Shown here in pieces: positions 1 to 27,052 of a DNA stretch of 27,052 bases. The stretch is from a virus: the IMG/VR virus record IMGVR_UViG_3300037961_000829, positions 1 through 27,052 of that record; one strand, given 5' to 3'. The notes beneath the pieces were generated by a model, which saw only the letters and a list, made by a program, of their open reading frames with translations, had not been told where the DNA came from and did not search any database. Position 1 is the stretch's first letter. Every line of letters begins with the position of its first letter. The translations under genes and the position numbers were made by a program.

Positions 1-99
1 AGGGTTTTCTGGATTATTAGTTAATGATTGTCCTGCTATAGGAGCACCAAAATTACTAGCAATTTTATTTTGTTCTTTTTGATCTTCAGTTAATTCCAT
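1..99 (-). CDS. Partial virion-module protein (N-terminus only)
   Basis: Only the first 33 residues are in the window; the gene runs off the left edge. It starts MELTEDQKEQNKIA and is hydrophilic. The ATG lies 2 bp after the stop of the 470-aa gene upstream, so it is the next cistron of the virion operon. Residues PIAGQS are encoded by the same 17-nt stretch that encodes AIAGQS in the 685-aa gene (3194-3210). Function cannot be assigned from this piece; a large internal virion or ejection protein would fit the position, by analogy with T7 gene order, but that is inference. Confidence 0.6.
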   Translation of the reverse strand, partial: MELTEDQKEQNKIASNFGAPIAGQSLTNNPENP

Positions 100-101
100 T
101 A

Positions 102-1514
102 TTATATTCCCATAGTTTGTCTATAATTAGAGTAAGTATTCCAACTATCTTGAGCATATCTATGTGCATTGTAACCATATGCTCCTGCATCAGTAACATA
201 ATTTTGATATGATGGCAAATCTCCACTGTAAGAAGATTGAGTATATACTTGACCAGTAGCTACTGCAGGCGATGGTGAGTAATTTGTAACTTCTGTTACT
301 GGAGGATCTAAAATTGCATCTTGTAATTTTAAATTTATAGAATCTTTAACAGCACCATAAGTTAAATTTGCAGGAGCAGCTACTGCTGTTTCTACTAGCC
401 CATGTACTGCACGAGAGGGAGCTGTAACTAATTTTTGTTTAAATGTCATATCTTCTGGTTTTATCATTTTACCATCTACTTTAAACTCTTCGTTTAAATG
501 TGATTTAAAAGGATTTTTCTCATTTAATCTACCGAAGAATCCTTTTTGATCTTCTCCACCTAAAAAGTTTTTAAATTCAGATACATCATTAAATTTAAAT
601 GCACCATCAGTTATATCAGTTAATTTTACACCAGATACTTGTAAATCGCTTAAATTTGCAATTGCATCTGCATCTGCAAAAAACTCTCTTCCTGAAGTGT
701 CTGAAATAACAAAATCTCCTTTTGATGGAGAGAATTTTCTTAATCCAGTATCAGGATCTATTTCTAAAGTATTTTTAAATATAGTTTCTCCTTTTGAGTT
801 TTTAATATCTTCTAAATTTAAAATAGTTTCTGAACCATCTTTAGCTTTAGTTAATATATCACCTGATTGTCTAGCTACAGCATTAGGATCTGCAGCTTGA
901 GCTATTTCAAAATCTACTTCAGCTATTTTATCTAAAAGTTGATCTTCACTTATAGCTAAGTTTTTATAATTTAATCTTCCTGCTTTTCCAAAACTTTTAG
1001 AATAAGCACTATCTTTTCCTGCAAAGAAATTTTCAGGACCTGAGTTAGCAAAGAAAGATTTTAATTTACCATCAGGAAGAACACTAGCTATTTTATTTCC
1101 TAATGTTTTTGAAAAATTCGTAATAGTTTCTGTTACTCCTTTAGTAACATTTCTATAAACATTACCTACTTTAGAAACTGATTTAGTTACAAATTGACCT
1201 ACTTTAGCAACTCCTCTAGCTAATTTAGCTGCAAAAGTTGTACCTTTTACACCTGCTAATGTATTAGTTACAAAACCTACAGATTTTAAAAGAGCACTTC
1301 CAATAGCAGGTAACATCAGAGAAACTGCAATTTGTCCTATTATTCCTATGCTATCCATAAACTTACCAAATTTAGCAAGTCCACTTTTTATTGCTCTACC
1401 TGTTCTTCGAATTAAACCATCTAAGCCTGTAGCTTTTCCTACTTTTTTAACTACCTTCCTAACTCCTCTTGCTAGTGAACTTAATCCTTTTTTTATGCTT
1501 TTAAATAAACCCAT
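102..1514 (-). CDS. Putative virion/ejection protein with N-terminal membrane-active region
   Basis: 470 aa, not recognised by family. Residues 1-50 are strongly basic and amphipathic, with glycine-rich spacing (MGLFKSIKKGL...). Two hydrophobic stretches follow at about residues 57-80 (IGIIGQIAVSLMLPAIGSAL) and 80-90. The middle is hydrophilic, and the last 60 residues are rich in Tyr, Ser and Asn. A basic amphipathic start plus hydrophobic helices is typical of proteins that insert in membranes, so a DNA-ejection or internal core role is plausible. It sits right after the 685-aa coiled-coil gene in the virion operon. AGGAG lies 7-8 nt before the ATG. The role is inference from composition and position; a tail-tip protein is the alternative. 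Confidence 0.75.
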   Translation of the reverse strand: MGLFKSIKKGLSSLARGVRKVVKKVGKATGLDGLIRRTGRAIKSGLAKFGKFMDSIGIIGQIAVSLMLPAIGSALLKSVGFVTNTLAGVKGTTFAAKLARGVAKVGQFVTKSVSKVGNVYRNVTKGVTETITNFSKTLGNKIASVLPDGKLKSFFANSGPENFFAGKDSAYSKSFGKAGRLNYKNLAISEDQLLDKIAEVDFEIAQAADPNAVARQSGDILTKAKDGSETILNLEDIKNSKGETIFKNTLEIDPDTGLRKFSPSKGDFVISDTSGREFFADADAIANLSDLQVSGVKLTDITDGAFKFNDVSEFKNFLGGEDQKGFFGRLNEKNPFKSHLNEEFKVDGKMIKPEDMTFKQKLVTAPSRAVHGLVETAVAAPANLTYGAVKDSINLKLQDAILDPPVTEVTNYSPSPAVATGQVYTQSSYSGDLPSYQNYVTDAGAYGYNAHRYAQDSWNTYSNYRQTMGI

Positions 1515-1528
1515 TAATTTTTCTCCTA

Positions 1529-3586
1529 TTAAAAATCTAATGCTGATAAAAAGTCATTAATATTATTTATTGATTTACTAAGATCTTGACTGTGTGAATA
1601 TTTAGTCATATTCTCTAAACCTATTACTGTGTTAAGTAATGTAGTTTTTCTATCTTGATCTCTTTGATAAGAATCTCTAATATATGAAGCAGTATCTCTT
1701 AATTGTTGCCATAAATTTGTTTGCTCTAATGTAGACATATTAAATTCATTTTGTTCATAAAACTGAGTCATATTATTTAATTGTTGAATATTAAATTGTT
1801 CAACTGCTAACTCATTACCTGCATTTAATGCTTCCATTTTATTTTGTTCTACAATATTAAATTGTTTCATTGCATTTTCTGCAGCAACATTAAACTGTTC
1901 TATATTATTTTGAAGCGAAGCCATAAACTGTTGAGTTTGATTTTCACTTGTAGCATTAAATTGAGCTGCTGCATTTTTAGCTGCTTGATCTGATAACATA
2001 TTATCTTGTTTAAATTTTAATTTTGCCATATATGCTTCTTGTTGATTACTCAAATTAACTACTTTCATTTGTTGTTCAAACTCAGCTTCTTGAGATCTAA
2101 ACTTAACTGCTGCATCTAATTTTTGAGCTGCTCTAGCTTGTAAAGCTTTTGCATTATCTTGAGCTATAGGCATAGCACTTTGTATAATGGCATTAAATAA
2201 TTGATCACGACCTACTGTTGAAACTGACATACCTCGTGCTGCTAATATAGCATTAACTTTATCTACTGCAGGTTTAGCCCATAAAGGAGTTTTACCTTCT
2301 TCCATTCCTGCAAGAAGACCTTCCATTTGTGCTGACATAAGAGCTTCTTCTGGAAGATCTGCAATATTTGCACGACTTTCAAGATCTGTACCTTCTAGCT
2401 TTTCTAATGCTCCTTCTGGATCATTAGCTATAGCATTACTTATTTCATTGTCTATACCTTGTTCTGCTAAACCTTGTCCTGTTTCTTTAGAACTTTTAAT
2501 TGTTGTAACATCTACTTGCTCTAATACTTTTGCTGCAGAACCTTGAGGTGGTCCTAACTCGTCTTGTATTTCTTGAGTTAATGCAACATCCATTGTAGCA
2601 GTCTCAACTGAAGGTTTAATTTTTGATATTTCTTCTTGTTGTTTTCTTTTAAATATAGCATCAGCTTGTTTATCTAGTGCTTCTTTTTTACTTTTTAATG
2701 GTTGTAACATTGTATCAAGTTCAGATCGAAGTCTTGATATTTTATCTGCTTTAGCAGGACCTCTAGGATCTTGTTCTGCATTTTGTAATTCTAAAAGTTT
2801 AGCTTTATATTGTTCAGATCCCATTATTGAATCAGATAATTCTTTATACTCTTTAAATTCTGGAGTAGATGTAAATTCTTGTTCCGTAGCTAAATTTATT
2901 TGTTGTTGTTGCTCAACAGATAATGAAGAATCAAAAGCAGTAGATACTTGAGCCGCAGCTTGTGGTGTTGCTTGTCCCACACCTTCTTTAGTTATTGTTG
3001 CTGTATCTAGTTCTCTTCCAGTTTCTAATTGTTGAATATCGTCTTTTTGAGTTTCAAAAGCTGCAAGAAACTCTTCATCTGTAGCTTCTTCAACAAATTT
3101 ATTTACTCTTTTTGTAGTTGGATCTAATCCTTCTTTAGCATCTGGTAATGTAACAGGATCTGGTTTAGGAGATGTTACTCCTCCTAAAGCTACTGATTGT
3201 CCTGCTATAGCTTCTTGTCCAGTTGGAGTATCTGCTGCTGATTGTATAATAGCAGCATCTGAAGGAGGCTCGCTTGTTCCTCCTGTGCCTCCTGTGCCTG
3301 TTGTTCCTGTTGAAGGCTGTGGTTGTGCGTTTTGTTCTGCTACTGCTTTTGCAAGTTGTTCTTGTTTTTTAGATATTTGATTTCTAATTGATGCTATCTC
3401 TTCATCCATTCGACGCAATACTGTTCGTTTTGAATGTCCTCCTTGAGATGCCCTTTTTCCTCTTGCTGCTATTTTCTCAGTTAATGTTACATTTAAATTT
3501 GTTATATCTGCTGTAAGAGATGCAACTGAACCACCAGTTTGAAATGCTTGTCTTTTATTTTTTAAAGCTTTTAAATATTTACTCAT
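1529..3586 (-). CDS. Putative internal virion protein with 11-residue coiled-coil repeats
   Basis: 685 aa from ATG; a TTG two codons upstream is open, but AAGGA is spaced better for the ATG. The N-terminal 100 residues are basic and helical, followed by a Gly/Thr-rich low-complexity linker (about residues 93-105) and long Gln/Glu/Ala-rich helices. Residues about 542-618 hold seven consecutive 11-residue units of consensus QFNxxxxNxMx (for example QFNVAAENAMK, then QFNIVEQNKME). Hendecad repeats build long, slightly right-handed helical bundles. Long helical proteins downstream of the tail genes in T7-like phages are usually the internal core/ejection proteins (gp14-gp16), which is my best guess. 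No lysozyme or transglycosylase motif is seen. Confidence 0.75.
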   Translation of the reverse strand: MSKYLKALKNKRQAFQTGGSVASLTADITNLNVTLTEKIAARGKRASQGGHSKRTVLRRMDEEIASIRNQISKKQEQLAKAVAEQNAQPQPSTGTTGTGGTGGTSEPPSDAAIIQSAADTPTGQEAIAGQSVALGGVTSPKPDPVTLPDAKEGLDPTTKRVNKFVEEATDEEFLAAFETQKDDIQQLETGRELDTATITKEGVGQATPQAAAQVSTAFDSSLSVEQQQQINLATEQEFTSTPEFKEYKELSDSIMGSEQYKAKLLELQNAEQDPRGPAKADKISRLRSELDTMLQPLKSKKEALDKQADAIFKRKQQEEISKIKPSVETATMDVALTQEIQDELGPPQGSAAKVLEQVDVTTIKSSKETGQGLAEQGIDNEISNAIANDPEGALEKLEGTDLESRANIADLPEEALMSAQMEGLLAGMEEGKTPLWAKPAVDKVNAILAARGMSVSTVGRDQLFNAIIQSAMPIAQDNAKALQARAAQKLDAAVKFRSQEAEFEQQMKVVNLSNQQEAYMAKLKFKQDNMLSDQAAKNAAAQFNATSENQTQQFMASLQNNIEQFNVAAENAMKQFNIVEQNKMEALNAGNELAVEQFNIQQLNNMTQFYEQNEFNMSTLEQTNLWQQLRDTASYIRDSYQRDQDRKTTLLNTVIGLENMTKYSHSQDLSKSINNINDFLSALDF

Positions 3587-3597
3587 TGTCAAATTCC

Positions 3598-3798
3598 TTA
3601 AACTATTTTAAATAAGATTGCAACTATACCTGTAAGCAATATAGCATTAAAACCATAAATTCTATTTTCAAGTCGTTGCATTTTTTCTGCACCTTTTTCT
3701 AATTGTCTTTCTACATTTTTCCAACGTATAGCACATTCAGACTCGTGTTTTTCCATTCTAGCTAATACATCTTTTGTTGTTATTCTTTTTTCAGTCAT
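3598..3798 (-). CDS. Small coiled-coil plus C-terminal TM protein, holin/XhlA-like candidate
   Basis: 66 aa. Residues 1-45 form a charged amphipathic helix (ARMEKHESECAIRWKNVERQ, then a Leu/Glu/Arg stretch). Residues about 48-66 are one hydrophobic segment (YGFNAILLTGIVAILFKIV) that ends the protein. Amphipathic coiled coil followed by one C-terminal membrane helix is the layout of XhlA-type lysis accessory proteins, and phage lysis genes are often embedded among tail genes. No endolysin is visible nearby in the window, so holin is only a candidate role; a membrane-anchored virion assembly factor is the alternative. The SD is weak and may depend on translation coupled to the 265-aa gene ending 2 bp before. 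Confidence 0.65.
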   Translation of the reverse strand: MTEKRITTKDVLARMEKHESECAIRWKNVERQLEKGAEKMQRLENRIYGFNAILLTGIVAILFKIV

Positions 3799-3800
3799 AA

Positions 3801-4598
3801 TTATTTAACCACTGGTGAAGTTAGTCTACCTGTAATTCCATGATAAGGATCTTTTTCTGAATGTAATTTTAATACTAACATAACCCTACTATTTGTTGAG
3901 CTATAGTTAGCTGCTACATTACAGTTTTTTATTGTCCCTGTTCCTGTAAAATTAGATTGACTTAAACATCCCATTGAAATTGCAGTTTGTGATACAGGTA
4001 AAGAATTTGTAGATTTAAATACAACTGTTGTACTTTCTTGACCTGTTAAAGTTGCAGTTGATAAAGATTCGTTTACGTGTAAATTAACAAGTAAACTATT
4101 GTCTGGATCAGATACTAAAAATTTATCATCAATAACTTTACTTCCAACAGTTTTGTTTATTATAGATGCTTCATGTAAAAATCCATCTGTGCATATAACA
4201 CCTGCTAAACATGATTTATCTGTACTAGCACTAAAATCAGCATGGGCAGTTAATCCAGTTTGTGCCCCTAATCCTGAAACATCATATACATTAACACGAA
4301 AAGCTAATAAATTTGCTGACACTGTTTGATCACTATCATCTAAATAACCAAAATTATCAAAAGTATATATAGGACTTCCAATACCAGATATTGTAATTTC
4401 ATTAACTCTTGCATCTGCATGGTCTTCACCTAAAATAGTAGCCGCTATAATTACAGTATTTGCTTCTGCAGGAATAGTTACTGATGTTGATAAATCTTGA
4501 TCTGTTCTTCCAGATCCACCTGCATGACCATATATAGTAGAATCTGCACTTGCTGCTGACTCATCGCTATTTGGGTTTAAAATTGTTGGTTGTCCCAT
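3801..4598 (-). CDS. Beta-rich virion appendage protein, unknown family
   Basis: 265 aa, rich in Ser, Thr, Asn, Val and Ile in alternating patterns, with no hydrophobic helix. This suggests a mostly beta-sandwich protein such as a tail decoration or receptor-binding domain. Motifs of note are IPAEANTVIIAATI near residues 42-55 and VMLVLKLHSEKDPYHGITGR near the C-terminus, both consistent with jelly-roll strands. It follows the tail fibre and a 90-aa beta protein and has GAGGATTTTAATT before the ATG. I do not recognise the family; adsorption apparatus is inferred from position only. Confidence 0.7.
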   Translation of the reverse strand: MGQPTILNPNSDESAASADSTIYGHAGGSGRTDQDLSTSVTIPAEANTVIIAATILGEDHADARVNEITISGIGSPIYTFDNFGYLDDSDQTVSANLLAFRVNVYDVSGLGAQTGLTAHADFSASTDKSCLAGVICTDGFLHEASIINKTVGSKVIDDKFLVSDPDNSLLVNLHVNESLSTATLTGQESTTVVFKSTNSLPVSQTAISMGCLSQSNFTGTGTIKNCNVAANYSSTNSRVMLVLKLHSEKDPYHGITGRLTSPVVK

Positions 4599-4616
4599 AA
4601 TTAAAATCCTCGTTTA

Positions 4617-4889
4617 TTAAGCGTTATATTCAAATAACATTACAACATTATTAGTTGCATTAGTACTTGCATCAGAGCTACCTGCAACTTTCATAAATGG
4701 ACAAAGTTGAATTTCTTTGATAGTGTCTGAATTAAAAGTTTCTATTAAAACAAAATCAGAATTATTTAAACTTCCAAATAAATATACTGCTGTGCCACTT
4801 GTATTTACTACTTGTATTAAACCATTAGCATTGCCTGATTTTTTAATTTTAGGCTGTAATACAGTTCTATTATTATTAAAGGTTTTCAT
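4617..4889 (-). CDS. Small beta-rich virion protein, unknown
   Basis: 90 aa. Short alternating strands (GLIQVVNTSGTAVYLFGSLN, then FVLIETF, and NVVMLFEYNA at the end) suggest a small beta-barrel or decoration domain. It lies between the tail fibre (4919-6121) and the 265-aa beta protein (3801-4598), all in one operon, and has AGGAATAAAAAT before the ATG. It might be a fibre-tip, attachment or decoration subunit. No family recognised. Confidence 0.65.
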   Translation of the reverse strand: MKTFNNNRTVLQPKIKKSGNANGLIQVVNTSGTAVYLFGSLNNSDFVLIETFNSDTIKEIQLCPFMKVAGSSDASTNATNNVVMLFEYNA

Positions 4890-4918
4890 ATTTTTATTCC
4901 TATGTTAAAAAGTTAAAA

Positions 4919-6121
4919 TTAAGATAAAGTTGCACCATGCACATTGACTATTAACCACTTACTCAATGATGCACTATATACAAAGTCTACAGATTCTCCT
5001 ACTGCATCCCAAGTAATTGATGAAGCCTGTGAAGTTACTAAGTTTCCATCTGAAGCTGACATTGTAGCATTATTGCCTGCAACTTCCATTGTTATTCTCA
5101 TTTGTTGACCATCAGCTCCTGCAGCCATTGTTAGTGTTGTAGTACCAGAGCCTGTGTTTAAAAACATTTGTGATTCAGTTATATCTACTGCTAGAGCACC
5201 TCCTGCTCCAGTAAGTGTTACAGGAGTAGTAGCTAAACCTCCTGAAGTTTTAATTAGTACATCTGAAACAATATCTAGCTGTCCATCTGTGCTTGAGTTA
5301 ATATAAACTGCAGTATCGTTAAAATAAAGTTTTTTTGTACTAAATAGCATTATATCATCAGCAAATCTAAAATAATTTTCATCTTCAAACCATGAAAATG
5401 AACCATCATTAGTATCACCTCTAAATACTACAGTTGAATTATTATTATTATCTTCTCCTATATATAGAGTATTGTTATCTAAATGTATATCCTGTGTAGA
5501 ACTAATTCTAAATTCACCACTACCAAGTATAGATGTTCTACCTATAAAATGATCTGTAGTACCAAAATATAATTTATTAGCAGTATTTAATTGTAATCCT
5601 GAATCATGAACATGAGTTAATGTAACATCACTATCTGCACCAAAAGCTAAAGATGATCCATCTGATCCTAATCCTAAATTTGCTGATCCTGATAAATCTA
5701 TACTAGGTGCAGTTAGTTTAATTTTAGTATCAGCAACAAGATCTAATTGTCCATCTGTGCTTGAATTAATATAAAGATTAGTATCTCTAAAATAAATGTT
5801 TTCTGAAGAAGGAATAAATATATCATCAGAAAAGTGAAAATAATCAGAAGCTCTTACCCATGTTATTTGACCATCATTACTATCAGTATTAAATTGTAAT
5901 GCAATATTAGATGTACCTCCAGTTCCTACAGAAATTGTATCTCCAAATAAAGTAGTTATTGGTGCTCCTGCACCTGCAGTTCCATCATGGTTATGACCAT
6001 TTGTTGCATGAAAAGAATTTGCAATTGCATTAAATTCTGTATTAAATAAAGTATGAGTAATTACCCCACCACTAGAATAAGTTCCTACTTTTGAACCATA
6101 TAAATTATCATTTGCTGCCAT
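4919..6121 (-). CDS. Tail fibre protein with repeated YINSSTDGQLD units
   Basis: 400 aa. The N-terminal 50 residues (MAANDNLYGSKVGTYSSGGV, then a TATNGHNHDGTAG-like stretch) resemble fibre anchoring segments in which an NxHDG motif is common. The body is beta-repeat sequence: two related units of about 55 residues each run from NDG(Q/S) through YF(H/R)F(S/A)DDI and (L/V)YINSSTDGQLD to a (V/A)D...IK strand, at about residues 83-138 and 233-288. Such repeats are frequent in fibres of marine phages. The last 100 residues differ and contain a Thr/Ala/Gly-rich section and a final aromatic strand, likely the exposed tip. GGAG precedes the ATG at good spacing. It directly follows the tail nozzle gene. 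Confidence 0.85.
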   Translation of the reverse strand: MAANDNLYGSKVGTYSSGGVITHTLFNTEFNAIANSFHATNGHNHDGTAGAGAPITTLFGDTISVGTGGTSNIALQFNTDSNDGQITWVRASDYFHFSDDIFIPSSENIYFRDTNLYINSSTDGQLDLVADTKIKLTAPSIDLSGSANLGLGSDGSSLAFGADSDVTLTHVHDSGLQLNTANKLYFGTTDHFIGRTSILGSGEFRISSTQDIHLDNNTLYIGEDNNNNSTVVFRGDTNDGSFSWFEDENYFRFADDIMLFSTKKLYFNDTAVYINSSTDGQLDIVSDVLIKTSGGLATTPVTLTGAGGALAVDITESQMFLNTGSGTTTLTMAAGADGQQMRITMEVAGNNATMSASDGNLVTSQASSITWDAVGESVDFVYSASLSKWLIVNVHGATLS

Positions 6122-6124
6122 TTG

Positions 6125-7768
6125 TTATCTCCTACCTGATGGGTAATAGTCTACATATATTCCGTTTATTATAAAATTATCTGCTGATTCTGCTTGTATT
6201 GTAAAACTAACATTATGACCACTACCCTGTACTGGTTGTTTCTCAGAAGATTTTTTTGGTGAACTAAATATATTAGTTCCAAAAACTGCTGTACCAAATA
6301 ATGAAGGAGCAGTTAAAGTATTCATAGTATACGTGGGTGGCTGTAATGTATCTGTATCTCCATTATCAAAATTTACTGATAACTTAGGAGTTACTGTTCC
6401 TTCTGCTTTTACATCTAGTTTTACAAAGTTTAAAGTTTTTCTAGTTGCTAAATCTCCAAAATCTAAATGTGGAGTTGTGTATGAACATTCTATATCTACA
6501 CTAGCACCTGCTAATTTAAAAACACTTGAAGTATCGTTATCTGAATTAATAATATAGCCATCATTAGTTCCATGAAAAGTTGATTCAATTCCTAAATGAT
6601 TAAATGCTGTTGCAGTACAAGTTGCTTGAAATCCATGTATCTCAGACCATGCAAAACCACTTTTAGTTAATGTACCTATTATTCCTTTACCTAATGATTC
6701 TGCTTCTGATAAGTTAGAATAGTATAATCTATATTGATTTTTACGTCTAATTACTGTACTTCTAATTGTTAAATTATTTATATTATTAACTATGTCATCT
6801 ACTATTAAAGGTTGTATTTGCCTACTTACAGAACTTAATTCTGTATCACCTATTTTTTCTGTAGCTGCTAAAGTTCTAATTCCATCAGGAGCTAAGAAAA
6901 CTAAGTCTCCTCCTATCTCTTGAATACTATCACCTGACAAACAACCTACTTGCTTTGTAATAGGAACAACTGCTACATTACTAGCATCATTAATATTAAT
7001 TAATTTATGAATACTATCTTCGCAGAAAATAATTATATCGCCTCTAAAGCTTTTTAATCCTATTACTTTATCTTCTAATGTTACAGATCCACCATTAGGA
7101 AAATCATCTATATCATTAGCTTCTGAATAATATACTGTATTAGGAGCTGCTGAACTTCCACTAGTAACTAGTCTATTTTCATGTATTATACCAAATGCAG
7201 GGTTTGTTCCAGTTCCAATAGTAATTGTAGTTACCCAATATGTTTTAGCTGTATGCTCTCCTGCTGCAGAAGCTTTAAAATGTAATGGAGCATTTACTCC
7301 ATCAAATATAACAATTTCTGGATCTAATGCAGTTTCATATATTGCAAATCTTACATTGTCTTGACTTGTTCTAGCTGCAACACTTAATGCAGAAAAATCA
7401 GTATAATTATTACCACCAGAAGCTGCAGGTACTACACCTCCAGATCTATTTATTTTTAACCATGTATCACTATCATAAGTACCATCAGATAATGTTGTAT
7501 CAGCAAGATAAATATCTGTACCAACAGCAGCTATAGCACCACCATTTGTATAAGGAGTTATACCATGAATTTTTGTAGCTATGCTATTAATACGACCTAA
7601 TGCTACTAATTCATGCCCACTAATTCTTCTATAGCCTCCATCAGAGTCTACTTCAAAGTTTACTAAGTCTACTGCTGTTCCTGCTTGTTGTTGTGCTAAA
7701 ACAAATTGACTTTGATTTATGTCTAAGCCACCTTGACAAGCAAAACCATATGGTTGTGTTTGAGCCAT
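6125..7768 (-). CDS. Tail nozzle/hub protein (T7 gp12 / P22 gp10-like)
   Basis: 547 aa. The start, in which an LVNFEVDSDGGYRRISGHE-like stretch (residues 35-53) follows a short Gln-rich segment, is the usual opening of podovirus tail hub or DNA-stabilisation proteins. In these, an N-terminal strand leads into a beta-propeller. Repeated blades are visible: IIHENRLVTSG (about 195), VTLEDKVIGLKSFRGDIIIF (about 232) and GDLVFLAPDGIRTL (about 292). It follows the adaptor gene by 1 bp and precedes the tail fibre, the standard tail-assembly order. The protein would close the tail and hold packaged DNA. The assignment to a specific subfamily (T7 gp12 or P22 gp10) is not decidable by eye. Confidence 0.82.
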   Translation of the reverse strand: MAQTQPYGFACQGGLDINQSQFVLAQQQAGTAVDLVNFEVDSDGGYRRISGHELVALGRINSIATKIHGITPYTNGGAIAAVGTDIYLADTTLSDGTYDSDTWLKINRSGGVVPAASGGNNYTDFSALSVAARTSQDNVRFAIYETALDPEIVIFDGVNAPLHFKASAAGEHTAKTYWVTTITIGTGTNPAFGIIHENRLVTSGSSAAPNTVYYSEANDIDDFPNGGSVTLEDKVIGLKSFRGDIIIFCEDSIHKLININDASNVAVVPITKQVGCLSGDSIQEIGGDLVFLAPDGIRTLAATEKIGDTELSSVSRQIQPLIVDDIVNNINNLTIRSTVIRRKNQYRLYYSNLSEAESLGKGIIGTLTKSGFAWSEIHGFQATCTATAFNHLGIESTFHGTNDGYIINSDNDTSSVFKLAGASVDIECSYTTPHLDFGDLATRKTLNFVKLDVKAEGTVTPKLSVNFDNGDTDTLQPPTYTMNTLTAPSLFGTAVFGTNIFSSPKKSSEKQPVQGSGHNVSFTIQAESADNFIINGIYVDYYPSGRR

Positions 7769-7769
7769 C

Positions 7770-8540
7770 TTAAATGAATCTCACTCTATCATCTGTTATA
7801 TAAGTAGGTACAGGCTCTAATAAATTAGAACGCATTTGATCATATAATCTTTTATAATCATCTAATGCAAAAGCTGCTTGTTGCGGAGCATCTTTAAACT
7901 GCCACATATAATATCTTGCTTTTGCTAAAAGCACATTAGCATACATATCTGGAAAAACTATAGTATCGCTATGTGCTGATAATCTTGTTGGTTGATTCCA
8001 AGCATAAAACCATACTCTATATACTTTATCTGGTATTGGACTAAGACCAAACTTTCTTGCATCAGGGCTTCTTAGTACATGAGTAGGCACTCCACCTACT
8101 GCTTGATCTGCATCATCTCTATTTTCTTGATCTCTTCTATGTCTTGTCCAATCTTCTAAAGTTAAAAAATTTAAACTTTTAGAAGTAAATGGAGCAGTTT
8201 CTCCTGCTACACCTACAGTCGTAACATGAAAATTATCCCAATCTATTGAACCATAATCATCTATTATACTTGAACTAGATTCTTTTAATTCATACCATCT
8301 AGTTCCTGCTACAGTTTCTACATATACATTACCATACATAGGATCTGTTGTACCACTTTCACCTGCAGATAAAAAAGGTAATTGTGGTTCATCAATAACA
8401 ATATCCATGTATGCTCTATTTACACAATCTTTAATGTGTTGAGAAATACCTACAGCTTCTGAAAAAGTATTAGAATCTAAAGGTACTTCATTTAATTCAC
8501 GAAGCAATTCATTTGTTAGTTGTAAAAATGTTGTAGCCAT
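7770..8540 (-). CDS. Head-tail adaptor (tail tubular protein A / gp11-like)
   Basis: 256 aa. The N-terminal helix FLQLTNELLRELNEVPL, followed by F...VGI...IKDCVNRAYMDI, is the typical start of podovirus adaptor proteins that dock under the portal as a dodecamer. The C-terminal part has another helical stretch (YANVLLAKARYYMWQFKDAP, then AAFALDDYKRLYDQM) that usually completes the helical bundle. It lies between capsid genes and the nozzle gene, and the next gene starts 1 bp after its stop. AAGG precedes the ATG. Confidence in the adaptor role is good from motif plus position. Confidence 0.82.
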   Translation of the reverse strand: MATTFLQLTNELLRELNEVPLDSNTFSEAVGISQHIKDCVNRAYMDIVIDEPQLPFLSAGESGTTDPMYGNVYVETVAGTRWYELKESSSSIIDDYGSIDWDNFHVTTVGVAGETAPFTSKSLNFLTLEDWTRHRRDQENRDDADQAVGGVPTHVLRSPDARKFGLSPIPDKVYRVWFYAWNQPTRLSAHSDTIVFPDMYANVLLAKARYYMWQFKDAPQQAAFALDDYKRLYDQMRSNLLEPVPTYITDDRVRFI

Positions 8541-8553
8541 ATATTATATACCT

Positions 8554-8802
8554 TTATTTGTCTTCTTTACGTTGACCTGACTCTTGATAACCTGCCATTT
8601 TATTACAAACTTTTTCCATGTCTCTAATAGTTGCATGACCACCATGACCATACATCATGCGACCACCACCCATTTTATTTACTCTGCCACCATGCATCAT
8701 TTTTCCTTTGCCATCAGCAGCATAAAAAGGTACACGCTTACCATCTTTTTCTACCATTTTAAGTTTGCCACCATCAGCCATTTTCTTTTTGTCGTACATC
8801 AT
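8554..8802 (-). CDS. Small Met/Gly/Lys-rich protein between capsid and tail genes
   Basis: 82 aa when started at the ATG at 8802, which has a strong GGAGG site ending 8 nt upstream; a longer open frame reaches 8865 but lacks such a site. The sequence is highly unusual: many Met, Gly, Lys and His residues (GGRVNKMGGGRMMYGHGGH), which looks disordered and cationic, then a short helical C-terminus (DMEKVCNKMAGYQ). Its first 29 bp overlap the 55-aa gene upstream, whose 3' end carries its ribosome site. No known family; it may be a head completion or minor capsid cofactor by position. Confidence 0.6.
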   Translation of the reverse strand: MMYDKKKMADGGKLKMVEKDGKRVPFYAADGKGKMMHGGRVNKMGGGRMMYGHGGHATIRDMEKVCNKMAGYQESGQRKEDK

Positions 8803-8941
8803 TTTTAGATCCTCCAAAAATTTTGTCATAATTATCATTATAATTTTTTCTAGCTTCACCACCATAAACAGAACTATTTATTCTTATTGTTCCTTTAGTG
8901 CCTAATCTTACTGGTTTTCCTGTTGTTCCTATTTGACTCAT
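8774..8941 (-). CDS. Small basic protein after the capsid gene
   Basis: 55 aa from ATG at 8941 (MSQIGTTGKPVRLG...). TTGGAG lies 6-7 nt upstream, whereas the longer frame to 8983 runs through the capsid terminator hairpin and has no good site. Gly-, Lys- and Arg-rich, with no hydrophobic segment. It is the first gene after the terminator following the major capsid gene. Its 3' end overlaps the next gene by 29 bp. Function unknown; the position suggests a minor head or head-tail protein. Confidence 0.6.
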   Translation of the reverse strand: MSQIGTTGKPVRLGTKGTIRINSSVYGGEARKNYNDNYDKIFGGSKNDVRQKENG

Positions 8942-8950
8942 GTAAATCTC

Positions 8951-8982
8951 CAATAAAACAAGAGGGGTTTTTACACCCCTCA
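8951..8982 (-). terminator. Rho-independent terminator after major capsid gene
   Basis: On the minus strand, a perfect 7-bp stem GAGGGGT/ACCCCTC (plus-strand arms 8962-8968 and 8975-8981, 6-nt loop) is followed by TTGTTTTATT. It lies 17 nt past the capsid stop. Being GC-rich in an AT-rich genome and followed by U-rich RNA, it should end a share of transcripts, lowering expression of the tail genes relative to capsid. Confidence 0.8.
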
Positions 8983-8998
8983 AGTTAATTACCTAATA

Positions 8999-9994
8999 TT
9001 AGTCTGTGCTATAGAAAGCTTTAACTAATGCTTCTTCACGTAATACACTTGCACCATAAACATGAAGACCTCTAACAATATCACCAAAGCTAGAAGGATC
9101 ACGAATGACTTCAGTATTTACGATAGTTTGTGCAGTTGCAGTAGCAGAAACATGACCTGCTAATACTTGTTTAACTACACCACCTGTTGTTGTAGCAGGA
9201 ATGTTATTAGACTTATACATTTCAAAGCCACGTAATTTTCCAGAACTAACTAGACCATTGCGAATAGAACCTTGACCTGCATTGAAGTCTACAGATAACA
9301 ATTTAGAAGCTGCTTGACTTAACTCTTCATAAAAATCAGGAGATGCTACAAAGAATCTTCCTTCTTCTGGTACATTAGCTTCGTCAAGTAAACGAGCCAT
9401 ACGTGCTAAAAGATCAAGAGGATCTGTTTCGCCAGAATCAAAACCTAAGTCAACTGGAGAAGAAGCACTATCCAAAGTAGAGTTATTGTTATGAGCTGCA
9501 TCAGCACCTAAGATGTGGTCAGTACTTGCTTGACCATCACCAAAGCGAGTGAAACTTCCACTAGCACCTGCAAGCATTTCTGTGATTACACCTAAATCAA
9601 ATGCATCACGTAATGCATAAGCTGCTGAAGATGCTGCTACTTCTTTAAAGTTTACGTGAGACATATTTTCTTCAATGTCATCTACGATAAATTTAAATGC
9701 ATTAGCTACATCAACTACTAAAGTACTTTGAGTATCTGTTAAAGTAGTTTTAGTAATATCAGCACCACGCTCATACTGAGCAACTGTAATAGTTGGTTCT
9801 TTAATTATTTTTACTGTATCACCGAAAGATGCAATTTCACCTGCATAGTCAGTGTTTGTTATTGCTTCTGCAACTGAAGCTTTACGGAAAAAGTTTAAAA
9901 CCTTTTTCGAATAAATTTCAGGTAAGAAGTTATTTCCTGAGAAGTTACTGCCACTTGATTGGGCAAAGTTCTCATCTGATTGGTTATAAGCCAT
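8999..9994 (-). CDS. Major capsid protein (T7 gp10-like, HK97 fold)
   Basis: 331 aa, close to the length of T7 gp10A. It opens with a Ser/Asn-rich stretch, then FLPEIYSKKVLNFFRKASVA, and continues with a GDTVKI strand and the long helix region (ANAFKFIVDDIEENMSHVNF), the usual pattern of podovirus capsid proteins. A DEANVPEEGRFFVASPDFY-like segment near residues 200-218 matches the typical P-domain entry (VP..GR..V..P..Y). The scaffold gene lies directly upstream and a terminator directly downstream. GAGGT is present 8 nt before the ATG. A TATAAT (10008-10013) just upstream could be a -10 box, but I see no matching -35. Confidence 0.9.
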   Translation of the reverse strand: MAYNQSDENFAQSSGSNFSGNNFLPEIYSKKVLNFFRKASVAEAITNTDYAGEIASFGDTVKIIKEPTITVAQYERGADITKTTLTDTQSTLVVDVANAFKFIVDDIEENMSHVNFKEVAASSAAYALRDAFDLGVITEMLAGASGSFTRFGDGQASTDHILGADAAHNNNSTLDSASSPVDLGFDSGETDPLDLLARMARLLDEANVPEEGRFFVASPDFYEELSQAASKLLSVDFNAGQGSIRNGLVSSGKLRGFEMYKSNNIPATTTGGVVKQVLAGHVSATATAQTIVNTEVIRDPSSFGDIVRGLHVYGASVLREEALVKAFYSTD

Positions 9995-10034
9995 GATTAA
10001 TTACCTCATTATAAAAGAATAAAAGTTATAGAAA

Positions 10035-10868
10035 CTAACGTACTCTTCCTTCTCTAACGGCTAGATCAATCTCTTGTTCATATTTGTCATAATCATCCAT
10101 AGAAAGAGCGTTAATTTCCTTCCGAGTCCAGACCTTAGGCTCTTTAGTATCTATTGAAGTTGTTTTAGTAGATACCATGTCTGCTGCAGATCCAGAAGAT
10201 TGCGACTTAGTTGACTTTCTTTTAGAACTATTTGTTTTAATACCATTTTCTAATTTATATAAATCAATAGCTTTGACTGCTAAATTAACATTATCTGGGT
10301 TTTGATAGATCCACTTTTGAATTTCTTCAGGTTGTGTTTCTGCCCATGAATGAAAAGCATCACTTCTTTTAAGATCTTCGTAATCAGGATGAGCCTGTTT
10401 TAAAGTTGTTTCAGCTTCTCGTCTAGATATTTCTGCTTCTCTTTGTTCAAGAACAGATAACTTAGCTCGTAAGCCATCAGTCTCTTCTTGACTTCGAAGG
10501 TGAGCTACAGTTTCTACAGTATCATATAAATCAGGATATTGTTGTTTAAACTGTTCAAGATCTTCAGGTGTCTTAGGAGGAGCATAAGATGGTCCTTCTT
10601 TTGATGCCATTAGTTCTTGCTCACGTTGCTTAAATGTAGCAACTTTTTCATCATAATGTTTTTTTAAATCATCGTATCGTTTTTTATAATTAGTTTCTTG
10701 TTTTTTTGTTTTTTCTTCTACAGGGGCTTCATCACTGGAGGTAGCCTGTTGTGAATCATCAAAAAATAAAGAATCAGCATTTCCTTTACTAGGTTTATCT
10801 GGTGTATGCCAAGATTTATTTCTATTATAAGGGTTTGCTGTTGGTTCTTGTTCTGTTTTATCTGTCAT
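10035..10868 (-). CDS. Capsid scaffolding protein
   Basis: 277 aa, acidic/basic mixed and highly helical. A coiled coil covers about residues 56-165 (YKKRYDDLKKHYDEK...; LSVLEQREAEISRREAETTL). After a Lys/Ser-rich linker comes a short C-terminal motif, WTRKEINALSMDDYDKYEQ, ending AVREGRVR. A C-terminal helix-turn-helix of this kind is what scaffolds use to bind the inner capsid surface. Its position immediately upstream of the major capsid gene is diagnostic. AGGAG is present upstream. The scaffold would guide procapsid assembly and leave before DNA packaging. Confidence 0.85.
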   Translation of the reverse strand: MTDKTEQEPTANPYNRNKSWHTPDKPSKGNADSLFFDDSQQATSSDEAPVEEKTKKQETNYKKRYDDLKKHYDEKVATFKQREQELMASKEGPSYAPPKTPEDLEQFKQQYPDLYDTVETVAHLRSQEETDGLRAKLSVLEQREAEISRREAETTLKQAHPDYEDLKRSDAFHSWAETQPEEIQKWIYQNPDNVNLAVKAIDLYKLENGIKTNSSKRKSTKSQSSGSAADMVSTKTTSIDTKEPKVWTRKEINALSMDDYDKYEQEIDLAVREGRVR

Positions 10869-11010
10869 TGTCGCTCTCCTTTTGGGGCTTTTAGTCTTTC
10901 AAGGTGGCTATATTGTTAGCTACACAATATAAGGGCTTGAACTTAAAAGGTCGCCTCTAGGTTAATTATTGTTTATGTAAGGGGCTAAAATAAATTTAGG
11001 TAGCCTTACT
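10869..11010 (-). promoter_or_regulatory. Structured intergenic leader before the scaffold/capsid genes
   Basis: 142 bp, the largest gap in the minus-strand module. It has a perfect 8-bp inverted repeat, TATATTGT/ACAATATA (10909-10916 and 10924-10931), and a weaker GTAAGG/CCTTAC pair (10977-10982 and 11004-11009) beside the stop of the 360-aa gene. No convincing -35/-10 pair is visible. It could be an mRNA processing site, partial terminator or late-promoter region that sets high scaffold and capsid levels. Confidence 0.45.
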
Positions 11011-12093
11011 TTATCGTTTTTGCATTTGGCTTGATTGTATCATCATAGAATTAAGTTCTTTATCAATATTATTTTGATTATTTTTCATCATAACATTGCT
11101 AGTACTTGAATCCTGCATCATACCACCAACTGCTTGTTGTTGTCGTTGATCGAAACTTCGTTCAGCATTATCCATTAACATTTGGAGATTATCTGCACCA
11201 AGTTCTTCAACTGACTTTGCGGTGAATACAAATTCACCATCCGATAACCTAGCAGGTATCGAATCTGATGTTCCAGTGCCCATACCATTTACAGTACCTG
11301 CACCAGAAAATTCTGTTGCTACATCCATAACTCTATCAAAGATAGTGCTTAGTTTTGGATCTTGTTCTAAAGCTTCCATAAGATAATCTTGATCTCTATC
11401 ATTTAAAGCTTCATCAATAATAAATTCTTCATGTTTTTCTTCCATTACATCATCAGGTAGTTGAGAAGCTTTTACTGCTTCCATTTCTTCAGGTGGAATA
11501 TTTGGGTATGTATCTACAGGCATACCACCTTCTTGAAAAGGTTGTCTAACAAAACTTTTAAATTTTTCACCTAATCCTGCCATCATTGTTCCTTCTTTAT
11601 TTTTTGTTAATGTTTTTGATCCATGAAAAAATTGTTCTCTTTCTTCATTCCCTTCTTCTTGTTCTGCTTTTTCTATTTTTAATCTAGCTTCTTCATCAAT
11701 ATTATACATTTTATTATTAAATTCAAATTCAAATTCATTTTTTCCTACAGCTTCAGATACAGCATTTTCAAAAGGTACTACTTCTTCAGGTTCAGGTGGT
11801 TGTTTATTTTCTGAAAACCATATATCAGCAAGAACAGGTGTTGGAACAGTAACTTCTTTTATTTCTATTTGCTTTTCATCTGGATCTCTATTTAATGTTC
11901 GTGGTTCACGTTCTTTTTGTTCTCTAGGCATTGGACTTTTTCTTTCAGGAGTAGATAATAAAGTTTCTTCTGAAGGTCCTCTATTTATTTCATTAACATC
12001 ATCTTTAGCTGCTTGAAGTAATGAATCAGCTCCTTTAGCAGCCTCTTGTGCTACTGAACCTACAGCTTTTTTATTTCTTTTATTTTTTGGCAT
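11011..12093 (-). CDS. Virion-module protein with SDGEFV motif, unknown role
   Basis: 360 aa, acidic, with much predicted disorder in the first 180 residues (Lys/Arg-rich start, then Glu/Pro-rich). Near residues 275-300 it has GTGTSDSIPARLSDGEFVFT followed by AKSVEELGADNL. The same SD.IPA.LS.GEFV signature is known from the ends of phage tape-measure and other virion proteins, where its role is unclear. The C-terminus is Gln/Met/Asn-rich. It lies between portal and scaffold, the position of small head-assembly proteins in T7-like phages. AGAGGAATAGAAA precedes the ATG. Role in head assembly or ejection is inferred from context. Confidence 0.7.
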   Translation of the reverse strand: MPKNKRNKKAVGSVAQEAAKGADSLLQAAKDDVNEINRGPSEETLLSTPERKSPMPREQKEREPRTLNRDPDEKQIEIKEVTVPTPVLADIWFSENKQPPEPEEVVPFENAVSEAVGKNEFEFEFNNKMYNIDEEARLKIEKAEQEEGNEEREQFFHGSKTLTKNKEGTMMAGLGEKFKSFVRQPFQEGGMPVDTYPNIPPEEMEAVKASQLPDDVMEEKHEEFIIDEALNDRDQDYLMEALEQDPKLSTIFDRVMDVATEFSGAGTVNGMGTGTSDSIPARLSDGEFVFTAKSVEELGADNLQMLMDNAERSFDQRQQQAVGGMMQDSSTSNVMMKNNQNNIDKELNSMMIQSSQMQKR

Positions 12094-12096
12094 TTT

Positions 12097-12327
12097 CTAT
12101 TCCTCTATTCTTTTTCGAGCTTCTATACTTTGCTCTCTTAATGTTAATAGTTTATCCAGAGAATTCACTCTCCCCTGCCTGCGGAACATTTCCTGTTCCG
12201 ATGTTGCCACCACCAGTGCCTGTAACTCCAACGTCTTGAGGTTGTTGAGGTGCTCCTTGAACGCCTCCCATAGCTCCTTGTTGTTCGTTAGGGGAGACAG
12301 CTTGGCTGCCAGTTGCTTGTCCAACAT
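12097..12327 (-). CDS. Small helical head/connector-associated protein overlapping portal gene
   Basis: 76 aa, strongly helical (KELWEAFKEHLNNLKTLELQ, then a VNSLDKLLTLREQSIEARKR-like segment). Small proteins of this look (WE.....L, then Q....R..G....L..L...R) are common next to portal genes of tailed phages. It has an excellent AGGAG 7-8 nt before the ATG. Its first 176 bp overlap the portal gene in another frame, where the portal reads as a disordered Gly/Gln/Pro-rich tail. The downstream 360-aa gene follows after 3 bp. The good SD and ordered protein argue that this frame is real; function unknown. Confidence 0.75.
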   Translation of the reverse strand: MLDKQLAAKLSPLTNNKELWEAFKEHLNNLKTLELQALVVATSEQEMFRRQGRVNSLDKLLTLREQSIEARKRIEE

Positions 12328-14323
12328 TTTGTGCTCCTATTATCTGTGCCATGATTGCTGCTTCTTCAGGATCATTTAATATTTCATCTGGATCTAAATC
12401 TAAACTATAAGCAAGCTCACTGACAATTTTAGAGATCTTAACAAACGGAGCAATGGCAGGATTTTGTGCCGTTTGTAAGAACATTGTTAATCTTTGACTT
12501 CGTACTTCTTTCTGCATTAAACTATTTGTACCCATAGCTTTAACTTCTAGATCACCTTGTATATCTATAGGACCTTCAAAGAATTGCATATTCCATTGAT
12601 AATAAGCTTCACCTAATGGTTTAAGTAAGAAATCATCTAAATTCTTTACTACTGTTTTAATATTTAAAGATGCTGCACCTAATAACATAGACATACCTGA
12701 TGCAGTACGTGTCATAGATTGTACTCCTGTTTGACCATGAGAATAGCTAGGAATACCTGTTTGTTCATCTGCAAGCTGTCTAAACTTATCAAACATCATC
12801 ATATTTTCTTGTGTAGTATTAGGAAACTTAATTCCATGTATCGCTTGACCACCCATGCCTGCTTGTCTTCTAAAAACTTTACCTGCATAAATGTCCATAG
12901 ACTGTCCACCAACTAAAGCAGATTCATCTACATCAAATACTACTGATCCACTTAATGCAAGATTATCAATAGCCATTCTTGCATGACCATTCATAATCTG
13001 TTGAGAATCATCCATGTTTTCTGCTACACCTATGCCAAAGAAACTGTAAGGATTCTTTTCGTATGTAAAAGCATTGTAAGGTATTCTATGTGGTGTAAAT
13101 GGATTAACTACAGCTCTTAATACTTTACCATTACTTATCCAAGCATTAATTTGAACTTCATCTAAATCATCTACATCTTCAGATAATTCCATTCCTACTT
13201 CACGAGCATACTGAGCATCCATAATTCCCCAGTATTCTAATACTTCGTATTTATCTCCAACGCTTTCTTCGTTTCTTCTATCATCTTTTAATTCATATTC
13301 ATAATCTTTTTCTTCGTAATTACCACCCATTTGTAAACATTCACGAATAGCATCTTTATCAAAGTAAGGCATTTTAGATAATGCACGAAGCTGTGTTCTA
13401 TTATATTTATGTCTATGAATTACAAACTCACATTCTTCTATTGTTGTTGCAGTTGGATCAGGAAAGAAATCCCATATACTTACAAACTCTATACGAGGAA
13501 CACGAACTGATACAGGAGTATAAGTACGAGTCTTTGCTGTTTCATCTGTATTCCATTTACCTATTTCTTTATTAAAATTAAATGGACCTTTAACTATTCC
13601 TGTACCGAACAATGCAGATTCAAATATAGCATTTCGTAATTCACTTGATCCATTTGATTCTTCTATTTGGTCATGGATAAGTTTTTGCATTTTTCTAGCA
13701 GCTTCTTTAGCAGGAGATATTTCTAGTATTTGTGGATCTGGACTTGGACCTGCTTTAAATGTAAGACCTGCTTTTTTTATTTCATCTTCAAAAAGAGATT
13801 CGCCTTTAGAAAAAGTAGCCCCTGCTTTTAATACCTTACCATCTCCTTCAAATCCTACATCAAAAGGATTTACCATTTCTTTGTGTTCTTGTTCAGGCGG
13901 AGCTTCGGAACTTTCTATGTCTGAGGGGCTTAAACTTAAATGCTTGTAAGTTTCAATACCTTCTGGAATTTTAGTTTCTGTAACACCTATAGGAAACTGT
14001 CCAGTTCCAAAGATAACATCTACAAGCTGACCAAAAGCTGCAAGTACTTTTGTTTTAGTTACTTTAATAAATACTTTAGATTTTTCTGATTCACGAAACT
14101 TAATGTGTTTAGGATATAAGCCTCTAAAGTTGTGATAAGCAGTTAGCCATCTTCTTTCATCTTGATCTCTTGCATCTTCTGCTTGTTGATAACGATCTTC
14201 AATTAAACCTACAAGTCTAGATCTTATGTCGTTTTCTAACTCTAATTGTAATGCAGATTCACCTTCAACAGGTTTAAAATATATTTCATCTGCATTTTGC
14301 ATTAATGAATTTTCTTCTTTCAT
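12152..14323 (-). CDS. Portal protein (podovirus head-tail connector)
   Basis: 723 aa, the size of P22-type portals rather than T7 gp8 (536 aa). Portal features include the N-terminal helical region with RDQDERRWLTAYHNFRGLYP (about residues 48-67). A core region reads RVPRIEFVSIWDFFPDPTA (about 278-296), an arrangement seen in many portals where a strand precedes a P.A or P.W motif. The later stretch ADEQTGIPSYSHGQTGVQ (about 540-557) is followed by TRTASGMSMLLGAAS, the conserved stem/wing region. The last 60 residues are Gly/Gln/Pro-rich and overlap another gene. Located between terminase and scaffold. AGGATAATTAA precedes the ATG. It forms the 12-fold ring for DNA entry and exit. Confidence 0.9.
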   Translation of the reverse strand: MKEENSLMQNADEIYFKPVEGESALQLELENDIRSRLVGLIEDRYQQAEDARDQDERRWLTAYHNFRGLYPKHIKFRESEKSKVFIKVTKTKVLAAFGQLVDVIFGTGQFPIGVTETKIPEGIETYKHLSLSPSDIESSEAPPEQEHKEMVNPFDVGFEGDGKVLKAGATFSKGESLFEDEIKKAGLTFKAGPSPDPQILEISPAKEAARKMQKLIHDQIEESNGSSELRNAIFESALFGTGIVKGPFNFNKEIGKWNTDETAKTRTYTPVSVRVPRIEFVSIWDFFPDPTATTIEECEFVIHRHKYNRTQLRALSKMPYFDKDAIRECLQMGGNYEEKDYEYELKDDRRNEESVGDKYEVLEYWGIMDAQYAREVGMELSEDVDDLDEVQINAWISNGKVLRAVVNPFTPHRIPYNAFTYEKNPYSFFGIGVAENMDDSQQIMNGHARMAIDNLALSGSVVFDVDESALVGGQSMDIYAGKVFRRQAGMGGQAIHGIKFPNTTQENMMMFDKFRQLADEQTGIPSYSHGQTGVQSMTRTASGMSMLLGAASLNIKTVVKNLDDFLLKPLGEAYYQWNMQFFEGPIDIQGDLEVKAMGTNSLMQKEVRSQRLTMFLQTAQNPAIAPFVKISKIVSELAYSLDLDPDEILNDPEEAAIMAQIIGAQNVGQATGSQAVSPNEQQGAMGGVQGAPQQPQDVGVTGTGGGNIGTGNVPQAGESEFSG

Positions 14324-14334
14324 TTAATTATCCT

Positions 14335-14673
14335 TTATGGTAATTCTTTAAATATGCTTAGTGTTGCTCTATCTTTACCTACAGAAGCTGTAATTTTTGC
14401 ATTATTTTTTGTTGTGTGAGTATAGCTAAGTTCTTTATCTTTATATTTAAATTTATTACTTGCATATTTATTTTTAATTCTCTCTATACCTCTTTTTTCA
14501 GTAAACTTTAATGGACCATATTCTGCAGTTACAGTAGTAGATCCAAAATAGTTTCTTTTACCTGATCCTGTACTACCTTCTGCTGATCCACTTAAACTTA
14601 TATCTAAATCACCAATAGATTTTTTAGTTACTAAACTTCCTTGATTATATTTTATTCTATTTTGTTTTTTCAT
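14335..14673 (-). CDS. Unknown small beta-rich protein between terL and portal
   Basis: 112 aa, basic, Ser/Thr/Lys/Gly-rich. Alternating strands such as GDLDISLSGSAEGSTGSG, STTVTAEYGPLKF and NAKITASVGKDRATLSIF suggest a beta-meander like those in small outer-surface or barrel-like proteins. It sits between large terminase (2 bp away) and portal (11 bp) in the same operon, with GGATATTAATT upstream. No family recognised and no catalytic motif seen. Confidence 0.65.
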   Translation of the reverse strand: MKKQNRIKYNQGSLVTKKSIGDLDISLSGSAEGSTGSGKRNYFGSTTVTAEYGPLKFTEKRGIERIKNKYASNKFKYKDKELSYTHTTKNNAKITASVGKDRATLSIFKELP

Positions 14674-14675
14674 AA

Positions 14676-16340
14676 TTAATATCCAAATGTTGAGTCTGAG
14701 GGTTGATAAGACTTTTCTAGTTTTAATTGTCTCATTCTATCTAAGGGGTTACTCATTCTAGGTCTAGACATAATTAAATATCTAAGAGCATCATAAGCAT
14801 GATCAGAAGCTTTTGTATCTACATCTTCTGGATTTGATTTATCCAGAGGAATACTTTGAAGTTCTCGTATCAGATTAGGACAAGTATTAAATATTTGTAA
14901 TCGTGGTCTTCCGCTTGGAGTAATCTTCAAGTATTCATGGATTTGTATTTTGCCTTGAATACGATTCTTATCAGCCCTTCGTAGTTTATGACCTGCACGA
15001 ACAAGTGTTTCACCTACTGTAGGACCAGTTGTTCCTGTTCTATTCCAACAGGCAGTATCAAGGACACCTGCAACTGAAAAAGGATCTGCTAGTTCCATAT
15101 TAGTTATTAGATCTGCTAATTCTGTACCTAATAGATTCTTTTGATATAGTTCTCTATATATTACTAATGTTCCATCACTAGGATCTACTGCACCCCAAAC
15201 ACAAGCTGATTCTGATGCATACCCATAGTCAATACCTTTTACACGCTCCCAAGATATAGGTATATCAAAAGGAGCAACTACATGAACATTTCTATCGAAC
15301 TCTGTAAATGCTGCACCTTCTGCAACATCCCAGTTACCTTCTAGTAATTGCTGTCGTTGAGTTGGCGGCAATGCTTTCAGCATTTGCTCATATCTGCCAT
15401 CTTCTGCTAGATATGGATTGTCATCTAACCTAGCAGGAATAAATCGCCTAGAAAGCCCATCAGAGCCTCTGTAAGCCAAGTTTGGAGGGTGAGGGTCTAT
15501 ATATCGCTTCTTGACCCAATACGACCCTACACCATCTGGGTTTGCCGTACAACGCATATACGGAACTATCTCAGGATCTGTCGTTCTTAAACGAGATGCT
15601 AAGTAGTTCCATGAAAATTCTGTAGGTAGATGTGTAATCTCATCAAAGCCTATCCATGAATATGCTTGACCTTGATAACGATACACATCTGCATCTCTTT
15701 CCAAGAAACCAAACTCTATCTTTGCTCCGCTTGGAAAGTTCCAAAGCTTTTCTACTTCTCGGTACTTTGCACCCTTGAAAGCTTTGGGATATAATTCTCT
15801 TGTCTTGTCTATGAGTTCTCTAAGTTCTGGCATAGACCTTCTTAGTATTAATGCTCTGTGTTTTGCTTTATGAGCATATCGGAGTGGATCAACAATCATT
15901 GCATATGATTTACCACCACCTGCTGCACCACCATACAATACATCTGTTTCACCTGCAGCTAAGAAATCTTCTTGAGGACCTACATTAGCTTTGAATATTA
16001 CATTCTTATCTGCTTCTTGACGTAAAGACTTAGGTAAGGCTGCAAGCTCTTCTTTGCTGAATACTCCATCTTCTTTTAGAGCTTCATTAGTTTTTTGTAT
16101 AGATTTTTTATATCTATCTACTTTAGCTTGAGCACTTTTTAGTTTCTTTTGCTTTTCTCGTACTGATCGTTTTGCAGCCTGTTTAGCTTTTGTTTCTGAA
16201 TGGTAATTATACCCTCTGCCCTTAGAACCTTTAGCTCTCCCTGTCTTTTTCTTGGGAGTCCCATCTTTCTTTAATATAAAGTTTCCTTCAGCATCTGTAG
16301 CATAGTTCTCAGGATTTAATTCCCAATCTTCTTTATTCAA
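14676..16340 (-). CDS. terL: Terminase large subunit (TTG start)
   Basis: 554 aa DNA-packaging motor. ATPase: Walker A GGAAGGGKS at residues 137-145, Walker B WIGFDE at 229-234 with catalytic Glu, and a coupling-type segment CTANPDG at 264-270. RNase H-like nuclease: D371 in GIDYG, D428 in VLDTA, and D513/D517 in SDHAYDALRY. The first 100 residues are a Lys-rich extension not needed for the motor core, perhaps DNA binding. The frame has no ATG before residue 148; stops lie just upstream, so the start must be TTG (16338-16340), which overlaps the 79-aa gene by 8 bp and has only a GAGAAAAG-like site. Translational coupling is likely. Product cuts and packages concatemers through the portal. Confidence 0.92.
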   Translation of the reverse strand: MNKEDWELNPENYATDAEGNFILKKDGTPKKKTGRAKGSKGRGYNYHSETKAKQAAKRSVREKQKKLKSAQAKVDRYKKSIQKTNEALKEDGVFSKEELAALPKSLRQEADKNVIFKANVGPQEDFLAAGETDVLYGGAAGGGKSYAMIVDPLRYAHKAKHRALILRRSMPELRELIDKTRELYPKAFKGAKYREVEKLWNFPSGAKIEFGFLERDADVYRYQGQAYSWIGFDEITHLPTEFSWNYLASRLRTTDPEIVPYMRCTANPDGVGSYWVKKRYIDPHPPNLAYRGSDGLSRRFIPARLDDNPYLAEDGRYEQMLKALPPTQRQQLLEGNWDVAEGAAFTEFDRNVHVVAPFDIPISWERVKGIDYGYASESACVWGAVDPSDGTLVIYRELYQKNLLGTELADLITNMELADPFSVAGVLDTACWNRTGTTGPTVGETLVRAGHKLRRADKNRIQGKIQIHEYLKITPSGRPRLQIFNTCPNLIRELQSIPLDKSNPEDVDTKASDHAYDALRYLIMSRPRMSNPLDRMRQLKLEKSYQPSDSTFGY

Positions 16341-16572
16341 AATTTCTTTTCTCTATTATCTTCTTTAAACCTACATGACTGATTGATCTTCCTGTCATGT
16401 GTGATAAATAAGCACTCCCATCTCTAAGTGATAAAGTTTTATCTTTTATCATGGGTACTATAGATTGTAATACTTCTAGTTCTTCTGGTATTTTATCTAG
16501 CTTAGTATTATCTTCTTCGTTTAATTTATAACCAAATGGTATTGTACTACTCGACCTCTTCATAATCACCAT
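16333..16572 (-). CDS. Mini recombinase-like HTH protein between the terminase genes
   Basis: 79 aa (or 76 from the second ATG at 16563). It contains IPFGYKL near the start, then EELEVLQSI, SLRDGSAYLS and TGRSISHVGLKKIIEKR. This reads like the small C-terminal part of large serine recombinases, where (I/V)PFGY is followed by an SLR..A..L helix and a helix-turn-helix. There is no catalytic domain. It overlaps terS by 26 bp and terL by 8 bp, so it is tied to packaging genes. A DNA-binding partner of terminase or a pac/cos-recognition factor is a plausible guess. Confidence 0.65.
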   Translation of the reverse strand: MVIMKRSSSTIPFGYKLNEEDNTKLDKIPEELEVLQSIVPMIKDKTLSLRDGSAYLSHMTGRSISHVGLKKIIEKRNFE

Positions 16573-16945
16573 CTATAATTGTTTCTTTTTTAGTCGGTAA
16601 TATAAACAATCCACTTGTATCATTTACATTCACATCTAGTGTATCTTTTTTACCCAATCCAACTCTATCTAGAATCGTTTGAGCTGCTTGTATTCTTACA
16701 TTAGCTTGTGGTATTGGTTGCGTTGAGTCCATAATGTCTACAAGCTTCATAGCTGCTTTGGGTGCAGACTGTGCTAAGATGCCTGTAGCTATATCAATAA
16801 TCTCAGACCTTAAAGCTTTCACAACAGCAGGATAGCTAGATTCCGAATATCCTGCTAGTTGTGCAGCTTTTTTCGGATCACCTCCTGTAGTTGGTAAGTG
16901 TTTAAGGAATAGTTCTTGCTTCTCTGTAAGTTCTTTATTCTTCAT
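16547..16945 (-). CDS. terS: Terminase small subunit
   Basis: 132 aa. The N-terminus, LTEKQELFLKHLPTTGGDPK then KAAQLAGYSESSYP, is the classic helix-turn-helix opening of small terminases. A central helical section (ILAQSAPKAAMKLVDIMDST, then an IRIQAAQTILDRVGL-like oligomerisation segment) follows, and the acidic tail ends DGDYEEVE. It starts the minus-strand packaging operon and recognises phage DNA for packaging. AGGAT directly abuts the ATG. The promoter at 16953-16981 would place the transcription start at or just beside the ATG, so this mRNA may be leaderless. Confidence 0.88.
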   Translation of the reverse strand: MKNKELTEKQELFLKHLPTTGGDPKKAAQLAGYSESSYPAVVKALRSEIIDIATGILAQSAPKAAMKLVDIMDSTQPIPQANVRIQAAQTILDRVGLGKKDTLDVNVNDTSGLFILPTKKETIIDGDYEEVE

Positions 16946-16952
16946 ATCCTAT

Positions 16953-16981
16953 ATTATACACCTATATTATAAGTTTGTCAA
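16953..16981 (-). promoter_or_regulatory. Perfect sigma70 promoter driving the terminase/virion operon
   Basis: On the minus strand, TTGACA (plus coordinates 16976-16981), a 17-nt spacer and TATAAT (16953-16958) match consensus exactly. The expected start is about 16946, next to the terS ATG (16945). A second, overlapping option uses TATAAT at 16966-16971 with TTTAGA at 16989-16994, also 17 nt apart, which would give a leader of about 14 nt with AGGAT. The two -10 boxes sit in a tandem 11-nt repeat TATAATATAGG. Confidence 0.85.
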
Positions 16982-17010
16982 GTCTTATTCTAAAATAATA
17001 TAAAGAAAAC

Positions 17011-17039
17011 TTGACAAATTGCTAAATTAGATGTATAAT
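17011..17039 (+). promoter_or_regulatory. Perfect sigma70 promoter driving the early genes
   Basis: TTGACA (17011-17016), 17-nt spacer, TATAAT (17034-17039): exact consensus. Predicted start about 17046, giving a leader of about 590 nt before the first early gene. Its spacer resembles that of the divergent promoter, and the two -35 boxes form a 10-bp inverted repeat, TTTGTCAAGT (16974-16983) and ACTTGACAAA (17009-17018). Host RNA polymerase should recognise it at once after infection. Confidence 0.9.
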
Positions 17040-17051
17040 AGATATTAGTGT

Positions 17052-17218
17052 CCCCCCCGTTATATAGTTATATCACTCATCCTACCTTATCTGTCTCCAA
17101 CCCCTCCCCTTTGAAGCACTTTAAAGTCTGCGACTCAATCTGGTTTACAATTGATTTTGGCTCAAAATGTATAAGATTTAATATATATAGGGGGGGAGGG
17201 GGGTGGCAACCTGCCCCC
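17052..17218 (+). repeat. C7 and G7/G6 homopolymer tracts with GC hairpin in the leader
   Basis: C7 at 17052-17058, a CCCCTCCCC stretch at about 17101-17109, and G7-A-G6 at 17190-17203. The last G tract can pair with CCCCC at 17214-17218 around a small internal loop and a GG/CC pair (17205-17206 with 17210-17211), a very stable hairpin for this AT-rich DNA. The G-rich strand could also fold as a G-quadruplex. No gene in this stretch is credible. Confidence 0.6.
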
Positions 17219-17220
17219 AT

Positions 17221-17524
17221 AACTTTAAAGACTCTAAAGAGTCTTAAAAGTTCTATAAATTTATTAGACTTTTAGTCTAATAAATTACACACACACGCTT
17301 TGAAGACTTTTAAAGTCTTCGGAGACTTCAAAGCTGTAAACCTAGTTTACAGTTTGAGAGATTTTTAAGTCTTTAAAGAAACTTTTAGTTTCTTTAATTT
17401 TTCCTTATAAGTCTCATAGACTTATAAGAATTTTAATCGTAGATTAAATAGGGCTAGGAAGCTTCAAAAACTTCCAAATTCAAAAAGGTTTTAAAGTTTC
17501 TAAAAGAAACTTTAAAACCTTTTT
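17221..17524 (+). other. Array of perfect stem-loops in the early leader
   Basis: Consecutive hairpins in plus-strand RNA: 17221-17252 (14-nt arms, one mismatch); 17258-17286 (12 bp, loop TTTTA); 17297-17334 (two competing folds); 17335-17351 (7 bp); 17373-17397 (10 bp, loop TTTTA); 17404-17428 (10 bp); 17432-17448 (7 bp); 17482-17524 (19 bp, loop TAAAA). All except the first are perfect Watson-Crick stems with 1-5 nt loops. Arms share motifs such as GACTT/AAGTC and GTTTC/GAAAC but are not simple copies. No start codon or reading frame explains them. Confidence 0.85.
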
Positions 17525-17532
17525 GGGCTAGG
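17451..17532 (+). repeat. GGGCTAGG direct repeats framing the 19-bp hairpin
   Basis: GGGCTAGG occurs at 17451-17458 and 17525-17532. Between them lie a small GGAAG/CTTCC hairpin (17457-17475) and the 19-bp stem at 17482-17524. The framing looks like an insertion or protein-binding unit. Confidence 0.5.
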
Positions 17533-17634
17533 TATTCTCTCTTGAATTATGTGAAAATGATAAAAAAACTAATAAGACCTAAAGGGATTATTAGTTTTTT
17601 TATCTTTATTTTCACAATTCAAGGAGAATACCTA
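17529..17634 (+). promoter_or_regulatory. 43-bp stem-loop burying the ribosome site of the first early gene
   Basis: 17530-17575 pairs with 17588-17633: 43 Watson-Crick pairs interrupted only by bulges of 1, 2 and 3 nt, with a 12-nt loop (17576-17587). The SD AAGGAG (17621-17626) is wholly inside the stem, and T17529 can even pair with the A of the ATG. Translation should be blocked unless the stem is cut (for example by RNase III), opened, or bypassed co-transcriptionally. Confidence 0.88.
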
Positions 17635-18035
17635 TGGCTGATTTTTCAAACATCGACTCAAATCGAATTGCTTCGAAGAAGCAAATCTGGGCTGTAGCAA
17701 ATAGATTTGCTACTTTGACAGCTTCTGACAAATCTGAAAGATTTGGCAAAGTGAAAGTTTTCAACGCAATTTTAAACTCTTTACATGGTAAAGAGTGTAA
17801 ATTGACTCATGGAGACATTCAAAAGTATTTTGAATGTGAAGTTGTGCCAAAAGAAATTTTGGCAAGAGTTCAAAAGCCTTCAAAGAAGGCTTCAAAAGCT
17901 AAAAAGGTTTCTTCGAAACCTGTTGCCAAGAAAACTGTAGCAAAGAAGGTTTCAAAGAAACCTACTTTGACAAATCGAGTAGACTCTTTAGAGTCTAAAC
18001 TTGATCAAATCTTAGAAGCTTTAGCTTCTAAGTAA
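17634..18035 (+). CDS. First early gene: basic protein from a hairpin-dense mRNA
   Basis: 133 aa, family not recognised. Residues 1-80 look globular and helical (ASKKQIWAVANRFATLTASD; KVFNAILNSLHGKECKLTHG). Residues about 82-112 are Lys/Ala/Ser-rich like a histone H1 tail (SKKASKAKKVSSKPVAKKT). The last 20 form a coiled coil (VDSLESKLDQILEALASK). The basic tail suggests nucleic-acid binding, and the coiled coil suggests oligomers. Good SD AAGGAG, but locked in a long stem. First gene after the strong early promoter and followed by its own terminator, so it is made earliest and as an almost separate transcript. The coding sequence holds 11 perfect hairpins, which no other gene here does. Host takeover or RNA binding is inference. 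Confidence 0.85.
   Translation: MADFSNIDSNRIASKKQIWAVANRFATLTASDKSERFGKVKVFNAILNSLHGKECKLTHGDIQKYFECEVVPKEILARVQKPSKKASKAKKVSSKPVAKKTVAKKVSKKPTLTNRVDSLESKLDQILEALASK
17668..18032 (+). other. Eleven perfect hairpins inside the first early coding sequence
   Basis: Non-overlapping stems (arm length): 17668-17684 (7), 17694-17713 (9), 17729-17745 (7), 17776-17796 (9), 17815-17837 (10), 17845-17864 (8), 17874-17892 (8), 17905-17921 (7), 17947-17963 (7, extendable past one A-A mismatch to 17941-17969), 17980-17997 (8), 18011-18032 (10). Loops are 2-4 nt. Together 180 of 402 coding bases are in perfect stems. Loops fall in different codon phases, so codon repeats do not cause them. Confidence 0.88.
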
Positions 18036-18040
18036 CCTTC

Positions 18041-18090
18041 AAAGCCTAGTAGATATTTATTATCTACTAGGCTTTTTTATTTTTTTTTAT
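18041..18090 (+). terminator. Strong terminator after first early gene
   Basis: Perfect 15-bp stem, arms 18041-18055 and 18061-18075 (core GCCTAGTAGATA), loop TTTAT, followed by TTTATTTTTTTTTATT. It starts 5 nt after the stop codon and should end most transcripts, isolating the first gene from those downstream. Confidence 0.92.
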
Positions 18091-18120
18091 TAATTTATAC
18101 ACAAAAATGTTTTGATGAGC

Positions 18121-18149
18121 TTGTATAATATATATTTTTATATTATAAT
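18121..18149 (+). promoter_or_regulatory. Possible sigma70 promoter downstream of the terminator
   Basis: TTGTAT (18121-18126), 17-nt spacer, TATAAT (18144-18149); another TATAAT is at 18124. The -10 is perfect but the -35 matches at only three positions. A promoter is expected here because a strong terminator lies just upstream and genes resume at 18177. Confidence 0.45.
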
Positions 18150-18176
18150 CTTATAAACTTTGATGGAGTTTTAAAT

Positions 18177-18398
18177 ATGAAATATAATACTAATGATAGA
18201 TTAATGATTCATGTTGATAATGAATTACCTAGAATAGGCTCAGGATATAGAATAGTTGATATAGCTCAGATGGGATGGAAGTGGGTTAAATTAAAATCTA
18301 TTCATGATGATCCTAGATTGATCTCCACCCAAAAGATCAAAAGATCTGTATGGGATAAGATTAAAGTAATCAAACAGTTAGGCGGTGATAATGTATAA
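18177..18398 (+). CDS. Small unknown early protein
   Basis: 73 aa, basic. Contains GYRIVDIAQMGWKWVKLKSI and a KRSVWDKIKVIKQLG C-terminus, which look like a small beta sheet followed by a helix. GGAG is 9-10 nt before the ATG. It overlaps the next gene by 8 bp (stop inside ATGTATAA). It may be one of the small host-interaction proteins typical of phage early regions; no family recognised. Confidence 0.65.
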   Translation: MKYNTNDRLMIHVDNELPRIGSGYRIVDIAQMGWKWVKLKSIHDDPRLISTQKIKRSVWDKIKVIKQLGGDNV

Positions 18399-18510
18399 AT
18401 CTGAAAAATTAGAAAAAGTAAATAGTTTATCTAGATCTGAAACTAAAAGACAAAAGAAAAGAATTAGATCAAAAGCTAGACAGCAATACAAAAAACTTTG
18501 TAATCAATAA
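18391..18510 (+). CDS. 39-aa highly basic peptide
   Basis: 39 aa, about a third Lys/Arg (SRSETKRQKKRIRSKARQQY), one Cys near the end. Begins inside the end of the preceding gene with a GGCGGTG-like site, so translation is probably coupled. Charge suggests RNA or DNA binding, or binding to an acidic host protein. Short length keeps certainty moderate. Confidence 0.5.
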   Translation: MYKSEKLEKVNSLSRSETKRQKKRIRSKARQQYKKLCNQ

Positions 18511-18533
18511 CTTAACTTTGAGGATATAATATT

Positions 18534-18713
18534 ATGAGAGAACTTATTGAGCTTATGGAAAAATCAAAAGCTGAAAGCCTTGAAAGACAGAGAGCTTATC
18601 TAACTGATTTTATGTTAGACTTAGCTTCGCATCAAGATGAGAATAATAATCCTTTAGATATATTGATTGCTGTTGAAGAAGAGCATCAATATACTGAATG
18701 GGATTTTGATTAA
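18534..18713 (+). CDS. Small acidic helical early protein
   Basis: 59 aa: a helical first half (RELIELMEKSKAESLERQRA) and an acidic end (VEEEHQYTEWDFD). GAGGATATAATATT precedes the ATG. Strongly negative overall, so it could mimic DNA or bind a basic host protein, as many early phage inhibitors do; that is speculation. It is followed by an AT-rich gap with an AAT repeat and a hairpin element. Confidence 0.6.
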   Translation: MRELIELMEKSKAESLERQRAYLTDFMLDLASHQDENNNPLDILIAVEEEHQYTEWDFD

Positions 18714-18722
18714 TAACAAATA

Positions 18723-18742
18723 AATAATAATAATAATAATAA
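18723..18742 (+). repeat. AAT trinucleotide repeat
   Basis: About six tandem AAT units directly after the 59-aa gene, in a non-coding, very AT-rich gap. A simple repeat, prone to slippage; no function evident. Confidence 0.6.
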
Positions 18743-18756
18743 ATAATTAATATATT

Positions 18757-18808
18757 TTAATTAATTTTTAAAACACATTCACTTGTGAATGTTTTAAAAA
18801 TTAATTAA
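18757..18808 (+). repeat. Hairpin element, copy 1
   Basis: 24-bp stem with a 2-nt bulge and TT loop (arms 18757-18782 and 18785-18808). Its central 36 nt (18765-18800, core CATTCAC-TT-GTGAATG) are identical to copy 2 at 20633-20668. Outer stem here is TTAATTAA-type. No U-tract follows, so it is not an ordinary terminator. Confidence 0.85.
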
Positions 18809-18834
18809 TTGTAAATGTTGTGATGGAGTCCGAT

Positions 18835-19035
18835 ATGACAAATGCAGATAAGTTAGCGAATGTTACACATATTAGATATGAGCCTTTTTTTGGTGGTAGT
18901 ACAATAGTTATGACTATAGATGATGCTAGAGATCAATTTGGTTGTCTAGTAGAGGCTTTGCAAGGTTATTGTTCTGATGGTGCAGTATTTCCAATGGATA
19001 AAAATGGTGAAGATATATTTATTGAGTGGGAGTAA
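18835..19035 (+). CDS. Small acidic early protein
   Basis: 66 aa from the ATG at 18835, which has GGAG (18826-18829) at ideal spacing; an upstream in-frame GTG and ATG overlap this site and are unlikely. Acidic, with THIRYEPFFGGSTIVMTIDD followed by a helix (ARDQFGCLVEALQGY) and an FIEWE end, suggesting a small alpha/beta fold. Six bp before the next gene. Function unknown. Confidence 0.7.
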   Translation: MTNADKLANVTHIRYEPFFGGSTIVMTIDDARDQFGCLVEALQGYCSDGAVFPMDKNGEDIFIEWE

Positions 19036-19041
19036 TAGATT

Positions 19042-19656
19042 ATGTATAAAAATCATGCTGTAAAATGTCAAGAATATGCTATGCAATCAGCAGACAATTT
19101 GATGAACGTAGCTATGCTAGTTAGTGTTAGCATACAACAGAATTGGTTGTCATGTGGTGATCAGCTAAAAGATGTCAAGGAAAATGGTATTAATTCCAAG
19201 TTTTTGTGGGGAGTTAAATCAAAGACTTATAAGTACTTGAATTCTAATAAGCATAAGTTATATAGCCAAGTGTTAGCTATATCGAATAGTTACAAATCAG
19301 ATGATGATAAAGCATATAGTCTTATGAAAGTATTTCTAAGAATTGATGGACTAGCTTTAGTTAAGGCAGGGTTCTTATGTCAGTTGACTATGGGATTGGT
19401 TGGTTGTATGGATCTTCACAATATTAGAATGTATAATATAGATCCTAAGACACTTGTCTTAAATAAAAATGTTAAGACTATCAAGGGTTTAGAATCTAAC
19501 AAACAAAAGATTCAAAGTTATATTAAACTATGTCATAAATACGGCACTGAAAATTTATGGAATGATTGGTGTAACAATCTAGCTACTAAGTCTAAGAGTT
19601 GGAGAGATGGCAATCATGTTTCAGAAGTTCACATTAACTATCTATTAGGAGTATAG
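19042..19656 (+). CDS. HhH-like phage protein (possible DNA glycosylase-related fold)
   Basis: 204 aa. The key segment at residues about 98-130 is VFLRIDGLALVKAGFLCQLT, then a GLVGCMDLHN-like stretch, which matches the pattern (I.GLGL.KAGF..QL....GC.D.HN) of phage proteins with a helix-hairpin-helix reminiscent of HhH-GPD glycosylases. The catalytic Lys/Asp pair of true glycosylases is not certain. The rest is helical and basic (NSNKHKLYSQVLAISNSY; YIKLCHKYGTENLWNDWC). A DNA-binding or DNA-modification role in early infection is possible. GGGAG precedes the ATG. Confidence 0.75.
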   Translation: MYKNHAVKCQEYAMQSADNLMNVAMLVSVSIQQNWLSCGDQLKDVKENGINSKFLWGVKSKTYKYLNSNKHKLYSQVLAISNSYKSDDDKAYSLMKVFLRIDGLALVKAGFLCQLTMGLVGCMDLHNIRMYNIDPKTLVLNKNVKTIKGLESNKQKIQSYIKLCHKYGTENLWNDWCNNLATKSKSWRDGNHVSEVHINYLLGV

Positions 19657-19659
19657 CAT

Positions 19660-19962
19660 ATGAGTGAGTTAAAATTAAATAAAGGAAAAGGTAATCTTCA
19701 AAGTTATATTGTAGTAGGTGATACTATCGGTGATAAAACTATTACTGAAATATGGTGTACTAGTACTGGTAAGGTTATGTTTACTATTGGTGGTATTACT
19801 GGTTGGTACGGAACATTTGAAGAAATAATAAACTTAATAAAGATAGAAGAAGCAAATAAAAGTAAGAAAGAACAACAAGATGAAGACTATTTAGAAGGTG
19901 TCGTGGCAGAAGAAGAATACGAAACAATGAGACAAATTGCAATGGATAATGGAGAACTATAA
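19660..19962 (+). CDS. Small early protein, beta N-terminus and acidic helical C-terminus
   Basis: 100 aa. Residues 14-50 are strand-rich (SYIVVGDTIGDKTITEIWCT; VMFTIGGITGWYG), followed by a helix and a very acidic tail (QQDEDYLEGVVAEEEYETMR). AGGAG is 8-9 nt before the ATG. Two bp separate its start from the previous stop, so it is cotranscribed. No family recognised. Confidence 0.68.
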   Translation: MSELKLNKGKGNLQSYIVVGDTIGDKTITEIWCTSTGKVMFTIGGITGWYGTFEEIINLIKIEEANKSKKEQQDEDYLEGVVAEEEYETMRQIAMDNGEL

Positions 19963-19963
19963 C

Positions 19964-20101
19964 ATGAGTAAATATATATTATGGGTGGGCGGTATCGATA
20001 ATTATTATGATACCTATGAAGAAGCTTATGATGCTTCGTTTGAATGGTTTGATAAAGGATATGATGATGTAATTATTGAGGAGATAAATGATGCAAGGTG
20101 A
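19964..20101 (+). CDS. 45-aa acidic protein (WVGGIDNYY type)
   Basis: 45 aa: KYILWVGGIDNYYDTYEEAY, then a helix and YDDVIIEEI. It starts 1 bp after the preceding stop and overlaps the next gene start. The WVGG..DYY...A......GYDDV pattern is one I associate with small marine-phage proteins, of unknown role. Very acidic and aromatic. Confidence 0.6.
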   Translation: MSKYILWVGGIDNYYDTYEEAYDASFEWFDKGYDDVIIEEINDAR

Positions 20102-20384
20102 TTATAGATTATTAGTAGCAAGAGAGTTGTTTGATGGTTTAGATACAGCAACAGTAGATATACTTGAGTTTAATTTTCCGTATGCTAAGATTAAAGCCAC
20201 GATACAAACTTATCGTGGTGATTTCTTTGAGCAGTTTACTCAGTTAGATAGCTTTCATGTTCGTGATATGCATAACTTATCTAATGATGGTGAAAAAGTA
20301 TGGCACATGGAAATAAAATTTAATAAACTTTTTGAAGAAGATATTAAAAACTTTAAAGATAAATATATTGGAGAAATATCATGA
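20088..20384 (+). CDS. Small unknown early protein
   Basis: 98 aa (97 if the second ATG, with better spacing to GAGGAG, is used). N-terminal helix RLLVARELFDGLDTATVDIL, then strands around KIKATIQTYRGDFFEQF and a C-terminal helix (LFEEDIKNFKDKY). It overlaps the 45-aa gene before it by 14 bp and the next gene by 4 bp (ATGA). No family recognised. Confidence 0.68.
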   Translation: MMQGDYRLLVARELFDGLDTATVDILEFNFPYAKIKATIQTYRGDFFEQFTQLDSFHVRDMHNLSNDGEKVWHMEIKFNKLFEEDIKNFKDKYIGEIS

Positions 20385-20611
20385 AAACATATATCCATGT
20401 AAATCAACACGTTATTAAATCTAATTTAAAGAATGGTGAAAACAAACCTGCGATTACAGTAAAGACAAGTAAATCAAATACTTACTGTCATAAAGCTATC
20501 GTCAAGGGTGAGGTAGAGGTTATACAATCTACTACTGACAAACCTATATTATCTTGTGGTGCTAGAATAGTTATGGTAACACATGATGAAGTTGAAACAA
20601 TTACATATTAA
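20381..20611 (+). CDS. Small conserved-type protein with CGAR motif
   Basis: 76 aa. It begins MKTYIHVNQHVIKSNLKNG and contains AITVKTSKSNTYCHKAIVKG, then a KPILSCGARIVMVTHDEVET segment. The order HVNQHVI ... P...VKT...N.Y.H...I.G ... P.SCGARV is one I recall from a widespread small family in bacteria and phages without known function. Starts by ATGA overlap with the previous gene. It ends just before the second hairpin element. Confidence 0.72.
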   Translation: MKTYIHVNQHVIKSNLKNGENKPAITVKTSKSNTYCHKAIVKGEVEVIQSTTDKPILSCGARIVMVTHDEVETITY

Positions 20612-20618
20612 TTATTAA

Positions 20619-20681
20619 ATACCTTATAAAAGTTTTTAAAACACATTCACTTGTGAATGTTTTAAAAACTTAATAAGGTAT
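20619..20681 (+). repeat. Hairpin element, copy 2
   Basis: Stem of about 28 bp (arms 20619-20650 and 20653-20681, TT loop) with small bulges. The 36-nt centre (20633-20668) is identical to copy 1, but the outer arms are different sequence (ATACCTTA with TAAGGTAT) and still complementary. This is covariation between copies, evidence that folding matters. Confidence 0.88.
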
Positions 20682-20879
20682 CAACATAGCGAGGGTGTTA
20701 CGAGTAGGGAATAGAAATACTAGAGGATTACAGAGTAAATCTAGGGCTACTAAGCCGTATCCAATCTGTGAAAGTAACAAGACTTATTTTGGCGGGAGCG
20801 TCATGTTTAAAGTCTTTAAACTTAAAACTAAACACGCACGGCTCTTTGGTAGTTTAAGCCTTCAAACCGAAACTACCAC
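20682..20879 (+). ncRNA. Candidate structured RNA island
   Basis: About 200 bp, less AT-rich than its neighbours, between the hairpin element and a strong promoter. Local pairs include CTAGA...TCTAG (about 20720-20743), GGCT/AGCC (about 20744-20756), GTTAC with GTAAC (about 20697 and 20774), GTTTAAA/TTTAAAC (20805-20821) and a 9-bp TGGTAGTTT/AAACTACCA (20847-20855 and 20870-20878). It does not fit tRNA, tmRNA or a known intron core by eye. A leaky ORF from GTG at 20695 exists but is not convincing. Confidence 0.35.
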
Positions 20880-20883
20880 TTGA
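20803..20883 (+). CDS. Candidate 26-aa basic peptide
   Basis: MFKVFKLKTKHARLFGSLSL plus a QTETTT end. GGGAG lies 6-7 nt before the ATG. The stop overlaps the -35 box of the next promoter. The coding stretch contains two perfect hairpins. It might be a real small peptide, a regulatory leader, or chance; the in-frame extension to a GTG at 20695 gives 62 aa. Confidence 0.35.
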   Translation: MFKVFKLKTKHARLFGSLSLQTETTT

Positions 20884-20908
20884 CTTTTGTTTTAAATTAT
20901 GATATAAT
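20880..20908 (+). promoter_or_regulatory. Strong sigma70 promoter
   Basis: TTGACT (20880-20885), 17-nt spacer, TATAAT (20903-20908), 11 of 12 consensus bases. Predicted start about 20915, just upstream of the 93-aa membrane protein gene and the DUF932 gene. Confidence 0.85.
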
Positions 20909-20943
20909 ACCTTTTAAATTATTTAAATATAATGGAGAATATT

Positions 20944-21225
20944 ATGAAAAATGTTATTTATTTTGTACCAAATGTATTAATAAGTGTATTAGTTTTTATA
21001 TTCTTTAAACTTAATAAGTTTAAAAGAAATAAAAATAAAATGTTTGGAAGATCTTTTATTATTCGTAAACGTAAAAATTTACAAAGAAAATTTAGTTTTA
21101 CAAAAGGCGAATGTTTCTATGTTATGCACATAGGATTGTGGGCTATTAATATGGAACATAAACAAGGAAGGTCTGTAAGTTTTAAAAGTATTAAAGATGA
21201 TGAAGGCAAAGAAACAATAGAGTAA
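20944..21225 (+). CDS. Small membrane-anchored basic protein
   Basis: 93 aa from the ATG at 20944 (GGAG at ideal spacing; the ATG at 20932 overlaps that site). Residues 3-24 form one membrane helix (VIYFVPNVLISVLVFIFF), followed by a very basic segment (KFKRNKNK; IIRKRKNLQRK) and a soluble domain. Positive charges after the helix favour a cytoplasmic C-terminus. First gene after the promoter at 20880. Possibly a membrane-linked superinfection or host-control protein; family unknown. Confidence 0.7.
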   Translation: MKNVIYFVPNVLISVLVFIFFKLNKFKRNKNKMFGRSFIIRKRKNLQRKFSFTKGECFYVMHIGLWAINMEHKQGRSVSFKSIKDDEGKETIE

Positions 21226-21258
21226 TTTAAATTAACCCTTAACCAAAAGGAAAATACT

Positions 21259-22215
21259 ATGACTAATGTAACCAATATGTTTGAAAACAATGAAAATGTA
21301 AGTGTGTTAAGAAACAATGGCTATGGTTCTGCTAATTTTAATATAGCTACCACACCATTAATGTATGATACAGGTACAGGTACATTAAAGATCAGTAAGA
21401 AAAAAGTTATCTATCGTACAGATACTGGTGTTGAATTAGGTGTGCATGGTAAAAATTATAAAGCCGTAGCACCTAAACATATGATAGATACTACTAGAAG
21501 TATCTTAGAACGATCTGACTTAAATCTTACTGATATTACTGAGGATATTGCAACATCTCATGATGGTAGCAGAACTTTTGTTAGATATAATATGCCTACT
21601 CATGAATACACTACTCCAGATGGAGATACTGCTTCACTTCAATTGTTAGCAACTACTTCATTTGATAGTACTTTTCCATTTTTAATTAGTGTTGGTGCAT
21701 TACAAAATGCTTGTTTAAATACTCAGATATTTACTGATGGCACAGTGTGTTTGTTTAAATCTAAGCATACACAAGGGTTAGATATTAATCATGGTGCTAG
21801 TGTTATATCAAAAGCTTTAGATGTATTCCAAACTGAAAAAGAGTTATGGACTAAGTGGTACAATAATAAAGCTTTGGACTTAGATGTATTTGAAATATTT
21901 GCCAGAGCAGTTAATTGGAAGTCGGCTTATCCACATATTGCATCATGGAGAGGTGAAGTTAGTTTATATAATCATGTTTCAAATGAAGTTCCAATGAATA
22001 AAAACTTCCAATATCTTTGGACAGTATATAAAGATAACTATAAGAAAAAACTAGGTGATAATTATTGGGCAGTTTACAATGCTCTTACGGATTGGTCTAG
22101 CCATGCACCAATAGGCAAAAGACAAGACCCTAAGAATATTGCATCTGTATTAAATCGAAGACAACAGACTGTAAGAGATACTATCAGTCGAGTAGATTGG
22201 GGGATAGCAGTATGA
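21259..22215 (+). CDS. DUF932 family phage protein
   Basis: 318 aa. Recognisable DUF932 pattern: an N-terminal Asn/Gly-rich stretch, then TDTGVELGVHGKNYKAVAPK (about residues 54-73), DGSRTFVRYNMP and SFDSTFPFLISVGALQNACL (the ...G..R..C.N...-type core), and a final helical region (TVYKDNYKKKLGDNYWAVYN, ALTDWSSHAP). The family is common in plasmids and phages and lacks a proven function. AAGGAAAATACT precedes the ATG. The next gene starts by ATGA overlap. Confidence 0.85.
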   Translation: MTNVTNMFENNENVSVLRNNGYGSANFNIATTPLMYDTGTGTLKISKKKVIYRTDTGVELGVHGKNYKAVAPKHMIDTTRSILERSDLNLTDITEDIATSHDGSRTFVRYNMPTHEYTTPDGDTASLQLLATTSFDSTFPFLISVGALQNACLNTQIFTDGTVCLFKSKHTQGLDINHGASVISKALDVFQTEKELWTKWYNNKALDLDVFEIFARAVNWKSAYPHIASWRGEVSLYNHVSNEVPMNKNFQYLWTVYKDNYKKKLGDNYWAVYNALTDWSSHAPIGKRQDPKNIASVLNRRQQTVRDTISRVDWGIAV

Positions 22216-22424
22216 CATTTAAATTATTTAATAAAACATTAGCATTCGATTTCCGTAATGGTTGTGGTGTTGACTTAGAATTTGTTGATGGCAAAGCTGT
22301 TTGGATTTCACCTAACAGAGATATGGAAAGTGTTGAAGCAGGTGTCTTCGTAGGCACAGTAATTTTATTACCTTTCATATCTATCTGTTATGGAAAATGC
22401 TTCGCAGAGGGAATGAATGATTAA
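22212..22424 (+). CDS. Small membrane protein
   Basis: 70 aa from the ATG at 22212 (ATGA overlap with the DUF932 stop; GGGGGAT upstream). The soluble N-terminal 40 residues (FKLFNKTLAFDFRNGCGVDL, then VWISPNRDM) precede one hydrophobic segment near residues 47-63 (AGVFVGTVILLPFISICYG). Possibly an inner-membrane protein made early. Overlaps the next gene by 8 bp. Confidence 0.65.
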   Translation: MTFKLFNKTLAFDFRNGCGVDLEFVDGKAVWISPNRDMESVEAGVFVGTVILLPFISICYGKCFAEGMND

Positions 22425-22599
22425 AGATAGATGTATAAATTGTAATCATGAGATATTTTGGTCTGGTGATGATGACTTAGATGCAATTGATTATAAAGAT
22501 TTTTCAGTCCGTAGCACCTACAATTGTCCTAATTGTGGGTGTGTTACGGAACTTTATCGACCAAGAGGAGATATTAAAAATGGCAAAAGTAACACTTGA
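22417..22599 (+). CDS. Small zinc-ribbon protein
   Basis: 60 aa with two metal-binding pairs: CINC near residues 6-9 and CPNC (followed by GC) near 37-40, a standard zinc ribbon. AGAGGGA is upstream. It may bind nucleic acid or a host protein. The next gene starts within its 3' end (overlap 20 bp). Confidence 0.72.
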   Translation: MIKDRCINCNHEIFWSGDDDLDAIDYKDFSVRSTYNCPNCGCVTELYRPRGDIKNGKSNT

Positions 22600-22867
22600 T
22601 GAAGCTTTGAAGCGTGAGAACAGTGAGAGTTTAAATCGTATTGCTAATGCACTTGAAGCTCTTATTAGACTTTTGGAAGAAGAAGCAGAGATGAATAAAT
22701 ATAAAATAACATTACACACTTTAATCGAAAGCAAATGGGAAGTAGATGCTAAAGATAAAAAAGATGCAAGAAAACTATTTGCACAAGGCGAAGGTATCTT
22801 TGCTGAGGACAAAGAAAAGTTATTAAACACATCTATTAAATCTATTGAGGAGGTAACTGATGAGTAA
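22580..22867 (+). CDS. Two-part small protein with DpnD/PcfM-like end
   Basis: 95 aa from the ATG at 22580 (GAGGAG upstream; the frame stays open further up but without a site). Residues 1-37 are a helix (DEALKRENSESLNRIANALE). From residue 38 onward the MNKYKITLHTLIESKWEVDA pattern, then AKDKKDARKLF, resembles the small DpnD/PcfM-type domain (strand, strand, helix). An internal start at about 22691 might also yield the second part alone. Stop overlaps the next start by 8 bp. Confidence 0.62.
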   Translation: MAKVTLDEALKRENSESLNRIANALEALIRLLEEEAEMNKYKITLHTLIESKWEVDAKDKKDARKLFAQGEGIFAEDKEKLLNTSIKSIEEVTDE

Positions 22868-23066
22868 CAGATATGGTGTAGGTGTATGGGATTTAACATA
22901 TTATAAAATAGATTATGAAACTAATGAAGCTTTATATGATGATGAAGGTAATGTAATGCTATTTAAAGCTCCAAAACAAGATGTTTCAAGTATTGCAGAG
23001 GGTATAGACCCAGATCTTTTAGAGCCAATAGTAACTGAAAAAGATATTGTAAAGGAGTATACTTAA
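22860..23066 (+). CDS. Small acidic unknown protein
   Basis: 68 aa. GVGVWDLTYYKIDYETNEAL and a GIDPDLLEPIVTEKDIVKEY C-terminus, acidic and Tyr-rich. GGAGG precedes the ATG at good spacing. Starts inside the end of the previous gene, 1 bp before the next ATG. No family recognised. Confidence 0.65.
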   Translation: MSNRYGVGVWDLTYYKIDYETNEALYDDEGNVMLFKAPKQDVSSIAEGIDPDLLEPIVTEKDIVKEYT

Positions 23067-23067
23067 T

Positions 23068-23280
23068 ATGACTAACGATGAAATATTAAATAAAATTAAA
23101 GAAGGATTACTAGGTAAAAGATCAATAGCAATATTGAACTTAGAAATCCTTATCAATAATCCAACTGCAATACCAGAACACATTAATTACTATGATGAAA
23201 TAGATAAATTAATTGGACAGGTTGCCGAGATAGATGATAAATTAAAAGTGGTTGACTCAATGATAAAAGGAGATGTATAA
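23068..23280 (+). CDS. Small helical protein
   Basis: 70 aa, mostly helical (ILNKIKEGLLGKRSIAILNL; a C-terminal helix IDKLIGQVAEIDDKLKVVDS), which looks like a short coiled coil. GGAG lies about 11 nt upstream. Its stop shares a base with the next ATG (TAATG). Function unknown. Confidence 0.65.
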   Translation: MTNDEILNKIKEGLLGKRSIAILNLEILINNPTAIPEHINYYDEIDKLIGQVAEIDDKLKVVDSMIKGDV

Positions 23281-23549
23281 TGAATATCTGTGATAAAATA
23301 TATGTATTCTGTGCTTGTTTGTTAGCAGTGTTTGTTAGTAATTTATTTAGCGATACAGCTAAGGCAGAAGAATTAAATCTAGAAATACATGATGATTACT
23401 GTGTTGAATGGAAAGAACACGTAGCAAGAGACGAATACATCATGGGTTTAGAAACAAAAGTAAAAGACTTCTATCTCTTTTTTGTAACTGAACAGAAAAG
23501 AATTGCAGAAGAAGCTTATCTCAAAGCAGGTGTAAGATATGAGTGGTAA
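23280..23549 (+). CDS. Small exported/periplasmic protein
   Basis: 89 aa. Residues 7-28 are hydrophobic (IYVFCACLLAVFVSNLFSD) followed by AKA and EE, a plausible signal peptidase site. The mature part is helical and acidic (VARDEYIMGLETKVKDFYLF). Could be a periplasmic or membrane-anchored exclusion or lysis-timing protein; an i-spanin-like layout (one N-terminal TM, helical body) is also possible. No lysis genes are adjacent, so this stays open. Confidence 0.62.
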   Translation: MNICDKIYVFCACLLAVFVSNLFSDTAKAEELNLEIHDDYCVEWKEHVARDEYIMGLETKVKDFYLFFVTEQKRIAEEAYLKAGVRYEW

Positions 23550-23552
23550 GCT

Positions 23553-23888
23553 GTGAACTCCCCTTGCATAAAAGAATGTCGTTTAGATTCAAATGACATT
23601 TGCAAGGGGTGTGGTAGAACAGTAGAACAAATAACAAATTGGTGGGACTTTACTAATCAACAGAGAGATAATATCATGAATAATCTTGAACTCAAAGTAA
23701 GACTAGAAAATCTTGAAAGTACAATGGATAATATTGTTGAAGCTTTAGAAAATACAATACAAGATGCTGAACAAGTATTAGAAGATGAAGAGCTGACTGA
23801 TGGTGCAGAGAAAATCTTTCAAGGTAGACTTGAATCAGCACAAGGTTTATTAGAAAACATTAGAAGATGGGAGAAAGGTGATGAGTAA
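23553..23888 (+). CDS. DUF1289-type zinc domain fused to a coiled coil (GTG start)
   Basis: 111 aa; start codon is GTG (23553-23555) with only a weak GGTAAG site, 3 bp after the previous stop. Residues 1-45 are a typical DUF1289 domain: SPCIKECRLD, then ICKGCGRTVEQITNWW and a following helix, with the Cys set CxxxC...CxxC that probably binds zinc. Residues 46-111 form a separate acidic helical part (LELKVRLENLESTMDNIVEA...). An internal ATG at 23679 could start the second half alone. DUF1289 proteins normally stand alone, so this is a fusion. Confidence 0.8.
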   Translation: MNSPCIKECRLDSNDICKGCGRTVEQITNWWDFTNQQRDNIMNNLELKVRLENLESTMDNIVEALENTIQDAEQVLEDEELTDGAEKIFQGRLESAQGLLENIRRWEKGDE

Positions 23889-24051
23889 TTTATCAATAGG
23901 AGATAAAGTTAAAGTTATTGACCAAGAAATAACTGGTACAATACTTTATAATTTAGGTAATAAAGTTGTTATTTCAGATGATGATGCAGAAGATAATGAA
24001 GATACTTTAATTTTTAACTTATCTGATTTAGAGGAGATTACTAATGCTTAA
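23881..24051 (+). CDS. Small SH3/KOW-like acidic protein
   Basis: 56 aa: GDKVKVIDQEITGTILYNLG then NKVVISDDDAED and LSDLEEI, the pattern of a tiny five-strand SH3-like barrel. Overlaps the previous gene by 8 bp (ATGAGTAA). Plausible nucleic-acid or protein-binding domain; role unknown. Confidence 0.6.
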   Translation: MSNLSIGDKVKVIDQEITGTILYNLGNKVVISDDDAEDNEDTLIFNLSDLEEITNA

Positions 24052-24199
24052 CATATTATATTTTAGTACAATGGAAGCTTACATTAGTGCTGTTCATCTT
24101 TGTACGGCTATGAAAATATCTTTTGAGGGTATTCAAGCAAAAGACCCTAATAATGAAGTGCCTTATTCACTTCAGATATTGGGGGTGAATAATGAGTAA
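24044..24199 (+). CDS. 51-aa unknown protein
   Basis: 51 aa: a helical first half (NILYFSTMEAYISAVHLCTA) and a short end QAKDPNNEVPYSLQILGV. GAGGAG sits 7 nt before the ATG. Starts inside the preceding gene and its end overlaps the next by 8 bp. Family unknown. Confidence 0.6.
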   Translation: MLNILYFSTMEAYISAVHLCTAMKISFEGIQAKDPNNEVPYSLQILGVNNE

Positions 24200-24386
24200 A
24201 GTATTAGATAAAGTTGTTGAGTGGTTAGAGTTTGAAGTTGAAGACCTACAAACATATCAAGATCGTTATTTTTTTAAATCTCACCTTTCTTTATCGGGTA
24301 GTGAGTTTATTAATTTTGGTAAACATGAAACTGCTCAGGAGTTGTTAAAGCTAATTAAAGAAGAGTGGCAGGTAGATGATGAGTAA
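24192..24386 (+). CDS. Small acidic helical protein
   Basis: 64 aa: VLDKVVEWLEFEVEDLQTYQ then a turn and a second helix (ETAQELLKLIKEEWQVDDE). Two helices with a short loop, strongly acidic. GGGGGTG lies 5-6 nt upstream. Overlaps genes on both sides. No family. Confidence 0.65.
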   Translation: MSKVLDKVVEWLEFEVEDLQTYQDRYFFKSHLSLSGSEFINFGKHETAQELLKLIKEEWQVDDE

Positions 24387-24606
24387 AGTATTCTGTTCCA
24401 AATCAAATACAAAGCATGACCAAGATAAACCACTGATAGATGCATACAATTATGGTGGGGATAGTGTTTGGCGACCTGCTCATGGTGGCAAAGCTACCCC
24501 TTTTGAACATAGAGATAAAGAGTGGTTATATATGTATAATATGAATAATGGGAAACACGCATACTATAATATCACAGATGATAAGTTTGATGAGTTTAAA
24601 GAATGA
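24376..24606 (+). CDS. Small aromatic unknown protein
   Basis: 76 aa (75 from the second ATG). Contains KHDQDKPLIDAYNYGGDSVW and WLYMYNMNNGKHAYYNITDD, rich in Tyr, Trp, Asn and His. No membrane helix. Ends in an ATGA overlap with the next membrane protein. Function unknown. Confidence 0.65.
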   Translation: MMSKVFCSKSNTKHDQDKPLIDAYNYGGDSVWRPAHGGKATPFEHRDKEWLYMYNMNNGKHAYYNITDDKFDEFKE

Positions 24607-24752
24607 GTGCGTTTCTTATAATAATAACTGGGTTAATTTACTTTTATGTTGGCTTAGAACAATGGTTTAAGTTTAGTAACCTACCAATGTTACTGACTTA
24701 TATTGGTTATGCATTTGCTAATATAGGTCTTTACATGATGGCTAGTAAATAA
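24603..24752 (+). CDS. 49-aa two-helix membrane protein
   Basis: 49 aa with two hydrophobic segments, FLIIITGLIYFYVGL (about 4-18) and LLTYIGYAFANIGLYMMA (about 30-47), separated by a short hydrophilic turn. Small two-TM proteins like this are frequent in marine phages; roles from holin-like to exclusion are possible. ATGA overlap with the previous gene. Followed 11 bp later by the MazG-like gene. Confidence 0.65.
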   Translation: MSAFLIIITGLIYFYVGLEQWFKFSNLPMLLTYIGYAFANIGLYMMASK

Positions 24753-24763
24753 AGGAGAACTAT

Positions 24764-25102
24764 ATGATAGAAACTGGGTTGGAATATTCGATAGGTAATA
24801 TTGTCGAATGGCATTACGCTAGGAATTTAATACAAGGTTCTAGTGATAAACAACAAGTACTAAAATTAATACAAGAACTTGGAGAACTATCTGATACTAT
24901 ATGTAAAGGTAGGACACCGATTGATGATATTGGAGACATCATTGTAATACTTGTGAACATAGCAGAGCGAAATAATATATCTATTAAAGACTGCGTAGAT
25001 CATGCATACAATGAGATTAAACACCGAAAGGGTACTATGGTTGATGGTATCTTCATAAAAGAAGAAGATAACATTGATCCTGATACAATTGGAAATAGAT
25101 AA
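24764..25102 (+). CDS. MazG-like nucleotide pyrophosphohydrolase
   Basis: 112 aa. The typical motif set of the all-alpha NTP-PPase family is present: QVLKLIQELGELSDTICKG (about residues 31-49) with the metal-binding E(L)xE pattern, then DDIGDIIVILVNIAERNN (about 54-71) with the second acidic pair (D/D), and a final DHAYNEIKHRKGTMVDGIF. Family enzymes split NTPs to NMP and PPi; in marine phages they may lower ppGpp or adjust nucleotide pools. AAGGAG lies 8 nt before the ATG. It precedes DNA-replication genes. Confidence 0.85.
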   Translation: MIETGLEYSIGNIVEWHYARNLIQGSSDKQQVLKLIQELGELSDTICKGRTPIDDIGDIIVILVNIAERNNISIKDCVDHAYNEIKHRKGTMVDGIFIKEEDNIDPDTIGNR

Positions 25103-25128
25103 ACTAAACTAAAATGGAGAAAATAAAT

Positions 25129-25299
25129 ATGAACAAACTTTTAATTGCACTAAGTACAACGATGTTAGTATTACTTGCATTTGCTATTGCAGGTTGTGGA
25201 GAAACTGATACTGCAGAAGAGCCTGCTACAACAGCTAAAGTTGCACCATCAGTTCCAACTGCAAAAGAATTGCAAATAATAGTTGACACCGAGCAATAA
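25129..25299 (+). CDS. Small lipoprotein
   Basis: 56 aa from ATG at 25129, with ATGGAG 9 nt upstream. An N-terminal hydrophobic segment (LLIALSTTMLVLLAFAIAGC) ends in a lipobox (IAGC), with predicted lipidated Cys near residue 22. The mature part is short, Thr/Ala/Pro/Glu-rich (TAEEPATTAKVAPSVPTAKE) and disordered. It likely sits in the host envelope. Small early-made phage lipoproteins can block superinfection (for example T5 Llp); an o-spanin is the other option, but no lysis genes lie next to it. Confidence 0.75.
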   Translation: MNKLLIALSTTMLVLLAFAIAGCGETDTAEEPATTAKVAPSVPTAKELQIIVDTEQ

Positions 25300-25311
25300 A
25301 TATGTTATAAT
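25283..25311 (+). promoter_or_regulatory. Perfect sigma70 promoter before the ssb gene
   Basis: TTGACA (25283-25288), 17-nt spacer, TATAAT (25306-25311), exact consensus, overlapping the end of the lipoprotein gene. Predicted start about 25318, giving a leader of about 30 nt with AAATGGAGAAAAAA before the SSB gene. This would boost SSB and primase-helicase. Confidence 0.9.
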
Positions 25312-25349
25312 ACCTATTCAATTTTAATAAACTAAATGGAGAAAAAACT

Positions 25350-25784
25350 ATGGCTATATTACAAGGTACTGCATACTGGGCAAGCGTAACTACACCTAAC
25401 ACTACTTTTGATCCAGTGTATACAGTTAATTTGGTTGTTAATGACGAGACTGCTCAACAGTTCAAAGAGCGTGGCTTCTCTATCAAAGAGATGGAAGAAG
25501 GCAAAGCTATCGTTATTAAGCGTAAGGTAAACGGACCGAATGGTATGGTTCGACCTGCACCAAAGCTTGTTGATAAATATAAGAACCCTCTTGATTGTCA
25601 AGTTGGTAATGGTTCAGAAGTTAAAGTTCAGTACAAAGAATGGGAATCCAATTGGAAAGGCAAAGTTTATAAAGGCTTAGATTTTCAAGCCATGCAAGTA
25701 ATAAACTTAGTCGAAGTTGGTACACCAGATGGTGCTGAGTTTGAAGCTTTTGATGCTATCGACGATGTAGAAGGAGAGTTCTAA
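25350..25784 (+). CDS. Single-stranded DNA-binding protein (T7 gp2.5-like)
   Basis: 144 aa. N-terminal ILQGTAYWASVTTPNTTFDP, then VYTVNLVVNDETAQQFKERG, a KRKVNGPNGMVRPAPKLVDK loop and a VKVQYKEWESNWKGKVYKGL strand pair, all matching phage gp2.5-like OB folds. The C-terminal tail is acidic and ends in Phe (DAIDDVEGEF), the feature by which gp2.5 contacts polymerase and primase-helicase. Placed before primase-helicase, the usual context. It has its own strong promoter and an ATGGAG site. Confidence 0.9.
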   Translation: MAILQGTAYWASVTTPNTTFDPVYTVNLVVNDETAQQFKERGFSIKEMEEGKAIVIKRKVNGPNGMVRPAPKLVDKYKNPLDCQVGNGSEVKVQYKEWESNWKGKVYKGLDFQAMQVINLVEVGTPDGAEFEAFDAIDDVEGEF

Positions 25785-25785
25785 T

Positions 25786-26001
25786 ATGAGCGACAACACA
25801 GTAACAGTTGATGGTGTTGTCTACGATATGGAAAAACTGTCAGAAGAGGGCAAGATTGTTTGCTCTCTTTTGATGGAAGTTCAAAGGAAAGTACATGAAC
25901 TATCTAGAGAAGTAGATATATACCAAGCAAGTGCAGTAACACTTTCAAGTAAACTAAAAGACCTTTTGCCTGATGAACAAGCGGAGGTTAAACAAAACTA
26001 A
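25786..26001 (+). CDS. DUF6447-like small protein
   Basis: 71 aa. VTVDGVVYDMEKLSEEGKIV at the start, then a long coiled coil (LLMEVQRKVHELSREVDIYQ) and an acidic/basic end. The T.DGV.Y....LS.E...... opening resembles the small DUF6447 family found in phages. One bp after the SSB stop. Role unknown, perhaps a partner of the replication proteins. Confidence 0.7.
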   Translation: MSDNTVTVDGVVYDMEKLSEEGKIVCSLLMEVQRKVHELSREVDIYQASAVTLSSKLKDLLPDEQAEVKQN

Positions 26002-26018
26002 CCAGAAGGAATAGCCCT

Positions 26019-27052
26019 ATGCCCTTTGTTAAATATCACCAACCATGCCACGAATGTGGTGGAAGCGACCCTGTATCAGTAAACGATGATGGGTCAGCTT
26101 ATTGCTTCAGTTGCAGTAAGTACTACAAAGATTATGAAAATCCAAATCAAATTACAGATAAACCTGCCGACTTTAAATCCTATAAAGGATCAAATAATGA
26201 GGGTTATATCATGCGTAATTTCAATGAGCTAACAGATAGAGGTATCAGTTTAGCTACCGCTAAAAAATATGGAGTTAAAAGTAAAGAAAGTTTTGGTAAG
26301 ATTATAGATCATTCTTATCCATACTATATTAACAACGAAGAAGTTTCGTGTAAGATTAGAAAGCAAGATAAAAGTTTTACTTGGACTTCTTCGCCAAAAG
26401 GTGTTGGTCTTTTCGGAGAGCAACTATTTAAATCAGGTGGTAAATATGTTACTCTTGTGGAGGGAGAGTGCGATGCAATGGCTACCTATGAACTACTCGG
26501 CAGTAAGTGGGCAGTAGTGTCTATTAGATCTGGTGCTCAAGGTGCTGTTCGAGATGTCAAGGAAAGTTTAGAGTTCCTTGAGTCGTTTGAAAATATTATC
26601 ATAGCTTTTGACAATGACAAGCATGGTCGTGAAGCATCTAAGAAAGTAGCAAGAATTCTTAGTCCTTCTAAAGCTAAGATAATGTCATTACCAACAGAGA
26701 TTAAAGATCCCAATGATATGTTACGTCAAAACAGACGACAAGAGTTTGTTCAATTATGGTGGTCTGCTAAGATGTATACACCATCAGGTGTTCTTAATAT
26801 TTCTGAGCAACAAGATAAATTTAAAAATCGTGAAAGAAAGAAATCAATACCATTTCCGTTTCATGGCTTAAACAACAAGCTAGAAGGGTTAAGGGCAGGT
26901 GAGTTGGTTACGTTATGTGGCGGAACTGGTCTTGGTAAATCTAGTGTTACTCGTGAGTTAGAACATTGGCTCATAAAACAAACTGAAGATCGTGTGGGTA
27001 TAGTAGCATTAGAAGAAGATTGGAGAAGAACTGTTGATGGTATCTTATCTAT
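26019..27052 (+). CDS. Primase-helicase (T7 gp4-like), 3' truncated
   Basis: 344 residues visible; the frame is open at the right edge. Domains in order: zinc-binding N-terminus with C10, C13, C29, C32 (CHEC ... CFSC), which in T7 gp4 recognises primase sites; TOPRIM primase core with VEGECDA at about 147-153 and FDND at 197-200; linker; then the helicase start (IPFPFHGLNNKLEG) with Walker A GGTGLGKS at about 301-308, followed by GIVALEED. AAGGA lies about 9 nt upstream of the ATG. Works with the SSB upstream in replication. The rest of the helicase is outside the window. Confidence 0.93.
   Translation, partial: MPFVKYHQPCHECGGSDPVSVNDDGSAYCFSCSKYYKDYENPNQITDKPADFKSYKGSNNEGYIMRNFNELTDRGISLATAKKYGVKSKESFGKIIDHSYPYYINNEEVSCKIRKQDKSFTWTSSPKGVGLFGEQLFKSGGKYVTLVEGECDAMATYELLGSKWAVVSIRSGAQGAVRDVKESLEFLESFENIIIAFDNDKHGREASKKVARILSPSKAKIMSLPTEIKDPNDMLRQNRRQEFVQLWWSAKMYTPSGVLNISEQQDKFKNRERKKSIPFPFHGLNNKLEGLRAGELVTLCGGTGLGKSSVTRELEHWLIKQTEDRVGIVALEEDWRRTVDGILS

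Follow-up and report, generated by a model that had tools for sequence, protein, structure and literature searches.

The first early transcription unit of the phage studied here carries a chain of hairpins that spans the leader, the coding sequence of the first early gene and its terminator. The folding itself is under selection, because relatives keep the hairpins by matching changes on both arms, and the hairpins are probably a control site or putative binding site for the protein made there. We refer to the whole stretch of DNA that was analysed (27,052 nucleotides, positions 1 to 27,052 of the 41.6-kb virus record IMGVR_UViG_3300037961_000829) as the window; its features lie on the plus strand unless stated otherwise.

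By sequence comparison, the window is from an HMO-2011-type marine podovirus, an assignment made because its TerL is 64% identical to that of Pelagibacter phage HTVC115P and 46-50% identical to the TerLs of HMO-2011 and roseophage CRP, and because DNA polymerase A (DNA_pol_A) is encoded in the window’s own record. TerL, portal, capsid and DNA polymerase A all have homologues in the group, and the modules follow the group’s order. Among the ORFs, the terminase, portal and capsid genes (identified by PHROGs) point leftwards and the early genes rightwards. TerL homology, this gene order and DNA polymerase A are shared with the HMO-2011-type phages of PMC9038755, reported as a dominant and widespread marine group; the text of that paper does not mention hairpins or promoters. 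Two divergent promoters read from the sequence sit between terS and the early leader: a sigma70-like promoter of the terS-terL operon (TTGACA-17-TATAAT, 16953-16981, minus strand) and the early promoter (TTGACA-17-TATAAT, 17011-17039). The terS-like ORF lies at 16547-16945 and terL at 14676-16340.

A scan for non-overlapping, perfect Watson-Crick stems of at least 7 bp with loops of 2-8 nt finds 20 hairpins at 17221-18090, compared with a mean of 1.33 and a maximum of 5 in dinucleotide shuffles of the same stretch (n = 200). Seven stems reach at least 10 bp, versus 0.04 in the shuffles, and elsewhere in the 27-kb window the count per 400-nt bin is 0-3. An initial reading of the sequence, made without database searches (the sequence-only reading), had described a chain of about 20 hairpins at 17221-18075, with eight in the leader, 11 in the coding sequence and a terminator stem; the scan recovers both the chain and the same split. 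Stems are 7-21 bp and loops 2-5 nt, so that the proposed loop range of 1-5 nt is correct at its upper end, but the minimum is 2. The shuffled controls that the reading had called for also bear it out. The minimum free energy (MFE) of the leader has z = -12.8 against dinucleotide shuffles and that of the coding sequence z = -7.0 against synonymous codon shuffles, which retain a mean of 1.3-1.4 of the 11 coding hairpins, with 0/200 reaching 11.

The leader hairpins are at 17228-17245 (8 bp), 17258-17286 (13 bp), 17302-17320 (8 bp), 17334-17352 (8 bp), 17373-17397 (11 bp), 17404-17428 (11 bp), 17432-17448 (7 bp) and 17481-17525 (21 bp). Between them and the first early gene (17634-18035, 133 aa) is a long imperfect hairpin (17529-17634), the 3' arm of which contains the Shine-Dalgarno sequence (SD, 17621-17626) and extends to the ATG start codon. 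It corresponds to the 43-bp stem of the sequence-only reading and is real, but it is an imperfect composite helix, with perfect outer arms of 11 nt and inner arms of 25 nt that are 88% complementary. Relatives have near-perfect 20-30 bp hairpins close to the start codon. Within the gene, hairpins occur at 17668-17684 (7 bp), 17694-17713 (9 bp), 17729-17745 (7 bp), 17776-17796 (9 bp), 17815-17837 (10 bp), 17845-17864 (8 bp), 17874-17892 (8 bp), 17905-17921 (7 bp), 17947-17963 (7 bp), 17980-17997 (8 bp) and 18011-18032 (10 bp), the last with the stop codon directly 3'. An intrinsic terminator, recognized by reading the sequence and by the hairpin scan, follows at 18041-18075 (15-bp stem, then a T-run). 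Terminators occupy the equivalent place in the L071, L044, L090 and L030 groups of relatives but are not universal: a simple scan, which misses the window’s own terminator, places one directly 3' of the gene in only 19 of the 87 loci. A search of Rfam 15 returned nothing above the gathering score, only sub-threshold miRNA-like and trpB-motif matches. Elsewhere in the early region, a near-identical intergenic hairpin occurs in two copies (18757-18810 and 20617-20682) with the shared core TTTTTAAAACACATTCACTTGTGAATGTTTTAAAAA; lying between other early genes, these are possible candidates for processing or control sites.

The array begins at a fixed point. Hairpins start at the 3' end of a conserved leader block (block C/D, 17140-17215) that reads CTGGTTTACA-N18-TGTATAAG...TATATATA-G(7)AG(6)-TGGCAACCTGCC and is single-copy in its own genome. 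The same block is found in clade relatives, with the consensus CTGGTTKACA-N17/18-TGTATA-N-TATATATA-G- or C-run-TGGCCACCTGCC, and it is recognizable by eye in HMO-2011, HTVC103P and HTVC115P, the last two of which are without the array. The polarity of the 12-nt GC run beside TATATATA (G-run or C-run on the sense strand) flips among relatives. Aligned on the block, relatives show a sharp edge: hairpins cover 0.6% of the 50 nt that precede its end and 43% of the 50 nt that follow, and coverage then decays over about 1 kb irrespective of the gene border. Coding and non-coding sequence at equal distance from the block are covered to similar extents (12.2 vs 12.8%, 7.9 vs 9.3% and 16.3 vs 17.6%). 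The initial ~180 nt of the transcript have few hairpins.

Relatives, gathered from viral contigs by TerL and TerS similarity, have dense hairpins at the equivalent place with other sequences, as the sequence-only reading had anticipated. In 60 non-redundant loci, the 500 nt upstream of the first early gene contain a mean of 6.3 hairpins; 97% of these loci have at least 3 hairpins there, and 32% have at least 3 in the gene itself. The array is 0.4-0.9 kb long and covers the leader and, in some lineages, the first gene. Thus the leader array is general, whereas the coding hairpins are lineage-specific (the window, L099, the L071/L068 group and others). The same reading had named homologous phages that keep the protein and have no hairpins as evidence against it; coding hairpins are indeed absent from many homologues, but nearly all carry the leader array. 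The first early genes of cultured phages are also hairpin-rich in a weaker form. HMO-2011 gp74 (L011 11169-11786) has 9 stems of at least 6 bp vs 1.2 in synonymous shuffles (MFE z -5.3) and CRP-1 gp01 (L235 1-627) has 11 vs 2.1; their products are, by eye, unlike the early protein family of the window. The pelagiphages HTVC103P, HTVC104P and HTVC115P differ from the window in being without the array. In two of them, HTVC103P gp01 and HTVC104P gp01 lack perfect-hairpin arrays, yet the folding energy of their coding sequences is far below that of synonymous shuffles (z about -6). L090 has perfect hairpins of 22-27 bp on the early strand of its upstream stretch (1133-1193, 1939-1990 and 2286-2338), each 5' of an early ORF, with GTTTTGT-like loops of 7-8 nt.

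Sequence change within the array follows the pairing. The window and L012, a relative at 98%, show 16 differences in this stretch, which fall on 0 of 384 arm nucleotides, 7 of 59 loop nucleotides and 9 of 494 others (P = 2e-4 for 0/16 in arms). Across ten sequences of the L071 group, both partners have changed in 16 of 193 pairs, compared with 7.7 in shuffles (0/500 as high) and 1-4 in slid-structure controls. Transversions, for instance AU to UA and GC to CG, make up many of these double changes. In helix 18 of this group (columns 927-950), the covarying partners are a 5' arm inside the coding sequence and a 3' arm past the stop codon. Divergence at fourfold-degenerate sites in the same group is 2.9% in arms, 17% in loops and 29% elsewhere. 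The covariation and the arm constraint at fourfold sites exclude chance and pure codon or amino-acid effects. Together with equal coverage inside and outside the coding sequence, the covariation and the 10-fold constraint support the earlier suggestion of selection on the folded strand that extends across the gene border.

The first early protein is predicted to comprise a four-helix N-terminal domain (pLDDT about 90), a Lys/Pro/Ala-rich linker modelled at low confidence and probably disordered, and a C-terminal coiled-coil helix. It appears to represent a new family, not in Pfam or PHROGs, judging from sequence searches. A tblastn search gave 0 matches in 50,697 phage records; searches of Pfam, PHROGs and PDB sequences gave coiled-coil or chance matches only; and neither Foldseek nor VIA-align found a convincing match to the fold. 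There were no relatives in the bacterial genome contigs searched, so neither a prophage nor a host was identified. A profile over all 37 family sequences was too divergent for scanning contigs, and a closer subset was used. A second, shorter family copy without the Lys/Pro tail is encoded in L071 (early strand 2066-2329, upstream stretch) and L068 (248-508, minus strand); its coding sequence is without hairpins.

Array and protein family tend to come and go together. Block-bearing relatives with a different first protein mostly have hairpin counts near chance. Mapped onto a TerL tree, there are 7 changes of array and 5 of protein; in about three of four independent pairs the two change together, and in none do they go opposite ways, a comparison in which a sign test cannot reach 0.05. 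The sisters L022 and L026 are 97% identical over TerL and its neighbours, but similarity is lost just after the block, and both array and protein differ; L025, with L026, contrasts in the same two respects with L022, its near-identical sister by TerL. L122 and L121 are likewise close sisters with a homology break after the block and a different array and protein. The exchanged stretch measures up to about 3 kb and holds several genes, so other genes could be the partner. Some loci depart from the pattern. In L069 the array accompanies a first protein that escapes the family profile, L089 encodes a protein related to L069’s first protein and has no array, and L039 and L042 have three hairpins and a different protein whose basic linker and coiled coil are similar. 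The idea that the hairpins are a scaffold bound by their own Lys-rich protein gains indirect support from this shared presence and absence.

So, what are the hairpins for? We tentatively favour, by analogy with phage lambda, an early regulatory cassette that can be swapped between phages and whose first protein would bind the hairpins of the sense strand in cis, in a nut-N-like layout. In order, the cassette would comprise a promoter, the hairpin sites, the long hairpin that covers the SD, the gene for a basic early protein and, in several lineages, a terminator. The protein, with its helical domain and flexible basic linker, would be made multivalent by its coiled coil, and the many sites would provide avidity. 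Contact may be with a loose core beside the loop, in which the 5' arm has pyrimidines, the 3' arm has purines and the loop has an A at its 3' end. The most likely outcome would be autogenous control of early gene expression, with the bound complex altering transcription past the terminator, translation of the protein’s own gene, or both. Strict complementarity may be aided by DNA template-switch repair, in which one arm is copied from the other.

In lambda, the early layout is PL-nutL-RNase III hairpin-N-tL1. The window resembles the lambda N cassette in having a promoter, a hairpin leader and a first early gene for a small basic protein, with a long hairpin at the SD and, in several lineages here, a terminator after the gene. 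In both, the apical part of the hairpin is Y-rich in its 5' arm and R-rich in its 3' arm, with A as the last loop base, and lambdoid cassettes, like these, are exchanged between close relatives. Unlike the single boxB of lambda, there are 8-20 hairpins, which reach into the coding sequence; to our knowledge, about 20 sites far exceed any nut region. The window protein also differs from N in that it has no homology to it and no evident Arg-rich motif, and its binding is putative (background on lambda N: PMC3526286 and PMC4499122). A boxA-like GCTCTTTAAAG string occurs inside a CTTTAAAG palindrome in some leaders (L013, L099) and is not general. None of the known families tested fits fully, and the nearest match is one of layout, not of membership.

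What folds may be DNA or RNA, and the loops point to the strand. The arms have the consensus TTAAAAAYYY-loop-RRRTTTTTAA, with enriched AGTCT, AGACT and GATTC cores. Loops with A last outnumber those with T first by 68:32 in leaders (P = 4e-4) and 44:14 in coding sequences (P = 1e-4); since loops end in A on the sense strand, the sense strand matters. G-U pairs are no commoner in arms than A-C mismatches (26 vs 29 column pairs of 1525; 35 vs 33 cells), which argues against ordinary RNA selection. Canonical conserved RNA structures covary with G-U as a tolerated intermediate; here there is covariation, but G-U equals A-C. The long SD-proximal hairpins give 5 vs 4. Terminators offered too few cases to serve as a positive control for G-U.

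The main rival explanation, though on the unlikely side, is that the array is a DNA element, a possibility that the sequence-only reading had also raised. The sense strand would fold when unwound, by an R-loop or D-loop from the TATATATA/G-run block or by negative supercoiling, and would be used by the early protein or the replisome, as an origin with its initiator or as extruded hairpins like those of phage N4. The parity of G-U and A-C fits such an element, as do the common transversion double changes and the predominance of 2-3-nt loops with GNRA and UNCG tetraloops rare. So do the block, which is single-copy, AT-rich beside a G- or C-run and kept whichever cassette follows, and the drop in coverage with distance from it, blind to the coding border. 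Many block-bearing relatives (including HTVC103P, HTVC104P and HTVC115P) are without the array, which means that replication as such does not depend on it. Moreover, the SD hairpins, RNA-like by position, are equally poor in G-U, and this scarcity may therefore stem from DNA template switching that rewrites one arm, a signal of mutation rather than function. We are slightly more doubtful of a variant in which the array would be a new type of viral cis element, a multivalent set of strict Watson-Crick hairpins on the sense DNA strand that extends over coding and non-coding sequence alike, and the cognate, co-exchanged early protein would read hairpin shape instead of a fixed sequence and open or mark the start of the early region.

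Phage precedents for DNA sites of this kind fit in part. In lambda, the replication origin lies inside the initiator gene O. Here too a cis array overlaps the gene of its presumed binding protein, beside an AT-rich single-copy block, but the sites do not repeat a single iteron sequence, the array is missing from many relatives and the protein has no homology to initiators. The N4 virion RNA polymerase promoters (PMC4496689) resemble the array in their short stems, 3-nt loops and early location, and also in that some stem positions need pairing rather than identity and the hairpin of one strand matters. Unlike the three N4 promoters, the sites here are many, and the promoters are ordinary sigma70-like ones. 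The GC-rich heptamer flanked by inverted repeats of N4-type sites was not found; the arms are A/T-rich with a loose AGTCT/GATTC core. A PF00940 search for an N4-type RNA polymerase had no match in 9 records, nor in the control genomes, which makes it uninformative.

RNA architecture without a dedicated protein, in which the highly folded early mRNA obstructs Rho, nucleases or R-loop formation, or serves as an RNase III substrate, and so sets lifetime and translation, seems improbable to us. The region is transcribed, leader and coding sequence fold far beyond shuffles, and long perfect helices cover the SD. Against this are the few hairpins in the first part of the transcript, the lack of preference for G-U, and the GNRA and UNCG tetraloops that stabilize RNA, which show no enrichment in the array loops. 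It also leaves unexplained why there is no array in relatives whose leader is just as long but whose first protein is another one. The suggestion of an RNA built merely to resist decay is not supported, given the sparse first ~180 nt and the tetraloops.

Very unlikely is a purely mutational origin, in which template switching in quasi-palindromes perfects hairpins at a hotspot without function. Perfect arms, one-step double changes and the absence of a G-U preference would follow from it, but arms evolve far more slowly than their surroundings (as in the L012 comparison and at fourfold sites), which arm-to-arm copying alone would not produce, and both the sharp start and the protein link would be left over. 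We give least credence to an RNA sponge that would titrate a host factor, either a CsrA-like protein or RNase III. Around 20 hairpins in a single RNA is a trait shared with the sponge RNAs CsrB and RsmZ, and the number resembles that of CsrB; unlike them, the array is in a coding RNA. Sponge sites keep a shared unpaired motif, whereas the array loops are varied, A-rich and fast-changing, with GGA rare, and the array is linked to the phage’s own protein instead. No result points to the host-factor or RNase III sponge that had been proposed from the sequence. A CsrB-type sponge was also rejected as a class, as there is no shared GGA loop motif. Of other candidates, mobile palindromic inserts were rejected because the proteins align through the hairpins and the hairpin sequences are not one repeat family, and a type III toxin-antitoxin RNA array because the hairpins differ in sequence and length, with no near-identical tandem direct repeats. 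Double-stranded operators for a dimer were set aside as the arms are complementary even at freely varying positions.

In the literature searched, mostly outside subscription journals, we found no report of such arrays. Neither a hairpin chain that crosses a coding gene, nor its anchor block, nor the associated protein family seems to have been described there. For the early region of HMO-2011-type phages, a conserved element and its likely partner protein are now described. The element occurs in most of the relatives examined, and because HMO-2011 and CRP-1, which are in culture, have a weaker version of it, it is testable, while sister genomes with swapped cassettes are ready comparisons. The array is a natural case in which the folding of a strand dictates synonymous codon choice over a whole gene.

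Follow-up and report, generated by a model that had tools for sequence, protein, structure and literature searches.

A conserved chain of perfect hairpins and a Shine-Dalgarno-hiding stem in the first early transcript of uncultured phages

The leader of the phage lambda N gene carries an RNase III stem just upstream of N. The locus described here shares with it a first early phage gene, a small basic protein and a large stem by the ribosome-binding site, but here the Shine-Dalgarno sequence (SD) usually lies within the stem and a long leader array continues into the gene; moreover, no boxA or boxB was identified and the protein is unrelated to N in the searches made. Early mRNA of phage T7 is also processed by RNase III (genes 0.3 and 1.1/1.2), at stems that separate cistrons. 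Both T7 and our locus have strong stems near ribosome sites in early phage mRNA, whereas T7 has neither a transcript-wide array nor an SD buried in a 30-46-bp duplex. In the E. coli adhE leader, as in the mechanism proposed below, the ribosome site is shut by a leader structure until RNase III opens it (Aristarkhov 1996, as listed in PMC4191395), yet this is a cellular gene with one structure and no array in leader or coding sequence. We found no description of such hairpin arrays in the open-access literature, which does not prove their absence, and in a paper on HMO-2011-type phages (PMC9038755) a word search showed that neither promoters nor terminators nor non-coding elements are mentioned. 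The hairpin-chain early transcript with its SD-hiding stem is a conserved, previously undescribed structure, found through structure where sequence similarity is nearly absent, and it points to a layer of control over the first early gene of a common uncultured ocean phage group.

The window analysed here is the first 27,052 nucleotides (positions 1 to 27,052) of the 41,611-base record IMGVR_UViG_3300037961_000829. Its minus strand carries the terminase and structural genes, its plus strand the early genes; the rest of the record encodes a DNA polymerase, a ribonucleotide reductase and further replication genes, and on inspection of its larger open reading frames no RNA polymerase was seen. 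The large terminase subunit is 62-64% identical to those of Pelagibacter phages HTVC115P, HTVC103P and HTVC104P; with HMO-2011 the identity is about 50%. Judged from sequence, the phage belongs to an uncultured marine group related to SAR11 phages.

A perfect sigma-70 promoter (TTGACA-17-TATAAT, 12/12 matches) at 17011-17039 on the plus strand serves the first early gene, placing the inferred transcription start at about 17047 and giving a leader of about 587 nt. A divergent perfect promoter (16953-16981, minus strand, 12/12) points toward the terminase and structural genes. In 40 family loci the plus promoter scores 12/12 in most and 11/12 otherwise, the minus promoter scores 11-12/12, and untranslated leaders measure 519-1012 nt. 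The transcription unit ends at an intrinsic terminator (18041-18075, plus strand; a 15-bp stem followed by a T-rich tail), which follows the gene directly and clearly in the window and in L001, L060, L069, L039, L064 and L081; the scan used did not find one in most other family loci. The divergent promoters themselves form an inverted repeat (16952-17040) whose 38-nt arms are 79% complementary, and family loci have the divergent pair too. Just past the inferred start is a run of seven C (17052-17058), a feature also seen after the start in the relatives' alignments, and 130 nt beyond it stands a G-rich run, GGGGGGGAGGGGGGTGG (17190-17206). The stretch CTTTAAAGTCTGCGACTCAATCTGGTTTACA (17119-17149) resembles the leader block CTTTAAAGCTGCGGCACTATCTGGTTTACA of L037, L027, L047 and L051, an instance of conservation outside the hairpins.

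The leader ends in a cassette of two hairpins. Hairpin 1 (17481-17525, plus strand) has a 21-bp perfect stem and a 3-nt loop, its counterparts in relatives being 15-21 bp long, and hairpin 2 (17529-17634, plus strand) is the long stem that buries the SD. Its two arms of 46 nt each (17530-17575 and 17588-17633) form 43 pairs with bulges of 1 and 2 nt on the left and 3 nt on the right, and the SD AAGGAG (17621-17626, plus strand) lies wholly within the right arm; the original prediction had described both features correctly. The minimum free energy fold adds U17529-A17634 and two apical-loop pairs, giving 46 pairs in total, at -52.5 kcal/mol (z -13.6), a value that none of 200 dinucleotide shuffles reached (mean -15.1, sd 2.75). 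The SD has a predicted probability of being unpaired of 0.001 in the full leader and of 0.55 if the RNA starts at 17576, with the left arm removed, and opening 17617-17639 at 37 C is predicted to cost 24.4 kcal/mol, as against 3.3-7.7 at seven other genes of the window. An upstream partner arm is thus predicted to sequester the SD in the manner of an adhE-like, RNase III-activated leader.

A transcript starting inside the stem would free the SD, an outcome that the earlier reading had named as its refutation. Such a start is without sequence support, because no sigma-70-like site was found on the plus strand from about 17100 to 17634 and the 12/12 match at 17011-17039 is the best promoter; a promoter within or after the stem was accordingly rejected. 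A leader peptide translated across the stem (open reading frame 17542-17697) was set aside, since by eye the relatives carry stop codons there.

The cassette recurs in relatives, usually as two hairpins; in many of them the first hairpin keeps its apical sequence, which is CTATAAAAG in several. Scoring 58 distinct upstream regions for an SD-covering stem of 20 bp or more gave 19; because L045 has a different fold and was discounted, and L170, L126 and L169 look equivalent by inspection, we give the total as about 20. In these distinct viral contigs a stem of 27-46 bp covers the SD although their sequences differ, and in most the end of its right arm falls at -4, leaving exactly 3 nt before the AUG. 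RNAalifold applied to 14 relatives gave 29 pairs, 18 of them with double (compensatory) changes. Doubly changed cells numbered 65, against 20 +/- 3.7 after shuffling, and the covariation score was 0.431, against 0.18 for shuffles (0/500) and 0.075-0.149 when the structure was slid. Paired cells made up 93.8%, a figure favoured by the derivation of the structure from the same alignment, so that the doubly changed cells are the better measure. The stem sequence of the window is too divergent to be placed in this alignment, and it is therefore assigned to the cassette by its position, its architecture and the gene that it shares with the relatives.

Occlusion of the SD, the core of the original prediction, is accordingly supported as a real and selected feature, recurring in about 20 viral contigs with pairs that covary, but it is not the whole story. 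Seven relatives (L102-L106, L138 and L157) have a long stem that ends shortly before the SD and leaves it free; occlusion is therefore common rather than universal, and the stem is not kept only for SD closure. In L060, L069, L040, L056, L064, L068 and L086 the SD sits instead in the loop of a small hairpin, which differs between L060 and L069 by a compensatory change (CAAATCggaGATTTG vs CAATTCggaGAATTG). Such natural variants, with the SD in a stem, in a loop or free, and with or without hairpins in the coding sequence, make the mechanism testable by comparison.

The long stem is also the last of nine leader hairpins, and hairpins run on through the coding sequence to the terminator, which the earlier description had missed. 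From shortly past its start to its terminator, coding sequence included, the first early transcript is a chain of perfect hairpins. Counting perfect stems of 7 bp or longer that close a loop of 3-5 nt, we found 20 hairpins in 17047-18085, whereas 500 Markov trials gave 0.61 on average and never more than 4; the spacing of the 20 is roughly regular (median 33.5 nt), and other 500-base bins of the window mostly hold zero or one. Seven perfect hairpins with 7-13-bp stems and 3-4-nt loops, their centres about 34 nt apart, make up the leader array proper (17228-17448, plus strand), and eleven lie within the coding sequence (17668-18032, plus strand). The octamer GGGCTAGG occurs twice in the leader (17451-17458 and 17525-17532), its second copy entering the left arm of the long stem, and also in the leaders of L060 and L069.

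Synonymous-codon shuffling left 2.05 +/- 1.35 hairpins of at least 6 bp in the coding sequence, against 11 observed, and the same test on seven control genes showed no enrichment (z -1.3 to 1.5); together these results rule out chance hairpins due to low-complexity coding sequence. Between the window and the near-identical contig L001, 0 of 388 stem bases changed, against 7 of 70 loop bases (p 1.5e-6). It is unusual for a coding sequence to be so strongly selected to form regular perfect hairpins. Pooling 25 nonredundant loci and counting perfect hairpins with stems of 7 bp or longer, we found none in the 14,750 nt upstream of the promoter region. The leaders (12,586 nt) hold 132, the coding sequences (11,475 nt) 54 and the stretches that follow the gene (17,721 nt) 22. 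Enrichment in the coding sequence exceeded z 3 in 32 of 68 family genes and is therefore common, not universal; several relatives with a closed SD carry no hairpins in the gene at all. A known RNA family was rejected, since neither the window nor the leaders from 20 relatives gave a match at the gathering score of any family of Rfam release 15, and sub-threshold matches were mostly microRNA precursors with a similar long-hairpin shape.

The gene itself (17634-18035, plus strand) encodes 133 aa. A terminase search yielded 80 loci, of which about 40 carry homologues; searching with a profile brought the number of relatives in viral contigs to 104, and bacterial genomes gave none at the sensitivity used. 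Among the loci that include the terminase region, the array is present in clear family members and lacking in those without a family match. Neither gene nor array was seen in the stretches examined of HTVC115P, HTVC103P, HTVC033P, CRP-1 and HMO-2011; those of HMO-2011 and CRP-1 adjoin the terminase and possibly do not reach their early junction. AlphaFold2, run on 32 family members, predicts a helical N-terminal domain of four short helices (residues 15-79, pLDDT near 90), which a disordered K-rich linker connects to a C-terminal helix. No PHROG or Pfam model covers the family and Foldseek gave no significant match in PDB or BFVD, so that no known family or fold is convincing; by the same searches, no relatedness to N or other antiterminators was seen. 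The gene belongs to a phage family not previously described, with more than 100 viral relatives. Lambda-like antitermination was not adopted as a general explanation, since the scan used found a terminator directly following the gene in only some of the family loci. L069 (2958-3218, minus strand) and L060 (248-508, minus strand) encode a second copy of the N-terminal domain further downstream, 87 aa long and without the K-rich tail, whose coding sequence has no hairpins.

How might such a transcript work? It seems likely that the hairpins act at the RNA level, as their confinement to the promoter-to-terminator unit and their register with the start codon suggest. The reading we favour, tentatively and at somewhat less than an even chance, is that the long stem is a processing switch in which RNase III-type cleavage frees the SD. 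In the full-length early RNA, the final long hairpin would hold the SD of the first early gene closed; the long duplex would be cut endonucleolytically by host RNase III or an enzyme of like preference; and with the left arm then lost, the SD would be freed, translation proceeding only from processed RNA. Long stems with few bulges are typical RNase III substrates. The duplex, at 43-46 bp in the window and 27-46 bp in about 20 relatives, is long enough for RNase III, which needs about two helical turns. A precedent is adhE mRNA, in which RNase III cleavage is required for translation (Aristarkhov 1996, as listed in PMC4191395). Against a processing switch, the lower 10-20 pairs could retain the SD after a cut until the left arm decays, the phage record has no RNase III gene of its own, and the mismatches in the stems show no RNA-type preference. 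In a first, smaller set we counted 12 G-T against 4 A-C mismatches, but the stricter nonredundant set of 41 loci gave 6 of each, and a G-U bias is therefore not used as proof of selection on RNA.

An alternative that we consider unlikely is that the 133-aa protein uses a coiled coil for multivalent binding to the hairpins of the RNA that encodes it, the protein level setting whether the long stem stays closed and the array serving as scaffold or operator. The co-occurrence of gene and array, both missing in cultured relatives, is consistent with such autogenous control or RNA-protein assembly, as are the confident helical domain with its disordered K-rich linker and C-terminal helix, the roughly regular hairpin spacing and the apical sequence of hairpin 1 shared by several relatives. 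Yet no fold or family match backs RNA binding, stem sequences differ widely between relatives, and DNA binding would suit basic linkers equally well. By a bolder and similarly doubtful extension, the whole first early unit may be a dedicated structured RNA, its coding sequence shaped into hairpins by synonymous choice, that forms a specific particle with the encoded protein. If true, a combined mRNA and scaffold would control early expression in abundant marine phages, and it would have no described counterpart.

Less probable again is that the hairpins keep Rho and RNase E off a long untranslated leader and a late-translated gene, with SD closure tolerated or a minor by-product. Long untranslated leaders in all family loci, the limitation of the array to the transcript and the enrichment of hairpins in about half of the 68 family genes would all fit a protective role, but it leaves unexplained the exact end of the stem at -4 in most SD-covering relatives, and several relatives with a closed SD have no coding hairpins.

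Improbable, too, is a DNA-level element, in which the inverted repeats act as cruciforms or single-strand hairpins in replication, packaging or protein binding, or arise from template switching between arms: the stems are almost purely Watson-Crick, with G-T no commoner than A-C mismatches, and the region is a divergent junction where GC skew changes sign, but hairpins are absent upstream of the promoter and fewer after the gene, the long stem stays in register with the start codon, the SD is placed in stem or loop, and a mutational origin alone would not limit hairpins to this transcription unit. Release confined to freshly made RNA, suggested in the original prediction beside cleavage, is unlikely because the partner arm is transcribed before the SD.

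Other repeats in the window are unrelated to the hairpin unit. A 70-nt element in the early region (18739-18808 and 20607-20676) has 79% identity between its copies, each of which lies between early genes and contains the palindrome-like AAAACACATTCACTTGTGAATGTTTT, possibly an operator or processing site. The early region of one relative carries a tRNA gene (L040, 2536-2618, minus strand; Rfam RF00005, 59 bits).
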